Origin: Candidatus Thorarchaeota archaeon
Lineage (GTDB): Archaea; Asgardarchaeota; Thorarchaeia; Thorarchaeales; Thorarchaeaceae
Direction: 5' to 3'
Assembly: GCA_011364985.1 (NCBI GenBank)
Contig: RDOC01000001.1
Span: 155,124-219,123 of the forward strand
DNA: 64,000 bases
In this document: positions 1 to 64,000 of the stretch, in pieces
Layout: each line of letters starts with the position of its first letter
Position numbering within the stretch: the stretch's first letter is position 1
The notes under the pieces: generated by a model
The model's input: only the letters and a program-made list of their open reading frames with translations
The model's database searches: none
What the model was told of the DNA's origin: nothing
Program-made: the position numbers and the translations under genes

Positions 1-1
1 T

Positions 2-1720
2 ACATCAGATTTTAGATATTCACGTCTTTCAATTAATCTAGCAGATCCAGACCTTGTTACTGATGATCCGTTGGAGGCAGCAAAAAACGATGTACACATA
101 GCCTTTGTGAGGACGGTGGGATTTGACCCATCGCCAACGTCCATCAGAACAATTACAGTCGGAGGAGAAGAGCTAAAGGAGTACGAATTCGACTTCAGTC
201 CTTTGATCTTGCTGTATCCTCAAATGAAGGAGCAGATTAAACATCTCTCAACAGCCTATAGAATCCGTGTTAACTCGCGAAACAGAATCGTTGAGGTATG
301 GGCAAGAAAAGCCTATTCGGCTGATTTGATGTCAGGCATACCCGCATTTGTTAGCGTCGATGGTGACCGAATGCCCAGCCAATTACTTGAATTGGATATA
401 GACGTTGATCCAAAATCGATACGAGTATCAGAAGAAGAAGAATATCTGACGATTGCCATTCAAGGAAACAACTTGCAAGGGATAGCAGCGAAACGGTTAG
501 ACCTAGAAGTAACTGACAAGGAGGCCGATATTGAGGTTGAGGGTGCTGTCATTTGCACAGAAACGACAATTGAGAATAGTCTGGTGAGTGTGAAAATCGA
601 AGAGGAGGGGACGGTTTCCTTGACCGACAAAAGAACTGGGGAGAAATACACGGGATTGCTTGTCTTCGAGGACTCTGAGGACGTAGGCGATGAATATGAC
701 TATTCGCCAGCCACAAACCATCAAGTGATTCGAACAACTGGAACGGATCTATCAGTAGAAGTCGGATACGCGGGGCCACTTATAGGATCGCTAATAATCT
801 CAGGCGAATTAGAGCTGCCAGCTCTAGCAAAGGAAGACCTTACCGGAAGATCTGAGGAGAATGTGTCATGCGACTTTGTGACCGAGATTACTCTTCATGC
901 AAATAGTCCCACAATAAGAATTCAGACCGAGTTTGACAACTATGCCGAAGACCATAGATTGCGAGTCCTGTTCCCAACGGGAACCGACGCAGAGGTAGTC
1001 CACGCAGACACTGCATTTGATATCCGAGAGAGGCCAGTTCGCCCAACCGTCAATGACGAGGGGTGGCATCAGCCAGTTGCTGCAACCTACCCTCTTCGAA
1101 GCTTTGTTCATCTATCTTCTGCGAAAAGAGGACTGACTGTATCAACTTCGGGGCTACTTGAGTTTGAAGTGCAACAATCTGATGATGGAGAAACAATTGC
1201 GCTTACTCTGGTTCGATCAGTGGGTCAGCTATCTCGTGAGAAGCTGAAGACACGCCATGAAGGAGCAGGACCATTGCTGAAAACTCCAGGAGGACAATGC
1301 CAAGGAACCCTGCTCTTCGAGTATTCCATTACTCCAAAGAGCCCCAAGGAGGAGTGGGGTGATATCTTTCAGCACACTGAAGAAGCTTTACTTCCGATAG
1401 TAGCGCATTTCATTCCGCCTGGGGAAACCAGACAAGTTCAGTATAACAGGAGCTTTGTTCAGATTGACTCACGCCACATCAAGCTGTCAGCCTTCAAATC
1501 ATCCGAAGATGGAAAGCATCTTGTCCTTAGGGTATGGAACACCTCTGAGAGCAGCAAGAAATGTCAAATCAATCTGGGATTTGCATTGAGTAAGGCCATA
1601 GGCGCACGAGCTGATGAAATCCCAGATGATACTTTGCAGGTCACTCTAAAAGAGGGGAACATACTGGAAGCGGAATTACCTGGACGACGAATTGCCACCT
1701 TTTTATTGGAACCGGAATAG
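2..1720 (+). CDS. Glycoside hydrolase family 38 (alpha-mannosidase), C-terminal part, cut by window edge
   Basis: The ORF track starts this at a TTG (71), but the frame is open back to base 2 with no stop, so the gene begins outside the window and the catalytic (beta/alpha)7 domain is missing here. What remains is the C-terminal beta-sandwich region of GH38. The motif LVFEDSEDVGDEYDYSP in mid-ORF is the family's typical 'FEDsgDvGDeYnYsP' sequence, preceded by a 'DKRTGEKYTGL' strand. GH38 enzymes hydrolyse alpha-mannosidic links with a Zn or other divalent metal, usually in glycan turnover. No signal peptide can be judged. Family assignment is from the motif and is strong. Exact specificity is unknown. 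Confidence 0.85.
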   Translation, partial: TSDFRYSRLSINLADPDLVTDDPLEAAKNDVHIAFVRTVGFDPSPTSIRTITVGGEELKEYEFDFSPLILLYPQMKEQIKHLSTAYRIRVNSRNRIVEVWARKAYSADLMSGIPAFVSVDGDRMPSQLLELDIDVDPKSIRVSEEEEYLTIAIQGNNLQGIAAKRLDLEVTDKEADIEVEGAVICTETTIENSLVSVKIEEEGTVSLTDKRTGEKYTGLLVFEDSEDVGDEYDYSPATNHQVIRTTGTDLSVEVGYAGPLIGSLIISGELELPALAKEDLTGRSEENVSCDFVTEITLHANSPTIRIQTEFDNYAEDHRLRVLFPTGTDAEVVHADTAFDIRERPVRPTVNDEGWHQPVAATYPLRSFVHLSSAKRGLTVSTSGLLEFEVQQSDDGETIALTLVRSVGQLSREKLKTRHEGAGPLLKTPGGQCQGTLLFEYSITPKSPKEEWGDIFQHTEEALLPIVAHFIPPGETRQVQYNRSFVQIDSRHIKLSAFKSSEDGKHLVLRVWNTSESSKKCQINLGFALSKAIGARADEIPDDTLQVTLKEGNILEAELPGRRIATFLLEPE

Positions 1721-1723
1721 GAC

Positions 1724-1819
1724 TTGATTGCAGTACCAAAGGATGGCAATGTACCTGGACCGATGTATGAGAGAACGAGGTCTCGGCTGGAAAGTCTCAA
1801 GCCTGCGATAGAGCAATAA
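1724..1819 (+). other. Possible 31-aa ORF or gene remnant after the GH38 gene
   Basis: A TTG-started frame begins 3 nt after the GH38 stop and encodes 31 residues (MIAVPKDGNVPGPMYERTRS...). No Shine-Dalgarno sits at a usual distance and I recognise no family. It may be chance or the tail of a lost gene. It fills most of the gap before the Vps62-like gene. Confidence 0.15.
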
Positions 1820-1846
1820 GATGGTCTGTATTCATGAAGTTTCGTT

Positions 1847-2599
1847 ATGGTTTACCCAGAGGAGGACCCAGAGCATTTTGTCAGGACATTTGCTCCAATT
1901 CTTCACTTCCATCCTAAGGAAGGCAATTACTGCTGCTTTCCATCCGATGCAGAAGCGGTCTTTGAACGCCACTCCAAGGACTGGAGCGGATTCGGAAAAA
2001 CCCTCCAGCCCAAAAAGCTTCAGCAGGATACGCCATGTTACTATGAAATATGGGATGGCCCCGACATGACGCAGATGAAGTTCTGGTTCTGGTACAACTA
2101 CAACAAATTCCCAAAGGCACCTCTTGGATTGGGGCAGCATATTGGTGATTGGGAACATATTGAGGTAAGACATTACCCACTGGGTTCGAAAACGCCAGGA
2201 ACGATATGGTTAGTTTCAAATCATCTGAAGGCAATATTGGGATCTCATCCAGGCCATTTCATCCTCCAAGGATTTATGCCACAACCAGTTACACTGGCAG
2301 ATCTTCATATTCATGTTTGGGTTGCACTGGGGTCTCATGCCAGCTACTTATCACCCGATGATAAGACGAGGAGATTCCTCGGATTTTGGCGAGATGAAAC
2401 AGAAGATGGAGGTCCCATTTGGGAGACCGAAGAGAATCTGAAAGGGCTTGGTGATACAAATTTTGGCAGGTTTGAGGGCAGGTGGGGAAACAAAAGATCT
2501 CCCAGAAGTCCAAGAAATCCCTACAATTGTCGGGAGAGAAACGCTCCCCTGCTCAAGCCAACTCCTGTAAACGAGAATCAAAATGGCCTCAGCTCATGA
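1847..2599 (+). CDS. Vps62-like (DUF946 family) protein
   Basis: A 250-residue protein resembling the Vps62/DUF946 family. Visible motifs are an N-terminal 'FAPILHFHPKEGNYCCFPSD' segment, a central GQHIGDWEHIEVRHY block and a later VALGSHASYL block, all typical of the family. The biochemical role of the family is not established; in yeast the name comes from a vacuolar sorting screen. There is no signal peptide or membrane helix, so it is probably cytosolic. The last 11 bases overlap the convergent Ldh_2 gene. The family call rests on the three motifs; function is not inferred further. Confidence 0.75.
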   Translation: MVYPEEDPEHFVRTFAPILHFHPKEGNYCCFPSDAEAVFERHSKDWSGFGKTLQPKKLQQDTPCYYEIWDGPDMTQMKFWFWYNYNKFPKAPLGLGQHIGDWEHIEVRHYPLGSKTPGTIWLVSNHLKAILGSHPGHFILQGFMPQPVTLADLHIHVWVALGSHASYLSPDDKTRRFLGFWRDETEDGGPIWETEENLKGLGDTNFGRFEGRWGNKRSPRSPRNPYNCRERNAPLLKPTPVNENQNGLSS

Positions 2600-3686
2600 A
2601 ATGAATCGCTTCATTGAATTGCTTAGAGTACTCGATAAGGCTCTCAGCAGTCTTTGCATCAAGAGGAATCCCTTCCCTTGTGCGCAAGTCATGCATCTCG
2701 TACTCCTTTTCTCCATGAACATAGATTCTTGAACAGCCCTCCGCCCTATTACATGTGTGAAGGAGGTCGATATAGTCGTCCATCCTCCTTTTGAATACAT
2801 CAAGCTCCGTGAAAAACGCAGGATCTAGCGCCATGAAAAAGTGACCAACTCTAGGATGATTCATCTTCCCATCTTTAGTGGCTATGATGTCAGGACCGAA
2901 ATTTGAGCCGGAAAGAACTCCACTCAGCACATCCACCATGAGTGACAGCCCATACCCCTTGTGTCCTCCATGGGTTTCTCCCTCTCCGCCCAATGGTAGA
3001 ATGCCTCCGGCGTATCCGTAAAGTACATTCTCAAGCACTCTTGCTGGATCATCTGTGCTTGTTCCTCTCTCATCAGTTGCCCACCCTGGTGGAATCCTTT
3101 TACCAAGCCGCTCATAGACCTCGAGTTTTCCTCTTGGTACAACACTGGTTGCAAGGTCCATGACCCAAGGCCTATTCTTGGAGGTGGGCGCTGCAATAGA
3201 GATTGGATTTGTACCTAGAATTGCATTCCTTGCAAAAGTCGGTACTACTAGAGGTTCAGAATTGGTGAGGGAGATCCCGATGAGATTGTGTTCCAGTGCT
3301 CTCATTGCGTAGTATCCTGCAAAACCATAGTGGTTTGAATTGAAGACAGTCACTAGACCGATGCCTTCGCTTTGAGCCTTCTCAATTGCCATGTCCATTC
3401 CAAAGACACCTGCAGGTTGGCCAACTCCGTCTCGAGCATCGACATTGCCAAGGACGCTATTTTCTCTGACTATCTTTGGAGAAACATCCGGAACAATATA
3501 CCCGCGTCGGATTCCTTCAACATAGCGCTTGACTCTTCCAACACCATGCGAGTCAATCCCACGCAGATTGGCAGTGACGAGATTGTCAGCAATGTAGTGT
3601 GCCCCTACGTCAGAAACCTGACACCTCATCATTAAACGTTTGACAAAATCGTATAGGTCCTCCGCCTTTATCACTTGGTCAGACAT
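2589..3686 (-). CDS. Ldh_2-family NAD(P)-dependent malate/L-lactate/ureidoglycolate-type dehydrogenase
   Basis: The family catalyses NAD(P)-linked oxidation/reduction of 2-hydroxyacids such as malate, L-lactate, sulfolactate or ureidoglycolate. Diagnostic sequence includes the N-terminal 'LRGIDSHGVGRVKRYVE' helix with its catalytic-site His, 'SNHYGFAGYY', and 'LGTNPISIAAP' before 'PWVMDLATSVV', plus 'HKGYGLSLMVD'. The track start (3746) adds 20 untypical residues. I prefer ATG at 3686 (MSDQVIKAEDL), which has a GGAG about 10 nt upstream and gives 365 aa, close to family length. The substrate cannot be told from sequence. It is convergent with the Vps62-like gene and downstream of the methyltransferase-like gene. 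Confidence 0.88.
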   Translation of the reverse strand: MSDQVIKAEDLYDFVKRLMMRCQVSDVGAHYIADNLVTANLRGIDSHGVGRVKRYVEGIRRGYIVPDVSPKIVRENSVLGNVDARDGVGQPAGVFGMDMAIEKAQSEGIGLVTVFNSNHYGFAGYYAMRALEHNLIGISLTNSEPLVVPTFARNAILGTNPISIAAPTSKNRPWVMDLATSVVPRGKLEVYERLGKRIPPGWATDERGTSTDDPARVLENVLYGYAGGILPLGGEGETHGGHKGYGLSLMVDVLSGVLSGSNFGPDIIATKDGKMNHPRVGHFFMALDPAFFTELDVFKRRMDDYIDLLHTCNRAEGCSRIYVHGEKEYEMHDLRTREGIPLDAKTAESLIEYSKQFNEAIHFMS

Positions 3687-3751
3687 TCTTCGATCTCCAA
3701 CACTGTAAACAAGAAGCGTTCCTGATAAAGGGGTCGACCGTTTCATCGCCT

Positions 3752-4257
3752 CTATGTTTCATTAGAACTCGAACGTCTGGTCCAAGGCGTACGACAAGGA
3801 ATCCATCTCGGCACATTCTGCATGTACTCCAAGTACTCATCGCCAAATCTTGCTACGAAATCAGACTCCTCTGATTTTATCAAATAGATGTGATTTCCCA
3901 CAAAGAAGAGTAGAAACCAGAGCAACAAGTGAGGAGAGAGAAAGTATATCGATTCTCCGACGATGACCAAGAGAACGCCCCAAGTCATTGGATTTCTAAC
4001 ATATCTGTACATTCCTGCGATGACTAGCTTCTTGGTCGGAGACCATGGAGCAAGAGTTCCTTTTCCAATTTCTGAGAAATCCATGATGCATAGTATCAAA
4101 ATGATGGAACCTACGATGATGACTGAAAGCCCAGCTTCAGAATAGATGGAAAACACATAGTAAGGATCACGGGGGAATCCGCCAGTTAGCCAAAGGACTA
4201 TTCCAGGGATTAGAATAAGAACAGCAATTGGCAGGCAAAATGATCCAAGTTATTCAT
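3752..4257 (-). CDS. Isoprenylcysteine carboxyl methyltransferase-like membrane protein, N-terminus disrupted
   Basis: The track gives 134 residues from a GTG at 4156. The C-terminal half is characteristic of the ICMT/PEMT-like membrane methyltransferases (MYRYVRNPMTWGVLL, then SEESDFVARFGDEYLEYMQNVPRWIP). The frame stays open upstream of 4156 and encodes a clear extra membrane helix (LPIAVLILIPGIVLWLTGG), which family members have, but no ATG/GTG/TTG precedes it in that frame. An ATG at 4257 (MNNLDHF...) lies in a neighbouring frame and would join it after a single indel near 4230-4240. I annotate the whole span. The substrate of such prokaryotic homologs is generally unknown. Confidence 0.65.
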
Positions 4258-4283
4258 ATCGTGGAGGAAATGCCAACCTGCAG

Positions 4284-5882
4284 TCACTCCTCATCAACTG
4301 AAATGTATCCCTTCTTCATCACCGTGTCAACGGCAGCCTTGGATGGTTCTGGGTAATCCCTGTTGTAGTGAGCACCTCGACTCTCCTTTCTCATCCGGGC
4401 CATTTTGATGATGAGTTCGGCCACGGTGGCAATGTTCCGAAGCTCGATCAAGTCAGGAGTGATGATAAAGTCCCAGTAGAACGACTCGATCTCTCTAGCA
4501 AGGAAGCCAATTCTATTCCGTGCTCGTATCAATCGCTTGTTTGTCCGAACGATGCCAACATAGTTGACCATCAAACGGCGCACTTCGTCCCACATATGAG
4601 AAATGACCACGAGCTCATCAGGATCGGTTGCTTCGCCTGGATCCCAAGGAGGCATGCTATGGACTTCGATGCCCCGCTGCAAGTCATCGCTCACAGCCGC
4701 AGCTGTATTATGAGCCATGACAACTCCTTCCAATAGGGAATTGGATGCAAGACGGTTGGCGCCGTGAAAACCGGTGCCGGCACACTCTCCAATGGCATAG
4801 AGACCCCTCACATCGGTTTTTCCATTAATATCGGTCTTCACCCCTCCACACACATAGTGAACACCAGGTACAACTGGAATTGGTTCCTGCGTGATGTCGA
4901 TACCAGCATTCAAGCATGTCGAGTAGATAGCAGGAAAACGGTCTTTGATGAAATCTGCATCTTTGAAGGAAATATCCAAGTGGACAAAATTCGCTCCTGT
5001 CCTCTTCAGTTCACTGTCAATTGCCCTCGCTACAACATCTCGAGGCGCAAGCTCTGCATCTGGATGATAGGCATCCATGAAGCGTTTTCCATCTGGTCCA
5101 AGAAGAACGGCTCCCTCCCCTCTTAATGCCTCAGAGATTAGGAAAGAACGTATCTTTGAATGATAGAGAAGCGTGGGATGGAATTGAATGAATTCGAGAT
5201 TTGTGATGCTCGCCCCTGCGCGATATGCCATTGCAATCCCGTCACCTGTTGCAACATCGGGGTTGCTTGTGTAAAGAAACACCCTGCCCGCCCCGCCAGT
5301 AGCAAGAACTGTAACCTTCGAGGGAAAACGCTTCACGGTTTTAGTTTCCTTGTCAAGGACATAGGCACCCATCACACAGTCGTTGCTCATATAGAGATTC
5401 ACTGCGGAATGGTTCTCGTAGACTGTGACGTTGGAGCGCTTTCTTATCTGTTCTACCAGAGCTCTCTGAATGTCTGCTCCCGTATGGTCTTTTACGTGCA
5501 AGACACGTCTGTTTGTATGCCCACCCTCAAGGCCAAGGTCAAAATCATCACATCCCTCTTCCCTACAAAACTCGACTCCAAGACGAACCAGTTCTTCTAT
5601 TCGCTTGGGACCACTCTTTACAATGGATTCTACAACCTTGGGATGGCAGAGACCTGCACCAACACGGATTGTATCTTCAATATGGGAAGCAACTGAGTCC
5701 TTATCCGAGATCACAGCAGCTATACCACCCTGAGCCCTATTTGTGGCGGTCTCCAAGATGGAGGTTTTTGTCACTACTGTCACTGTATAGGTCTCAGGAA
5801 TATTAAGAGAAAATGATAGTCCTGCAATCCCAGACCCAATGACTAAGACATCTGACGATACGACATCGCTCAATCTTTTCAC
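4284..5882 (-). CDS. nadB: L-aspartate oxidase
   Basis: FAD-dependent oxidation of L-aspartate to iminoaspartate, the first step of de novo NAD synthesis. The Rossmann FAD motif VLVIGSGIAGLSFSL is near residue 13, followed by 'ATNRAQGGIAAVI', the active-site region 'EGGHTNRRVLHVKDHTGADI', 'TGGAGRVFLYTSNPDVATGDG' and 'EFIQFHPTLLY'. The C-terminus holds the helical domain shared with succinate dehydrogenase flavoproteins. The 532 residues match the family. The strong match to 'GGIAAV' and 'CAGTGFHGANRLASNSLLEG' favours NadB over SdhA/FrdA. No nadA or nadC is visible in the window. It is divergent from the longin-like gene. Confidence 0.93.
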   Translation of the reverse strand: MKRLSDVVSSDVLVIGSGIAGLSFSLNIPETYTVTVVTKTSILETATNRAQGGIAAVISDKDSVASHIEDTIRVGAGLCHPKVVESIVKSGPKRIEELVRLGVEFCREEGCDDFDLGLEGGHTNRRVLHVKDHTGADIQRALVEQIRKRSNVTVYENHSAVNLYMSNDCVMGAYVLDKETKTVKRFPSKVTVLATGGAGRVFLYTSNPDVATGDGIAMAYRAGASITNLEFIQFHPTLLYHSKIRSFLISEALRGEGAVLLGPDGKRFMDAYHPDAELAPRDVVARAIDSELKRTGANFVHLDISFKDADFIKDRFPAIYSTCLNAGIDITQEPIPVVPGVHYVCGGVKTDINGKTDVRGLYAIGECAGTGFHGANRLASNSLLEGVVMAHNTAAAVSDDLQRGIEVHSMPPWDPGEATDPDELVVISHMWDEVRRLMVNYVGIVRTNKRLIRARNRIGFLAREIESFYWDFIITPDLIELRNIATVAELIIKMARMRKESRGAHYNRDYPEPSKAAVDTVMKKGYISVDEE

Positions 5883-5967
5883 ATCTCAGCAGTTGCACGT
5901 CGAGTGCCATTGATTTCACGGATTCTAATTCCCGTTAAGAGATTTCCTGAGGTACATGATAAGAAGA

Positions 5968-5976
5968 TTTTATTAT
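5968..5976 (+). promoter_or_regulatory. Candidate archaeal TATA box for the longin-like gene
   Basis: TTTTATTAT lies 50-65 nt before the candidate starts of the following gene, within the 142-bp divergent spacer shared with nadB. It fits an archaeal box A in composition and distance. No BRE was firmly identified. Confidence 0.35.
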
Positions 5977-6024
5977 GAGACATCAGGGGCGAATGCAAAT
6001 CGTTGAAACGTCCAGCGAAAGACC

Positions 6025-6969
6025 GTGAGTCGAATGGAAATGGCTGTGCCGCGGGAAAAACCTCATCCTGAATTGGAAAAGCAGGGGTCCAAGATAGAAG
6101 GAGTTGTCATCTTCGATGCTAATTCTGGAATACCGCTTTATTCTAGGCTTGAGAAACGAATCGATCCATCGCTGTTTACGGGCTTCGTTTCTGCTGCGAG
6201 ACACTTCTCTAACGAGCTATCCCTTGGCGGACTCACTTCCTTTACAACGGAAGAAAAGGTAATCTTCTTGGCTCGTAAGAACAAGGTTATCACAGCAATA
6301 ATAAAACCCCAAAATCCTGATCATCAAAGCACAGTATCATTAGCATACGAGCTAGCAGAGCAGTTTGAGTCTAGGTTTGATGTCCCCCGGAATCCGCAGC
6401 CAAGCATGTACAAAGACTTCGAGGGCGTTGTTGATGATTACATCAGAGAAATCAAGAACCCCTTTTTGAGTAGAGTTGCTAGGTTCATTCATAAGCAATA
6501 CGGGGGAGAGGTGGCCATCAAACCTCGATTTAATAAAAAGAGCGGAAGCCAAGGTGTCATTGATATCGTAGCCAGTACTCAAGAAGAATCACGGGATCTC
6601 AGAAATGGAATTTCTAATCTCTATTCGGATAAATACACCTTTGTGCAGGCTGTTGATGGTGTGGCCAAGAAGGGGGATATAATGGAATTCCTAGATAACA
6701 CTGACTGCTACGGGGTAATGGTCATGATAAAGGACAGTCTGGAATTCGTCCCGTACTTTCCGTCTCGTGCAGTTGTGGTAGCTAGGCAGTACCCTGAGGA
6801 TCTTCTTGGCTACTTGGACAAACTACCGCGTGACAAAGGGCGAATCTACATTGATGGAACTCATGCCTTCGTCGGTCTTGGAATCAAAGGGCTTAAGAGA
6901 GACCCGAAATGCTTCGTTGAGCTTTGGAAGTGGCGTGATAGTGATGACCCTGTGAGAGCCTATCCATAG
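6025..6969 (+). CDS. Longin/roadblock-like domain protein (Asgard-type), unknown function
   Basis: A 314-residue protein with no membrane segment. Residues ~25-110 (IEGVVIFDANSGIPLYSRL ... VIFLARKNKVITAIIK) have the strand pattern of longin/roadblock-type regulatory folds: an opening 'vvifD..sGiPLys' strand-turn, helix, then strands. Such folds are abundant in Asgard archaea, where they are thought to bind small GTPases. The C-terminal ~190 residues are not recognised. The track starts at GTG 6025; ATG 6034 or 6040 are equally possible and no clear SD decides. No small GTPase gene neighbours it. The fold call is by pattern only. Confidence 0.5.
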   Translation: MSRMEMAVPREKPHPELEKQGSKIEGVVIFDANSGIPLYSRLEKRIDPSLFTGFVSAARHFSNELSLGGLTSFTTEEKVIFLARKNKVITAIIKPQNPDHQSTVSLAYELAEQFESRFDVPRNPQPSMYKDFEGVVDDYIREIKNPFLSRVARFIHKQYGGEVAIKPRFNKKSGSQGVIDIVASTQEESRDLRNGISNLYSDKYTFVQAVDGVAKKGDIMEFLDNTDCYGVMVMIKDSLEFVPYFPSRAVVVARQYPEDLLGYLDKLPRDKGRIYIDGTHAFVGLGIKGLKRDPKCFVELWKWRDSDDPVRAYP

Positions 6970-6976
6970 CCATGCA

Positions 6977-7645
6977 TCAGCATATTGCAGTCCCGCAGTA
7001 CTCGCAGGTCACAAGTTTCCCTTTTCGAAGTTTCTTAGCTTGCTCTACGTTAAATCTGCTCCCACACATTGGACATAGATACGGTTGCATCTCAACTGGA
7101 GGCCCACTCTGAATCTCGCCTCCTATTTCCGTCAAGGATTTCTCGGCCCATTGAACATACTTCGACTGGTTAGTCTTTCTGAAATTGTATACTGCTTCTT
7201 CGAGTAGGCTTCTCGCCTCCTCTAATCTACCTGTACCTCTGTAGGCACTTGCAAGACCCATTGCATTCCAAGCAGTATACCATGCGTCCGCTGTTGTTCT
7301 GGCCAAGGTCAGGCCCTGCTCAAAAAGCTGGACAGCGGTACTGTAATCCAGCCTTCGTAGTGCTACTTGCCCAAGGCCCCATTTCGCAGCAGATTGGTAC
7401 CAATAGTTGTCAATCTTAATTCCTTCGCGGTGTAGATTCTCGTAAATGGTCTGGGCTTTCTTCAGATTGTGTGCATTCAGCGTGCAATCACCCATCACAC
7501 GAAGAGCCTCTACAGCGCGGTCAATCTGCCCGCTCTTCTGGAATTTCTTATGTGCTTTCTCAGCAGCCTTAATGCACTTGTCAAACTTGGAAGACTGATG
7601 CATCGAAATGGCCTCTTGGAGAAGTTCTTCTGGTTCCGGCGACAT
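6977..7645 (-). CDS. TPR-repeat protein with C-terminal zinc ribbon
   Basis: Residues ~1-165 form a series of tetratricopeptide helices (for example KWGLGQVALRRLDYSTAVQL and 'MGLASAYRGTGRLEEARSLLEEA'). These are followed by a short C-terminal zinc ribbon with two CxxC pairs 19 residues apart (CPMC...CEYC). The architecture suggests a cytosolic scaffold or adaptor; no partner can be named. I prefer ATG 7645 (MSPEPEEL) to the track's TTG 7657, since the TTG is only about 1 nt after the purine-rich AGGGGTG stretch. Its 3' end lies 7 nt from the convergent longin-like gene. Confidence 0.75.
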   Translation of the reverse strand: MSPEPEELLQEAISMHQSSKFDKCIKAAEKAHKKFQKSGQIDRAVEALRVMGDCTLNAHNLKKAQTIYENLHREGIKIDNYWYQSAAKWGLGQVALRRLDYSTAVQLFEQGLTLARTTADAWYTAWNAMGLASAYRGTGRLEEARSLLEEAVYNFRKTNQSKYVQWAEKSLTEIGGEIQSGPPVEMQPYLCPMCGSRFNVEQAKKLRKGKLVTCEYCGTAIC

Positions 7646-7702
7646 AGCCTGAAACAAACACCCCTGCGTAATAAAAAAGCTGCCATCTCAAGTGCAATGA
7701 AA

Positions 7703-10120
7703 TCATCTATGGAAAGTCGCAATCACTGTGTTGGACATTGGCAAAGCGCGAATGTATGCAATTCCAACCTCCTTCACTCGGTTTACAATGCCTCCTCCAA
7801 AGACTTTCATCATAGGCAAGGAGAAATACGTAGGCACATGAATTTCCAATTCATTTGGCAGCTGAGTCATCCGGATCTCAATCTGGTGTTGATTTGTAGA
7901 TGCTCCAACTTCAATGTCTACCTCACCCAGTGACAGTGGAATTCTATCTACGAGGAGGGGTGTGGGAGAAGTATACCATTCATCAGGAATGGCCGGGAGG
8001 ACAACGATATCCGACTCCATTTCAGATACCACCATTTCGCGCAAGAGGATGAGAAGATCTGCTGCTGCAATCATGCTGCATCCATCGCCAGAGTGTCCTG
8101 CACCCGAATGTGGATCGACAAACTCAGGAAGAGTATGGTATTCCGAGAGCAGCTCTATTGCTCTGCGAAGAATATTCCATGTGCCAGATTTGCGAAGCGT
8201 GAAGACGTAGTAGTGGGCCAAACGCAGTGCAAGATGACTGGAAAATCGTTTCTCCTCTCCCGGGATCATTACTAGATTCCTTCGCATAAGGTTGTCCAAA
8301 GTGGTGTTTAGCGACCATTGTTCAAGACTGCTGTCGATAGTACCCTTTCCGAGAAGAGCAATTGCTGCAAGGAGGTCAAGTGATGCAAGCGATAGATCGG
8401 GGTCATCCGCTTGGTCTACGACACTTTGGTAGACCCTCACTGATTTGGATTCAAGCCATTTTGCATAGTCGTTCTGCAGACTACAGAGCGATTCTGCCAA
8501 TTGGGTCATTTCAAGTGCCTCGAGAGACACCACACCGATTCTTAGAGCTGCTAAATCCCATAGTGAATCAACAATATCACGAAGTCCAAACTGCATTCTT
8601 ATTGGAACAGGAGCCACATCCGTTGTGATGTCCTCACGCAATTCAGCCGTTACCGCCAGTATTTCATCGACACCCAAGAACTCCTCTTTCGGCTCACTGT
8701 CTTCTCTGATTTTACCATGAATACTCCCAGACTTCACTGATTCATCAGCCAAATCGCCAGACTCACTTTGCACTCTGATTCTGGCCTCAATTGTCAATTG
8801 CATCTTAGAATAATATGCGCCAATCAATGGGCTTATTGTCTTCAGAAACGTCATATCTCGGAAATAGAAGAAATACTGAAGAATTCCCCAAATCAACGAA
8901 CTCTGGCTATTAGGAGGTGTTTCCTTTTCATCCGAAAACCACTTCCGGATTGCTTTAAGGGCAAGTTCTTTCGCTAGCTCGGAACAGCCAGAGCGGCATA
9001 GTGCAGAAAAGACTCTAGCCCATTCGATAGACTCGGTTGAGCCTACTGAGCTAATGCCTGAGTTCAGCTTTGTGTCAACTTGTTGTGCAAGAACGGCCTT
9101 CGCCTGCAGAGCGGCATCATTCAGCACTACCTCTGGAAAAGTAAGATTCGTTGTCTTTTCGGCGAAATCGAACCACATGCCTACATATTCATCCCTTACG
9201 TTCGTATTCATTTTGAAGGGGATTTCGTCTGTCTTCGTCATTCTGGATAAGGGACTCACAAAGAAATACTTCTTGGATTCAGCCGGAGCTAAATTGACTC
9301 TGTACTTCAGAACAGCAGTAACGAGACCTTTGACGCTAGAGAACTCTGTGTCCTTTCGGTCATTCTCTTCTTGGATAGTGGCGATCAGATTCGGATTATC
9401 AGCAGTTGAAAGAACGATTGACGATGCCAGCTTGTCAAAGAGCATGGCAACGTAACCATTGGAAATCATCATCTTCTGAGCGGAATCATACTCGACGGAC
9501 TCCAATGGTTCGACCCCTCTAACGGAAGTGGGTCTAAGAACTGCATAGAAAACAAACTCAGTATCATTCAGCGAATGGTTCTTTAAGTGAATCTCATTGT
9601 ATAGAGCTTCGCGTCCGCTCGATGTGCCATGATAAATCTGGCGAATCACTTCGATCGCCCCAAAGAATTTTCTCCATTCGAAAAGCTGATCATCAGGACT
9701 ATACAGCTCGATTCTTGATTCGTTTCGGTCAACCAAGGCAGGGAAGACCATAGAGCCTTTATCCTCAAACCAGAAATCAATGGACCCACATTCACGATTA
9801 GCTGTCACAAGTCCTGTTTCATCCATTATTGCATAATTGCTGGATCCCACTCCGCCAATGGTGATCCAGTTCTGGCTCATGTTATTGGAAAGGGCATCCT
9901 CGGATATACTGCCAGATTTGGAAATTGATGCCTGCTTTGTAGCCCAAGCGGGGAGCATCCATGATTCCGAGGAGGTATAAACTACCTTGTTCAATCCAAC
10001 CTGTAGATCACGTATTTCAAGTGCTGCGGAAGAATGTTGAAAGGATGACGACGGCACTTTGTTATTTCGTGCTACTCGCCTGAATCGCTCAATAAGGTTA
10101 TCATCTGTTAGGTCCAACAC
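7703..10120 (-). CDS. Large six-hairpin-glycosidase-like protein, uncharacterised
   Basis: An 805-residue protein with no signal peptide, from a GTG start preceded by GGAG (spacing 8). The N-terminal ~290 residues look like beta-sandwich. The middle (~340-680) is helical, with paired hairpins such as 'DSLWDLAALRIGVVSLEALEMTQLAESL'. The C-terminal part (LPAIPDEWYTSPTPLLVDRI onward) resembles the short beta-domain that closes many alpha/alpha-toroid glycoside hydrolases. No catalytic acid motif was recognised. I infer a glycosidase-like fold without assigning a reaction; it could also be a structural relative. It diverges from the ABC operon across a ~200-bp spacer. Confidence 0.4.
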   Translation of the reverse strand: MLDLTDDNLIERFRRVARNNKVPSSSFQHSSAALEIRDLQVGLNKVVYTSSESWMLPAWATKQASISKSGSISEDALSNNMSQNWITIGGVGSSNYAIMDETGLVTANRECGSIDFWFEDKGSMVFPALVDRNESRIELYSPDDQLFEWRKFFGAIEVIRQIYHGTSSGREALYNEIHLKNHSLNDTEFVFYAVLRPTSVRGVEPLESVEYDSAQKMMISNGYVAMLFDKLASSIVLSTADNPNLIATIQEENDRKDTEFSSVKGLVTAVLKYRVNLAPAESKKYFFVSPLSRMTKTDEIPFKMNTNVRDEYVGMWFDFAEKTTNLTFPEVVLNDAALQAKAVLAQQVDTKLNSGISSVGSTESIEWARVFSALCRSGCSELAKELALKAIRKWFSDEKETPPNSQSSLIWGILQYFFYFRDMTFLKTISPLIGAYYSKMQLTIEARIRVQSESGDLADESVKSGSIHGKIREDSEPKEEFLGVDEILAVTAELREDITTDVAPVPIRMQFGLRDIVDSLWDLAALRIGVVSLEALEMTQLAESLCSLQNDYAKWLESKSVRVYQSVVDQADDPDLSLASLDLLAAIALLGKGTIDSSLEQWSLNTTLDNLMRRNLVMIPGEEKRFSSHLALRLAHYYVFTLRKSGTWNILRRAIELLSEYHTLPEFVDPHSGAGHSGDGCSMIAAADLLILLREMVVSEMESDIVVLPAIPDEWYTSPTPLLVDRIPLSLGEVDIEVGASTNQHQIEIRMTQLPNELEIHVPTYFSLPMMKVFGGGIVNRVKEVGIAYIRALPMSNTVIATFHR

Positions 10121-10324
10121 GGTCCAACTCCAATTTGTGAGAGTGAGAAGCTGGCTGATGAGTCCTAAGTTGCGGAATAGGTAATTAATGTAGCTTGTTC
10201 ATTTTTCGGACATGTCATGGATACCTAAGCCTTAATAACACTCTCAAGCCCGATTGTACAAAAGCTCGATATGATTGCGTATTAAGCCCAAATGCTGATT
10301 GACCAAAGATATGAGGGATTTGCT

Positions 10325-11512
10325 ATGGCGGAAGTCCTCACGAAACCGTCTCGTAGAATTAGGAATATGGTTGCAAAGGAACTCAGATTAATAGCTAAAG
10401 ACAAGGTTGCTCTGTTCTTGATCTTTCTGCTTCCAGCCGCGCTGATTGGAATGCTCTGGTGGGTTACGGATATGAGCGACATGGGAGATATTCAGTTAGG
10501 CGATGATGACGGCGGCACAGACATTGGCACAAGCACAAACATAACCGAAGCTGAGGACACAGGTATCAGCATTGGGCTATTAGACTTCGACACAACACGC
10601 GTCTATGAAGGAGAGGACCTCTCTACAAACTTCACAAACTACTTGGAGATGTTCGTTGACGATTTAATAATGTACAACGACACGGCAGATGCTTTTCGAG
10701 ACTTGTATGAGGGCGAAATCCTTGGATATGTAATAATCCCTGATGGATTCGAGGCCAACCTGACTGAGAACATACCAACATATGTTGAAATTCATGTAGA
10801 TGCCACAGCACTATTGGATCAAGCTTCTGTTCAAGGTGTAATTCAGGGGGCTATAATAAGCTTCAGGGCATCAAAACTGTGGATTAGATCTGAAGTGTTT
10901 CCTTCGATGATAATCGAATTCCAGCCAGAAGGAAGCTACCTTGCTGCAGTCTTTGGAGCATTCATTGTCATAATATCCTCATACCTAGGAATTGCTATGA
11001 CTTCTGCCCAATCCATTGTAGGTGACATTCCTCTTCGTAGAATGTTACTCACCCCGACAAACAGGCTAGAAGTGATTACTTCTAAGGCCATCGCCTATGT
11101 GATTATTGGTTTCTTCCAATCGCTTCTTCTCATTTCCCTCTGGATTATTGCTTTCGATTTGGAGATGAACACTGGTTTTGGGAGTCTGGTTATCATTATG
11201 AGCCTAACAGCTTTGACAGGATCATCTACAGGGATAATCATCTCTGCAGCTGCAGGAACAAGATTGCAGGCCAATCAGATCTTTCTCTTTGTCATGTTTG
11301 GCTCTGTTATAATGTCAGGATTCTTTATCGACGTGGGTTGGCTCAATGAAGTACTCCCCCTGAATCTGGGAATGAGCGTCCTGATTGATACAGCATTCAA
11401 AGGATTATCATTACTTGATATCATAGATGCCATTCTTAGACTTCTTGCAATTTCATTAGGGATGATACTAGCTGCATCATTCATTTTCTCTAGAAAGCCA
11501 ACTCTTGACTAG
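10325..11512 (+). CDS. ABC-2 type transporter permease with large extracytoplasmic loop
   Basis: The protein has one N-terminal membrane helix (FLIFLLPAALIGMLWW), a ~150-residue acidic extracellular segment and five further helices, the common ABC-2 permease plan. I choose ATG 10325 (MAEVLTKPSRR): a GAGGG lies 8 nt upstream and the start gives the usual short cytoplasmic helix MVAKELRLIAKDK. The track start is 11 codons earlier. It is the first gene of a five-gene operon; the next gene starts directly at its stop. Only one permease is encoded, so it probably acts as a homodimer, or with a subunit encoded elsewhere, driven by the two ATPases of the operon. The cargo is unknown. Confidence 0.85.
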   Translation: MAEVLTKPSRRIRNMVAKELRLIAKDKVALFLIFLLPAALIGMLWWVTDMSDMGDIQLGDDDGGTDIGTSTNITEAEDTGISIGLLDFDTTRVYEGEDLSTNFTNYLEMFVDDLIMYNDTADAFRDLYEGEILGYVIIPDGFEANLTENIPTYVEIHVDATALLDQASVQGVIQGAIISFRASKLWIRSEVFPSMIIEFQPEGSYLAAVFGAFIVIISSYLGIAMTSAQSIVGDIPLRRMLLTPTNRLEVITSKAIAYVIIGFFQSLLLISLWIIAFDLEMNTGFGSLVIIMSLTALTGSSTGIIISAAAGTRLQANQIFLFVMFGSVIMSGFFIDVGWLNEVLPLNLGMSVLIDTAFKGLSLLDIIDAILRLLAISLGMILAASFIFSRKPTLD

Positions 11513-13216
11513 GTGATGGACATGATAAAACAAGATCGTGACGAAGCATCAGAAATCGAAGCAAAACCAACCTTTGTAGAAGAAGCCTACTTCTCTGGGG
11601 GAAGACTGAACGAAGCCATTGATTGGTGTCTTGCTCGTCACGACCGAGAAATTCACTGTATAGTGGAAGGAGTACTCAACAGTACAAGCAGGGAAGTACG
11701 TTTCAGCGGAAGGCTTCTGAAGATAAAGAAGAGTGTCTTGACACGGAGATTTGCCGCCCTTGTTGAAGAGGATTTGAGAAAGAGGAAGAGAGGAGATCTT
11801 GATGCAATTCTCACAGTGGGCGGAGAAGGGGCAACTCAAGAGGATGTTGCAGCCACCCAAATAACACTTCGTAATTACTTGAAAAGAAACCTCGCAGAAG
11901 ACTTGTATTATGATGGACGTGACCTTCAGCAGGCAGTGAAGGACCTTGAAAAGATGAAGAGCACACAGAGCCTCTGTACTGTGTGGGGTAATAGAGCCTC
12001 TGATAGGCTTCCGATTATGATAAGCGGAATGGTTGTAGGATTTGCCATTGAAGCAATGCAGCCTGCTCGCGGCACGATTCTACCTGAAGGGTTTCTTGAA
12101 GTCAGGGTTGAGCCAGAGGGCTCTGTGGGAGATCCGAAGATATACTTGGTCGCTCAACCACAGCTATTCATTGGTCCAGGGTATAATCCCAATCTTACAA
12201 TTATAGCCAGCAAGGTTTACATCCAGCCTTATGCCTGGAAAGAAGCGCCAGCCTATCGAGATGTCGTTGAAGCTAGGAACCTCACGGTCTCTCTAAAGAC
12301 CGGCAAGAACCTAGTAGAGAATGTATCATTTGCATTAGAAGAGGGAGAGATGCTTGCAATAATCGGTGAGTCGGGAGCTGGCAAGTCAACAACTGTGAAG
12401 GCACTAATTGGGGATATACCTAGTACAGGAGTCGCCAGAATCGCAGGAGTCGATTCCCGACAAACAACAAAGGTAAGGCACTTCTTTGGATATTGCCCAC
12501 AAGACCTATCCTACATGTACGAGACCTTCACACCATTGGAGAATATCATTGCGTTTGGGAAACAATACGATATACCGGAGTGGCAATTGATTCAGAGAGG
12601 GAAATCGCTGCTTAGGGACTTTGGGATTCTGGAAAAAGGAAACAATGCTACAAGAGAATTGAGTGGAGGACAGCAACGACGCGTATCCATAGCTGTGGCC
12701 TTGGCCCACATGCCAAAGGTACTGTTGATGGACGAGCCGACTTCCGGACTCGACCCAGACAACAGAAATGAGCTATGGAACTATCTAGCCTATATCAATC
12801 AGGAATATGGAACCTCAATCATTGTAATCACTCACTACCCGATAGAGGCAGAATTCTGCGATAAGGTTGCGGTCTTTATTCGTGGAAAATCACTTGTTGC
12901 CTTTGGCAGCCCACAAAGACTCAAGGAGTCCCTCCCAAATAGAGGCTTTTCTGTTGGAGTCGTGCTTGAAGAGGTGGATCCGCGAGCAAGGACGATCCTT
13001 GAGGAAGTGGAAGGAGTCCGCTTTGTGCTTCAGCGAGGAGAGCTACTCAAGGTATTCACAGATGAGCCCCTTGAGAAAGTGGCTCAGAAATGTGTCTCCG
13101 CACTCGATACCAGAAAGATTGCGGTTAAGATTGTGAAGACAAAATCCGTGGCCGATATGGTGGACTATTACATAGCAATCACTAGGGGCCTAGTAACAGG
13201 AACAATCGAGAAGTGA
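11513..13216 (+). CDS. ABC transporter ATPase with ~255-residue N-terminal extension
   Basis: The ABC domain begins near residue 257 (VEARNLTVSL). Walker A is IIGESGAGKST (~residue 282), signature LSGGQQRR, Walker B VLLMDEP, with a switch His in 'IVITHYP'. After it comes a ~100-residue C-terminal domain like the DUF4162 tails of ABC-2 exporters. The first 255 residues are unusual: a helical region rich in Lys/Arg/Glu, then a beta-rich part (RLPIMISGMVVGFAIEA ... EGFLEVRVEPEGSVGDPKIYLVA). I recognise no family there. Starts GTG 11513, ATG 11516 and ATG 11522 are all possible; 11522 has a GGTGA 5 nt upstream. It is probably the energy source for the adjacent permease. Confidence 0.85.
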   Translation: MMDMIKQDRDEASEIEAKPTFVEEAYFSGGRLNEAIDWCLARHDREIHCIVEGVLNSTSREVRFSGRLLKIKKSVLTRRFAALVEEDLRKRKRGDLDAILTVGGEGATQEDVAATQITLRNYLKRNLAEDLYYDGRDLQQAVKDLEKMKSTQSLCTVWGNRASDRLPIMISGMVVGFAIEAMQPARGTILPEGFLEVRVEPEGSVGDPKIYLVAQPQLFIGPGYNPNLTIIASKVYIQPYAWKEAPAYRDVVEARNLTVSLKTGKNLVENVSFALEEGEMLAIIGESGAGKSTTVKALIGDIPSTGVARIAGVDSRQTTKVRHFFGYCPQDLSYMYETFTPLENIIAFGKQYDIPEWQLIQRGKSLLRDFGILEKGNNATRELSGGQQRRVSIAVALAHMPKVLLMDEPTSGLDPDNRNELWNYLAYINQEYGTSIIVITHYPIEAEFCDKVAVFIRGKSLVAFGSPQRLKESLPNRGFSVGVVLEEVDPRARTILEEVEGVRFVLQRGELLKVFTDEPLEKVAQKCVSALDTRKIAVKIVKTKSVADMVDYYIAITRGLVTGTIEK

Positions 13217-13223
13217 TGAAGAA

Positions 13224-16200
13224 GTGGCTCTGACGAACTTGCTAAGACGAACAGCGACTGGTTTCGCAGTTTTGGTTCTAGTGATGGTCGTTTCAGTTAG
13301 CCCTATGATTGCTACGATGTCTGTACTACCGGAGATGACTGAAGAATCACCGGTAGTCAGAATAGATGACGCCCTCTTAGATGATATGAACTCGAGCAAT
13401 GAAACTGATATTCTTCTCACGTATAGTGATGCTGTTACCGAATACAAAGCGAAAACATCAATTGAGATGATAGACAGCTCAGCCAGAATCATTGAGACAT
13501 TCACTGACCTGAATATGCTTCGGGTGAAGCTCATAGGAAGCTCGATTGGGAAACTGGTCGAACTGAATTTCATCACGAATATATGGTCAAATGAGTTGTG
13601 TGAGGTGTCATCAGGCACCAATGCCTTGAGTCCAAGCGTTGCATCAAATCAGTACCAACCTGCTATCGACCTTATAGGTGGTCGGGGTCTCTGGGAGGAA
13701 GGATTCAATGGAACAGGTGTTGTCATTGCGGTTCTTGACACAGGTGTAGATAGCACCCATGCAGACCTTGACGACTTTGATGATAATGCCAGCACTTCTG
13801 ACACGAAAGTTGCAGCTTCGGCATCCTTCTCCGAAGGCGATACACTGCCCATCGATATAATAGGCCATGGGACTTACGCGGCATCAATTGCTGCAGGCAC
13901 TGGGAATAGCTCGGAAGGCTTGTATGCCGGGATAGCTCCAGGAGCTACTATTCTTTCAGCCAAGGTAACACTGGGAGGCCTATACGCATCACCTAGCTGG
14001 ATTGTATCAGGAATCGAATGGGCTGCAAGTAGAGGCGCAGACATCATCCTCCTGCCCTTCAACACCTTTGGTGCGCCAGGAGATGCTGTTTCTGTCGCAG
14101 TACGCGAAGCAGCAGAGAAGGGAATCTTCGTTGTTGCGGCGGCCGGTGACGATGGACCAGATTACCTCACAATCATGTCACCAGGGGGTTCTGCTGCAAC
14201 ATTTACAGTTGGGGCGTATGATACCGAGAAGCAAGAGATTCCTGATTTCTCGGGAAGAGGACCATCTCTTGACCTCCTAACAAAACCGGACATTGTGGCA
14301 CCAGGCGTAGGTGTTGTTGGAGCAAAGATGGGATCTGCGCTCGAAAGCCTTGGTTTCGGATCCTTTGACCTTGGCACCATTGGAAGCCTCTCGGGGCTTC
14401 TCGGTGGCGATAGCACCGGAGAAGACCTTGATGAGTACTACATGGTTGACGATACAACAACTGCATCTGCATCAATCGTAGCAGGAGCTGCTGCAATTCT
14501 CATGCAGGCATTCGATAGGGTAACACCCATTGCCCTTGGCAATGTCCTAAGAGACACTGCAACTCTAATTCCCTACGGAGCAAATGATGGAGGTGCTGGA
14601 CTTCTCAATCTGCAAGCAGCATTTAGCTATCTTCGAACCAAGCAAGAGCCCATAAACCCCCAAAACAGAACAACGGGAACATCACAACTTGCTCTTGGTA
14701 TCGTGACAACTGCAGGAACTGATTCCTCAACCATTCTACTAATGAGCAGCTACGGTACTACTGTGGCAGCAGTTGATACACGAACTAGTCAAGACACCAG
14801 CATTCACATTCTCATGGGGATGTTTGCCCTCAGCTGGGAAAACAGAAGCCCCACTAACCTCATGGAATTTGAAGTGAAAAGTGAACTTCACTACACTAGA
14901 CTAGACTCAGGAGATCTTGGTTACAACAGAATGGTTGGAGTTCTTGCGTATGATGAGATTTATGTGGTTCTGCTTGTGGAATCATATAATCTTACAACAT
15001 ATTCTTCTTTGCCACTTGACGGATTAAAGGTAACACCGTATATTCTTAATCTGGGTCCTAATCCTATTGATAATGTCAGTCTATTCCTGTCCTATTCTCT
15101 TGATCTCTTTAGTGACGGAGAGGATGACCATGGAAAATACTCGTTGGGCATGCAGGAGTTGTTTGTCTATGGCCAATCAGAAGACTTGGATAGCTTCTAC
15201 TTCGGTCTGAATTCCAGCATCCCATTATCCGCCTTTGAGATTGGCAATTCTTCCGAGGTATCATCTCATATTTCAGATGACGGCTTGACCGGCTCAACCA
15301 CATTCGACGGTTCGGTGGGTCTAGGGATGAAATGGCATTTTGGAGAACTCCCTGTGAAGAAACCAGCTAACGTTTCAATTGCTATGGGCTTCGGAGAGAA
15401 TCGAACAGTCCTTGATGCGTCAATCCTAGCACAATGGGAAGCAGAGCCTCCATCTACGGTTACTGATGAAGGAGACCTCATTATTGTCGAGGCAGACATT
15501 CCACGAGTTGCCGAGATAGGGGAGCATTATAAAACAAGGGCAGTCATGATCAACGTGGGTGGAAATGCCTCACAAGCGACCGGCGCATTCTTGGTGGCAA
15601 AGGAAGAGGACAACGGACTATCGATGTTCAGCAGAGTGTTCTTGTTTGATGAAGTAAAACCATTCCATGCAGAGATACTAACAACAACTTGGAGCCCTGA
15701 GAAGATGGGCATAAACACTGCTGCATGGATTGCTGCACCAGATTTCGCTATTGTAACACAACTATTCTTGGGAACAGCGAATATCGTTGACCTGATCAAT
15801 CTCTTGGACAACTTTCTCTTGCGAGATGTTTTTGTCATTGACCCAATCTCCTCAACATCAGTGTTCCCTAAACAGCTGCCATTTGCACCCTTTGATATCG
15901 TATTTCCCGCTGATTTTGGTTTATACACATTCGTAGTCGCCACAACAGAAAGCCTTGGAAACCTCACTGTACAGAAGTATGGCAATGCAAGCGATTGGGG
16001 TAATGCCACACTACCAAGTACAGAAACAGTGGAGGGTTATTACAACTTCTCACTCTTTCTTCTAGCATCCCCGATAACCATTGATGGATACCATCGATGT
16101 GACTATGTAATCGATACGGACACAGGCTGGACCTACAATATTACGTTGGAAACAAGCCTTAGATATCCTAGAGCAATGATGCTGGTTGACACCTCTCACG

Positions 16201-17594
16201 GGGGAGGATTGAGTTTCTTTGGAGGCTTTGGGGATGTGGGAGGTATGGGAGATATTGGCGGAAGCATGGAATTCCCGCTTGCACAGGATGATAGCGGAGG
16301 CATTTCACTTGATTCAGGATTCGACCTCAGCAGCCTTGGAGACCTAGGTGATCTTACCGGTCTATTGGATGCATTTCGTCTCACAACATTCTCAGGACTA
16401 TCAAGCATGAAGAAAGCGATGGCCAACAGAGGTCTTGATTTGGTTGAAACGCCAGGAATTGAGCTTGATGAAGACCTTCTAAGCCAGTTCTCGGCAGTCT
16501 TTGTCTTCAGTCCAACGGAAGAATTCAACAGCACAGACGTTGACATGCTCAGGAAATATACAAGAGATGGTGGCAAGCTAATAGTCCTTGGAGATGAGGA
16601 TGGTACAGCCAATCTAACTGGCATTAACAATTTGATTTCGCCTTTTGGATACTCGATGCAAGGCGCTCATCGGCAAGAGAACACCACAGACATCATAAGT
16701 GGAACGCTGCTTGGGAGTAGTCTAGACTCAATCTGGCTTGGTGGTGGAACCTACATTCTGGGTAATCAGTCGTTATCCACCGCTTTCGTCAATGGAAAAC
16801 CTGTTGTCCTCCTTGACGATTCAAGACCAGAGTTGGCCCTCTTTGGGTCTTCAAGAATATTCATGAACAAGAATCTTGCAAAATGCAACAATTCTCTTCT
16901 ATTAGATAATCTAATCACATACCTATTGAGAAACACGCTGACGGGAGAGGCATCACTGGCTGAAGACACCCACTTATACGAGGCGGGAAAGAGCGTCTAT
17001 CTGAATCTTGTGATAACAGACATACATGGGCGTCCTGTGAACGATTTGTTCGTGGCAATAGCCTTTGAGCTGCCCAATGATACGCTTGTCTTTTTTATTG
17101 CCGGATTTGTGGAGAACGGACTCTACTCGTCCCAGTTCACTCCGAGCTACTGGAAATCAGCAGGAAGAATCAACGGTATCTTTGTGATAATGGGTGGGGA
17201 GAACTATGCCAATACCTATGCCGGCATAGGATTCGAGCTTTATGAACCAAGTGCCACTACAGGAGTCGAGCCGCCGTTCAGACTCTTGACAATGGCCCAG
17301 ATAGCCATGTTAGCTGCCGGCGGCATCTTTGGCTCTCTAATACTGGGGCTCGTCTACAATAGAAGAGCCAAGCGCAAGAAGATGCGCATCATTGAGATTG
17401 AGCCCGAATTAGTGAGAGAGATTGACAATACGCTAAATGCATTGCTTGCTGCTTTCACGCAGATAGAACAGCTCATCCAACGAGAAGACCTAGACCGAGT
17501 ACAGAAAATAGAATCGTTGAGAGGACTTATGGAAGGGCTCGAAAAGGGACAAAAGGAGTTCAAGAAGGTGAGCGATAGAGTGGGAGGTGTGTGA
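13224..17594 (+). CDS. Membrane-anchored subtilisin-fold protein, probable pseudoprotease
   Basis: 1456 residues from a GTG start with an N-terminal signal helix (FAVLVLVMVVSVSPMIATM). A subtilase domain spans ~150-480: catalytic Asp172 (IAVLDTGVDSTHADL) and His215 (IIGHGTYAASIAAG) are present. The oxyanion Asn is Asp309 (AAAGDDGP), and the 'GTSMAxP' serine box reads TTTASASIVAG, placing Thr413 at the Ser position. Further on is a long beta-rich region. At ~1060-1240 there is a DUF4350/GATase-like domain (SQFSAVFVFSPTEEF ... GGKLIVLGDE). Near the C-terminus are a membrane helix (IAMLAAGGIFGSLILGLVY), a basic stop-transfer and a helical cytoplasmic tail. It sits between two ABC ATPases, suggesting a structural extracellular partner of the transporter rather than a peptidase. 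Confidence 0.85.
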   Translation: MALTNLLRRTATGFAVLVLVMVVSVSPMIATMSVLPEMTEESPVVRIDDALLDDMNSSNETDILLTYSDAVTEYKAKTSIEMIDSSARIIETFTDLNMLRVKLIGSSIGKLVELNFITNIWSNELCEVSSGTNALSPSVASNQYQPAIDLIGGRGLWEEGFNGTGVVIAVLDTGVDSTHADLDDFDDNASTSDTKVAASASFSEGDTLPIDIIGHGTYAASIAAGTGNSSEGLYAGIAPGATILSAKVTLGGLYASPSWIVSGIEWAASRGADIILLPFNTFGAPGDAVSVAVREAAEKGIFVVAAAGDDGPDYLTIMSPGGSAATFTVGAYDTEKQEIPDFSGRGPSLDLLTKPDIVAPGVGVVGAKMGSALESLGFGSFDLGTIGSLSGLLGGDSTGEDLDEYYMVDDTTTASASIVAGAAAILMQAFDRVTPIALGNVLRDTATLIPYGANDGGAGLLNLQAAFSYLRTKQEPINPQNRTTGTSQLALGIVTTAGTDSSTILLMSSYGTTVAAVDTRTSQDTSIHILMGMFALSWENRSPTNLMEFEVKSELHYTRLDSGDLGYNRMVGVLAYDEIYVVLLVESYNLTTYSSLPLDGLKVTPYILNLGPNPIDNVSLFLSYSLDLFSDGEDDHGKYSLGMQELFVYGQSEDLDSFYFGLNSSIPLSAFEIGNSSEVSSHISDDGLTGSTTFDGSVGLGMKWHFGELPVKKPANVSIAMGFGENRTVLDASILAQWEAEPPSTVTDEGDLIIVEADIPRVAEIGEHYKTRAVMINVGGNASQATGAFLVAKEEDNGLSMFSRVFLFDEVKPFHAEILTTTWSPEKMGINTAAWIAAPDFAIVTQLFLGTANIVDLINLLDNFLLRDVFVIDPISSTSVFPKQLPFAPFDIVFPADFGLYTFVVATTESLGNLTVQKYGNASDWGNATLPSTETVEGYYNFSLFLLASPITIDGYHRCDYVIDTDTGWTYNITLETSLRYPRAMMLVDTSHGGGLSFFGGFGDVGGMGDIGGSMEFPLAQDDSGGISLDSGFDLSSLGDLGDLTGLLDAFRLTTFSGLSSMKKAMANRGLDLVETPGIELDEDLLSQFSAVFVFSPTEEFNSTDVDMLRKYTRDGGKLIVLGDEDGTANLTGINNLISPFGYSMQGAHRQENTTDIISGTLLGSSLDSIWLGGGTYILGNQSLSTAFVNGKPVVLLDDSRPELALFGSSRIFMNKNLAKCNNSLLLDNLITYLLRNTLTGEASLAEDTHLYEAGKSVYLNLVITDIHGRPVNDLFVAIAFELPNDTLVFFIAGFVENGLYSSQFTPSYWKSAGRINGIFVIMGGENYANTYAGIGFELYEPSATTGVEPPFRLLTMAQIAMLAAGGIFGSLILGLVYNRRAKRKKMRIIEIEPELVREIDNTLNALLAAFTQIEQLIQREDLDRVQKIESLRGLMEGLEKGQKEFKKVSDRVGGV

Positions 17595-17595
17595 G

Positions 17596-18585
17596 ATGTC
17601 TGATGCTGAGAAGACTCAAGCACTCGAGATTGACATCAAGGACCTCAAGGTTGCCTTTGGTGATTTTTACGCACTTAATGGGGTTTCGTTTTTCGCTTAC
17701 AAGAAGGAGTTCCTCGGAATCATTGGGGCCTCTGGAGCAGGGAAGACCACTGTTCTCCGTGTTCTTACAGGACAGGTCGGACCAACCTCTGGTCAAGCCT
17801 TTGTTGGCGGCTTTGATGTGACTAAGAAGAGCGACCTAATCAGCCTTCTAGTTGGCTACGTTCCTCAACTAGAGCATCTCAGTCTGTACTATGACTTTAC
17901 CGCCCTTCAAAATGCCGAGTTCTTTGGTAGGTGTTTTGGCCTGAGGCCTAAGGAGATAGAGAAGCGTGCTCGAAACATCCTGACAATTCTTGGTTTCGAT
18001 GAAGAACTCATGACAAAGGCGGTAAAGAGACTCTCAGGTGGAGAGAGGAAGCGTGTTTCCATTTGTCTTGGCATGATTCATGATCCCCCAGTGCTGTTGC
18101 TCGACGAACCTACAACCGGCCTCGATGCACACCTCAGACACGAGACTCTGAACTACCTGAAAGAACTGAACTACGAACTGGGAACAACGATGGTCATCAT
18201 CTCCCATGACCTTGAGATTGTTGACTATTGTACACGAGTATGCCTGCTGGAAGACGGGCTCATTAGCCAATTTGGCACTCCAGAGGAGTTGATCTCCACG
18301 CTGCCCGGAAAAGGCGAGAGTTTGAGGATTGTTCTTCCAAAGATAACGACTGGAATCATGAACCAAGTGATGTCACTTCCTGGCGTCGAATATGTGGCTG
18401 CAGCCGGTAGAAACGCAGTCAAGCTTTTCATTGATGATCCGGATAAGCAGATTCTTCCAATTATCAAAATGCTCAACCAGAGAGGTATACCCTTTGAGGA
18501 GATATCCCTAGTAGAGAGCGATTTCTTCGATTACTTCCAAGTGAAGCCTTGGAAAGACAATGGTGGAGGAGAGAGTACTCCGTGA
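17596..18585 (+). CDS. ABC transporter ATPase (second of the operon)
   Basis: A standard ABC ATPase: Walker A IIGASGAGKTT, signature LSGGERKR, Walker B VLLLDEPTTGLD and a switch His in 'VIISHDLE', followed by a short DUF4162-like C-terminal domain. ATG 17596 (MSDAEKTQ) is the likely start: a GGAGGTG inside the end of the upstream gene lies 6 nt before it, and the gap to the upstream stop is 1 nt. It differs from the first ATPase of the operon by lacking the N-terminal extension. The two may form a heterodimer. Its stop overlaps the start of the giant repeat protein. Confidence 0.9.
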   Translation: MSDAEKTQALEIDIKDLKVAFGDFYALNGVSFFAYKKEFLGIIGASGAGKTTVLRVLTGQVGPTSGQAFVGGFDVTKKSDLISLLVGYVPQLEHLSLYYDFTALQNAEFFGRCFGLRPKEIEKRARNILTILGFDEELMTKAVKRLSGGERKRVSICLGMIHDPPVLLLDEPTTGLDAHLRHETLNYLKELNYELGTTMVIISHDLEIVDYCTRVCLLEDGLISQFGTPEELISTLPGKGESLRIVLPKITTGIMNQVMSLPGVEYVAAAGRNAVKLFIDDPDKQILPIIKMLNQRGIPFEEISLVESDFFDYFQVKPWKDNGGGESTP

Positions 18586-21500
18586 AACGAAACAGAATAC
18601 TCCTAGTATTATTGTGTGCTTGTGTGCTAATCGGACTCCAAGCATTAATTGGAGATCCCACAGGGCAATCTGTTGCCATCATACAGGACAGGTCCAGTGC
18701 AGTAGTCGCGGAGATTGCTCCGTTCGACACCGCGATTGTGTGGTCCAATGACACAGGAGGACAGGTGGCTGGTATTGCCATTGCTAATTTTGATGGCGAT
18801 AACTACGATGAGATGGCGGTGGTCACTCAGGCCGGGGTGTTACAGCTCTATGATCACACTGGGAATCGTCTCTGGAGCAGAGACCTGATGACTCCAGCCA
18901 ATGACATCGCGACCTTGGATAGGAACGCCGACGGAGAAATGGAGATCGTGGTGGGAACTGACGATGGCTTCATGGTGATGACAGCATCCCAGACCGTTCT
19001 TGCCAATATTGCCCTTCCAAATCCAGTACAGGCCGTTGATTCCGGTGACCTTGATCTGGACACCTTTGACGAGGTCTTCATTGGATGCGATGACAACCAT
19101 CTCTACGCCTATGAGGCAAATGGCACCTATATCTGGGAGTTTGCAAGCAATGGGCCCATCACTCAGGTTCTGGCCGCTGATGTTGACCTCGACAGTGGAG
19201 CAGAGGTGCTTGTCGGGTCCTCAGCTGGAAAATTCGCTCTGGTCGAAACCACTGGAGCCGTCACATTCAGTGTAGACAAGGCTTATGCTATCACTGGAGT
19301 GGCTGCAGGAAACCTGCTGAGCGGGGGAAATCTAGAGGTAGCCTTTGGTACCGCTGGGGGCGAAATTGCAGTCTATCGAAGTGCCGGCACTCCAGAATAT
19401 GGCATCTACCATGATGATGCAGTGACCGCCTTGCACATTGGACAGCTTGTTTCTGGAGGCTTTGATGAGATGGCCTTTGGCACTGCAGGAAACGAACTGC
19501 ACGTCTACAATGGCACCGGCTCTATGCAATGGAATAAGACGTTGGCAGGCCAAGTAAACAGCATCCGCTTTGCCAATGTGGGCGGTCTCCCGAACAATCA
19601 GCTCATCTCTGGTACTGGGGCTGGGACCCTCAACGTCTACAATGCCACAGGTTACAGGGTGGTTCAGACTACCCTTGATACTTTCCAAGGAGTCATTGCC
19701 ATCGGTGATATCGACACCAATGGCAACAGCGAGTATGCCGCAGGAACCAACAACGGCATCATTAACGTCTACGGAAGGGATCTTGATGGCGACGACCTTG
19801 CAGATGCGCGAGAAACCCTCATCGACCTCACTAACCCCGCAGAGCCTGACTCGGACTATGACAATTTAGATGATGGTGAAGAGGTTCTTCAGTATGGTAC
19901 AGATCCAAATAGCGACGACTCAGACTCAGATAAGCTGAAGGACTTCTCAGAAGTTCACACCTATGGAACCGATCCCAACGATGCTGATTCTGACGATGAC
20001 CTTCTCACAGACTGGCAAGAGATCTACCTCGGTACCGATCCCAATGACGAAGACTCGGACGGAGATGACTTGACAGACTTTGAAGAGAACAACGTGACTC
20101 TCACGGACCCACTTGATTCTGACACGAACAACAATGATATCAATGACGGGGCTGACGATAATGATGGCGATGGCCTGACAAATCTGCAAGAAGTGCGTCT
20201 TACGCTTACCGATCCCAATGATGTGAACACAGATGGAGATGCGCTCAGCGATTATTATGATGATGAGGACGCAGATAGCCTCGCCAACTGGAAGGAGATT
20301 CAGGTCGGTGCGGACCCGCTTGATCCTGACTCAGATGATGACTTGCTTTTGGACGGTGCAGAGGTCAAGATATGGAAGTCCAGCCCCACGAATCCAGACA
20401 CTGACGGAGACGATTTGACCGACTATGAAGAAGTCATGATTGTTGGCTCGAACCCCACCAAAGCTGATACTGACGAAGACACGCTGTCTGACTACGAAGA
20501 ATACGTGACCTACGGAACCAACGTCACCAATGCCGACTCGGACTATGACGACTTGGAAGATGCAGACGAGATCAATGAGTACTTCACAGACCCTCTCGAT
20601 TGGGACTCGGACGGAGATACTCTGTCGGATGGCGACGAAGTAAATGTATATGGTACTGACCCCAACTCGGTGGACACGGATCTAGACACGCTTTCGGATG
20701 ATTATGAGATTACACAGGGAACGAACCCCAAGAAGGCAGACACCGACGGAGACACGATAAATGACGCGCTTGAATTGCTTACCTATTTCACCAATGCCAC
20801 AAATGTCGACACCGATGGCGACCTGATTCGGGACAACGATGAGATCAAGTATCTGGCATTTGGTTTCGACCCCACGGATTCGACTTCTTGGGGGCAGCCA
20901 GAGAGCGATTATGATTATGATGCTGACGGTGACTTGCTTACTAATGGTCAGGAGATATACCTCACCCGAACGCATCCAGGCCGAATTGACTCAGACCTAG
21001 ATGGTACCAACGACAATCTTGAGGATGCTGACTTGGATGACATCAACAACTACGATGAGATCAACGTGACTGATACAGACCCTCGAAATCCTGATACCGA
21101 TGGGGATGAAGTGAAGGATGGTGATGAGTATCTCATTTTAGGAACTGACCCCAACGATGAGGACACGAATGATAATTCAATCAACGATTATGATGAGGAC
21201 CCCGATGAGGACAACCTCTCCAATGGTGTCGAGCTCTATATCACCGATACTGACCCCTTGGACGCAACAACTCACGGGACAACGCCAGACGACGAATATG
21301 ATGGTGACGGAGATTTCTTGCCAAACTGGTTTGAAGTCTTTAGAACTGGGACTGACCCGCTGTACAATGATACCAATGACAATGGCATCTTTGACTGGGA
21401 GGAGGACCCAGACAATGATGATTTGACCAATCTGCAGGAGTATGAGGTATGGAGAGATTTTGGGTACGAGTGTGATCCCCTCGATGCAGACTCTGACAAT

Positions 21501-24500
21501 GACCAACTAACGGATGGTGAAGAGGTCCTCTACACGCTCACCGATCCCAGCGACAATGATGACGACGATGACACGATTCTCGATGGTCAAGACGACCAGG
21601 ACAACGATGGCCTAACAAACATAGAGGAACTGCGGATCTATAACACGAATGCCACCAATTGGGATACCGACGGAGACATGATCCGCGACGGGCTTGAGAT
21701 TCAGATAGGGCTGAATGCGACAAACTTTGACACGGATGGGGATGGGATCTATGATGGATGGTTCGATGAGGATGGGGACGGAATCTATGACCCTGAAGAG
21801 CTAGGAGAAGATGTGGATGCAGATGGCATTGTTGACCCTGAAGAAACCGACCCGAACAACGCAGATTCCGACGGGGATGAGTTAGATGATTATGAGGAAT
21901 ACTTAGTGGGCACGAATCCGTTGAAACCAGATTCGGACGAAGATTTGCTGCTTGATGGTCAGGAGGTTCTTCACTTCGGGACGAATCCGCTTTCAAACGA
22001 CACTGATGGAGATCTCCTTGATGACTATATTGAGGTGAATGTTACCCTTACCGACCCAACTAATATGTGGTTCAATGGCACTCACACGGATTACCAAATT
22101 GACTCGGATAATGACATGCTGTCAAATGGTGACGAAATCTACATCTATGACACTAGCCCCGGCGACTTCGACTCCGATGACGACCTCATTGGAGATGGCG
22201 AAGAGATACTTGTCTATGGCTCAGACCCGCTAAAATGGGACTCCGATGGAGACCTGCTATCGGACTACGATGAGATTATGAGATACGGGACGAACCCCGC
22301 GGCCCAGGACTCTGACGCAGATCAGGTCGATGACTATTCGGAGATTGTGATTCTTGGCACTGATCCGAACCTATGGAGCACAGCAGGCAACGGCACTTCA
22401 GACTATGACCGAGATGAGGATGGAGATGGTCTAAGCAACGGTCTCGAACTCTATGGTTACCACAGCAATGCCACGTCTTCTGACACTGATGGAGATGAAT
22501 TGGAAGATGGCATAGAGGTCTATCTCGCAGGGAGCAGCCCGACCGACAAAGACACTGACGATGACGGTGTTAGTGACTACTTAGAATACATGGTCTACCA
22601 CACAGACGCTTCGGGCTCGGATTCAGACTCAGACGATTTGACGGACTACTATGAAATCTACGTGTCCCTTACGAGTCCTACTGACTGGGACTCAGACGAT
22701 GACCAGCTCTCTGACGGTGACGAGGTGAATGAATATGGGACAGACCCCAAGGCAGCGGACTCGGACAACGACCAGCTCAATGACAGAAGGGAGCTGTTTG
22801 AGGTTGGTACCGACCCCTTGCTCAACGATACTGACGGAGACACCCTCAGTGACTACGAAGAATGGGTTATTTACGGTACAGACCCGCTAGTGGCCGATGC
22901 AGACGAAGATGGACTTAACGACGCAGAAGAAATAGAGAACGGAACTGACCCAGAGAATGAAGACTCCGACTTTGATTCCCTTAGCGATTATGATGAGGTC
23001 AATATCTACGAAACCAGTCCTATTAACGCAGACACAGACTTTGATAACCTTGCAGATAGTGATGAAATATTCAATAGCAAGACCGATCCCAATCGCGCGG
23101 ACACCGATGGGGACTCAATCCCGGATGACCTTGATGATAAGGACGCCGATGGAATAAGCAACTTCGATGAGATCTACGTGTATGAAACCAACTGCACTCT
23201 CTTTGACACCGACGGGGATATGCTAGGGGATGGCTATGAAATCGCACAAAATCCATGGGTAACCGACCCGAATGAGGTTGATACCGATGATGATTTGCTT
23301 AGCGACTGGGATGAAATCTTCATGTGGTCTAGCAATCCAACACGCAAGGATACCGACGGGGATCTCCTCCAAGATGGTGAGGAAGTTCTGACCTGGCACA
23401 CCGACCCTAACCTCGATGATACAGACGCCGATATGGTCAACGATTATGATGAAATCAAGGTCTTCGAAACAAACGCGTTGGACCCCGATTCTGATGATGA
23501 CAATTTGTCCGATGGTTATGAGTTGTTCGTCTACAACACGGACCCCCTCAATGAAGACACAGACAATGACAGACTACTGGACGACGAAGAGGAATTCTAT
23601 GGTACTGACCCAAGAGTGGAAGATACAGATGAAGACGAACTAACAGACTATGAAGAAGTGTACTTGACGGGTACAGATCCGACCCTATACAGTACGGAGG
23701 GCGACGGAATTTCAGACGCCGACCGTGACGGCGATAACGACATGCTCACAAATTCTCAGGAGATTCGTCTGACTAAAACAAACCCTGCTAGCAATGATAC
23801 CGATGCCGATGGCAAAATCGATGGATTAGATGACGAGGATAGAGACCTCTTGACCAACTACGAGGAATGCGTCATTACTGAAACTGACCCCAGAGACAGA
23901 GACTCCGACGACGACGGTGTTAGCGACCTGAACGACGATCAGGACGGGGATGGACTCACGAATGGTGATGAGGTGCACATTTATCTGACAGACCCGCTAC
24001 GTCGCGATACTGACGGAGACAAACTGTCTGACAGAGAAGAGGTTGAAGACTACGGCACAGATCCGCTCGTCAAGGACACGGACATGGACGAAATCGAGGA
24101 CTACGAGGAGATAAACACCTATCACACCAATGCGACCTACTTTGATACAGACTACGACCTGCTCAGCGATTGGATCGAAATCTTCCTAACTGAAACTGAC
24201 CCGACGAATATGTGGTACAATGCGACTCATACGGACTATGAGATTGACTCAGATGGTGACTTCTTATCCAATGGTGCAGAGATCTACAATTACGCCACAT
24301 CACCGGGAGACCCTGATTCGGACAACGACAACTTGCTTGATGGCGAAGAAATCGCACTGGGAACGGACCCCCTTGAAGAAGACTCAGACTTGGATAATCT
24401 CATTGACGGCTTGGAAGTGCACGTATACCAAACTGACCCCCTCTCCGAGGACACCGACGAAGACCAAATCAATGACTACGATGAAGTGCGCATCTACTTC

Positions 24501-25361
24501 ACGAACCCAAACGTTGAAGACACGGATCAAGACAACCTATCAGATTACGATGAAATCTTCGTCTACTTTACGGACCCGAACTCCGGAGACTCCGATAGGG
24601 ATCAGGTCCCTGACTATACCGAAGTTGTAACCTATGCCGAGTATAACATGAATCCCTGGCAGGCAGATTCTGACAGCGACGGGCTGAGCGACAGCCTTGA
24701 ACTCTACACAATAGGCACGAACCCCGGTCTGAATGACACAGACGCGGATGGACTTGACGACTATGCAGAATACTACACCTACAAAACCTCCCCGTTGGCT
24801 CCTGATACAGACCAAGATGGCTGGACGGACTATGAAGAAGTCACCATCTACGGGACCGACCCGCTAAAGGTCGACACGGATGCAGACGGTCTCATGGACT
24901 CAATGGATTTCAATCCGCGGCTCCACTGGGTCGTGCCAATCATCGTTCTACTATTCGTTGGCGGCATCACCGCAGTAGTCTATAAACGCGTACGTAGAAC
25001 TACACGCAGAGAGGAGTACATCACAAAGGCAGAGCCTGCAAGCCTCGGTCTTGAGAAGGGGATGGACATCGCGGTGGAGTACAAGATACGCGAAGGCAAG
25101 GTGGTCTTTGGCGTGGCGATACGGAATAACTCTGCGAACCCCATGAGCAATGTGCAGGTGGTGCTTGGTATACCCGAACTGACAGATACCATCCAGAGCA
25201 AGAGCGCAGGTTCTGTTGAGCCCGGCGATAGTGCAGTGGTAGAGATCGCCTTCGAATTGCAGCCCGGCGCCGAGGGCGAGCTAGTAGGCATGGTGGAATA
25301 TGACTCCGTCGAGGGTGAGCACCGTATAGTGAACCTAAAGCCCGTCAGGATTGTAGCATAG
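18582..25361 (+). CDS. Giant surface protein: beta-propeller, thrombospondin type 3 repeats, membrane anchor, cytoplasmic domain
   Basis: About 2259 residues. I choose GTG 18582 (MKRNRILLVLLCACVLIG), which overlaps the ATPase stop as GTGA and follows a GGAGGAG; the track's TTG 18549 would put charged residues before the signal helix. Residues ~50-400 form FG-GAP/PQQ-like propeller blades ('ANFDGDNYDEMAVVT', 'DLDLDTFDEVFIG'). Residues ~405-2105 are dozens of ~23-residue TSP3-type units (for example DTDGDTLSDYEEWVIYGTDP), rich in Asp and probably binding Ca2+. A single membrane helix follows (WVVPIIVLLFVGGITAVVY) with a basic stop-transfer, then a ~115-residue cytoplasmic beta-domain (FGVAIRNNSANPMSNVQVV). 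This is likely a rigid Ca-dependent stalk or adhesin coupled to the co-transcribed ABC complex. Confidence 0.9.
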   Translation: MKRNRILLVLLCACVLIGLQALIGDPTGQSVAIIQDRSSAVVAEIAPFDTAIVWSNDTGGQVAGIAIANFDGDNYDEMAVVTQAGVLQLYDHTGNRLWSRDLMTPANDIATLDRNADGEMEIVVGTDDGFMVMTASQTVLANIALPNPVQAVDSGDLDLDTFDEVFIGCDDNHLYAYEANGTYIWEFASNGPITQVLAADVDLDSGAEVLVGSSAGKFALVETTGAVTFSVDKAYAITGVAAGNLLSGGNLEVAFGTAGGEIAVYRSAGTPEYGIYHDDAVTALHIGQLVSGGFDEMAFGTAGNELHVYNGTGSMQWNKTLAGQVNSIRFANVGGLPNNQLISGTGAGTLNVYNATGYRVVQTTLDTFQGVIAIGDIDTNGNSEYAAGTNNGIINVYGRDLDGDDLADARETLIDLTNPAEPDSDYDNLDDGEEVLQYGTDPNSDDSDSDKLKDFSEVHTYGTDPNDADSDDDLLTDWQEIYLGTDPNDEDSDGDDLTDFEENNVTLTDPLDSDTNNNDINDGADDNDGDGLTNLQEVRLTLTDPNDVNTDGDALSDYYDDEDADSLANWKEIQVGADPLDPDSDDDLLLDGAEVKIWKSSPTNPDTDGDDLTDYEEVMIVGSNPTKADTDEDTLSDYEEYVTYGTNVTNADSDYDDLEDADEINEYFTDPLDWDSDGDTLSDGDEVNVYGTDPNSVDTDLDTLSDDYEITQGTNPKKADTDGDTINDALELLTYFTNATNVDTDGDLIRDNDEIKYLAFGFDPTDSTSWGQPESDYDYDADGDLLTNGQEIYLTRTHPGRIDSDLDGTNDNLEDADLDDINNYDEINVTDTDPRNPDTDGDEVKDGDEYLILGTDPNDEDTNDNSINDYDEDPDEDNLSNGVELYITDTDPLDATTHGTTPDDEYDGDGDFLPNWFEVFRTGTDPLYNDTNDNGIFDWEEDPDNDDLTNLQEYEVWRDFGYECDPLDADSDNDQLTDGEEVLYTLTDPSDNDDDDDTILDGQDDQDNDGLTNIEELRIYNTNATNWDTDGDMIRDGLEIQIGLNATNFDTDGDGIYDGWFDEDGDGIYDPEELGEDVDADGIVDPEETDPNNADSDGDELDDYEEYLVGTNPLKPDSDEDLLLDGQEVLHFGTNPLSNDTDGDLLDDYIEVNVTLTDPTNMWFNGTHTDYQIDSDNDMLSNGDEIYIYDTSPGDFDSDDDLIGDGEEILVYGSDPLKWDSDGDLLSDYDEIMRYGTNPAAQDSDADQVDDYSEIVILGTDPNLWSTAGNGTSDYDRDEDGDGLSNGLELYGYHSNATSSDTDGDELEDGIEVYLAGSSPTDKDTDDDGVSDYLEYMVYHTDASGSDSDSDDLTDYYEIYVSLTSPTDWDSDDDQLSDGDEVNEYGTDPKAADSDNDQLNDRRELFEVGTDPLLNDTDGDTLSDYEEWVIYGTDPLVADADEDGLNDAEEIENGTDPENEDSDFDSLSDYDEVNIYETSPINADTDFDNLADSDEIFNSKTDPNRADTDGDSIPDDLDDKDADGISNFDEIYVYETNCTLFDTDGDMLGDGYEIAQNPWVTDPNEVDTDDDLLSDWDEIFMWSSNPTRKDTDGDLLQDGEEVLTWHTDPNLDDTDADMVNDYDEIKVFETNALDPDSDDDNLSDGYELFVYNTDPLNEDTDNDRLLDDEEEFYGTDPRVEDTDEDELTDYEEVYLTGTDPTLYSTEGDGISDADRDGDNDMLTNSQEIRLTKTNPASNDTDADGKIDGLDDEDRDLLTNYEECVITETDPRDRDSDDDGVSDLNDDQDGDGLTNGDEVHIYLTDPLRRDTDGDKLSDREEVEDYGTDPLVKDTDMDEIEDYEEINTYHTNATYFDTDYDLLSDWIEIFLTETDPTNMWYNATHTDYEIDSDGDFLSNGAEIYNYATSPGDPDSDNDNLLDGEEIALGTDPLEEDSDLDNLIDGLEVHVYQTDPLSEDTDEDQINDYDEVRIYFTNPNVEDTDQDNLSDYDEIFVYFTDPNSGDSDRDQVPDYTEVVTYAEYNMNPWQADSDSDGLSDSLELYTIGTNPGLNDTDADGLDDYAEYYTYKTSPLAPDTDQDGWTDYEEVTIYGTDPLKVDTDADGLMDSMDFNPRLHWVVPIIVLLFVGGITAVVYKRVRRTTRREEYITKAEPASLGLEKGMDIAVEYKIREGKVVFGVAIRNNSANPMSNVQVVLGIPELTDTIQSKSAGSVEPGDSAVVEIAFELQPGAEGELVGMVEYDSVEGEHRIVNLKPVRIVA
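19780..24890 (+). repeat. Tandem thrombospondin type 3 repeat region
   Basis: Roughly 70 protein repeats of ~23 residues with consensus DxDxDxLxDxxExxxxGTDPxxxD. Spacing is mostly constant but interrupted by shorter 'DDxDxDGLTNxxE' units. Longer segments recur: 'TDPTNMWFNGTHTDY' near 22055 and 'TDPTNMWYNATHTDY' near 24200 share their following repeats as well. This indicates block duplication about 2.1 kb long on top of the single-repeat expansion. Confidence 0.85.
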
Positions 25362-25662
25362 AAGAACGGATATGGTCAGCAATCTCCACCACGTAGCAGT
25401 CTACATCAAGTGCAAGACAAACGAAGTCACCCATCTCTTAATGTTCTGACACCTCGCCTAGGGATTAAGGAGATTCCATCTTGTCTTCGAGTCACAGTCA
25501 TGTGCCTTGGATATCTACAACTATGATGCACACTGTTATAACGGCGAGTCTGCTCGGCCAGAGCAGATTGGGAGAAGATCAGGGTTCTATTGATACAAAG
25601 AGCCAACACTCATCCATTGCTGTCCACAGATGTTCGATTAGCCTTACTTGGAGGCTCCATTA
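25362..25662. other. Intergenic region after the ABC/TSP3 operon
   Basis: Three hundred bases without a convincing gene. A 25-codon ATG frame at 25372 reads MVSNLHHVAVYIKCKTN..., faintly like the start of a glyoxalase-fold protein, and may be a remnant. No clear terminator hairpin with a T-run was found. Confidence 0.3.
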
Positions 25663-26460
25663 TTGAATAAGAAACTAATCATCCTTGGTTCAGGAGGACC
25701 GTTCACACTTCCTCGATTCTTCTGTGAGTGTGATACCTGTGAAACAGCCCGCAGAGAACCCGCACTGAGAAGAACAAGAGCTTCTGCAGCTATCTTGGGT
25801 GACGAGGTGACACTCATTGATGCAGGACCTGACCTAGAAATGCAGCTTGAGCGCGAAAGCATCAGAAGGATTGACAATATTCTCATCACTCACTGGCACT
25901 ATGATCATGTGGCAGGTCTTGGAGCGATCAACTATCCACAGGTCATGCGCGAATGGAAACCGATAGATGTCTATGTGGAGAAGAGCTTGATATCCCATTT
26001 TGCCAAAGAACTCATATATCTGGAAGACAGAGTCACGCTTCATTCGATATCTCCAGGCGATACGATAGCACTTCCCGATGCAACCATCGAGGTGGTTAAG
26101 ACCGCCCACACAGAAGATAGTGTAGGATACATTTTCAACTCCAAGTCGAGAATTGCATACCTTGTCGATACCGCGCTACCGTCTGATGAAACCGCTCGAA
26201 GTATCAGTGATGCAGACACGTTAATCCTTGATGCCATGTTTGATTCTGCAGACATCGAATGGAGGCATTTCACTGTCCACGGAGCCATTGACTTCTGGAA
26301 AAGCAGTGGTCCTGAGAGATGCATTCTGACGCATCTTGCATGCCATAAATGGGCAAACTGGCACTGGATTGCGGGGTTCACATGCAAGGAGAGGCTACAA
26401 ATAGAAAGACAGAATCCCGGACTCCAATTTGCTTATGATGGATTGGAAATCTCTCTATGA
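25663..26460 (+). CDS. Metallo-beta-lactamase-fold hydrolase, PhnP-like
   Basis: The metal-binding motif THWHYDHVAGL is near residue 87, with downstream His/Asp ligands 'KTAHTEDSVGYIF' and 'AYLVDTALPSDE', and a late 'HFTVHGA' His. The N-terminal 'LGSGGPFTLPRFFCECDTCETARR' has the Cys cluster typical of PhnP-type phosphodiesterases and related members. I prefer TTG 25663 (MNKKLIILGSGG): a perfect GGAGG lies 8 nt upstream, whereas the track TTG 25648 has none. Likely cytosolic phosphodiesterase or related hydrolase; the substrate is not determinable. No phn genes are nearby. Confidence 0.82.
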   Translation: MNKKLIILGSGGPFTLPRFFCECDTCETARREPALRRTRASAAILGDEVTLIDAGPDLEMQLERESIRRIDNILITHWHYDHVAGLGAINYPQVMREWKPIDVYVEKSLISHFAKELIYLEDRVTLHSISPGDTIALPDATIEVVKTAHTEDSVGYIFNSKSRIAYLVDTALPSDETARSISDADTLILDAMFDSADIEWRHFTVHGAIDFWKSSGPERCILTHLACHKWANWHWIAGFTCKERLQIERQNPGLQFAYDGLEISL

Positions 26461-26768
26461 GCTAGAAGACTATCTCACTCTCTTCACAGGAGCAACGTCG
26501 AACCATTCGGAACAAACACTAACCATACTTCATCTCTGGAACAGATTGCCATTGCATTTTTGATGGTCGGTGTCATCTTTGGAAGGATAATTGGCATTTA
26601 TGGCGGATTCAAGTCCTACCATAAAGAGGCATATCCCTATCTGGCAGTCTTGTGTCTCATTCCGGTCATTGTAGTGTCGTTCTAGTATCTCCTTCGATGA
26701 GAGGAATCAGTATCCGATGAAGTAAGAGATTCAACACTCATAAGGAGGAACTTCCTTAGTTCTAGGTC
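26461..26768. other. Intergenic region with a possible 40-aa hydrophobic ORF
   Basis: No recognised gene in 308 bases. An ATG at 26563 begins a 40-codon frame ending at 26685 (MVGVIFGRIIGIYGGFKS ... CLIPVIVVSF) with two hydrophobic stretches. The frame is open back to the stop of the preceding gene, so it could be a small membrane protein or a decayed tail. No SD precedes the ATG. A purine-rich AAGGAGG in a short hairpin lies about 20 nt before the next gene. Confidence 0.25.
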
Positions 26769-27482
26769 ATGTCATTCATTCTCTTTGTCACGCTATTCTG
26801 GGTCTTTGCAGTCATTGCCATTCTCCTTAGAGCCATACCCAAGTTCGAGATTAGAACCCCGATCGGCGCATCAATCAAGGCAATTCCGGGAGTCTTGGCT
26901 GTTGTCTTCATTCTGCGGATGCAACCTGATCCGGTCTTCTTCTATTCGATTCTGGCCATTGCCTTGTTCTTTTGCGCGTGCGGAGACTTCAGCATCGAGT
27001 TCAAGCTCATTGCAGGACTTGGTTGTTTCCTCATATCACATATCTTCTATGTCATAAACTTCCTTCTGCTTAGTATCACAATTGGACTAACTCCTATTCC
27101 GATCCTAGCCTTCGTCATCTGCTTGGCGGCATTGATGGTCTACATATTCTTCTATCACAGATATCTCAAAACTTCTGAGACAGAAATCCCCAGACCTATG
27201 CTTCGAGCAGTGGACTTCTATGCCTTCATGATCTCTCTAACACTCAGTGCATCGCTTCTCTTGTGGCTATCTTCAGAGCTAATCAACGGCGCCTATGTAT
27301 TCCTTGGAGCGCTGTTTTTCGTGATATCGGACTCGATGATCGGAATCAGGGAATTTCATCACCAGTCTGCACGACAGGAAATCCAAGAACTGCTGATTCT
27401 GGTGACCTATTACCTGGCAATCTTCTTGCTGGCTGTTGGAACATTCCAGAGCATCCATGCAACCATTTTCACAATGCCATAG
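26769..27482 (+). CDS. YhhN/TMEM86 family membrane protein (lysoplasmalogenase-like)
   Basis: A 237-residue protein of seven to eight membrane helices. Family features seen: 'PIGASIKAIPGVLAVVF' (the KP.. region), the 'ALFFCACGDFSIEF' helix with Gly-Asp, 'GLGCFLISHIFYVINF' with the family His, and 'GALFFVISDSMIGIREF' plus a closing 'LVTYYLAIFLLAVG'. Animal TMEM86B and bacterial YhhN homologs hydrolyse the vinyl-ether bond of lysoplasmalogens. An archaeal member probably acts on some ether lipid, but that is inference. ATG 26769 is the most upstream start because a stop lies two codons before it. Confidence 0.8.
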   Translation: MSFILFVTLFWVFAVIAILLRAIPKFEIRTPIGASIKAIPGVLAVVFILRMQPDPVFFYSILAIALFFCACGDFSIEFKLIAGLGCFLISHIFYVINFLLLSITIGLTPIPILAFVICLAALMVYIFFYHRYLKTSETEIPRPMLRAVDFYAFMISLTLSASLLLWLSSELINGAYVFLGALFFVISDSMIGIREFHHQSARQEIQELLILVTYYLAIFLLAVGTFQSIHATIFTMP

Positions 27483-27493
27483 ACTCTGATACT

Positions 27494-28012
27494 TCAACTG
27501 CTACCCGGACAAAGCATGGTGACATGGGTATTGATATCTTGTAGCTGTGCCCCGGGTGATACGAAATCGAAAGTGGTCATTAGGTTGCTCAGGCCGTCAT
27601 GAGCTTTTCTCAGCAGGTCGCCTTGAAGAACGCCTAACTCAGCGGAGCTCTCAATCGTGTTTCTCAAGCTAAGGAGAGTAAAGGCGGATTTTCGCTGTTT
27701 CTCCAGCGCCTCTATATCCTCTCGAATCATCTTCTGGATGTATGGTGGAATCGCGTTTACTGCATTGATGACAGCGACAAGAATCTGGTCAGTAAGAAAG
27801 ATGAGATAGGTGGAAATGATTGCTACCATCAACGGGAGAAGGATGATTATGAATTCTAGCCAGCGTTGCTGCTTCTTCTTCCTTGCCAAGAGTCCCTTAT
27901 CCTGCTCAAAAGAATCGCCCATGAAGTTGGCAATCGTATCAATTCGCCCTTCATAATCTCTGGCTAGATTCTTCTGGCAGCTAGATGAGAGATCATTCAG
28001 GTCGACTGGCAT
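27494..28012 (-). CDS. Two-TM hypothetical membrane protein
   Basis: 172 residues from ATG 28012 (MPVDLNDL); the track begins at TTG 28018. A soluble N-terminal ~45 residues is followed by two helices (FIIILLPLMVAIISTYLIF and ILVAVINAVNAIPPYI) and a helical, Lys-rich soluble C-terminus. No family recognised. The upstream small gene's stop ends 2 nt before this ATG, so the two are probably co-translated. It converges with the YhhN gene, 11 nt away. Confidence 0.6.
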   Translation of the reverse strand: MPVDLNDLSSSCQKNLARDYEGRIDTIANFMGDSFEQDKGLLARKKKQQRWLEFIIILLPLMVAIISTYLIFLTDQILVAVINAVNAIPPYIQKMIREDIEALEKQRKSAFTLLSLRNTIESSAELGVLQGDLLRKAHDGLSNLMTTFDFVSPGAQLQDINTHVTMLCPGSS

Positions 28013-28014
28013 TA

Positions 28015-28167
28015 TCAATCATCCCCCCTGTCATCATCCGTAGGTTTCTTCTTGCGTACTTTGATTTCCATCTGCCTTACAAAGTCGCGATCATCAACAA
28101 TCTCGTCGATTTCGACAAGAGCTTTCTCGAGCCGCTCCTTTTGTTTCTTCTTTTCATCTTCAGACAA
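28015..28167 (-). CDS. Small 50-aa charged protein, below the ORF-track cutoff
   Basis: TTG 28167 starts a 50-codon frame (MSEDEKKKQKERLEKALVEI...) ending in TGA at 28015. A GGAGG lies 7 nt upstream, a textbook Shine-Dalgarno, and a TATA-like TTAATATTA lies about 45 nt before the start. The sequence is predicted helical, acidic and basic by turns, with no membrane segment. It directly precedes the two-TM protein and probably works with it. No homolog recognised. Confidence 0.55.
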   Translation of the reverse strand: MSEDEKKKQKERLEKALVEIDEIVDDRDFVRQMEIKVRKKKPTDDDRGDD

Positions 28168-28210
28168 TGGGGCCCCTCCAAATGATACTTCTATCAGCGC
28201 AAGCTAATCC

Positions 28211-28220
28211 TAATATTAAG
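28211..28220 (-). promoter_or_regulatory. Candidate TATA box for the 50-aa/two-TM pair
   Basis: On the minus strand CTTAATATTA lies about 45 nt upstream of the TTG start of the 50-residue gene, with an adequate distance for a transcription start and a short SD-bearing leader. Composition-only evidence. Confidence 0.35.
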
Positions 28221-28308
28221 TTATTTCTTCATCAGAAGGCGATATGTTGCCAAGGTTGATAAGATATTAGGTAGATGAGGAGCTTAAGACTCAAGGGGAA
28301 ATCCTAGC

Positions 28309-29571
28309 ATGAATCCTGACCAGCTCTTGAGCGAACTCGAAGCAAAACTCAAAGTAGTTGGGATTAAGGAGATTATTGAGCCAGAGCTTGTCAGACCGGC
28401 AAGGCATCAGAGCAGAAACCGAAGAGCTATCACTTCTCTTGAGCCCGAATTGCAGAATGCATTGGAAGCCCTGAAACACGATGAGAGACTGCCAATAGTC
28501 CTGTTCAAGATGGCTAATCTTCACCTTCTGGAAGGAAGTTTTGCTAAGGCAATAATGCTCTACGAGATTACCCTTGGAATGGATAGCAGGCAAATTCCTG
28601 CATGGGTTAACATGGGTCTTGCATATCTCCTATCAAATGAATACAAGGATGCGGCAAGTTGTTTCGGAAGTGCCCTTGCATTAGACAATGAAAATGTGGT
28701 TGCCTTGGTTCATATGTCAGTGGCTCAATGTGAGCTAGGGAGTTCTGATGCTTGCCAGAAACATCTGGACCTTGCGTTGAAAGTAGACCCAAACAGCGCG
28801 AGAGCTCGACATGGAAAGGGAATGTACCTAAAACGTCAAGGAATCTTGGAAGGGGCCCTCAATTGGTTTGCCAAGGCACTTGAAGTCGATGAGTTCTTTG
28901 TCCCTTCCCTGATGGAGCTCGGAAGAGTCCATCTGGAACTCGGACAGCACGAAAAAGCAGTGGATGACCTCAAGAAGGTCCTTCGAGTGGATCCAAACCA
29001 AGCATATGCATATGCTATTCTTGGAGATGTTTTCTACGAACTCAAGGACTACAATCAATGCCTCTTCTATTACGATAGAGCCGTTGCAATAAAATTCGAC
29101 GACCCTGCGCTCTGGATTAGGAAGGGGGACATTCACAAACTACTGAAGTCATACAAGCAGGCACATGACGCATATCAAAAGGCAATTAATGCGGATCCAG
29201 AACACGTGGAAGCTTGGGCAAGAAGTGGAGAGAACCTCCTGTGGATGAATGACCAAGATGTTGCTCTTGAGTACTTCAATACAGCTCTAGCTCTAGCACC
29301 AGATGATGCAGATGTAGCGCACAAAAGGGGTCTTGTATATTATGGAATGCAGAGATACGATGAGGCCCTGGCCGATTTCGATATTGCATTCTCTGTTGAG
29401 CCAGACAACCCAGAACATCTATACCACAGGGCATTCTGTTTGGAACATCTTGAAAGATATGCTGAGGCAAAACGCACTTGGCAGGTTGCCAAGGCACTCT
29501 ACGACGAGGAAGGTAATGATATCCGGTCTGCAGAGTGCAATGCAAGAATGAAGAGACTCTCAAGTTCATAA
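28309..29571 (+). CDS. TPR-repeat protein
   Basis: 420 residues with about ten consecutive tetratricopeptide repeats from ~residue 60 to the end; typical units are 'AWVNMGLAYLLSNEYKDAASCFGSALALD' and 'VAHKRGLVYYGMQRYDEALADFDIA'. The N-terminal 45 residues are charged and helical. No enzymatic domain, signal or membrane helix is present. It likely acts as a cytosolic protein-protein scaffold; partners are unknown. It is monocistronic by spacing. Confidence 0.85.
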   Translation: MNPDQLLSELEAKLKVVGIKEIIEPELVRPARHQSRNRRAITSLEPELQNALEALKHDERLPIVLFKMANLHLLEGSFAKAIMLYEITLGMDSRQIPAWVNMGLAYLLSNEYKDAASCFGSALALDNENVVALVHMSVAQCELGSSDACQKHLDLALKVDPNSARARHGKGMYLKRQGILEGALNWFAKALEVDEFFVPSLMELGRVHLELGQHEKAVDDLKKVLRVDPNQAYAYAILGDVFYELKDYNQCLFYYDRAVAIKFDDPALWIRKGDIHKLLKSYKQAHDAYQKAINADPEHVEAWARSGENLLWMNDQDVALEYFNTALALAPDDADVAHKRGLVYYGMQRYDEALADFDIAFSVEPDNPEHLYHRAFCLEHLERYAEAKRTWQVAKALYDEEGNDIRSAECNARMKRLSSS

Positions 29572-29677
29572 GGAGACTCCTACTGGGTGTGTCCTACATA
29601 GAATAAGAATAAATACAAAGAGAAATTACATCTCTCGCAATTCCAAAACGTTGTGCAGGTTGCCCTGGCAGAATATG

Positions 29678-30703
29678 AAGGATAACCCAGAGAATAGCCA
29701 CATTGTCAAATCCAATTCAGGAGATGATACAAGGAAAGCGATTCCCAAGGCGAGATGGAAAGACCTTGTTGGATCGTCCACCTTTCTGGAATCGCGAAAC
29801 CTCGCACCAAAGGTGGGAGTGGAGAAGCTCTTTCTCAAATTTGAAGGAGGAAATCCGACTGGCACTCAGAAAGACAGAATTGCTCTGGCATTAGCTGAGG
29901 ATGCTTGGAAGAAAGGCACAGCTGCTATTGTTACCGCTACATGCGGGAATTACGGAGCTGCACTTGCATATGCGGCAAAACTATGGCAGTTGCCGGCGCA
30001 CATCTATATACCCAAGGAATATCACGTTCCAAAGGATAGGATGAAACGAATACAGGAATCGGGTGCTGTACTCCATTTTGAGGAGGGACAATATGAGGAT
30101 CTGGTTTATCTCTCAGGCCAGGTGTGCGACGAGAATAGATGGTACGATGCAAATGCTGGTGCAGAAGGAACAACAGAAATCGCACTTAATGCCTATGCAG
30201 AGATTGCCCTTGAGGTCTTTAGAGACATTAGAAGAGCCCCAGATTTTGTATTCTGCCCTGTTGGAAATGGTACTACACTGGCTGGAATCTATCAAGGCTT
30301 CAAAAGCTTGGTAGCATCTGGAAAGACCATGAAGGTTCCTAGAATGGTTGCCACTAGTACTCGTCGGGGAAATGCCATTGTGAAGTCCTACAAGATGAGA
30401 AGTAGACGGCTTATTGATTTGAGCAGAGAAGAGATCAAGGAGACTAAAATCAATGAACCGTTGACCAACTGGCATTCCTTTGACGGCCAAGAGGCCTTAG
30501 ATGCCATCTATGAATCTGATGGATTTGCCGACTATGCATCCGAAGTGAAAATGGTCGAGTTCTCAAGGCTACTTCGCGAAGAAGAAGGACTGAACGTATT
30601 ACCAGCAGCAGCCAGCACCCTGGCTGTCATGTCCGACCTCGCTGACAGCCGAGTAGTTGTGAAAGGAACTTTCTTGGCCATTCTCACAGGTAGAGACTTC
30701 TAA
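29678..30703 (+). CDS. Fold-type II PLP-dependent enzyme, threonine-synthase-like
   Basis: The PLP Schiff-base lysine is in NPTGTQKDRIA (Lys65 from ATG 29678). 'TATCGNYGAALAYAAKL' is the Asn loop and 'PVGNGTTLAGIYQGF' the phosphate-binding loop. This sequence set matches the threonine synthase / TrpB-like / cysteine synthase superfamily, nearest in motif to archaeal threonine synthases. The reaction cannot be fixed. I choose ATG 29678 (MKDNPENS) over the track TTG 29651. No thrB or homoserine dehydrogenase gene lies in the window, so a role in threonine synthesis is only one possibility. Confidence 0.75.
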   Translation, partial: KDNPENSHIVKSNSGDDTRKAIPKARWKDLVGSSTFLESRNLAPKVGVEKLFLKFEGGNPTGTQKDRIALALAEDAWKKGTAAIVTATCGNYGAALAYAAKLWQLPAHIYIPKEYHVPKDRMKRIQESGAVLHFEEGQYEDLVYLSGQVCDENRWYDANAGAEGTTEIALNAYAEIALEVFRDIRRAPDFVFCPVGNGTTLAGIYQGFKSLVASGKTMKVPRMVATSTRRGNAIVKSYKMRSRRLIDLSREEIKETKINEPLTNWHSFDGQEALDAIYESDGFADYASEVKMVEFSRLLREEEGLNVLPAAASTLAVMSDLADSRVVVKGTFLAILTGRDF

Positions 30704-30713
30704 GATCATTGGG

Positions 30714-31259
30714 TTAAAGAACGAGCTTCATTGTAAGATTGCCTGAGTTCTCACGAGCCACTATACTGAATCCAAAACCTTCATAGAATCGCTGGAGCTG
30801 GATGCCTTTTTCATCCTCCACTTCAGTATCAACAGAGATGACCAGAAAGTTCTCAGTTCGGGCCCAGTCTATCAAAGCCTCAATCATTCTTTTGCCAATT
30901 CCCTTTCTCTGTTGCTTCACTGCAATTGTATCTAGATGGAATGTCTTCACGTAAGTACTTGGCAATGTATATCCGAAGAGCACAGCCTCCGGTACCGAGT
31001 TTACAACTACATACATCAGGAGGTGTCCTGGAGCCTGGAGCCGCTCAAGGATTTCATCCTCTGAATATCTAAGGGAGGATCTGAAAGCCACACGTTCGAG
31101 GTCCATGAACCAATCGACATGATAGTCCTTGAGTTCTTGAGGGAAGAATATCTGTACCTCATCAGAGAATATCTCCGAAAGCTTCTCATTAAGGCTAAGC
31201 CAAATCGATTCATCGGGTTCAGGTTGATCCTTTAGATACATTCCTGATTCAGCTCCCAT
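30714..31259 (-). CDS. GNAT-family N-acetyltransferase
   Basis: The 181-residue protein has the GNAT core: 'KTFHLDTIAVKQQRKGIGKRMIEALIDWA' is motif A with the acetyl-CoA-binding Q/R-x-x-G-x-G/A, followed by 'LVISVDTEVEDEKGIQLQRFYEGFGFSIVAR', where the F-Y-x-x-x-G-F motif B lies. It follows the ATP-grasp gene on the same strand, 35 nt downstream, so it may be co-transcribed. The acceptor substrate is unknown; the context suggests a small amino compound. Confidence 0.82.
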   Translation of the reverse strand: MGAESGMYLKDQPEPDESIWLSLNEKLSEIFSDEVQIFFPQELKDYHVDWFMDLERVAFRSSLRYSEDEILERLQAPGHLLMYVVVNSVPEAVLFGYTLPSTYVKTFHLDTIAVKQQRKGIGKRMIEALIDWARTENFLVISVDTEVEDEKGIQLQRFYEGFGFSIVARENSGNLTMKLVL

Positions 31260-31294
31260 TCTTTTTTTTCTAATCGACCCAAATTATAGTTTAC

Positions 31295-32299
31295 TCATGA
31301 ATCTATGCCATAACGACTTCTAGCTGATTCTATCAACCGATGAATCAACTGGTCATAAGTATACCCGCCCTTCATTGCCATGTAGGGATAGAAGGAGATA
31401 TCCTTCTCCTCCAAATCGAAATCCATTCCAGGAAGAGGATTGATTTCAAGGAAAAAGATCTTTCCGCCATCATTCATGCGATAATCGATTCTGGCAAAGT
31501 CGGGAATCTCAAGATGCCTGCATACATCAATTGTAATCTGTTCAATTTCCTCCTTCAGAAACTCGGGAATCTTGGCCGGGCAGACGTAGTGATCAAGATC
31601 CTCGTATATCGTCTTTGCCCTTTGACCATAGACCCCCATAACTTCTGGCGGAAATCCAGAGAAGTCAATCTCCAGAATGGGTAGTACCTCTGGAGTTCCT
31701 CCAGGCACACCCAGTATTCCGACACTAAACTCCCGTCCTTCGATGAATTCTTCTATCAGAATCGACTGCTCATAAGACTCTAGCATAGCTGTAAGCTTGA
31801 CCCGAAGTCCGTCCCGATTCCTTACCACATTGTCCTCGTTTATTCCAACTGAAGACCCCTCCTCATTTGGCTTGAGAATAACGGGAAACGTGAAGTCAAG
31901 GGATTCGGTTTCTTCGACGGTTCTACACACATGGAAAGCTGCTGTGCGAACGCCATGATATGCAAGTATCATCTTTGTCCAGGCCTTGTTGAGACATACT
32001 GCCGTGGTGAGAACGTTAGCACCTACATACGGAATGCCAAGCATCTCAAGAAGCGCAGGAATGTGAGACTCTCTGCTCTCGCCTCGTAGGCCTTCAGCCC
32101 TGTTAAACACCAGATCAGGTTTGACATCCTTGAGGTTTTCTATGACGTTCTCGTCAGCTTCGATGAATATGTAATTGTGCCCAGCCGCTTCAATGCCGTG
32201 TTTAATCATCTCGATTGTATGAGGTGGATCGTATTCAACTTCGAATTCGGATTCTCCAAGACGAGTATTTACTATCAGTGCAACTAGCATTTTTCGCAC
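31295..32299 (-). CDS. D-alanine-D-alanine ligase-family ATP-grasp protein
   Basis: 334 residues with the full Ddl plan. The N-terminal domain contains 'PDLVFNRAEGLRGESRESHIPALLEMLGIPYVGA'. Then come 'FPVILKPNEEGSSVGI', with the catalytic loop Lys/Ser, 'EEFIEGREFSVGIL', 'FARIDYR' and 'FLEINPLPGMD' at the Mg site. Family members ligate D-Ala or other amino/hydroxy acids with ATP. An archaeon without murein would not need D-Ala-D-Ala, so the true substrate is probably another amino acid or peptide. It sits between a GNAT gene and a MurL-like gene, all leftward. Confidence 0.8.
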   Translation of the reverse strand: MRKMLVALIVNTRLGESEFEVEYDPPHTIEMIKHGIEAAGHNYIFIEADENVIENLKDVKPDLVFNRAEGLRGESRESHIPALLEMLGIPYVGANVLTTAVCLNKAWTKMILAYHGVRTAAFHVCRTVEETESLDFTFPVILKPNEEGSSVGINEDNVVRNRDGLRVKLTAMLESYEQSILIEEFIEGREFSVGILGVPGGTPEVLPILEIDFSGFPPEVMGVYGQRAKTIYEDLDHYVCPAKIPEFLKEEIEQITIDVCRHLEIPDFARIDYRMNDGGKIFFLEINPLPGMDFDLEEKDISFYPYMAMKGGYTYDQLIHRLIESARSRYGIDS

Positions 32300-32387
32300 A
32301 GTCTCAAAAATGTGTCTTTTCGGATTAAATATCCATCCAAATGCTTCATTTGTCGTCTAGCTCACGTATTTGACGCTATTCCCGCAT

Positions 32388-33788
32388 CTAAAGCGAGAAG
32401 GATGAAACCTCCTCCCGGTAGATAGACATTACCTCCTTTTTCAGGTCTTTTGGAACCGAGATTGGCTCATAGACTCGTACGAATTTCTTGAAGAGCTCAT
32501 CCTCACGCTCTAAGGCTTCTTCGTAAATCTTACTCGCCCTGAATTCTTCGATTAGTCCACCCTTTGCGCCCCGCTTTGATGCACATAGGAAGGCAAAGAG
32601 CTGTTCGTCGCGCGCCATCGCCGTATTCGCATAGGTGAAGCTTGACTTTCCCCCAAAAAGCGTGAAGAGATGTCTCTTGTCCGAGGTGAGCATATTCTCC
32701 TTCAATCCAATTGCAGCTGGATCAATTCCGGAACCAACAATGAGGAGGTACATCTTGGCACAGATTGTGCAGTCATGACACCAATGATAGTCCTTACCTG
32801 ACTCCTTCTCAGTGAAACAACTCATTTGGTACTTGGAATAATTCGGATATCTATGAGCCAATGTCCTTTGCACCATCATGTCCATGAGTGGTTCAATGAG
32901 GCTGCCAGTTCTTATTGATCCCCCTGAGAACATCTGAGAAATCTGATCTATATGGACTGTCCAAGCATGCGATTGGTCATAGCAGGGATAGACAATCCAC
33001 TTGTTTTCGGCGTCCATATAGGTTGCAGAGGCGGACTGCTCATTGCCAAAGAGAATGTACTTTGCATTGTGAGCATACGCGAATGGGATAAGTTCCAATG
33101 CGTACTCGGTAGTCTGAAGACCCCATCCAAGCTCAGAGAATGGTAAACCAAGATGGTTGTAATCTCTTAAACGCCCAGTATCATGATGAAGAACAAGGAG
33201 CTCCGTTCCGAACTCCTCCTTGAATCGATGTCCAAGGGCCTTCTTGTGTTTTTCCTCATATGTCATGCTTTCTTCAACAATGTACACTGGTAGAGGGTCA
33301 AGGCCAATCTCATTTGCGACAGCAAAGGTCAAGAGACTGTCCTTTCCAAAGCTTAGCCCCACAATCGCACGGCTTGCCGAATCAACTGGGATAGAGGAGG
33401 GCAGAGCTATTTCCGGTTGTCTAAACTCATACTCTGTGTTGAAGAACTGACGCACCACTTCTGCTGTATCAGTTCCATCCACTTCAGTGCAGGAAGGAAT
33501 GTCCTTTAGGAAGTTCTGAGTGAAGTATGTTTCAAGCAAGGGACGACCAGAATGATAGACTGCGCGACTCTCACCAAAGATCAGAGGGAGATGCATTGTT
33601 ACAGCCAAGGCGAGGTTGTCACGCAAGGCAATCTTGCTTTCGTCAGGAGTTGAAGCCCATACCTCAGGAGAGTATCCAATGGCGTAGGTTTCGCCCCTGA
33701 AGTAGATAACAATACCATTCTCTGTAACTCTCGAATCAAACTCCAATTTGAGCGACCACTGAACAGATTCTCCAATTGCGTATAACAA
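32388..33788 (-). CDS. PP-loop-type protein resembling MurL (glutamate epimerase-like)
   Basis: 466 residues. 'AIVGLSFGKDSLLTFAVANEIG' carries an ATP-PPi 'SfGKDS' loop. A late 'YHWCHDCTICAKMYLLIVGSGIDPAAIGL' gives a Cys cluster, and 'YILFGNEQSASATY' lies between them. The overall order resembles MurL, the enzyme that epimerises the terminal L-Glu of UDP-MurNAc-L-Ala-L-Glu, but other PP-loop enzymes (QueC-like) share parts of it. Start is TTG with no SD, consistent with a nearly leaderless transcript from the 58-bp divergent spacer. Together with the ATP-grasp ligase it hints at unusual amino-acid or peptide chemistry. Confidence 0.5.
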   Translation of the reverse strand: MLYAIGESVQWSLKLEFDSRVTENGIVIYFRGETYAIGYSPEVWASTPDESKIALRDNLALAVTMHLPLIFGESRAVYHSGRPLLETYFTQNFLKDIPSCTEVDGTDTAEVVRQFFNTEYEFRQPEIALPSSIPVDSASRAIVGLSFGKDSLLTFAVANEIGLDPLPVYIVEESMTYEEKHKKALGHRFKEEFGTELLVLHHDTGRLRDYNHLGLPFSELGWGLQTTEYALELIPFAYAHNAKYILFGNEQSASATYMDAENKWIVYPCYDQSHAWTVHIDQISQMFSGGSIRTGSLIEPLMDMMVQRTLAHRYPNYSKYQMSCFTEKESGKDYHWCHDCTICAKMYLLIVGSGIDPAAIGLKENMLTSDKRHLFTLFGGKSSFTYANTAMARDEQLFAFLCASKRGAKGGLIEEFRASKIYEEALEREDELFKKFVRVYEPISVPKDLKKEVMSIYREEVSSFSL

Positions 33789-33846
33789 TTACTGAAGTGC
33801 CAAGGAACCAAACAAGAAATAAACAGAATGTGATGCATACGAGTTC

Positions 33847-34866
33847 ATGTCCAAACCATTTAGAGTTGTACAGGTTGGCCTTGGTAGTATAGGCCTGCCA
33901 ATTGCCAAGGCAATTCTCAACCGAGGGAATTTGAGCCTTGTAGGAACTATGGATGCCAATCCTGAACTTATCGGAAAGAAACTGTCCCAGATTCTAAGGG
34001 AAGACAGTAATACGCGCCTGACCATAAGCGGAGTGTTAGAGGAGGTAATAGGTGCTTCTGCAGATGTCGCAATAATTGCAACATCATCCTCCTTGAAGAC
34101 TGTAAAACAGACGATCATGAAGGCACTGGATGCAGGACTCCATGTTGTGTCAATCTGCGAGGAACTCTCGTATCCCTACAAGCGGCATGCAAGGATTGCT
34201 AAAGAGATCGACCATGCAGCAAGAGATGTGGGGCGATCCGTTCTAGGAACAGGGATCAATCCGGGATACCTGATGGATATTCTCCCAATACTCCTGACTG
34301 CACCGTGCCTGACACTTGAAGCGCTGTATGTCACACGTTGCGTTAATTCAAGCAGACGACGAATGTCGTTTCAGAAGAAGATCGGAACGGGAATGAAGAA
34401 GAAGGATTTCTCCAATGCAATCAGTAGCGGAGTGATTACAGGTCATGTGGGGCTGGAGGAGTCCATTTGCATGATTGATGACACACTGAAATTGGGCTTG
34501 GACAACGTTGAAGAGCTACCTCCCAAACCCGTTATCGCGGACTCAGAAGTAGTAACTCCACTTGCGACGATCAGCCCTGGAGATGTCCTTGGTCTGCGAA
34601 GCAGGGCTGTAGGAAAGAGGGAGGACACCACCGTGGTGACTCTTGATTTCATAGCCTATGCAGATGCGGACCCCGAATATGATGAAGTCGTTGTCGAGGG
34701 ATTTCCAAGGATTCAACAGAGGATAGAAGGAGGCGTAATGGGAGACCATGGCACGATTGCAATGGCGATAAACGCCATACCTCTTGTTGTACATGCACAT
34801 CCAGGACTCTTGACAATGAAGGACCTTCCAAGCCCAAGGAACACCCAATTCTATTTCAGAGGATGA
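33847..34866 (+). CDS. DapB-like / 2,4-diaminopentanoate-dehydrogenase-like oxidoreductase
   Basis: The Rossmann NAD(P) motif VGLGSIGLPIAKAI starts near residue 8. 'VAIIATSSSLKTVKQTIMKALDAGLHVVSICEELSYPY' and 'GTGINPGYLMDILPILL' follow the pattern of the dihydrodipicolinate-reductase-like family that includes 2,4-diaminopentanoate dehydrogenase (ornithine degradation). Length of 339 aa fits. It is the first gene of a rightward pair with a class III aminotransferase. A diamino acid or amino-ketone substrate is plausible. No ornithine aminomutase or 2-amino-4-ketopentanoate thiolase is in the window, so ornithine fermentation is not shown. Confidence 0.7.
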   Translation: MSKPFRVVQVGLGSIGLPIAKAILNRGNLSLVGTMDANPELIGKKLSQILREDSNTRLTISGVLEEVIGASADVAIIATSSSLKTVKQTIMKALDAGLHVVSICEELSYPYKRHARIAKEIDHAARDVGRSVLGTGINPGYLMDILPILLTAPCLTLEALYVTRCVNSSRRRMSFQKKIGTGMKKKDFSNAISSGVITGHVGLEESICMIDDTLKLGLDNVEELPPKPVIADSEVVTPLATISPGDVLGLRSRAVGKREDTTVVTLDFIAYADADPEYDEVVVEGFPRIQQRIEGGVMGDHGTIAMAINAIPLVVHAHPGLLTMKDLPSPRNTQFYFRG

Positions 34867-34908
34867 TGAAATCACAAACACAGCTGCAATGATACATGAG
34901 GTGATCTC

Positions 34909-36213
34909 TTGTTAGAGGATTACAAAAAACGTACGCCCAAATCGGAGAAGCTTTGGTTTCGTGCAAACAAGGTCTTCGCAGGAGGCGTTAATCACAATAT
35001 TAGGAACTTCGGGATGCTATCTGCTGGAGCTTATCCCCCTTATATCAAGAGTGGAAAGGGAAGCAGGATATGGGATGTTGATGGAAATGAGTACATCGAT
35101 TGGTGGATGACTCACTATTCAGATATCTTGGGTCACTGCCACCGTTCCATTGTAAGCGCTCTTCGAGCCCAATTGGAAGAATGTATCCATATCGGCGCTT
35201 TGAATGAGCACCAAGTGAAGTTTGCCGAAGAGCTTCAAGAGGCAATTCCATTCCTCCAAAAGATGAGATTCTGCACGACAGGAAGCGAGGCTACAATGTA
35301 TGGCACCAGACTAGCAAGATTGTTCACAGGCAGAAAACTTGTCGCCAAAGCTCGTGGCGGCTGGCATGGAGGAAATGATGCCGTTGGATTCCATGTAAGT
35401 CATCCCTATGACGACGAACCTTACTATAACGGGCTTTCCTTCGATTTCAATGATGCAGAAAGTGTGACTTCGTTACTTAAACAGCATGGAAAAGAAATAG
35501 CAGCGATTATCGTTGAACCCGTTATGGGAGCAGCTGGAGGGATACCTCCAACCGATGGATTTCTTTCCTTCTTGAGAGAAGAGACTGAGAAACGAGATAT
35601 TCTACTGATTTTCGATGAGATCATAACTGGATTCAGATTGTCATACGGGTCAGCTGGCTCCAACATCTTTGGCGTCGAACCAGACCTTCTAACGCTTGGT
35701 AAGATAGTGGCGGGGGGTATGCCATTTGGGCTGTACGGAGGGCGAGAAGATATCATGGGGCTAGCAGCTCCGGGAGCAAAAGGTGGACGATGGGTAGGCG
35801 GAGGAACCTTCTCCAGCCATCCACTCTCGATGACAGCAGGCTTGGCCACTCTTGCAGAACTCAAGAATCGTACAAGCCAATACACCCAGCTCTCTCAGAA
35901 AGGAAACAGATTCAAACAGAAACTGAACGAAGCATTTGACAATGTTGGCTCGAACAATCTTGCAACTGGATTTGGATCCATTCTCTTCATCAGCTGCCTC
36001 TCCAAGCGAATAGACGAGCCGCTCACTGGAACCAAAGTTGGTGACGTTTTTGACCACCAGAAACAGGACCTGTTCCAAGCCTATCTAATGGAGATGGGCA
36101 TCTTTGGATACCATGGTCTAGGAGCAATGTCTTTCGTTCATAGTGATGAGGACTTGGATAAGACTCTGCTATGCGCGGAGAATGCAGCATCGAAGCTTCT
36201 TGGCAACGAGTAA
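34909..36213 (+). CDS. Class III aminotransferase, glutamate-1-semialdehyde-aminomutase-like
   Basis: 434 residues from TTG 34909 with GAGG upstream. PLP-binding features: 'TTGSEATMYGTRLARLFTGR', 'IVEPVMGAAGGIPP', 'LIFDEIITGFR' and the Schiff-base Lys265 in 'LTLGKIVAGGMPFG'. Overall similarity is to the HemL-like branch. HemL itself usually has 'VNSGTEATMSA' and sits with heme genes; here 'TTGSEATMYG' and the DapB-like neighbour favour another amino donor or aminomutase reaction. It follows that dehydrogenase by 42 nt, so the two probably act in one pathway. Confidence 0.78.
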   Translation: MLEDYKKRTPKSEKLWFRANKVFAGGVNHNIRNFGMLSAGAYPPYIKSGKGSRIWDVDGNEYIDWWMTHYSDILGHCHRSIVSALRAQLEECIHIGALNEHQVKFAEELQEAIPFLQKMRFCTTGSEATMYGTRLARLFTGRKLVAKARGGWHGGNDAVGFHVSHPYDDEPYYNGLSFDFNDAESVTSLLKQHGKEIAAIIVEPVMGAAGGIPPTDGFLSFLREETEKRDILLIFDEIITGFRLSYGSAGSNIFGVEPDLLTLGKIVAGGMPFGLYGGREDIMGLAAPGAKGGRWVGGGTFSSHPLSMTAGLATLAELKNRTSQYTQLSQKGNRFKQKLNEAFDNVGSNNLATGFGSILFISCLSKRIDEPLTGTKVGDVFDHQKQDLFQAYLMEMGIFGYHGLGAMSFVHSDEDLDKTLLCAENAASKLLGNE

Positions 36214-36227
36214 TGGCGGGCTTTTGC

Positions 36228-36824
36228 TCATTTCCTGAGGGCCATACGTACAAAGAATGTCAATCCACTGGTTACCTGTTCAATGGCCTCGAATCCATGT
36301 TTCTGAGCTTCAACTATAAACGAATCCATGTTTTGGTCTCGTATAGCTGCACCGTAGCCGGTTGTTCTTCTTCTCCCATCAGGAAAGACTACAGTCAGTG
36401 GCACTAAGAAGTACTTCTTCTCTTCTATGTCGGAAGGCAGCTCCACATTGACATCCCAAATGAGTAGCTCGCCGCCGGGTTTGAGAACACGTGATATCTC
36501 CCCAAAGACGGAAGATAGGTCGTCAAGGGGAATATACATGAGGGTGAAAAAGAGAGTTGCAGTCCCAAAGGAATTCTCAAGGAAATTCAACTGACGGGCA
36601 TCCATCACAAGTTTCAAAGCTTCGTTCCTCGTGTCTAAGAGCTCATCGCTCACGCGATCAATGGCCACTACTTGACGGCCTTCGAGGCTGCCAATGATGC
36701 CCTCGCCACCTCCTCCTATGTCAAGAATCCACTCTTCGTCATGATGAATTCCACAAAGATTGACCTCCTGATGGGGAAGCTCATGCACTTCCGATAGATC
36801 AATTTCGGGATGATGATTGGACAT
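36228..36824 (-). CDS. Class I SAM-dependent methyltransferase
   Basis: About 198 residues from ATG 36824 (MSNHHPE); the track start adds three codons. SAM-binding motif I is WILDIGGGGEGII, motif II 'VVAIDRVSDELL', and the later 'FFTLMYIPLDDLSSVFGEISRVLKPGGELLIWD' is the usual 'LKPGG' post-motif region. Substrate unknown. It is convergent with the aminotransferase (14 nt apart) and separated from the next leftward operon by about 95 bp. Confidence 0.8.
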   Translation of the reverse strand: MSNHHPEIDLSEVHELPHQEVNLCGIHHDEEWILDIGGGGEGIIGSLEGRQVVAIDRVSDELLDTRNEALKLVMDARQLNFLENSFGTATLFFTLMYIPLDDLSSVFGEISRVLKPGGELLIWDVNVELPSDIEEKKYFLVPLTVVFPDGRRRTTGYGAAIRDQNMDSFIVEAQKHGFEAIEQVTSGLTFFVRMALRK

Positions 36825-36918
36825 TTCAAGCAAGGAAAGTCATTACATACATTCAAAATATGTTTTCTGGATGAGAGAAAAAGAAGAGAAAAGGGAGAAT
36901 CTTCTTCTTCAAAGCGTA

Positions 36919-37674
36919 CTAGTGGACCTCGATATCTACTTCGCCAATGTCAGTTGTTGCAGTGACTGTGACAGTCTGGCTGGCTGTGTCGTAATCAGAC
37001 GACTCATAGTGGCTGGACGTGAGTTCATGCCAGCCAAGAGCATCAATATCAACTGCACCGATTTCAGTTACCGCTTCAACGCTACCTCCGATGCCTGCAG
37101 GCAAATCAAGGTCAATCTCTATTGCGCCTATACTGGTTTCAAAGGCGAAGTCAGGACTTCCAATAATAACAATATCGTCAGTCATTGAGAACTCGATGGC
37201 ACCTGCATCGGTCGTGATTGAGATATCACTTACGTTTGCCCCGCTTGCTAAGGCGCAGGTTACAGCACCTGCTGTTGTTGTTATGTCAAGGGTGTAGTTT
37301 GTACCGCTGCCCAAAGTGATGTTCACTGCACCTGCAGTATATTTGTATATAATCGTATTAGATGCGTAACTAACAGTTGGGGGACCTTTCTCTTGGACGG
37401 TCGCGTTGTCCACAGCAATGTCGATCTCATAGAGAAGTGTTGTATTCTCCACAAACTCAATATTGACTGACCCAGCAGTCAAATCTACATCCAAGGTTAC
37501 AAGTCCTGAAGTTGTGTCTACGACCTCATCAAACGAGTAGTAGACTGTTTCTCCAGGGCCGACAAACCAATGACTGGGCCCGTAGAAAGACAGAACTCCA
37601 ACCACGACTGCGCTTCCAATCAGCACAGCTAGTATACACAGAACCATTCCAGTATTTCGTTGATATTCACTCAT
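36919..37674 (-). CDS. Membrane-anchored beta-helix protein, DUF4097-like
   Basis: A single N-terminal helix (MVLCILAVLIGSAVVVGVLSF) is followed by ~210 residues of short repeated strands such as 'TTAGAVTCALASGANVSDISITTDAGAIEFSM' and 'TEIGAVDIDAL'. This is the right-handed-helix pattern seen in DUF4097 and LiaF-type domains, exposed outside the cell. Function unknown; in bacteria such proteins occur in envelope stress modules. Its start overlaps the upstream regulator by 8 nt, with GGTAGG upstream. It is the last gene of the leftward membrane operon. Confidence 0.6.
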   Translation of the reverse strand: MSEYQRNTGMVLCILAVLIGSAVVVGVLSFYGPSHWFVGPGETVYYSFDEVVDTTSGLVTLDVDLTAGSVNIEFVENTTLLYEIDIAVDNATVQEKGPPTVSYASNTIIYKYTAGAVNITLGSGTNYTLDITTTAGAVTCALASGANVSDISITTDAGAIEFSMTDDIVIIGSPDFAFETSIGAIEIDLDLPAGIGGSVEAVTEIGAVDIDALGWHELTSSHYESSDYDTASQTVTVTATTDIGEVDIEVH

Positions 37675-38311
37675 TTTCTATACCTACCTTTCGATGCGAT
37701 CGGAGAAAGCCGTGCCACTCCTCTCGCAGCCGTTGATATTCCGAATCTTCTTCCAGAGAGAGGCGACGCATGATTCGGGATGCATCACCCCTTACTGCGG
37801 GAGGAAGTGCTTGATAGGCTCTTTCATTCGAAATTGGCAGATTCGAGCTTACAACATTCTCCCGCTCTATTAGCCTCCTAAGAATGTCCACCGCCTTCTT
37901 CATCTGAGACTCTGGAATCTCTATACCATAGACGGAGAGGCTGGATATTGTGGACGTGAGGCGGTCTCTTGCAAACTGGGCTACGCCACCGTTTGCTTCC
38001 ATCATCCCACTGATTCCTAATCTGTACTCTCGAGCCGTTGCACGATAGTATCTTTGCACAATACCAGTAGGTGTTTGTTCAGTACGTTCCTGAACTACAA
38101 GGCCCGCTTCCTGAAGTTTCTGAATGTGATGAAGTATTGTTCCAGGATTCTTGCCTGTGGCATCAGATAGTTGCTTTACTGTCATTGATCCATTGACCAA
38201 GTAGTTGAAGACAATCTTTGCCCTGGTTTCTTCAAAGAGAATCTTGATGGCATTAGTATCCGAAATAATTTCAAGGTCCTTCATTGGCGGGACAGAATCA
38301 ATCGTTTCCAT
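37667..38311 (-). CDS. Winged-helix transcriptional regulator (ArsR-like)
   Basis: 214 residues. The winged helix is at ~25-95: 'EETRAKIVFNYLVNGSMTVKQLSDATGKNPGTILHHIQKLQEAGLVVQER' reads as helix, turn, recognition helix and wing. The C-terminal ~110 residues are helical, probably for dimerisation or ligand sensing. It is embedded in the operon with two polytopic membrane proteins and the DUF4097-like protein. The CAAAC/GTTTG array ahead of the operon is a natural candidate for its operator (inference). Confidence 0.82.
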   Translation of the reverse strand: METIDSVPPMKDLEIISDTNAIKILFEETRAKIVFNYLVNGSMTVKQLSDATGKNPGTILHHIQKLQEAGLVVQERTEQTPTGIVQRYYRATAREYRLGISGMMEANGGVAQFARDRLTSTISSLSVYGIEIPESQMKKAVDILRRLIERENVVSSNLPISNERAYQALPPAVRGDASRIMRRLSLEEDSEYQRLREEWHGFLRSHRKVGIENE

Positions 38312-38314
38312 TAA

Positions 38315-39244
38315 TCACACGCCCCCTATGAAACTCAAATCAGGGTCTCCCGGTTCTTGGACGGTGACCTCAATCCCACTAAAGATTAGGTAGAGCCGGT
38401 TCGAAGCTATGACTAATGCAGGAAAGTAAAGAAGCAACAGGAATACTGCTAAGGGCAATGTCATTATTCCAATTACAATCGCTCCTGCTTCTCCCAGAAC
38501 CTCGAATCCTGCAAGTGGAGGAACAATGCAGATTACCAACATTCCTAAGAAGCTAAGCCAAAGCGAAAAGACCCTGTCGAAGTGCCTAATACTTAGCCTG
38601 AAGGACTCTTTGAATGCATCAAACACTGAAAGGCCATCGATGACAGCTGGAAATACCATTAAAGACAATCCAAGGCTTATTACCAACCAGAGCCCCGAAA
38701 TGGTAGCAATCACTGCATTGAGAATATTCGGCAACTCAAACCCTATTATGGCAAATGCAGTACCATAGAGCATTAACAGGGGCAGCAATACAATAAGTAG
38801 GAGCAAAATGCCAGTACCGGCCAGGGAGAAGAACTCCTTTCTGTACCATACAAAGACACCTTCAGCTGTTGTGCCCTCGCTTTCAACAATCTCACGCCCC
38901 ATGCCAAAGAGAGCCCCGATGGCAATGAAGAAGGGACTTGCGATGATTGCAATAATGAACGCCATCGCTCCAAATGCCGCAGGATTCATTATGCTACCCG
39001 AAGTGAATACATCTTCGAGTACAACTCCTAGATTCATGAAGTAGATTGCGAGTCCTTCCCATCCTCCAAGTAAAATCAGCATTGGGATAAAAGCAGCTAT
39101 CATGAAGAGTACGAGTACCACAACGGACACCAACACAACCCCAATCGTCCCAAGTAGAAAGGAAATGATGTTCTTGGCGGCAAACTTGAAACTTACCTTT
39201 AGGTCCTCCACTAATGCCCCGAAACTCGCGTTTTTGTTACTCAT
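38315..39244 (-). CDS. Polytopic membrane protein, paralog of 39316-40224 (DUF6159-like)
   Basis: 309 residues with about six to seven hydrophobic helices. A soluble signature between helices (SVFDAFKESFRLSIRHFDRVFSLW) matches the upstream paralog (DVQDAFKESFHLARTQFERVYGLL), as does 'EGVFVWYRKEFFSLAGTGILL'. The pattern is that of DUF6159/DUF7847-type proteins, which resemble the membrane domain of glycerophosphodiester phosphodiesterases. Function unknown. A GAGGT lies 7 nt before ATG 39244. The stop is 3 nt before the regulator start. Confidence 0.7.
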   Translation of the reverse strand: MSNKNASFGALVEDLKVSFKFAAKNIISFLLGTIGVVLVSVVVLVLFMIAAFIPMLILLGGWEGLAIYFMNLGVVLEDVFTSGSIMNPAAFGAMAFIIAIIASPFFIAIGALFGMGREIVESEGTTAEGVFVWYRKEFFSLAGTGILLLLIVLLPLLMLYGTAFAIIGFELPNILNAVIATISGLWLVISLGLSLMVFPAVIDGLSVFDAFKESFRLSIRHFDRVFSLWLSFLGMLVICIVPPLAGFEVLGEAGAIVIGIMTLPLAVFLLLLYFPALVIASNRLYLIFSGIEVTVQEPGDPDLSFIGGV

Positions 39245-39266
39245 TTTTTTACCTCAAGAAAGGATT

Positions 39267-39303
39267 GAGAGTGCCCCGTTGAAAAATCATTCGAGGCACT
39301 CTC
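39267..39303. other. 9-bp perfect inverted repeat between paralogous membrane genes
   Basis: GAGAGTGCC and GGCACTCTC flank a 19-nt loop in the 71-nt gap between two co-directional operon genes. On the minus-strand transcript it would form a hairpin just ahead of the SD of the downstream gene. It may be a processing site or partial attenuator; there is no T-run after it. Confidence 0.55.
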
Positions 39304-39315
39304 GACAACAGCCAC

Positions 39316-40224
39316 CTACACAAGTGGAAGAGGCGGGGGCTGTTGCTTAGCCACCTGACCACCGGCCATCTCGGCATAGACTTTCACAAATGATATAATT
39401 GCCATTGGTAGGAACCAAAGGATCCAGAGAAACATCATGACCACAGTGTAGACCATTATAGTGACGGCCAATGGATTGGCGATATGGACCAAAGTTGGCA
39501 CGGCTGGGAGAATCAAGCCCCATGCAATGGCGGGACCAAGGGATGCGGCAAAGAGGAGAAGAATACCAGAGAGCAATCCATAGACTCGCTCAAACTGTGT
39601 TCTTGCCAAGTGAAAAGATTCCTTGAAGGCATCCTGAACGTCCTTGCCGTAGGTGATAGCAGGGAAGACCATTGCGCACAGGCCCACTGTGAGGAAGACC
39701 CAGACAAAGGTCACAACAGAGAGGATCGAGGAGAGGAGGAGATCGATTGAATAGCCTGAGAGAATGGAAGCTGAACCCCAGAGAACCAATGGAGGGATAA
39801 TAATAATGACAGTTAGTAGCACTCCAGCTCCAGCAAACGTCAGGAACTTGTGTCTAAACCAGCTGAAAGCTCGCTCCGCCTTGGTCTCACCATTTGCCAC
39901 CAGATCCTTGCTCATGCCATAGACAGACGCGATGAACGTGAATAGAAAGGAGATAATGGGTATGAGTACCAATAGCCCAACACCTCCAACAACCCAGGGA
40001 TTAGCCTGAGTCCATGCTGCTGCGGCTGCCTCATTAAAGCCTTCAAAGTTGAACCCGAAGATAAGAAAACCAGCTGCAGCCAGAGGAATTGCTGTTATGA
40101 CCGCTAGGACAACAAGGAGAATCAGAAGTCCGATGTTCGCAAGGAAATAGCTAAGCATGCTACTCCTGGCAAGCTTCAGACTCGACTTCATATCATCAAT
40201 AATCGTGTTGAAACTCGTAGACAT
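39316..40224 (-). CDS. Polytopic membrane protein (DUF6159-like), first gene of operon
   Basis: 302 residues from ATG 40224 (MSTSFNTIIDDMKSSLKLARSS); the track start at 40266 adds 14 unlikely residues. Six to seven membrane helices, with the 'FKESFHLARTQFERVYGL' cytoplasmic helix shared with the next gene. C-terminus is a short PPPLPLV tail. It and 38315-39244 are clear tandem paralogs, possibly forming a heteromeric complex. Function unknown. The promoter region holds the CAAAC-type repeats. Confidence 0.7.
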   Translation of the reverse strand: MSTSFNTIIDDMKSSLKLARSSMLSYFLANIGLLILLVVLAVITAIPLAAAGFLIFGFNFEGFNEAAAAAWTQANPWVVGGVGLLVLIPIISFLFTFIASVYGMSKDLVANGETKAERAFSWFRHKFLTFAGAGVLLTVIIIIPPLVLWGSASILSGYSIDLLLSSILSVVTFVWVFLTVGLCAMVFPAITYGKDVQDAFKESFHLARTQFERVYGLLSGILLLFAASLGPAIAWGLILPAVPTLVHIANPLAVTIMVYTVVMMFLWILWFLPMAIISFVKVYAEMAGGQVAKQQPPPLPLV

Positions 40225-40278
40225 TTCGTTTCGCCATAATTGTTTGTTACAGGCATACGTACGCACATTTACTTATTA

Positions 40279-40341
40279 AATGTTTGGTTATTGTCAAACA
40301 TTAAACACCAAACGAATCTATGAGTATCAAACGTCAAACAT
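40279..40341 (-). promoter_or_regulatory. Operator array of CAAAC/GTTTG elements upstream of membrane operon
   Basis: A perfect inverted repeat, AATGTTTG-N8-CAAACATT, lies at 40279-40302. It is followed within 40 bp by further same-orientation elements CCAAACG, TCAAACG and TCAAACAT. A TATA-like ATTTAATAAG on the minus strand abuts the inverted repeat, so protein binding there should affect initiation. The winged-helix protein of the operon is the likely ligand (inference). Confidence 0.6.
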
Positions 40342-40409
40342 CAGAAGCAGATTTGGGGCTTTAGTAAGTGTAAGCCTGAGGTCGCATGAGACGCTCAGGA
40401 ATTGACATC

Positions 40410-40748
40410 ATGAAAAAGGTACTAGTATTCTACGGCACGAAATTTGAGAACACTAAATAACTTGCTTCGGGAATTGCACTAAGCATTCAGAAGCCTAGAG
40501 AGATCACACAAAGGTGTAGAGCATTGATGATTTTTGACCGAGAAACAAATGCTTTCGACGAAGTGCTATTTGGTTATCCATTCCATGTCTTTCATGTGAC
40601 TCGTGGGATGCTGTCTGCCATTAAGAAAGCAGCAAAGAATGGACCTAGCGGAAAGCCTGTAGCTACATTTGAAACGTATATAGAAGCACCATACGAAGGC
40701 AACTCCAAAGATGGAGGAAACACTGACAAAGAAGAACACAGATACTAG
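40410..40748 (+). pseudogene. Flavodoxin-like pseudogene (in-frame TAA)
   Basis: ATG 40410 encodes MKKVLVFYGTKFENTK, the FMN-phosphate loop of flavodoxin, then TAA at 40458. The same frame continues 'LASGIALSI' and then 'FDEVLFGYPFHVFHVTRGMLSAIKKA' and 'GKPVATFETYI', all in flavodoxin order. The track sees only the last 74 codons. The C-terminal third of the family is also missing. One nonsense change plus truncation indicates a decayed gene; a sequencing error could explain the stop but not the short C-terminus. Confidence 0.75.
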
Positions 40749-40937
40749 ATTTGTGGATCCAAGATTCTTGGCTCTGATCGACAATTAAGAAAACCCACTC
40801 CATGAAGCTCACATCCTGATGCCAACATCTTTGGGGGGAGATTTGGTAAGAGGCTACTTGCTTCTTAGTGTTCTAAGAAATGAGATAATGCCTCAATAGC
40901 TCCAATAGACTACTGCATGCTACAAACGATTTGGTTT
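40749..40937. other. Intergenic, nothing recognised
   Basis: No coding frame continues the flavodoxin pseudogene here and no hairpin or repeat stood out. Confidence 0.4.
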
Positions 40938-41453
40938 CTAGACCATGTCATCAGGTTGTGCGATTTCTTCCGATTTCTCTTTGCTAGTTACTGGTTCCTC
41001 TTCCGTCTGGGCTTTCTTCTCTTTGTCCTTCTTTTCAAGAATGTCAGAGAATGACTCCATCAGGGGTGCATTACCGTACTGAAGTGCCAGGGGTACTGCA
41101 CTAAAGAGGATGAGGACTGCTCCAATGACACTCAGCGCATTGCCTAGAATTGGGATGAACGCTAGGTATAGGCCCACAAGATAAATCAGTATACCAATAA
41201 TCAGCCCGGGCCAAGCCATGGTAAGGGGACGCTTGAGGGCCGAGGCCGCTGTGGCCAAGCATGTTAGCACGAATCCAGCCGTCATAAAGATGGGCTGAAT
41301 GAATGGGATATACGGAGCAGCAAACCAAATCACCGCACCAATCACGATGAGAATGAAGTTTGGGTCTTTTACTAATTCGTTGAAGGGAACTTCTATGTCT
41401 GATGCCTTCAATCTAGTTACACCGCTATTAACAAGGAAAGAAAGTGTTATCAT
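40938..41453 (-). CDS. Four-TM hypothetical membrane protein with acidic tail
   Basis: 171 residues with about four hydrophobic helices between residues ~30 and 125 (for example 'LIVIGAVIWFAAPYIPFI' and 'IIGILIYLVGLYLAFIPILG'). A charged C-terminal tail of ~35 residues follows (KKDKEKKAQTEEEPVTSKEK). No family recognised. Neighbours are a pseudogene and a truncated gene, so its own functionality is not assured, but the frame is intact. Confidence 0.6.
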   Translation of the reverse strand: MITLSFLVNSGVTRLKASDIEVPFNELVKDPNFILIVIGAVIWFAAPYIPFIQPIFMTAGFVLTCLATAASALKRPLTMAWPGLIIGILIYLVGLYLAFIPILGNALSVIGAVLILFSAVPLALQYGNAPLMESFSDILEKKDKEKKAQTEEEPVTSKEKSEEIAQPDDMV

Positions 41454-41544
41454 TCTTTCCCCGAGTTCTGACGATTATGACATGACTTGAAAAACTCAAT
41501 ATCAGCATGGAATTGTTCGGTATGCATACTTAGGAGGAACTACC

Positions 41545-41802
41545 CTGAAGACATCAGACATTCTTTTTATCCCTCTTCTCTGTGCAGGTGTGCTGTTACT
41601 ATTCCTTGTACAAACACAGCTTATCACAGTACAGATCTTAGGAGACCTTGTAGAACGATGCAATACTCTAACGAGCCCTCAAGATTTTGGTAATCCAAGC
41701 GACTACCATGGTGTTGACATTCTGCCATCAGAGCATTATAATCTCCGCGTTGAGTCAGTTCGTGATTCAGCTGTGTACACATCGTCTTATACTATAATAT
41801 GA
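41545..41802 (+). pseudogene. Truncated paralog of the exported PPC-like protein; apparent CTG start
   Basis: Frame from CTG 41545 (MKTSDILFIPLLCAGVLLL by initiator reading) gives a signal helix, then 'GDLVERC' and 'DYHGVDILPSEHYNLRVES', which aligns with 'DFFGIQISSPGLYNFTLES' of the gene at 42994. It stops after 85 residues, so it is a truncated copy. AGGAGG lies exactly 7 nt before CTG, and no ATG/GTG/TTG precedes the signal helix in this frame. The track start (GTG 41590) would cut the signal helix in half. Confidence 0.55.
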
Positions 41803-41999
41803 ACGGATTTCGTTTCATCGGAATCACTGATGCCGCCGCAAGAGGCGTAGTAAGAGAACACATTGTCAGAAGGGGAGGGATTTTGTCTCACCAGATAGCA
41901 TCATAGATAAATCAGCATAGAAGGGTCTGGCTGATTGCTCTCGGCAAGATCTTTCCTCTATTCTTCTCATCCAAGAAGTTCTGTCAGATTCGCGTTTTG
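41803..41999. other. Intergenic with a possible HTH remnant
   Basis: An ATG frame overlapping the preceding stop reads MNGFRFIGITDAAARGVVREH... for 35 codons, vaguely like a winged-helix segment, then stops. Nothing else recognised. Confidence 0.2.
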
Positions 42000-42034
42000 A
42001 AAAAAAAGGAAGAATGTCGTGCGGTTTGCACGAC
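42000..42034 (-). terminator. Terminator hairpin with T8 tract (minus strand)
   Basis: GTCGTGC-loop-GCACGAC forms a 7-bp stem with a 5-nt loop (42016-42034). Eight nt later on the minus strand comes a run of eight T (42000-42007). It lies about 25 nt past the stop of the 37-codon ORF, as expected for its transcript end. Confidence 0.6.
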
Positions 42035-42057
42035 GCTTTACTAAAACTCATTCGTTC

Positions 42058-42171
42058 CTATCTCCTGAATGAGACTCTGTAGAGTTCAACGCGAACATCG
42101 TTCTTGAACTTCATGTAGTCTGACATATCAGGTTCGGGCTTAGTTGTTTTATCTTGCTTTGCAAATGCCAT
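42058..42171 (-). CDS. Candidate 37-aa small protein
   Basis: ATG 42171 to TAG 42058 encodes MAFAKQDKTTKPEPDMSDYM... ending in FRR. It is basic and hydrophilic with no membrane segment. There is no SD, but a hairpin-T8 terminator directly follows on the same strand, which argues that a transcript ends here. It is too short for the ORF track. No homolog recognised. Confidence 0.4.
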   Translation of the reverse strand: MAFAKQDKTTKPEPDMSDYMKFKNDVRVELYRVSFRR

Positions 42172-42347
42172 TTTGATTCACATGCCATGCTCGTACGTTG
42201 ACACATATCTAGTCACGGTAGCCAAGTGGTTCACTAAATAGAAGAAAACGATCAGAAAGATGCCGGTTTCCGAAGCAATTGGTTATGAAAAGCGCAGGTC
42301 AGCATCTGGTACGAAATGGATGAGGGCTCAATGCAGCCTGCGCCGGA
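42172..42347. other. Intergenic, nothing recognised
   Basis: No coding frame or clear promoter stood out between the candidate small gene and the 20-bp palindrome. Confidence 0.3.
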
Positions 42348-42367
42348 CTAGAAGTAGCTACTTCTAG
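42348..42367. repeat. 20-bp perfect palindrome
   Basis: CTAGAAGTAGCTACTTCTAG is fully self-complementary with no spacer. It begins one base past the end of the interrupted minus-strand ORF. It could be a dimeric-protein binding site or a transcript-end stem; no T-run follows on either strand. Confidence 0.6.
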
Positions 42368-42368
42368 A

Positions 42369-42872
42369 TTAGAAGGACATGAGAAAGCGATGCCATACCA
42401 CACTCAGTCGACTATAGCCCGGGTCCATCTGAAACATGAGGATTTGCATGGTCCGATCAGTTCGGATTCTCATCTCCAAAGGAATTCTTTGAATGCGAGT
42501 CGGAATTAACACTTTAACAACACACCCGTTCCGTATTATTCCCTCAACAAGCGCTTCTACATCTTCCATTCTTCCATCAGAGATATAGATTCCATATGCT
42601 CCAAGAGCACGCAGGATTTCGATGATACTGGCTTCTACCACAGGTCTTGATTCCGATTTTGCCTAAGCAACGGCCTCGTCACGCAAGTGATACTTCCTCG
42701 CTATGGCACGACAGCATTTTGGTACAACCCTTGTCGTTGTCCGCTCAGTACAAGGATTCAGACAATAAATGAGAGGAATGGTGAATAGGATCACGCCAAA
42801 AAAGGAGCTTTCGGGGAGATGCTGTGAGAGAAGATTCGCAACAGTATTCACGCCATTGTATTGCCTATTCAC
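42369..42872 (-). pseudogene. Interrupted ORF of ~167 codons with in-frame TAG
   Basis: Track ORFs 42872-42663 and 42641-42369 are in the same frame, separated by a single TAG at 42663-42665 and a few codons. The first part has a membrane helix (FFGVILFTIPLIYCL). The second has a well-formed alpha/beta pattern (ASIIEILRALGAYGIYISDG, VEALVEGIIRNGCVVKVLI). I do not recognise the family. A nonsense mutation in one gene is the simplest reading. Confidence 0.5.
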
Positions 42873-42993
42873 CTGCAGATAGAAAACACACTTCTCCTAA
42901 TAACCGAAGTCATAGTCCAAATCTCGTACCAGGTTCAACACACATAATAGGAAAGCCTGATTCTGGAATCATGAAGCATAAGGAGGGAGCACT

Positions 42994-43305
42994 CTGAAGT
43001 CAAGATACTTACTCGTTCTTCTCCTGCTCATCCTTGAGTCAAACCTTCCAGTCATGATATCGTTTGAACAAGTCAGCGCACAATCTCCCGGAGACTTGGT
43101 TCATCCCGGTGACGCCATGGTAGGGGAATTGACCAAGGAGAACGACAAGGACTTCTTTGGAATCCAGATTAGTTCACCGGGTCTGTACAACTTCACACTG
43201 GAATCGTTGGGACAAACCTCCGCCGTAGCTTACTTCCGTTCTTACGAGGGAGGATACCCTTACTCAGGAGGCGCTTCGATAACGTCCAATGGTCAAGAAT
43301 CGTAG
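42994..43305 (+). CDS. Exported PPC-like protein, N-terminal part; apparent CTG start, frameshifted
   Basis: From CTG 42994 the frame gives a full signal peptide (KSRYLLVLLLLILESNLPV..., ending VSA-Q) followed by a pre-peptidase-like beta-domain (GDLVHPGDAMVGELTKENDKDFFGI). AGGAGG lies exactly 7 nt before CTG. A stop lies five codons upstream, and no ATG/GTG/TTG exists before the signal; the track's ATG 43054 would remove it. The frame closes at 43305, while the next frame continues the same kind of domain, so this is the N-terminal part of a split gene. Confidence 0.6.
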   Translation: MKSRYLLVLLLLILESNLPVMISFEQVSAQSPGDLVHPGDAMVGELTKENDKDFFGIQISSPGLYNFTLESLGQTSAVAYFRSYEGGYPYSGGASITSNGQES

Positions 43306-45020
43306 ATATTCATCCAGACCAATTAGGAGAACGCTTTACCTATCAAATCGTAATATACGGTGAGCTTTGGTGGAAGGCAATCTTTCCAGTAGCATACACC
43401 ATGCGATTTGTTTTATTGTCAGATATTGATATTGCTGCAATCAGCGTACCAATATCCCATGATTTTCGCCAAGATGGGGAGTATAAGTGGTTCCTATTAC
43501 AAACTGGGCAGAACCGCCTCTTTCCCACAATGCAAGCTTACAAATTCAGACTAGACAGCAATGAATCAGGACTAGTGGACTGGTGCTTTTATCAAAAGAA
43601 TGGATTAATCCACAGCTATGGGTCAGCACTTCCTAACCGAACAAACGTGGCTCTCTTGGATGCAGCTGAGTACTACTTCTGTATGGTAAGTCATTCAGCG
43701 TTGCCGCGTACAGTCACGGCTTTCTTCAAGCCCACCGAGCTGGAGATTTTGGAACCCGGAGAGTCATTGAAGGTCAATATGCTCCAAGCAGTAGAGGCGC
43801 AACAACGAACGTTCTATCAACTAAGTCTTCTCCAAGGAGTTCACTATGAAATCTCTGCCAACTGTGAAGCAAGTATGGATGTAGCATTCAAGATATACAA
43901 AGGACCTGCAACCGGTGCAATATCACTCGATTTCTCTGATGGGGGATATGGTGAAACGGAGATCGTCACTGATCTGATTCTTTGGGGTCAATTCTCTTCC
44001 TATTCCTCTGGGAGGAGAAGACCTGAAGAACCAGGTGGAGCTGAGTCACAATTGGAAACAGGGTGGAATGGAGACATTATCGATCATTCACGAATGATTC
44101 TCGAATTGCTAGTAGAGTCAGGAGAGGGAGATGTTACGTTGGCCGTCACTCAAAGTGTAGAAGCACCAATAGTTACGGTAGGCAGTAGTATCGCATGTCC
44201 ATTGGACAACTATGAAGGGCCCTATTGGTATCTCTTCCAATTGATGGACCTTCAAGGGATGACCGTCTACGACATAACCCTGAACCATTCCGCTGGTCTG
44301 GCCACATCGTATTCTGTCTTTCAATCCATGAGATTCGATCAGAGCTATCTGTATAATGAAAGGCAATGGTTGGATGAAAAAAGCAGAACATATGTGGAAA
44401 GAAGACAGGACTATGATGTCCATGTGTTATGGGACAGCTACGACCCCGGGGGAAGCCAGACTTATTTGGTGTATCAGCCGATGGCAGGAAACCAATGGCT
44501 TCTTGTTGAAGTGCCAAATATTGATATCTCATCCCGTTTGACCGGAGAAATCAATGTCTCAATAAAGGCATCACCACATTTCGACGCAACGATGGGTAAT
44601 AGTCAACATATTGATGTCAAGGAGAATCAAGCTGCTGTGTTGCGAATACCACTCGAAAGCAGTCACACCTATGGCATTGAGATTACAGCTATTAATGGGA
44701 GCAGCTATGCAGACTGTGCGCTGTACAATGAGAGCGGGTTCTTCCTGACTGGTCAATTCGAATACTTATGGTATTATACTCCAAGGCAAAAAAATGAAGA
44801 TGTGAGATACAGGTGTTACTACATTGCATCGACTGGATTGCATGCGTTCATAATTTCAGGCGATGGCGATGCTCCCGTAACTGTGAGGATATTTGAACTC
44901 GGGCAGGCAATACCTATCGATCTGACCATTACATTCTTGGGTATGATAGGTGCTGCTTCAGGGGGTATTGTTGTCGGCGTCCTAATTGGAAGGAGAAAGT
45001 ACGGTCCAGTGATAAAGTGA
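43306..45020 (+). CDS. Exported PPC-like protein, C-terminal part with membrane anchor (after frameshift)
   Basis: The track's 539-aa ORF begins at ATG 43401, but its frame is open upstream through 'VDIHPDQLGERFTYQIVIYGELWWKAIFP' and overlaps the end of the previous ORF, fitting one indel at about 43270-43316. It has no signal peptide of its own, yet ends in a membrane helix (ITFLGMIGAASGGIVVGVLIG) and a short basic tail, as expected for the rest of a type I surface protein. Repeated beta-domains with 'GQNRLFPTMQAYKFRLDSNESG'-like strands fill it. The whole protein would be about 675 residues. Function unknown. Confidence 0.55.
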
Positions 45021-45060
45021 AATAAGAGAATTGCCAACTCTAAAATCAATAATCAGGAAA

Positions 45061-45093
45061 GGGCCTGCTGCATCCACATTTGCAGCAGGGCCC
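45061..45093 (+). terminator. Strong hairpin downstream of exported-protein gene
   Basis: GGGCCTGCTGCA and TGCAGCAGGGCCC form a 12-bp stem with one bulged G and an 8-nt loop, about 40 nt after the stop at 45020. No T-run follows, so it may stabilise or terminate the transcript. Confidence 0.45.
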
Positions 45094-45257
45094 GCGGAAG
45101 AGAGGAGTAGGGAAATCTGCAAGGTTTCTTTAACTCTAATCCTGAATGGCGAAAATCATATTTTCATCGAAGACATTTCGGAAACTCAAATAATCATATA
45201 GTGTATGACGACTTTCCTAAATAATAGCTATCATTAAAGCAGGCCAAACGGTTCAAT
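45094..45257. other. Intergenic, nothing recognised
   Basis: No coding frame supported between the hairpin and the convergent oligoendopeptidase stop. Confidence 0.4.
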
Positions 45258-47102
45258 TCATACGGACTCGTAGCGGGACTGAACAAGTTCTCTAAGGTCA
45301 CTAAGAAAGCGTTCCGCCTGCTTGGTACCAAGCTCCCAAAATGCAGGGTCAGAAATATCATAACCAAACTCAAGTAATTGGTCATGAGGACTTTGGCTAC
45401 CGCCCTTGGAAAGCAGCTTCTTGAATCGTTCTACAAATGTAGAACCTTCCTGCTTATAGGTCTCGTAGAGGGCAAAGACCAGCATCTGTGCAAAGCAGTA
45501 GCTATAATTGTAGAAACGGAAGTTAGGTTTGTAAAAATGGGGAATTCGTGCCCATTCATAGTCGATGTAATCTGCTTCTGCCCAATCCACAGTCTCGCCA
45601 AAGATCTCTCTTCTAGCCTCACTCCACAAGATACACGCAGCATCGGCATCGATAACCTTCCCGGCTTCAATCGCCTCATACACTTTCTTCTCAAAGAATG
45701 CTCTGACACCGACATAGTAGACTATATAGAAGAAGCGGGTTAGCAGTTCTCCAAGTGTTTCGATTTTCTGTTCCCTCGATTCAGCCAGTGAGAGTAGTCT
45801 CTCGGAGAGTAGCAGCTCTCCAAAGACGCTGCCCATTTCTGCCATACAATGACCCGGGGACCTGCTTAGTACTGATTGTGCATGCAGAGCATAGTGTCCT
45901 TGAACAGCATGCCCATTCTCATGAGTAAGAGTGAATATGTCGCTCAGGGAGTTGTCATAAGTTGTCTGTATGAAAGAAGTCTTCGCATGGAACCAATAGG
46001 TACAGAATGCCCCGCTACGTTTTCCAACACGACTGGCAGCGTCAACCCGTTTCCCATCAAACATGTTTTTTACTATTGTCCCCATCTCTTCATCAAATGA
46101 GCTATATGCATCAATCACCATTTTCTTAGCCATGGGCCATTCAAGGGACCAGTCTGACTTCACAGTCATTGGAGCAATGACATCAAATCCTGCCAACTTC
46201 TCAAGTCCTAGAACTCTGCCTTTAAGCCTCAGAAACTCTCGATATTTGCCAGCAGTATTCTTGATTGCAGAAAGGAGACTCTCTATCGTCTTTTCATCCA
46301 CATCTTGATCTAGAAGGCTCTGTGTCATTGAAGACGGCATTCCCCTTCTCTTTGTCATGGAGAAATGGTCTGCACAGATTGAACGCAGTGCATAGGCATG
46401 TAGAAGACCATCATCATGAAGGCTCTTGTACTCCATTGCTGATGCCATTTTGCGAATATTCCGGTTCGGATTACTTCTCAGAGCACTGAGTGAGGAGTAT
46501 GGCAGTATCTTTTTCTCACCATCAATCTCAACTTCATATTTCTTTCTCGATACCCATGTTTGCCTCAATTCTTCAAAGAGAAAGATGCCATAGAGGTCCT
46601 TTGATACAATGATTCTCTCTTCATCATCGGATAGTCGATATGGAAGCCAAGCTGCCAGTTTCTCAAGCCAGTGACGATGCCGAGCAAGGGCAGCGTTTTC
46701 GAGCAAGTCTGGGGATTCATGTGCTACCTTTCCTAGTCGGATGTACAACGGTTTCTCTATCTGCTCGAATTTCCTGCGCGCTTCTTCTCCCCATTGCCTC
46801 AGCTGGATGGAGATCCTATCTTGACTATTTGCAGAAAAACTCAATCTGCAATAAAGATTCAAATCCATGAATCTGGCATAGAGCTGTTCGTACTCATCAA
46901 TGAACATCTTCAGGGCATGTGGGTTCATTGATTCGATTTCATCCATGTATTTGCGGGAAAAAGACTCCGCTTCCTCAATCGTCTCCTGAAGCATATCATG
47001 AACTTCATCTGGAGATGCACCGTTGACAATCTGAGAGAGATCCCATGACATATTGTTGTCAGACATCGCCGTAACCCGAATCGGCTGGGTTCCGTGCCCC
47101 AA
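45258..47102 (-). CDS. pepF: Oligoendopeptidase F (M3B family)
   Basis: Zinc metallopeptidase cleaving short peptides in the cytosol. The HExxH motif appears as TLTHENGHAVQGHYA (near residue 390), with the downstream Glu region 'CMAEMGSVFGELLLSERLL'. 'FWFHAKTSF'-type sequence before it and 'RFYNYSYCFAQMLVFALYETY' after it are typical of PepF. 614 residues matches the family. TTG 47102 is supported by AAAGGAG 8 nt upstream; ATG 47066 is the alternative. The specific peptide role is unknown. Confidence 0.92.
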   Translation of the reverse strand: MGHGTQPIRVTAMSDNNMSWDLSQIVNGASPDEVHDMLQETIEEAESFSRKYMDEIESMNPHALKMFIDEYEQLYARFMDLNLYCRLSFSANSQDRISIQLRQWGEEARRKFEQIEKPLYIRLGKVAHESPDLLENAALARHRHWLEKLAAWLPYRLSDDEERIIVSKDLYGIFLFEELRQTWVSRKKYEVEIDGEKKILPYSSLSALRSNPNRNIRKMASAMEYKSLHDDGLLHAYALRSICADHFSMTKRRGMPSSMTQSLLDQDVDEKTIESLLSAIKNTAGKYREFLRLKGRVLGLEKLAGFDVIAPMTVKSDWSLEWPMAKKMVIDAYSSFDEEMGTIVKNMFDGKRVDAASRVGKRSGAFCTYWFHAKTSFIQTTYDNSLSDIFTLTHENGHAVQGHYALHAQSVLSRSPGHCMAEMGSVFGELLLSERLLSLAESREQKIETLGELLTRFFYIVYYVGVRAFFEKKVYEAIEAGKVIDADAACILWSEARREIFGETVDWAEADYIDYEWARIPHFYKPNFRFYNYSYCFAQMLVFALYETYKQEGSTFVERFKKLLSKGGSQSPHDQLLEFGYDISDPAFWELGTKQAERFLSDLRELVQSRYESV

Positions 47103-47175
47103 TAAAAGAACTCCTTTATGGCAGGTTTCCGGTAAGCGCTAAGTTAAATTCGCGCAGAAAACACTGGCATCAACA

Positions 47176-47826
47176 ATGAATAAGCCTCAATATGACCTCC
47201 ACATTCACTCCAACTTTTCAGACGGAATTCCAAGTGTTGCCCAGATAGTAGAAAGAGCGTCAGAGCTTCGCTTGAAAACTATCGCAATAACAGACCACTT
47301 CTGGCCATCCTTAGGATCTCAAAGAGGAGGGCTTGGAACGATAGAAGAACGGCGTATGCAAATTGCCGTCCTCAGAGAGGATTTCCCTGCAATGACAATC
47401 CTTGATGGGGCAGAGATTGATATTCTCTCCAATGGTGGATTTGTACCTGTTGCTGGCGGCCCCGACAAGTTTGATCTTGTAATTGGCTCGGTGCATTGGC
47501 TATCTGGATCTGAACAATGGACATCAGCAATGCTGAAAACACTCGCAATGACCCACTTTGATGTTCTTGGTCACTGGGATGGCTACCTGACAACTTACAA
47601 GCATGAAGAAGGAGTCAAGGTGGCGGAGGCGCTTGCAGAGGCTGAAGTAGCAATCGAACTCAGTTCAAGGTATGAACCTGTGCATACGGAGTTTCTAGAA
47701 GCAGCACGGGATGCAGGATGTCTGTTTACACTTGGCAGTGACTCTCATAGCTTGGACACCATAGGAAAATTAGATGACCAATTCAAATTAGCTGTTGCGC
47801 TGGATCTTACACTATTGAATGCATAA
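47176..47826 (+). CDS. PHP-domain phosphoesterase
   Basis: PHP metal motifs in order: 'YDLHIHSNFSDG' near residue 6, 'TIAITDHFWPS', 'LDGAEIDIL', 'LVIGSVHW', 'DVLGHWDGY' and 'FTLGSDSHSLD'. These are the His/Asp/Glu ligands of the trinuclear site. 216 residues is a single-domain PHP protein, comparable with histidinol-phosphatase-like or nucleotide-phosphodiesterase members. Substrate unknown. It diverges from pepF across ~73 bp. Confidence 0.85.
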   Translation: MNKPQYDLHIHSNFSDGIPSVAQIVERASELRLKTIAITDHFWPSLGSQRGGLGTIEERRMQIAVLREDFPAMTILDGAEIDILSNGGFVPVAGGPDKFDLVIGSVHWLSGSEQWTSAMLKTLAMTHFDVLGHWDGYLTTYKHEEGVKVAEALAEAEVAIELSSRYEPVHTEFLEAARDAGCLFTLGSDSHSLDTIGKLDDQFKLAVALDLTLLNA

Positions 47827-47918
47827 ATACCCTAGAAACAGACGGATTCTTAGGACCCAGAAGGCTTTTCTCATGCCATTCCTTCATTACAACAAGACGT
47901 AGTCAGGAGAGTAGTGCT

Positions 47919-48344
47919 ATGGGTGATAACAAATTCATTTTTCCTTCAGAGGAATGGATTGAGAAATATGAAGAAGTCCTGAACGCCAGCAAAGAATACG
48001 AAGACGCGGCCTATGATTGGGAAGGAGACTTCGTATTTGAGATAGAACCAGATGGAGAGATAATAAAGGAGTCCATCCGGTTCTATTTGGATCTATGGCA
48101 TGGGAAGTGTAGGTCTGCACGGATGGCTGGAGCCAATGATACGGCCGAGTTCACTTACGCTGGCCCCTATAAGAATTGGAAGCTCCTCTTCGACAAGAAG
48201 ATAGACCCGATAAAGGGCCTGATGCAGAGGAAATTCAAGTTGGGCAAAGGAAATGACATGGGGAAGATAATGCGCTATACCAAAGCGGCTATGGAACTTG
48301 TCAATGCGACAACGAAAGTCCCCACCAAGTTCCTTGATGAGTAG
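47919..48344 (+). CDS. SCP2-like sterol-carrier-domain protein
   Basis: 141 residues. The order 'DFVFEIEPDGEIIKESIRFYLDLWHGKCRSARM', then 'AEFTYAGPYKNWKLLFDKKIDPIKGLMQRKFKLGKGNDMGKIMRYTKAAMELV', follows the SCP2 fold: N-terminal strands, then a ligand-binding helix, 'G..D...lm.gkl...Gd...l' and a last helix. Such small archaeal proteins probably bind a hydrophobic ligand; which one is unknown. GGAGAG lies upstream of ATG 47919. Confidence 0.75.
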   Translation: MGDNKFIFPSEEWIEKYEEVLNASKEYEDAAYDWEGDFVFEIEPDGEIIKESIRFYLDLWHGKCRSARMAGANDTAEFTYAGPYKNWKLLFDKKIDPIKGLMQRKFKLGKGNDMGKIMRYTKAAMELVNATTKVPTKFLDE

Positions 48345-48404
48345 TTCATGGGTAAATCCATAGAATCACATACTTAATACGATATCAAAGCTTCAAAAGA
48401 GGCT

Positions 48405-49496
48405 ATGCCCTCCATTCGAACACCGATATGCGAAATTCTAGGAATTAAGCATCCGATTCTTCAAGGGGGAATGGGACCGTACAAGACTGAAGATCTTGCA
48501 ATTGCTGTATCAAATGCGGGTGCGCTTGGGGTTATCAGCAGTATTGGCATGGCAGCGACACTTCTGCCAGACGCCGCCCCCATAGACGCAGTGAAACTCT
48601 TTGGTATGGATCCTCCAACAGTCATTCTGCAGAAATCAATCGAGAAAGTTGCCAAGGAAACAAGACAGTCAGGAGGCGTCTTTGGCGTCAATATTCCTGT
48701 CGCCTCTGAATTTATCCTTGCCTCACAGATATTTTCTAAACAGGTTCTCGAATCTCGCTCGGATGATTCGGATATAGAAAGATCTCTCAGGGTTGTTGTG
48801 ACATCCGCTGGAAACCCTACTCCATGGGCTGAACTAAAGAAACATGGTCTGATTTGGATTCACGTCGTGCCATCAGTTTATCATGCAAAAAAGGCTGAGA
48901 AAGCAGGTGTGGATATCATAGTTGCTTCGGGGCATGAAGGGGGCGCCCATGTCTCATGGGATCCTGTTCACTCCATCGTATTAGTTCCCGCTGTGGCAAA
49001 GGCAGTTAAGACGCCAGTTGTTGCAGCAGGAGGATTCTGCGATGGGAGATCGCTAGCCTCAGCATTGAGTCTTGGAGCTGAAGGAATACAAATGGGTACA
49101 AGGTTCATTGCCACCAAAGAAAGCGACTTCGAACCAATATGGAAGCAAGCTATCATGTCACATGAGGAAAGAGAGACTCTTGTGGGCAGGGGCATTTTTG
49201 GCCCAATGAGATTCCTGAGGAATAGACGTGCAGAGCAAATAGTAGAACAGACACTCCAAGATTTGCCACGTTTTTATCTCGGAAAACCCATTGACTCCAA
49301 CGCAGAGATACTAAGGCTGGAAAGGACCGGATTTGACGACCTTCTTGACGCAAAGAAAGATACTTCCTTGATGTTCGGTGGAGAGGTGGTTGGTAGAATC
49401 AGTGACATGCCAACGGTGAAAGAGCTAATCACAGAGATTATAGAAGAAGCTGCTTCAACTCTTCGATGGCTCCTTCAGTATGTTGATGAAAGGTAG
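48405..49496 (+). CDS. Nitronate monooxygenase / 2-nitropropane dioxygenase family
   Basis: FMN-dependent TIM-barrel. 'PICEILGIKHPILQGGMG' at the N-terminus, 'GVFGVNIPV', 'VDIIVASGHEGGAHVSWDP' with the family catalytic His, and 'PVVAAGGFCDGRSLASALSLGAEGIQMGTRFIATKES' are canonical. It could oxidise nitronates or act as an enoyl reductase-like enzyme; some relatives are FabK-type. Length 363 fits. Confidence 0.88.
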   Translation: MPSIRTPICEILGIKHPILQGGMGPYKTEDLAIAVSNAGALGVISSIGMAATLLPDAAPIDAVKLFGMDPPTVILQKSIEKVAKETRQSGGVFGVNIPVASEFILASQIFSKQVLESRSDDSDIERSLRVVVTSAGNPTPWAELKKHGLIWIHVVPSVYHAKKAEKAGVDIIVASGHEGGAHVSWDPVHSIVLVPAVAKAVKTPVVAAGGFCDGRSLASALSLGAEGIQMGTRFIATKESDFEPIWKQAIMSHEERETLVGRGIFGPMRFLRNRRAEQIVEQTLQDLPRFYLGKPIDSNAEILRLERTGFDDLLDAKKDTSLMFGGEVVGRISDMPTVKELITEIIEEAASTLRWLLQYVDER

Positions 49497-49585
49497 TACG
49501 TCAGAAATAAGTGGGCGTTTACAATTCACATATACCAAGGCTTGTAGCAAAAAAGAGATTGGTACTGCAAAATAAGGTGCAGAAT

Positions 49586-50758
49586 ATGTCATGGGAATAT
49601 GATATACCAAAGATAGTCTTCGGTGAGGATGCCATTGAAGAGCTTAATCGACTGAAGGGAAATAGCGCATTCCTTGTCACTGATGGTGTTATCAACAAGC
49701 TTGGACTTGTAGAGAAGGTTGTCCAGATTCTGAGCGACAACCAGTGGAATATTGCCGTTTGGGACTGCGCAGAACAAGACCCACGTGTTTCATCGGTTCG
49801 GGAAGCTGCTGAAGGGATGAGGAACTTCTGTGCAGATATCATAGTCGCTTTGGGAGGCGGAAGCGTGATGGACACGGCAAAGGCCGCCTGGGCGCTATAC
49901 GCTCAGCCTGACATGGACCTCACAGCCCTTAACCCCTTTGAAGAGCTTGGAGTAAGGGAGAAAGCGAAACTTATCTGTATTCCAACAACCTCAGGAACAG
50001 GATCTGAAGTAACCAAGGCTGTTGTCATCAGAGAAGATGAATCAGGACGTAAGTTTGCGACAATCAATCCTGAGCTTGTACCTGACCTTGCAATACTTGA
50101 CCCTTATTTTGTGAAGGATTTACCGAAGAACCTCACCGCATGGACAGGAATGGATGCGCTCACCCACGCTGTTGAAGCATATACCTCGTCATGGAAGAAT
50201 GCCTTCTCAGATGCATGCACGATGAAGGCTGTGAAAATGGTCTTCGAATGGCTTCCAAAATCGGTTGCTGACACTTCAGATATGGATGCAAGAGGGAAGA
50301 TGCAAGTCGCTGCCTGTCTTGCGGGAATGGCCTTTAGCAATTCGCAAGTAGCACTAGCCCACTCGTTAGGACATTCTCTTGGTTCAGTCCTTCGCCTTCA
50401 TCATGGAATGTCCGTTGGAATGGCATTGCCGTACACAATCGAATATTGCTGCACGGATGAGGACACTGCCAAATACTACGCTGAGCTGGCTGCTATCATT
50501 GGAATCGTTGGGAAAAAACCCGAAACCGTCGCTAGGAAGTTCGCTGAAGCAATAAGAGTGCTAATGGAAAAGATAGACAGCCCAACAAGTCTCAAGGCTG
50601 CAAAGGTTACGAAGAAGAAGTTCAAGGAAGGACTGAACAAGCTGGTTGAATATGCCATGATGGATGCAGCAATCACCATGAGCCCGCGAAACACAGACAG
50701 CAACATAATCAAAAGGATCTATATGGCCATGTTTGATGGTGAGCCAATCGACTTCTAG
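49586..50758 (+). CDS. Iron-containing alcohol dehydrogenase (group III)
   Basis: About 390 residues from ATG 49586 (MSWEYDIPKIVFGED), preceded by AAGGTG; the track's GTG 49511 adds 25 untypical residues. 'VALGGGSVMDTAKAAWALY' is the NAD(P)-binding loop. 'IPTTSGTGSEVTKAVV' follows, and metal ligands are in 'WTGMDALTHAVEAYTS' and 'ALAHSLGHSLGSVLRLHHGMS'. It catalyses NAD(P)-linked alcohol/aldehyde interconversion. The next gene starts 14 nt after its stop and encodes an aldehyde:ferredoxin oxidoreductase, so the two probably share an aldehyde intermediate. Confidence 0.92.
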   Translation: MSWEYDIPKIVFGEDAIEELNRLKGNSAFLVTDGVINKLGLVEKVVQILSDNQWNIAVWDCAEQDPRVSSVREAAEGMRNFCADIIVALGGGSVMDTAKAAWALYAQPDMDLTALNPFEELGVREKAKLICIPTTSGTGSEVTKAVVIREDESGRKFATINPELVPDLAILDPYFVKDLPKNLTAWTGMDALTHAVEAYTSSWKNAFSDACTMKAVKMVFEWLPKSVADTSDMDARGKMQVAACLAGMAFSNSQVALAHSLGHSLGSVLRLHHGMSVGMALPYTIEYCCTDEDTAKYYAELAAIIGIVGKKPETVARKFAEAIRVLMEKIDSPTSLKAAKVTKKKFKEGLNKLVEYAMMDAAITMSPRNTDSNIIKRIYMAMFDGEPIDF

Positions 50759-50771
50759 CAGGGACGAATCA

Positions 50772-52598
50772 ATGTTTGGATATCGAGGAAAGATACTGAG
50801 GGTAAATCTAAGTTCTCAGGATATCTCTGAGATGGCATTGGACCAAGATGTTGCCCGTGAGTTCATTGGTGGAATTGGACTTGCTGCAAGTATCCTCTAC
50901 GATATGGTTGACAAAGACACCGACCCGTTAGGGCCTAACAATCCGCTTCTTATACTGAATGGTCCATTCTGCGGAACGATGATTCCCACAGGGAGCAAGG
51001 CTGCAATGTGTAGCAAGTCACCACAGACCGACCTTTGGGGACATAGCATATTTGGAGGACACTTCGGAGCAAATCTGAAGTTTGCAGGTTATGATGGTAT
51101 TTTGATTGAGGGTTCATCGGAGAAACCATGCTACATTTTGGTTGATGACTCAAATGTAGAGGTCAGAAATGCAGAACACCTCTGGGGAAGGAATACTGAA
51201 GAAACGTGGGATACTTTGAAGGAAGAGACCGGACTTAGGAATGCAGGTGTTGCACGAATCGGGCTGGCCGGTGAAAATCTCGTCAGATATGCCTGCGTCT
51301 GTGTTGACCACTATAGGGCTGCAGGGCGGACGGGCATGGGTGCGGTCATGGGCTCTAAGAAACTCAAAGCAATTGTTGTGAATGGCACAGATCGAAATGT
51401 GCCAGTGGCAGATCCAGATGGCTTGAATGAGCTAGCAAAGAGCCTCAACGAATCGTTGAGTGAAGACCCAACCTTCAACATGTATTCGGAGTTGGGCAAT
51501 GCCGGTTATGTGGATATGGCAAGCATGATGTATGGTTCCTTGCCTGCGGGGTACTATACCGTTTCAGACTTTGATTCATACAATCTCAGCGGAACAACCA
51601 TGCGTGAAACGATACTTGTTGGAAAATCAGCCTGTTACAGGTGCCCGATAGGCTGCGGTAGAGTAATTGAGATAAAAGAGGGTAAGTACGCAACAGGACG
51701 TTTTGCTGGACCTGAGTATGAGGTCATTGGTTCAATGGGAACGCTCATCCTCACCAATGATTTGGAAGCTGTCACATTCACTGCAAAACAGATGGAACTT
51801 CTGGGTATTGATTTCATATCTGGTGGAAGCACAATTGCTCTTGCATACTATCTGTTTAAGGAGGGAAGAATAACAGCCAAAGACTTGGATGGCATTACCC
51901 CCGAATGGGGCGAGTCTGATTCTGCCTTGGCATTGCTTGCAAAAATCGCCAAGAGAGAGGGAGTAGGGAACATCATGGCGGAGGGGTCTCTTGCATTCGC
52001 GAAGAAGCACGGCTGTGAAGAGCTTGCTGCGCAGGTCAATGGCCTTGAGATGCCCATGCATGATCCCAGAGGCTTCTCAGGCATGGCAATAGGATATGCG
52101 ACTTCGCCACGCGGTGCTTGCCACATGACTGCGGACATGTATAATGTGCAGATGGGGCAGACAAATGAAGCACTTGGCATTGAGAGTCAGAACAGGTTCA
52201 CCAATGAAGCAGAAATTACTGCAAAGCAACAGAACCTGAGATGTGTCACCAACTCACTACTCATTTGTCACTATTATCCAGCCTTGGCTGAGGAGTTGGT
52301 GGAGTTTATACAGAAGACAACGGGCTGGAAGGACTACTCCGTGGAGCAATTGGCTGAGAGCGGTGAGCGGATTTTCACACTCCTGCGCCTCTTCAATTTG
52401 AAGATGGGATATAGAACAGAAAACGAACGCCTACCTGAGATAGTCTTGAGCCCCCTCGAAGGTCCAACTGAGGGGTATGTACCGGACGTTGATGAGATGC
52501 TTGATACCTGGTACCAGTTCAGAGGTTGGGACAGAAAGACAGGAATGCCCCCCAAGAAGCGAATCAAGGAATTGGGGCTCTCTAGTTTTATTCAATGA
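50772..52598 (+). CDS. aor: Aldehyde:ferredoxin oxidoreductase (tungsten enzyme)
   Basis: 608 residues from ATG 50772 (MFGYRGKILRVNLSS); the track start at 50733 adds 13 residues inside the ADH gene. 'TDLWGHSIFGGHFGANLKFAGYDGILIEG' is the AOR N-domain. The 4Fe-4S ligands are Cys288, Cys291 and Cys295 (CYRCPIGCG), with the fourth at about Cys499 (LLICHYY). This spacing matches the Pyrococcus enzyme. It oxidises aldehydes to acids with ferredoxin, using a tungstopterin cofactor. Subfamily (AOR, FOR, GOR) is not certain. Confidence 0.93.
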   Translation: MFGYRGKILRVNLSSQDISEMALDQDVAREFIGGIGLAASILYDMVDKDTDPLGPNNPLLILNGPFCGTMIPTGSKAAMCSKSPQTDLWGHSIFGGHFGANLKFAGYDGILIEGSSEKPCYILVDDSNVEVRNAEHLWGRNTEETWDTLKEETGLRNAGVARIGLAGENLVRYACVCVDHYRAAGRTGMGAVMGSKKLKAIVVNGTDRNVPVADPDGLNELAKSLNESLSEDPTFNMYSELGNAGYVDMASMMYGSLPAGYYTVSDFDSYNLSGTTMRETILVGKSACYRCPIGCGRVIEIKEGKYATGRFAGPEYEVIGSMGTLILTNDLEAVTFTAKQMELLGIDFISGGSTIALAYYLFKEGRITAKDLDGITPEWGESDSALALLAKIAKREGVGNIMAEGSLAFAKKHGCEELAAQVNGLEMPMHDPRGFSGMAIGYATSPRGACHMTADMYNVQMGQTNEALGIESQNRFTNEAEITAKQQNLRCVTNSLLICHYYPALAEELVEFIQKTTGWKDYSVEQLAESGERIFTLLRLFNLKMGYRTENERLPEIVLSPLEGPTEGYVPDVDEMLDTWYQFRGWDRKTGMPPKKRIKELGLSSFIQ

Positions 52599-52616
52599 AG
52601 CGGAGGTCAATCAGGA

Positions 52617-54131
52617 TCACTCATCGAGGCGAGGTATTTCTGTAATCACGGACTTCAAGAGCCTATACAGGACAGGTATATCCGAGATTCTTACCCGCTC
52701 ATCTGGAGTATGCGCGTTTTGAATATCAGGCCCAACTGATACCATTTGGATGCCAGGGATTTTGGCCCCAATGATTCCTGTTTCGAGTCCTGCGTGGATA
52801 GCAGAAACCTCTACTTCTCTTCCAAACACGCGGCCATAGATGTCCTTTACAAAGAGAAGGAATGGACTTTCAGGTTCTGGTTTCCACCCTGGATATGCGG
52901 GAGTCTGTGTGAGATTCCAATGTCCCAGGCTGGCAATTCCTGCAATTGACCGGCGAGTAGCTGCAATCTCTTCATCAACGCTGCTTCGTATGGAGAGATG
53001 AAATGTGATTAGCTCTTCTTCGGTCTCGATTATTGCGAAGTTTGAAGACGTTTCAACAAGGCCTTCAACAGAAGGAGAGTATCTTAATGGTCCGTGAGGA
53101 AGGGCACTTGCGGTAGCAATGATGGCTTTGGATTCTCTTACTGAAAAGGTGGGTCTTTTCGCTTCATCATACCAGGAGATTTCAATTTCTGGCTCAAGTA
53201 TCTTTGCACCTGTGACATCACTTCGATAGTATGACAGGATCGCTTTGCGTTCACTCTTCAGAATCTCTATTGCAGCATCTATGTTCTTGACTGCAACAAT
53301 TGCCTCGGATTCACGGGCAATAGCATTATGTTTGGACCCTCCGTTCCACTCAGCCAATGAGATCGTGACATCGTTGGAAATGGCCGAGAGAATTCGTGCA
53401 AGAAGAACATTAGCATTACCGCGCGGAAGATGAATGTCAACACCTGAGTGGCCACCAAGCAGACCTGAAACAGAAATATGGAGGAAATGCCAGTCTTTAC
53501 TCTCATCGGAAAGAGAAACTTGCCTCTTCAAGATGGCATCACCCCCGCCGGCAGAGCCAATGGTCATTGTGCCCAGCAATTCGGAGTCAATGTTGATCAT
53601 CAACTTGCTCCTGATTCCCAATGCATCAATGTCGAGACCAAATGCACCAACAAGACCTGTCTCTTCATCCACGGTGATCAGAACTTCAAGAGGACCATGA
53701 GAAATTGTATCATCAAAGAGCAAAGCCAAGGCAAGGGCAATGCCAATCCCATTATCAGCACCGAGGGTTGTACCCTCTGCTTCTACCCACTTACCATCTT
53801 CAGACAGCTGGATGGGAATTGGATTGGAATCGAAGTTGAAGCCCTCAGGTCTGTTGGTTTCGCAGACCATATCACAGTGTCCCTGAAGAAGTATTGATGG
53901 CCATGATTCATTTCCCTCTGTTGCAGCCTTTCGAATAAGGAGGTTTCCAATTTCATCCTCTAATATCTCGAGGACATTGTCCTTATTCTTCGCCATCTTA
54001 ACAGCCCAAGTCTTAATTGCCGATCGTACTCGGGCCTCCTTCTTTGATGGTCGTGGATTTTTCGATAAGACGAATTCAAAAATCTCCCATACCAGCTTTG
54101 GCTCCAAGTCTTCCAATACCATTCTAAGCAT
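52617..54131 (-). CDS. pepD: Xaa-His dipeptidase (M20C, PepD)
   Basis: Family M20C aminoacyl-histidine dipeptidase. 'ILLQGHCDMVCE' and 'GTTLGADNGIGIALALAL' hold metal ligands His/Asp, 'ITVDEETGLVGAFGLD' the catalytic Glu pair, 'SGLLGGHSGVDIHLPRGNANVLLARIL' the lid domain, and 'AIHAGLETGIIGAKIPGIQMVSVGPDIQNAHTPDERV' the closing ligands. The track start (54281) runs into the divergent PAP2 gene. ATG 54131 (MLRMVLEDLEPKLVWEIF) is the natural N-terminus, giving 504 residues. Confidence 0.92.
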   Translation of the reverse strand: MLRMVLEDLEPKLVWEIFEFVLSKNPRPSKKEARVRSAIKTWAVKMAKNKDNVLEILEDEIGNLLIRKAATEGNESWPSILLQGHCDMVCETNRPEGFNFDSNPIPIQLSEDGKWVEAEGTTLGADNGIGIALALALLFDDTISHGPLEVLITVDEETGLVGAFGLDIDALGIRSKLMINIDSELLGTMTIGSAGGGDAILKRQVSLSDESKDWHFLHISVSGLLGGHSGVDIHLPRGNANVLLARILSAISNDVTISLAEWNGGSKHNAIARESEAIVAVKNIDAAIEILKSERKAILSYYRSDVTGAKILEPEIEISWYDEAKRPTFSVRESKAIIATASALPHGPLRYSPSVEGLVETSSNFAIIETEEELITFHLSIRSSVDEEIAATRRSIAGIASLGHWNLTQTPAYPGWKPEPESPFLLFVKDIYGRVFGREVEVSAIHAGLETGIIGAKIPGIQMVSVGPDIQNAHTPDERVRISDIPVLYRLLKSVITEIPRLDE

Positions 54132-54226
54132 ACCTTGGACTGAATTAGAACCGAAGGCACTATTTAGCCTTCCACTACCGGCGTAGTAGGTACATTTTTC
54201 ATTGCTATCTTGAAAGATAGAACGCC

Positions 54227-55099
54227 ATGATTTTTGATCCAGGAATCTCGACTTTTCTACAGAATCTAATACCTTGGGCAAACCTATTCTTCCGCCTGAT
54301 GACCGAGCTAGGTTCGGAAACGTTCTATGTATCAGTAATACTGATTGCCTATTGGGCGTTCAGGAAGAAAGAAGCAATAGCAGCTGCGATTCTGCTGCTT
54401 CTTACCTATTTGTCCAACTACTGGCTGAAGTATGTGATTGCCAATCCCCGTCCGCCCACCTCCGTGTGGGTTGAAGGAGTTGAAGCAACCAACTATAGCA
54501 CACCTAGTGGTCATGCCCAGCTTGCAGCAACCTTGTACGGTTGGCTAGACCTGAAGGTTAGAAAATGGTGGATGGTAGTTTTGTCGATAGTAATCGTCAC
54601 GCTGATTGGCATCTCGCGAGTCTATCTTGGGGTACACTATCTGGGCGACGTGCTACTAGGGTGGGCAATAGGCATTCTAACCGTCATTCTCTATTATTGT
54701 TTAGAAGGATCGCTTGAAAGAGCACAGGAAAGACTACGTGGAGAGTATCTATACTTCATTCTGTTTCTAGTAGGTTTCATGGGTCTACTTATCAGCCTAG
54801 CATTGCCGTCGCCCCCTAGAGACAATTTCGGATCATACGCAGGACTGTTAATGGGTTTGGCTGTTGCATTTCCGTTGGAGCAGCGTTTCGTGGGCTTTGA
54901 AACTAATTTGTTTCCAGTGCCAAAATGGAAGCTTGTTCTCCGAGTGGCGTTTGGTATTTTGCTAGTGCTCGGAGTCATGCTTGGATTGTCGCCGTTCTTG
55001 CCGACAGAAGACATCATACTCCGAGCTTTACGCTATTTCCTTGTTGCTCTGATCGGAGCCTTTCTTTGGCCATTGATTTTTACTAAAGCAAAGATATGA
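54227..55099 (+). CDS. PAP2-family membrane phosphatase
   Basis: 290 residues, about eight helices. The three PAP2 motifs are present: 'LKYVIANPRPP' (K-x6-RP), 'STPSGHAQLAA' (PSGH) and 'SRVYLGVHYLGDVLLG' (SR-x5-H-x3-D). It dephosphorylates lipid phosphates or polyprenyl diphosphates at the membrane. The C-terminal half is a further four-helix region not common to all members. Divergent from pepD. Confidence 0.9.
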   Translation: MIFDPGISTFLQNLIPWANLFFRLMTELGSETFYVSVILIAYWAFRKKEAIAAAILLLLTYLSNYWLKYVIANPRPPTSVWVEGVEATNYSTPSGHAQLAATLYGWLDLKVRKWWMVVLSIVIVTLIGISRVYLGVHYLGDVLLGWAIGILTVILYYCLEGSLERAQERLRGEYLYFILFLVGFMGLLISLALPSPPRDNFGSYAGLLMGLAVAFPLEQRFVGFETNLFPVPKWKLVLRVAFGILLVLGVMLGLSPFLPTEDIILRALRYFLVALIGAFLWPLIFTKAKI

Positions 55100-55219
55100 T
55101 CAATTGTGGGAAGAAGGAAGCTCATCATGAAGGTGTCTCTTACTTTCCCATACATCATCCGATTATTGTATTCAATCGTTATTCCTGAGGACTAGTGAGG
55201 ATTCTCGGCAGATTCAATA

Positions 55220-55972
55220 ATGCATCCGTATTCAGCCATGTTTGTGATCAATTTGCCAAACGAGTTCAGTACACCACTTGGCAGTCCTTTGTATCCCAAA
55301 GCGCCCTATCATTACAAGGACGCGAAGCTTTTCCTCGCACTCTTCAACCCTACGGAGTCTTCGTTGAAGAGGATGCTGCGGGAGCCACTTCGGCCCTCTC
55401 AAATGCCGTTGGCGGGAATGATGTTCGGCGAGCAAAGATGTGTTGAAACAGGTACGTTCATGGAGGCGGCAATACTTGTGCAGTGCATGTTTGACAACCC
55501 AGATACCAATGAGGAGGAAGTCGGAGTTTACTTTGCCCACAACTATGTCGATACTGATGTGGCCCAATCTGCAGGCCGAGAGATCTGGGGATATCCTCGA
55601 AAACTAGCAGAGATTGAGTTGAGCGTGAAAGGAGATGTTGTGGAAGGGACTGTTGCCCGCCATGGCATCACGCTCTTGAAGGCTTCTTGCATCCTTGAGG
55701 ACGACGGGGAATGGATTGATAGCGGCCCAAACATCAATTTCAAGGTAATCCCAAGTGTTACAGGAAACGGATATGACCTAGCACAAATCACGGCAGGATA
55801 TCTTACCTATGACATAAAGTGTGGCAAGTCAGGAGAGGTTGAGTTTGAAATCCAGAATGGTCCAGAGGATGATTTTTGCTCTATTGAAATAGAAGCATCA
55901 ATGCTTGGTCTCTACTTTGATTGCGACATCACAGTCCCTCCTGGAAGAGTCGTGGGAGAAGTCAAGTTATAG
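55220..55972 (+). CDS. Acetoacetate decarboxylase family protein
   Basis: 250 residues with the ADC fold: 'YFAHNYVDTDVAQSAGREIWGYPRKLAEIEL' is the region around the Schiff-base lysine. In clostridial ADC two consecutive lysines follow the Pro; here the order is Arg-Lys, so which lysine serves, or whether decarboxylation is retained, is uncertain. Many family members perform other aldol/retro-aldol-like chemistry. Substrate unknown. Its 3' end is 4 nt from the convergent longin-like gene. Confidence 0.75.
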   Translation: MHPYSAMFVINLPNEFSTPLGSPLYPKAPYHYKDAKLFLALFNPTESSLKRMLREPLRPSQMPLAGMMFGEQRCVETGTFMEAAILVQCMFDNPDTNEEEVGVYFAHNYVDTDVAQSAGREIWGYPRKLAEIELSVKGDVVEGTVARHGITLLKASCILEDDGEWIDSGPNINFKVIPSVTGNGYDLAQITAGYLTYDIKCGKSGEVEFEIQNGPEDDFCSIEIEASMLGLYFDCDITVPPGRVVGEVKL

Positions 55973-55976
55973 CCCA

Positions 55977-56603
55977 TTACTCTAAGGTTATCCATCCATA
56001 GTAAAGCAAGATTGAAGCTAGGGCAATTGCCTCACCGTCGGAGAATCCCACCATACGAGCAATATCGCGGAGCGTGCGTTTTCCATTGGTTGATTGCTCA
56101 ATTAGCTCAAGTTTGAAATCAACTTCTGCAGTTCTCCAAGGAATGACTTCACCAGTGTCTGAAGCCTTGAGAACTACATCTAGATTGAGATTTGCTAAGG
56201 GGAACTCCTCGATTATGTTCAGTGCAAAGTCCTTGAATTGCCGAATATCTCCAACACCAGAATGAATAGCATCGTCAAATTCAATCTCAAACTGCTGTAG
56301 AATCCGCATTAGCTTTGCCCGATAGACATCTTCATCATCAACAGAAATCATACCAATTAGAGCGATGGCATGGCTAGCAGTCTCAAAAATATAGATGGAG
56401 TTCTTCCATCGAATTGCTCGCAAGTCATCCTTGGACAAATGTAGGACTGCCCTTAGTAGAGCTGCATGCATATCAGGATTAACTGGTTCTGCGCCTGCAT
56501 AGGGAATATAGAGCATCAGCTCACCACCTTCTGTACCCAAAATCATTACATGCCTGATTTTGGACACATCAATATTGTCCTTTGCAGGGTTCACATCATT
56601 CAT
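55977..56603 (-). CDS. Longin/roadblock-like protein with C-terminal HTH-like domain
   Basis: 208 residues, soluble. Residues ~15-115 (IRHVMILGTEGGELMLYIPY ... WKNSIYIFETASHAIALIGMIS) show the longin-like strand-helix layout also seen in the protein at 6025. The C-terminus (KRTLRDIARMVGFSDGEAIALASILLYYGWITLE) resembles a winged-helix. Such fusions are known from Asgard archaea. No small GTPase is nearby. Fold call is by pattern only. Confidence 0.5.
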   Translation of the reverse strand: MNDVNPAKDNIDVSKIRHVMILGTEGGELMLYIPYAGAEPVNPDMHAALLRAVLHLSKDDLRAIRWKNSIYIFETASHAIALIGMISVDDEDVYRAKLMRILQQFEIEFDDAIHSGVGDIRQFKDFALNIIEEFPLANLNLDVVLKASDTGEVIPWRTAEVDFKLELIEQSTNGKRTLRDIARMVGFSDGEAIALASILLYYGWITLE

Positions 56604-56685
56604 GATACGTAACCACTGGAATTCAGCATTAAATTATGATGTATCGTGTGGGAAATATTCGTTTTCGGAGTCTACTTCATCTATC

Positions 56686-58422
56686 CTAGAGATATTTCGA
56701 TGCCTCAATCTGAGCAAGCTTCACACCCGCACTATGAGAATACCGTCTAAAGAGGAAATAGCAGATGGCAGCATAAATCGGAAGGAAGATGTAGACGGAA
56801 AGAATGCCTATCAACGCGCCTTGAACTGCTCCTACAAGTGTGCCAATACCGAGCATTCCAAAAACGCCAGCATATCCCAAGATGTAGGGAATGACCTGAG
56901 CTCTCACAATGGACCATCCGCGAATAGGTTGCTGAACTGCGGAACCTCTCTGTCGTGTAATTATCCGTTCCGCCTTGAAGTCGCCCCCAATTGCTGCTGC
57001 ATTGGCCGCTATCGCTCCAGATGCAACATTTATGAAAACAGCTGCAATTGCCACTGCAGGGAGATAGGGTAAGAGGGAGAAATCAATGATGATAATAATA
57101 ACGGAAATAATGACAGTAGCAGCAATGACAAATGGTACAGCACTGTATACCTTACCTTTGATATAGTCAGCCATGTTTGCCGCCGCCAGCTGAAGAGTCA
57201 TTATGTTTTTCCCTTCGTAGACAATTTCATAGCCTGCGAAATATACACCGTATGAAATGGCGAAGGGAATGAGGGCTGCAAGTATGAGGAAGGGAGTAAA
57301 TATCATTGCTTCCTCACCCACTGCGAACACTGGGAGGATTAGGAAGATGACAAACCGAAGGGGACCAACGAGATATTGAGCCAAGACGCGGCCCTCCCTC
57401 CTAATCGAGGCAATATTATACCATATAGATACGCTAACCGTTTGGTTGAAGGTAAATCCAGGAATAGGTTGTGGGTTCCAAGTTGCATGAGATAATGACT
57501 CCAATTTTGCAGAAGTACGCTTGGATCCGCTAGCAAGCCAGCCGCTGTAATGCGCTTTTTCACTAACGACTGCATTGAGATATACAAGAAATACGCCACC
57601 CAATAGAAAGACAAGTCCCATTAGTACATCCTGAATCCGGATTGGCACTCCCACTAGAACGCTCAATGAGAGTGCACTGACGGCATAGCCGGGAGTCATG
57701 TCTGAGGAGAATCCTAAGGCATTAGTTATTGCGAATAGCCACTGAAAGAGTTCTCCACTATCAGAGGAATAGATTGCATAGTAATAGAATACACTTACCA
57801 CGATGGCTGCAGCACTTCCAAGGAACCAGCCAATTTGCTTCAACGTTCGGCGACCAGCAAGGAGTTTTGAGAACAGGAGTCCGAGAAGACCTCCAAGAGA
57901 AACCCCAATCGTAATCACCCCCAGCACAAGAACAACAAAGACTGGAATTGAAAGAAAAGCGAACAAGGATGATGATGCGATTGAAAGACCAATGAAGATA
58001 GAAACGCCGACTAGCTGCCAGAGAATAGAGTTGTACAGAATTACATAGATTGTCTTCTCCAAGAAGATTGTCCGCATCGAAATTGGCATGATGAGGACGT
58101 ACTCCATCTTTGAGCTATTACCCACAGTGCTAGCAGACACCATGATTGAACCAATGAACGAAAAAAGGAGGATTGCATTGAAGATGGTTGCACCAATCCC
58201 AAGATTTTCGGAGATAAGCTCAGCCACAAACGGCCAGCCAAACAAAGGAACGATTGTGGTGATAATCCAGATAATGAATAAAGCAACAAGTGTTCCGCCA
58301 ATGACTGGAAAGAATCGGCGCAACGTGCTCTTTTGTTCGGTTCGCTTTCCCTTGACACGTCCAACCCGGAAGCTCTTGCGAAAATCTTCGTGCAACAAAA
58401 GCAGCAAGTCCGATAGATTCAC
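56686..58422 (-). CDS. ABC transporter permease, 12-TM ABC-2-like
   Basis: 578 residues with about 12 to 14 hydrophobic helices. It looks like a fused two-half ABC-2 permease: N-half helices begin near residue 33 (FPVIGGTLVALFIIWIITTIVP); C-half after 'TVSVSIWYNIASIRREGRVLAQYLVGPLRFVIFLI'. It partners with the ATPase whose last codons it overlaps by 4 nt. Substrate not known. Confidence 0.85.
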   Translation of the reverse strand: MNLSDLLLLLHEDFRKSFRVGRVKGKRTEQKSTLRRFFPVIGGTLVALFIIWIITTIVPLFGWPFVAELISENLGIGATIFNAILLFSFIGSIMVSASTVGNSSKMEYVLIMPISMRTIFLEKTIYVILYNSILWQLVGVSIFIGLSIASSSLFAFLSIPVFVVLVLGVITIGVSLGGLLGLLFSKLLAGRRTLKQIGWFLGSAAAIVVSVFYYYAIYSSDSGELFQWLFAITNALGFSSDMTPGYAVSALSLSVLVGVPIRIQDVLMGLVFLLGGVFLVYLNAVVSEKAHYSGWLASGSKRTSAKLESLSHATWNPQPIPGFTFNQTVSVSIWYNIASIRREGRVLAQYLVGPLRFVIFLILPVFAVGEEAMIFTPFLILAALIPFAISYGVYFAGYEIVYEGKNIMTLQLAAANMADYIKGKVYSAVPFVIAATVIISVIIIIIDFSLLPYLPAVAIAAVFINVASGAIAANAAAIGGDFKAERIITRQRGSAVQQPIRGWSIVRAQVIPYILGYAGVFGMLGIGTLVGAVQGALIGILSVYIFLPIYAAICYFLFRRYSHSAGVKLAQIEASKYL

Positions 58423-59183
58423 GCAATCTCACCTAGAAATTCTGCGATTTTCTGCATATCAGGTCCACCAGTCAAGGAGAGGAAAATCTCTTCCAGACTC
58501 GAATGACCCTTTGCTTGAAGTCTTAATTCATCCATTGTACCCTCTGCAATCATCTTCCCTTGGTTAATTATCCCGATGCGGTCACACATCTGCTCGGCAA
58601 TTTCCAAGACGTGAGTACTCATTAGTATGCTAGCGCCTCTGTCGCGCAGGCCGTTCATTATCTCCTTGATTGTGGCAGCCCCTCTAGGGTCGATGCCGGC
58701 TTGAACCTCGTCCAGAATAAGCACCTTGGGATGGTGAATCAAGGCGGCAACAAGACCTATCTTTCGAGCCATCCCTTTCGAGTAGGTCTCGATAAGATCA
58801 TCACTCGCATCACGAATGTCAAGAAGGGTTAGAAGCTCTTCGATTTCCTCTTCACGTTCAGGGCCTCTTTGTATTCGCCAAATATCAGCTACGTAGTTGA
58901 TATACTCCCAGCCAGTAAGACGCTCCGGTAAGACAGGTTCTTCAGGAACATAACCCATGACACGTTTGGCGGCTACTATCTCGTTGGCGATACCATGTCC
59001 CATAATCCGAGCTGTGCCAGAGGTTGGTTGCAGGATACCCAACAGCATTCTCATTGTTGTGGACTTTCCGGACCCATTGGGCCCCAGCAAGCCGTAAATC
59101 TCGCCCGCGCCTACATGAAACGAGAGACCGTCAACAGCGGTGAATTCGGTGAACTTCTTTGTGAGTTCCAGTGCCTCAATCAT
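58419..59183 (-). CDS. ABC transporter ATPase
   Basis: 254 residues. Walker A LLGPNGSGKSTT, signature TYSKGMARK (degenerate 'SGGQ'), Walker B VLILDEVQAGID with Glu-Val instead of the usual Glu-Pro, and switch His 'MSTHVLE'. 'GYVPEEPVLPERLTGWEYINYVADI' is the Q-loop region of ABC-2 exporters. First gene of a two-gene leftward operon with the 12-TM permease. Confidence 0.92.
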   Translation of the reverse strand: MIEALELTKKFTEFTAVDGLSFHVGAGEIYGLLGPNGSGKSTTMRMLLGILQPTSGTARIMGHGIANEIVAAKRVMGYVPEEPVLPERLTGWEYINYVADIWRIQRGPEREEEIEELLTLLDIRDASDDLIETYSKGMARKIGLVAALIHHPKVLILDEVQAGIDPRGAATIKEIMNGLRDRGASILMSTHVLEIAEQMCDRIGIINQGKMIAEGTMDELRLQAKGHSSLEEIFLSLTGGPDMQKIAEFLGEIA

Positions 59184-59278
59184 CTATATCAGTGTCAACT
59201 TCAATCATCTAGAGTTTTAATAGTTGGGATATTAGCCAACCGAATTCATTATTAGTCACTCCTAGGTCGGCCCACGAC

Positions 59279-60373
59279 ATGACAGTCGAAACGTGGAGAC
59301 TACTTGACCTTGGTCCGATTCCACCACTCGAAACACAGATTATCTATGACATGATTGCGCAAGGAATCACAGAGAAAGAATCTGAAAACACACTGGTCAT
59401 TTGCTGGCCCACAAAGCCCATTGTCTGCCTAGGCTACTTCCAAGAAATAGAGAAGGATATTGATACACAGTTTTGCATTGAGAATGATATAGTATTCACG
59501 AGACGAGTGATTGGTGGTGGAGGCGTCTATCTTGACGACGGTCAGCTGTTCTACCAGCTCATCAGTCGATTGGATAGCCCCACGACACCAAGAAAGATAG
59601 ATGACTATTATAGAAAATTCCTTGAAGCACCTGTTCAAGCCTATAGGAATCTCGGAGTTCCAGCGGAATTTAAGCCAGTCAACGACTTGATTGCAAATGG
59701 AAAGAAGGTTTCAGGAAACGGTGCAGGGGACGTAGGAGATGCGAGGATTCTAACAGGGAACCTCATTTTCGACTTCAATTTTGACATGATGGTCAAGGTT
59801 CTCAAAGTACCCGACGAAAAATTCAGAGACAAAATTGCAAAGAGCCTACGTGAACGGATGACTACAATCCTCTTAGAAACGGGAGGGCTCCCAGACAGGA
59901 ACGAGGTGAAGGAGGATTTAGTTAGGCTCTATGAGGAAACCCTAGATATCGAGTTGGCGCAAGGCAAGCTCAGCTCATGGGAAATGGGTAGGATGGCTGA
60001 GCTGAAACCCAAGTATCTCTCTGATGAGTGGTTACATTGGAGGCGCGGCGGGAGAATAGATGCGAGAACTGTTCGCATATCAGCCAGCGCACTTGTCGGA
60101 ACGTCAAATTTCAAAGCTCCAGGAGGGCTCATCAGGGTGACAGTTGAAGAGGTTGAGAAGAAGATCAAGGAGATAGTCATCAGTGGCGATTTCTTCATGC
60201 TCCCAGGTGATGCCATAAGTAACCTTGAACACGCCTTGATCGGAGCCAAGACCGAGAACGGAGAAACATCTAGCAGAATTCAATCTGTCTACGAGAAATA
60301 CAAGATTGAATCACCAGGGGTCACTCCAGAAGATCTAGAAATGGCAATCAAGATGGCTCTCGAACAGAAGTAA
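59279..60373 (+). CDS. Lipoate-protein ligase A family, with C-terminal accessory domain
   Basis: The N-terminal ~240 residues are the LplA catalytic domain: 'FTRRVIGGGGVYLDDGQLFYQLIS' and 'NDLIANGKKVSGNGAGDVGDARILTGNLIFDF', where the latter Lys contacts lipoyl-AMP. The following ~110 residues (GRIDARTVRISASALVG ... GGLIRVTVEEVEKKIKEIVISGDFF) look like the accessory domain that in some archaea is a separate LplB protein. It attaches lipoate (or another acyl, as in octanoyltransferase relatives) to GcvH or E2-like proteins. None is in the window. Confidence 0.85.
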   Translation: MTVETWRLLDLGPIPPLETQIIYDMIAQGITEKESENTLVICWPTKPIVCLGYFQEIEKDIDTQFCIENDIVFTRRVIGGGGVYLDDGQLFYQLISRLDSPTTPRKIDDYYRKFLEAPVQAYRNLGVPAEFKPVNDLIANGKKVSGNGAGDVGDARILTGNLIFDFNFDMMVKVLKVPDEKFRDKIAKSLRERMTTILLETGGLPDRNEVKEDLVRLYEETLDIELAQGKLSSWEMGRMAELKPKYLSDEWLHWRRGGRIDARTVRISASALVGTSNFKAPGGLIRVTVEEVEKKIKEIVISGDFFMLPGDAISNLEHALIGAKTENGETSSRIQSVYEKYKIESPGVTPEDLEMAIKMALEQK

Positions 60374-60504
60374 AGCAAATCTGTGACCTTCGATGGTTTC
60401 AGTTTCTGAAGCCTTTTGCATTGATGAATTCTGGTATGATAAGCGAGTTGTTTGTACTTCCGAATTACATATGAGAGATGGCACCATACAATTAGCAGGC
60501 TAAG

Positions 60505-61182
60505 ATGAAAAGAGTAAAGGCAATTGGGATTATAGTAATTCTAATCTCTGTGGCTGTTACGGTTACCCTTCTATTATCATACACAATGTTAGAGCCGCAC
60601 CAATGCGAGTGGGGAATTGCAACTGGTGATGACTTCCTCTTTGACATTAGAGTTGAAGGGGCGCATATCAATGAGGAGATTCCCATTCCATTCTTGATAT
60701 TCAATAACACTCGAATACAAACCACTATCATTAGCTTACCGAATATTTCAACAATCGATTTGGAACAGAACTTCGAGCAGCTTGTGGGCGCTATGGAAGT
60801 ACATAGTGTATTTGCTAATGGAACTGAATTCCCAGCAGACAAGCCGGAGGGGTATGACGCTCCATGGGTTACAACGATATCCACAATGATTTCAAGGGCA
60901 ATTCTACCGATTGATGAATGGAGTCTAATAGATAGGCTCTTCTTTGATGAAAATGACTACAACATTTCGGTGTTGATTGGTCGACCTGAGAATGATTACT
61001 ATGCCTCAAGCAATCAGGATTACTTCTTCTTCTTCGCTCATAGAATCTTTAGCATTGATTCTGGCAATGGATGGTATGCCAAACTTGATTATGGCACCGG
61101 ATTTCCCTTCTACATAAATCACTGGGAAAGCGACCCAATCTGTATCGGATACTACAAGGTGATTCTCACACTTGTTGTCTGA
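60505..61182 (+). CDS. Exported/membrane-anchored hypothetical protein
   Basis: 225 residues. An N-terminal helix (IGIIVILISVAVTVTLLLSY) may be a signal anchor; the remainder is extracellular-looking, rich in aromatic and Asn residues (DYFFFFAHRIFSIDSGNGWYAKLDY). No family recognised. It precedes the CruF-like gene by ~150 bp. Confidence 0.6.
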   Translation: MKRVKAIGIIVILISVAVTVTLLLSYTMLEPHQCEWGIATGDDFLFDIRVEGAHINEEIPIPFLIFNNTRIQTTIISLPNISTIDLEQNFEQLVGAMEVHSVFANGTEFPADKPEGYDAPWVTTISTMISRAILPIDEWSLIDRLFFDENDYNISVLIGRPENDYYASSNQDYFFFFAHRIFSIDSGNGWYAKLDYGTGFPFYINHWESDPICIGYYKVILTLVV

Positions 61183-61335
61183 AGATACTAGGTTCTCATT
61201 CTCTAGATTAGACAAAAGGCTTTAATTTTGGTTCTTTGAAAAAGGGCTCTTTGAAGACAGAATTCCTAGTTGTCTGTTTAAGATTCTTATTACATTTCGA
61301 AAAGGCTTGGCAATTGTAGTGGAGTGAGATGTAAA

Positions 61336-62292
61336 ATGGCAGACCTAACATTCGTACCAACTTGGGTATTCCTGGATTCCTTAATCTTCATTATAGCAAT
61401 GATAACCACCTATGATATTATCAAAAAGGAAGAATACCCTCAATATGTGCTATTAGAGATGGTTTGTTTTTCACTACTCTATGCTGCAATCTTTGAGAAC
61501 TTTGCAACAATAATGGGTTGGTACGAATATGGTAGGTCACTAATCATGGTTGGTAATGTTACTCTTGGCGTCCCAATAGTTGAGTATTTGGTGGTTTATA
61601 CGACATTGGGTATGCTTAGGCATATGGAAATCCCAGAATGGTGCAAACCACTGATTGTGGGGTTTTTCGGAAGGATATTTGATTTCTCCCTTGATCCAGT
61701 CGCCGTACGTTTGAGATTTACAACAGTAGATGGCACCATTGGAAGGTGGACATGGTTCATTGATCCTTCTGATGCTAACATCTATAATGTTCCTGTGTAC
61801 AACTTCTCTGGCTGGGTTCTCCTATGCGGGTATGCAGCGGTATTTCTTATCCTTGGACGTCGATGGTTCAAACGCTCAAATTACAACCATAAAGTAGGCG
61901 TGCTCTATCCTATGCTCTCTATGCTCGCTGCCTTAGCAGTATTAATGTCTCCACTCAGTAATTTCCTTCTGTGGCTAGAACCTATATTCTTCAAAGGTAG
62001 TATTGGAGAATGGATAATGCTGTCAGTATTCTTGGCCGCGCCAGTTGTATTGCTTCTGGTTTTTTGGAGAGGAAGGATGAAACATAGATTCCTACTCAAA
62101 GAGAACTATCCTACAGCCTTGGTATTTATCCTTCTACCGGTTGTTAATGTTGTATTTGCAGTCGTCTATGGATTCTTTGAAATCCTCTGGTTAGAACTGC
62201 TTTTCGCATTTCTTTCTTGTTTCTTGGTTCTATTAGTGGATTATATAAGTAGAAGCGAAAAACAAGTTGAAGCTTCTCAAATAGGATCGTGA
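61336..62292 (+). CDS. CruF-like (DUF422) carotenoid-type membrane protein
   Basis: ATG 61336 (MADLTFVPTW) with GGAGTGA upstream; the track start is 12 nt earlier. About eight membrane helices. The DUF422 core is visible: 'ENFATIMGWYEYG', 'GVPIVEYLVVYTTLGML', 'FDFSLDPVAVR' and 'WTWFIDPSDANIYNVPVYNFSGWVL'. DUF422 includes CruF, a bisanhydrobacterioruberin/carotenoid 1,2-hydratase. Many archaeal members have no known substrate and no carotenoid genes are in the window. Confidence 0.7.
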   Translation: MADLTFVPTWVFLDSLIFIIAMITTYDIIKKEEYPQYVLLEMVCFSLLYAAIFENFATIMGWYEYGRSLIMVGNVTLGVPIVEYLVVYTTLGMLRHMEIPEWCKPLIVGFFGRIFDFSLDPVAVRLRFTTVDGTIGRWTWFIDPSDANIYNVPVYNFSGWVLLCGYAAVFLILGRRWFKRSNYNHKVGVLYPMLSMLAALAVLMSPLSNFLLWLEPIFFKGSIGEWIMLSVFLAAPVVLLLVFWRGRMKHRFLLKENYPTALVFILLPVVNVVFAVVYGFFEILWLELLFAFLSCFLVLLVDYISRSEKQVEASQIGS

Positions 62293-62298
62293 AACTGA

Positions 62299-63375
62299 AT
62301 GTCATTCGAAGTACAAGCACCAGGAAGAGTCTGCTTGTTTGGTGAACATAGTGACTACTTGGGACTCGATGTCATCCCTGCGGCCATTGACATGTACATT
62401 CGAATTACTGCCCATCCCGGAGATGATGACACAATCAGTATTGAATATCTAGATACAGGCCAAAAGGACACCTTTCCTGCCGCTCAGTGCATCCCATATA
62501 AGAGAAGTAGGGATTATGTCCGAAGCGCGTTTAACGTGATGCGTAGAAACGGTATGTCACCGAAACACGGTTGGCATCTGGAGATAGAAGGTAACATACC
62601 TATTGCTGCAGGACTATCTTCATCATCAGCACTAACTACTGCGGCTGTCCTCGCAGTGGCAAGAATGTCAGAAGAGGAAATTGGGAAGGACAGACTCGCC
62701 GAGCTTGCATTCTTCGCAGAAGTTGCCGAGTTCAAAGAGAGTGGTGGGAGAATGGACCACTACGCTTCGGCATATGGTGGACTCATACATCTAGCCTTTG
62801 ATGAGAAGCTGAAGGTGACCCAGATTCCTGCCGAACCAGAAGGATTTGTAATTGGGGATTCCATGCAAAGAAAGCAGGACACTGTGGGAGATCTTCGATC
62901 CATTAGAGAAACCGTCGAGAGCGAATATGAGAGGTTCAAGCGGCAGATGCCAGAATTCGACCTGAAACATACACCTGTCAATCAGATTGAGGAGCTTTCA
63001 CGTAATACGGCAGATAAGGCAAGAACAATGGCGATAACAACACTGAGAAATCGCGACCTCACAAAAAGAGCCCTAGGAGTGCTCAACGGGCCCAAAGTGG
63101 ACGCTGGAGATCTAGGCGATTTGATTAACGAACATCACAAGTACCTTAGAGATGGTCTTGGGCGGTCAACCCCAAAGATTGAGAAGCTAATAGCACGGTC
63201 TCTTGATGCTGGTGCCCTTGGCTGTAAGATCAATGGCAGTGGAGGCGGAGGAACTATGCTTGCATATGCGCCGAAGGCCCAGGAAGAAGTTGCCAAAGCA
63301 ATTCAAGATGCAGGAGGAGCTCCATACATTGTGCGAATTGGCAAGGGAGCCGCCTTTATGGAATTGGATAGGTGA
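62299..63375 (+). CDS. GHMP-family sugar/mevalonate kinase, galactokinase-like
   Basis: 358 residues. The N-terminal 'APGRVCLFGEHSDYLGLDVIPAAID' matches the galactokinase signature, 'IPIAAGLSSSSALTTAAVLAV' is the ATP-binding motif 2, and 'ALGCKINGSGGGGTMLAYA' is motif 3. It phosphorylates a sugar or a mevalonate-type alcohol; the galactokinase-like motif 'GEHSDY' favours a sugar. Starts 6 nt after the CruF-like stop, so they are likely co-transcribed. Confidence 0.85.
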   Translation: MSFEVQAPGRVCLFGEHSDYLGLDVIPAAIDMYIRITAHPGDDDTISIEYLDTGQKDTFPAAQCIPYKRSRDYVRSAFNVMRRNGMSPKHGWHLEIEGNIPIAAGLSSSSALTTAAVLAVARMSEEEIGKDRLAELAFFAEVAEFKESGGRMDHYASAYGGLIHLAFDEKLKVTQIPAEPEGFVIGDSMQRKQDTVGDLRSIRETVESEYERFKRQMPEFDLKHTPVNQIEELSRNTADKARTMAITTLRNRDLTKRALGVLNGPKVDAGDLGDLINEHHKYLRDGLGRSTPKIEKLIARSLDAGALGCKINGSGGGGTMLAYAPKAQEEVAKAIQDAGGAPYIVRIGKGAAFMELDR

Positions 63376-63376
63376 C

Positions 63377-64000
63377 TCAGTTATCCTCAGCTAGTTCTTT
63401 CATCCTGCTCTCAACGACTTCAAGGATTTCATCCTTCAGCTTCCGTCCTTTGGCAATTATCTCACTTACTTCATCTAAAGTACGCTTCACAAATGTCTGA
63501 TCCTTGATATTCCCAAGGTTGATTCGAACATTCAAAGCAGCACCTTCGATAGCCGCCATCAAGGCGTGTGCTGCAACTCCAGCGTCGGTAATCGAATTGA
63601 TGTTACCCTTCTGAGCTGCTACAAGGTCATGTGACAGCGCCTTCAGTGAATGGCGCATGGTTGAGAGAGGCACCTCTGCTGCATGAATTGTGGCTTTTTC
63701 TGTTGCTTCTTCCTTCTCCTTCTTCTGAGCAGGGGTTTCTTCGGGAAGTCTAAAGGTGGCCATGACGTCATCAAAGGCTGCAGAATCGGTTTCAATAAGG
63801 TCCATGAGGATTCCTCTATCATTGTCAACAGCATGACGATGCTCTAGCATCTTTTCCTTGATCGCAGCAAACTTGCGTCCGGACAATGAAAGACCTGTTA
63901 CCATTCCAACCAGAGCCGCACCATAAGAGCCCAAAGCAGCAGCCACGCTTCCTCCACCAGGAGTAGCACGCGCTCTCTTCACCTCGTCTCCGAATTCGAT
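63377..64000 (-). CDS. Cyclodeaminase/cyclohydrolase family protein (FTCD-C), partial at window edge
   Basis: The track starts at GTG 63982, but the frame is open to the end of the window (IEFGDE precedes it), so the N-terminus is outside. 'ATPGGGSVAAALGSYGAALVGMVTGLSLSG' is the conserved glycine-rich loop of formimidoyltetrahydrofolate cyclodeaminase / methenyl-THF cyclohydrolase FchA. It probably converts formimino-THF or a similar C1 carrier; in archaea the pterin may differ. Convergent with the GHMP kinase, 1 nt apart. Confidence 0.85.
   Translation of the reverse strand: MEFGDEVKRARATPGGGSVAAALGSYGAALVGMVTGLSLSGRKFAAIKEKMLEHRHAVDNDRGILMDLIETDSAAFDDVMATFRLPEETPAQKKEKEEATEKATIHAAEVPLSTMRHSLKALSHDLVAAQKGNINSITDAGVAAHALMAAIEGAALNVRINLGNIKDQTFVKRTLDEVSEIIAKGRKLKDEILEVVESRMKELAEDN

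What the first reader, a model, noticed from the sequence alone, without database searches (positions are those of the whole stretch)
13737..14492. Subtilase with lost catalytic Ser and oxyanion Asn
Asp172 and His215 are kept, but the AAGN motif is AAGDD (Asp309) and the GTSMAxP box is TTTASAS, placing Thr at the Ser position. Loss of both while the fold motifs stay intact suggests a pseudoprotease used as a binding or scaffold module. A Thr nucleophile cannot be excluded from sequence alone.
Basis: partly seen in the sequence, partly recalled or inferred. Interest (0 to 1): 0.72.

Follow-up and report, generated by a model that had tools for sequence, protein, structure and literature searches.

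The report
Asgard ABC-transporter-linked pseudo-subtilase
A Thorarchaeon carries, inside a tight ABC-transporter operon, a large membrane-anchored protein with a protease-like domain that lost its cutting residues long ago yet is kept under strong selection across many Asgard archaea, so it probably works as a non-cutting outer subunit of the transporter.

Summary
The gene at 13224-17594 (+, 1456 aa, Thorarchaeota) has an S8 domain (Pfam E=7e-42) with Asp172 and His215 kept, Asp309 at the oxyanion-Asn position and Thr413 at the nucleophile position. In 52 distinct Asgard relatives Asp309 is invariant. The nucleophile column drifts (26 Ala, 13 Thr, 6 Gly, 5 Ser, 1 Leu, 1 Phe), so a Thr nucleophile is ruled out for the family. 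Five relatives have Ser there, but none has a G-T-S box or the oxyanion Asn. This is not decay: dN/dS is 0.04-0.07 in the S8 domain, its best-conserved part. All degenerate domains form one clade. 29 active Asgard paralogs keep Asp/His/Asn/Ser without exception. Both paralogs share the layout S8 + GIFT/GATase-like domain + C-terminal membrane helix, as in eukaryotic site-1 protease. The degenerate gene sits beside an ABC-2 permease and ABC ATPases in 26 of 30 loci; active paralogs have nearby ABC genes in 4 of 23. Best reading: an extracellular, non-catalytic receptor/scaffold subunit of a dedicated Asgard ABC transporter, derived once from a site-1-protease-like enzyme. The ligand and transported substrate are unknown.

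The parts
13224..17594 (+). pseudo-subtilase/GIFT membrane protein, 1456 aa, stop included
   Evidence: ORF; Pfam S8 7.1e-42 and IFT52_GIFT 1.3e-9, above its cut-off; 43 of 47 genomes of the same family have a strong match to its C-terminal part
13242..13331 (+). N-terminal hydrophobic segment (residues 7-36), signal-peptide-like
   Evidence: hydropathy
13395..13592 (+). propeptide-like domain, about residues 58-123, beta-alpha-beta-beta-alpha-beta
   Evidence: AlphaFold pLDDT mostly 83-90 there; family profile aligns to pro-Tk-SP from within its propeptide
13710..14582 (+). degenerate S8 domain, residues 163-453
   Evidence: Pfam; Foldseek to subtilisins, TM about 0.73 by target length
13737..13739 (+). 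Asp172, catalytic Asp kept (50 of 52 relatives)
13866..13868 (+). His215, kept in 42 of 52 (Arg 5, Ser 3, Glu 2)
14148..14150 (+). Asp309 at the oxyanion Asn position (Asp in 52 of 52; Asn in 29 of 29 active paralogs)
14460..14462 (+). Thr413 at the nucleophile position (Ala 26, Thr 13, Gly 6, Ser 5, Leu 1, Phe 1)
16101..17003 (+). GIFT/GATase-like domain region, residues 960-1260
   Evidence: profile vs PDB: IFT52 1.9e-15, site-1 protease 3.3e-10, WBP1 4e-4
17301..17357 (+). C-terminal membrane helix (residues 1360-1378), followed by a basic stretch and a conserved helical tail
   Evidence: hydropathy; conserved tail
10292..11512 (+). ABC-2 type permease
   Evidence: ABC2_membrane_3 1.5e-24; 7 hydrophobic segments
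11513..13216 (+). ABC ATPase 1 with about 230-aa N-terminal extension
   Evidence: ABC_tran 6.5e-27; TrmB-like match in the extension; ABC genes of this set lie near the pseudo-subtilase in 26 of 30 loci
17587..18585 (+). ABC ATPase 2
   Evidence: ABC_tran 4.2e-26
18549..25361 (+). giant beta-propeller/TSP3-repeat protein, 2270 aa, N- and C-terminal hydrophobic helices; fifth gene of the operon
   Evidence: TSP3_bac 1e-24; hydropathy; intact counterpart at 59% identity in L005

Best explanation
The gene encodes a non-catalytic, membrane-anchored extracellular subunit of a dedicated Asgard ABC transporter. Shown: a degenerate S8 domain with no conserved nucleophile, an attached propeptide-like domain, a GIFT domain, one C-terminal membrane helix and a conserved tail, in a near-overlapping operon with an ABC-2 permease and two distinct ATPases; one clade, under strong purifying selection. 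Inferred: it descends from a site-1-protease-like S8-GIFT membrane protease that lost catalysis once; the dead cleft and GIFT domain hold a peptide, protein or glycan outside the cell, while the membrane helix and tail couple it to the permease and ATPases, gating or stabilising the transporter, as GldG-type auxiliaries may do and as mycosin stabilises ESX complexes without proteolysis. The invariant Asp309 marks a retained function of the old active site, either ligand binding or an internal salt bridge.
For: Nucleophile column drifts while Asp309 is fixed, 52 of 52. dN/dS 0.04-0.07 in the S8 domain, which is also the best-conserved part. Pseudo clade support 99/100, and 92/99 with motif columns removed. 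Conserved locus with permease, ATPase 1 and usually ATPase 2 from Thorarchaeota to distant Asgard families. Active paralogs 29 of 29 Asp/His/Asn/Ser. GIFT domain homologous between the two paralogs, hhalign E=1.6e-34, and to IFT52, site-1 protease and WBP1. C-terminal helix in the full-length relatives examined. Mycosin precedent: PMC5082899; CspC precedent: PMC6636752.
Against: No interaction or biochemical data. Four of 52 relatives formally keep Asp, His and Ser. Four of 30 pseudo loci, including all three of family f13, lack nearby ABC genes. Transport direction, substrate and ligand are unknown. The AlphaFold models are weak (mean pLDDT 60 and 51), so the cleft geometry could not be judged.
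Confidence: 0.62

Rival explanations
1. It is still a protease, using Thr413 as nucleophile with an Asp oxyanion residue as in sedolisins.
For: Asp172 and His215 are kept in the window and most relatives; four relatives show Asp, His and Ser together; Asp at the oxyanion position is compatible with catalysis in sedolisins and PC2 (background knowledge).
Against: Nucleophile column is Ala in 26 and Gly, Leu or Phe in 8 more of 52 under the same selection; His lost in 10 of 52; the Gly of the GTS box is Thr or Ser in 44 of 52; the substrate-strand SLG motif is replaced by PFN and the like.
Confidence: 0.05
2. Pure structural scaffold: the S8 domain is an inert wall that stabilises the transporter and binds no ligand.
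For: Mycosin precedent, where substrate binding is also dispensable (PMC5082899); ABC locus; the active-site residues drift except Asp309.
Against: S8 is the best-conserved domain (vs 18) and Asp309 is invariant in 52 of 52, more than an inert wall seems to need.
Confidence: 0.2
3. Pseudoprotease sensor or regulator of the active paralogs or other proteases, as CspC/CspA act with CspB, with the ABC link incidental.
For: Active and inactive paralogs coexist in some genomes; S8 pseudoprotease sensors exist.
Against: Gene partners are ABC subunits, not the active protease, in 26 of 30 loci; the protein is membrane-anchored with a conserved tail.
Confidence: 0.08
4. Decaying former protease gene.
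For: Catalytic residues lost; isolated in-frame stops in two relatives.
Against: Long open frame, dN/dS 0.04-0.07, strong match in 43 of 47 genomes of its family, and one clade spanning many Asgard families.
Confidence: 0.01

Closest known systems
Eukaryotic site-1 protease (MBTPS1/SKI-1)
   Same: Same order of S8, beta region and GIFT/GATase-like domain; the GIFT match covers nearly the whole domain; C-terminal membrane helix (background knowledge for site-1 protease)
   Different: Site-1 protease is active; here the Ser, oxyanion Asn and GTS box are gone, an extra region of about 480 aa lies between S8 and GIFT, and the gene is in an ABC operon
Active Asgard S8-GIFT-TM proteases (L063-L095)
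   Same: Paralogs in S8, GIFT and C-terminal helix
   Different: All 29 counted have Asp/His/Asn/Ser; several have a zinc-ribbon tail; only 4 of 23 loci have nearby ABC genes, three of those beside a FtsX-type permease
Mycosin MycP (type VII secretion)
   Same: Membrane-anchored subtilase needed for a secretion complex independently of proteolysis (PMC5082899)
   Different: Mycosin keeps its triad; the window protein scores 100 bits against the mycosin cut-off of 279; ABC rather than ESX partners
CspC/CspA pseudoproteases of Clostridioides
   Same: Degenerate S8 domain with retained prodomain acting without proteolysis (PMC6636752)
   Different: Soluble spore proteins; the window scores 32 and 44 bits, far below the cut-offs
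GldG / ABC_transp_aux
   Same: GIFT-type domain plus membrane anchor beside an ABC-2 permease and ATPase (background knowledge for GldG)
   Different: GldG has no subtilase domain; the window match to PF09822 is below its cut-off, though a relative, L050, passes

Membership tests
Peptidase S8 fold family (PF00082) | Sequence match to the S8 profile over the cut-off | tested here: met
   E=7.1e-42, 144 bits against cut-off 21.8
Peptidase S8 as active peptidase | Asp-His-Ser triad with GTS box and oxyanion Asn | tested here: not met
   Thr413 and Asp309 in the window; no relative has the box or the Asn
Site-1 protease (MBTPS1) | S8 plus GATase/GIFT-like domain plus C-terminal membrane helix | tested here: met
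   but a long extra region separates S8 and GIFT
Site-1 protease (MBTPS1) | Active triad | tested here: not met
Sedolisin (S53) | Ser-Glu-Asp triad with oxyanion Asp | tested here: not met
   Asp309 fits but there is no conserved Ser
T7SS mycosin (TIGR03921) | Score over the curated cut-off | tested here: not met
   100.4 against 278.75 bits
CspC/CspBA pseudoproteases | Score over the curated cut-off | tested here: not met
   32 against 675 and 44.5 against 1250 bits
ABC_transp_aux / GldG (PF09822) | Score over the Pfam gathering cut-off | tested here: not met
   19.5 against 34.7 bits in the window; L050 passes with 37.6
GIFT domain (PF23355 IFT52_GIFT) | Score over the Pfam gathering cut-off | tested here: met
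   37.9 against 27.2 bits; profile match to solved IFT52 at 1.9e-15
ABC transporter subunit | Physical association with permease and ATPases | not testable with these tools
   only gene adjacency, 26 of 30 loci

The most novel reading that the evidence does not exclude
Asgard archaea carry a prokaryotic counterpart of eukaryotic site-1 protease (S8-GIFT-TM). One paralog lost catalysis once, deep in Asgard history, and became a fixed extracellular subunit of an ABC transporter, with the invariant Asp309 turning the former oxyanion hole into a new binding site for the transported or sensed ligand.
Probability: 0.35. Interest if true: 0.8.

Novelty: new variant of a known kind. Interest (0 to 1): 0.62.

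Why it matters
It suggests a protease fold converted, apparently once and long ago, into a fixed partner of a membrane transporter across a large part of the Asgard archaea, the group closest to eukaryotes. The active sister family has the layout of site-1 protease, a eukaryotic membrane-signalling protease; no paper in the searched library mentions the two together. If confirmed, both the origin of site-1 protease and the role of an invariant oxyanion Asp in a dead protease become testable.

Tried and rejected
Thr nucleophile: rejected by ortholog Ala, Gly, Leu and Phe. Decaying gene: rejected by dN/dS and conservation. Mycosin, CspC and PatA membership: below curated cut-offs. Fusion of ATPase 2 with the giant protein, seen at first in L004, L007, L012 and L015: withdrawn, those frames run through masked N stretches. 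Foldseek on the C-terminal model: model too weak (pLDDT 51); hits to macroglobulin-like domains and OST48 are leads only. Modelling of the active site: model confidence too low. Literature searches for Asgard with subtilase, site-1 protease or IFT52 found nothing. A paper search for oxyanion Asp gave only a PCSK9 review describing Asn there, so the sedolisin/PC2 remark rests on background knowledge. Promoter and terminator scans were uninformative. In one search some added Thorarchaeal rows (L112, L113, L115) took a different, insertion-bearing S8 gene of the same locus and are long-branched; they do not affect the pseudo clade.

Full report
Observation. The open frame 13224-17594 (+) encodes 1456 residues. 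Pfam finds Peptidase_S8 over residues 163-453 at E=7.1e-42 and an IFT52_GIFT domain at 1.3e-9. Alignment to the solved Thermococcus subtilase Tk-SP sets AAGD on AAGN and TTTASAS on the GT(S/A)MATP box. Asp172 is at codon 13737, His215 at 13866, Asp309 at 14148 and Thr413 at 14460.

Orthologs. A search of GTDB genomes returned 13 loci, all Thorarchaeota or Hermodarchaeota. A search of 228 genomes of the phylum with the C-terminal part of the protein gave a strong match (E below 1e-80) in 43 of the 47 genomes of the window's own family, and more distant matches in other families. I took 20 distant loci with flanks; 17 of them hold the degenerate kind. Across 52 distinct degenerate S8 domains, the column of Asp309 is Asp in all 52; the nucleophile column is Ala 26, Thr 13, Gly 6, Ser 5, Leu 1, Phe 1; the His column is His 42, Arg 5, Ser 3, Glu 2; the Asp172 column is Asp 50, Ser 2. 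None has a G-T-S box. In family f21 Asp, His and Ser are all gone. A Thr nucleophile is therefore excluded as a family mechanism. The exception to state plainly is that four relatives keep Asp, His and Ser together, all with Asp at the oxyanion position and without the box; the column looks like drift among small residues.

Not decay. Between close orthologs dN/dS in the S8 domain is 0.04-0.07. The S8 alignment has 74% mean column identity against 64% for the remainder (the two alignments do not hold exactly the same sequences).

Active paralogs. Searching the phylum with L064 brought a second S8-GIFT-TM group. In 29 sampled members all positions are canonical: Asp, His, Asn, Gly-Thr-Ser. A tree puts all 29 sampled degenerate domains in one clade with support 99/100, or 92/99 with the motif columns left out. 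This favours one loss of catalysis, though the root is not firmly placed. A separate subtilase in the same genome, L002, keeps its triad.

Architecture. The N-terminal part has a signal-like segment and a beta-alpha-beta-beta-alpha-beta domain modelled at pLDDT mostly 83-90, matching the propeptide of Tk-SP; with no catalysis it presumably stays attached (inference). The GIFT-region profile matches IFT52 (1.9e-15), site-1 protease (3.3e-10, positions 12-245 of 272) and the OST subunit WBP1 (4e-4), and matches the same domain of the active paralogs at hhalign E=1.6e-34. The active family profile aligns with site-1 protease in one stretch across S8 and into the GIFT domain. All full-length relatives examined have a C-terminal hydrophobic helix, followed by a conserved tail. 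GIFT domains are named for GldG and IFT52 and one is present in the OST subunit Wbp1 (PMC7226087).

Neighbourhood. The window operon runs permease (10292-11512), ATPase 1 (11513-13216), pseudo-subtilase (13224-17594), ATPase 2 (17587-18585), giant TSP3/beta-propeller protein (18549-25361), with gaps of a few bases or overlaps. Homologs of the permease and ATPases lie within three frames of the degenerate gene in 26 of 30 loci spread over several Asgard families, but near the active paralogs in only 4 of 23. The exceptions are informative: in families f3 and f4 the active enzyme sits next to an ABC ATPase and an FtsX-type permease, so an ABC link may predate the loss of activity or have arisen twice. 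In f13 the degenerate gene has no ABC neighbours.

Mechanism. Shown: the degenerate site, the constraint, the architecture, the locus. Inferred: the protein is an extracellular receptor or scaffold of the ABC transporter. Two precedents exist. Mycosin is a subtilase whose proteolysis and substrate binding are dispensable for secretion but which stabilises the ESX complex (PMC5082899). CspC is a degenerate subtilase proposed as a germinant receptor (PMC6636752). Neither is the same family by curated score. An invariant Asp at the former oxyanion position, where catalysis is no longer selected, suggests a retained role for the site; what it binds, if anything, is unknown.

Limits. Searches were restricted mostly to Asgard genomes, so absence elsewhere is not shown. 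Structure models were of low confidence. No evidence of expression, interaction, ligand or transport direction was available. The statement that oxyanion Asp occurs in active sedolisins and PC2 is background knowledge.

Noticed in passing
window 18549-25361: 2270-aa protein made mostly of TSP3-type Asp-rich (calcium-binding-like) repeats with an N-terminal beta-propeller and hydrophobic helices near both ends; matches the CglD gliding lipoprotein model at 2e-92 but below its cut-off.
   Followed up: partly
window 11513-13216: ABC ATPase with an N-terminal extension of about 230 aa that partly matches the TrmB sugar-regulator domain (PF11495, 26.9 bits against cut-off 22.2); possibly a sensory module. 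Relatives in other families have a similar length.
   Followed up: partly
L097 7258-13156, L098 2952-8606, L103 7288-12974: Active S8-GIFT-TM proteases directly beside an ABC ATPase and an FtsX-type permease in families f3 and f4; possible older or parallel ABC link.
   Followed up: partly
L063-L095: Widespread active Asgard proteases with site-1-protease-like layout, several with a C-terminal zinc ribbon; may bear on the origin of eukaryotic site-1 protease.
   Followed up: partly
window 7703-10120 (-): 805-aa protein without a Pfam match, divergently transcribed from the operon and conserved upstream of it in several Thorarchaeota.
   Followed up: no
L042 and G187:C73: One in-frame stop (TAG, TAA) in the pseudo-subtilase gene in each of two relatives; could be assembly error or local gene loss.
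   Followed up: no
L004, L007, L012, L015, downstream of ATPase 2: The region of the giant repeat protein reads as N in the held records, so its presence there could not be judged.
   Followed up: partly
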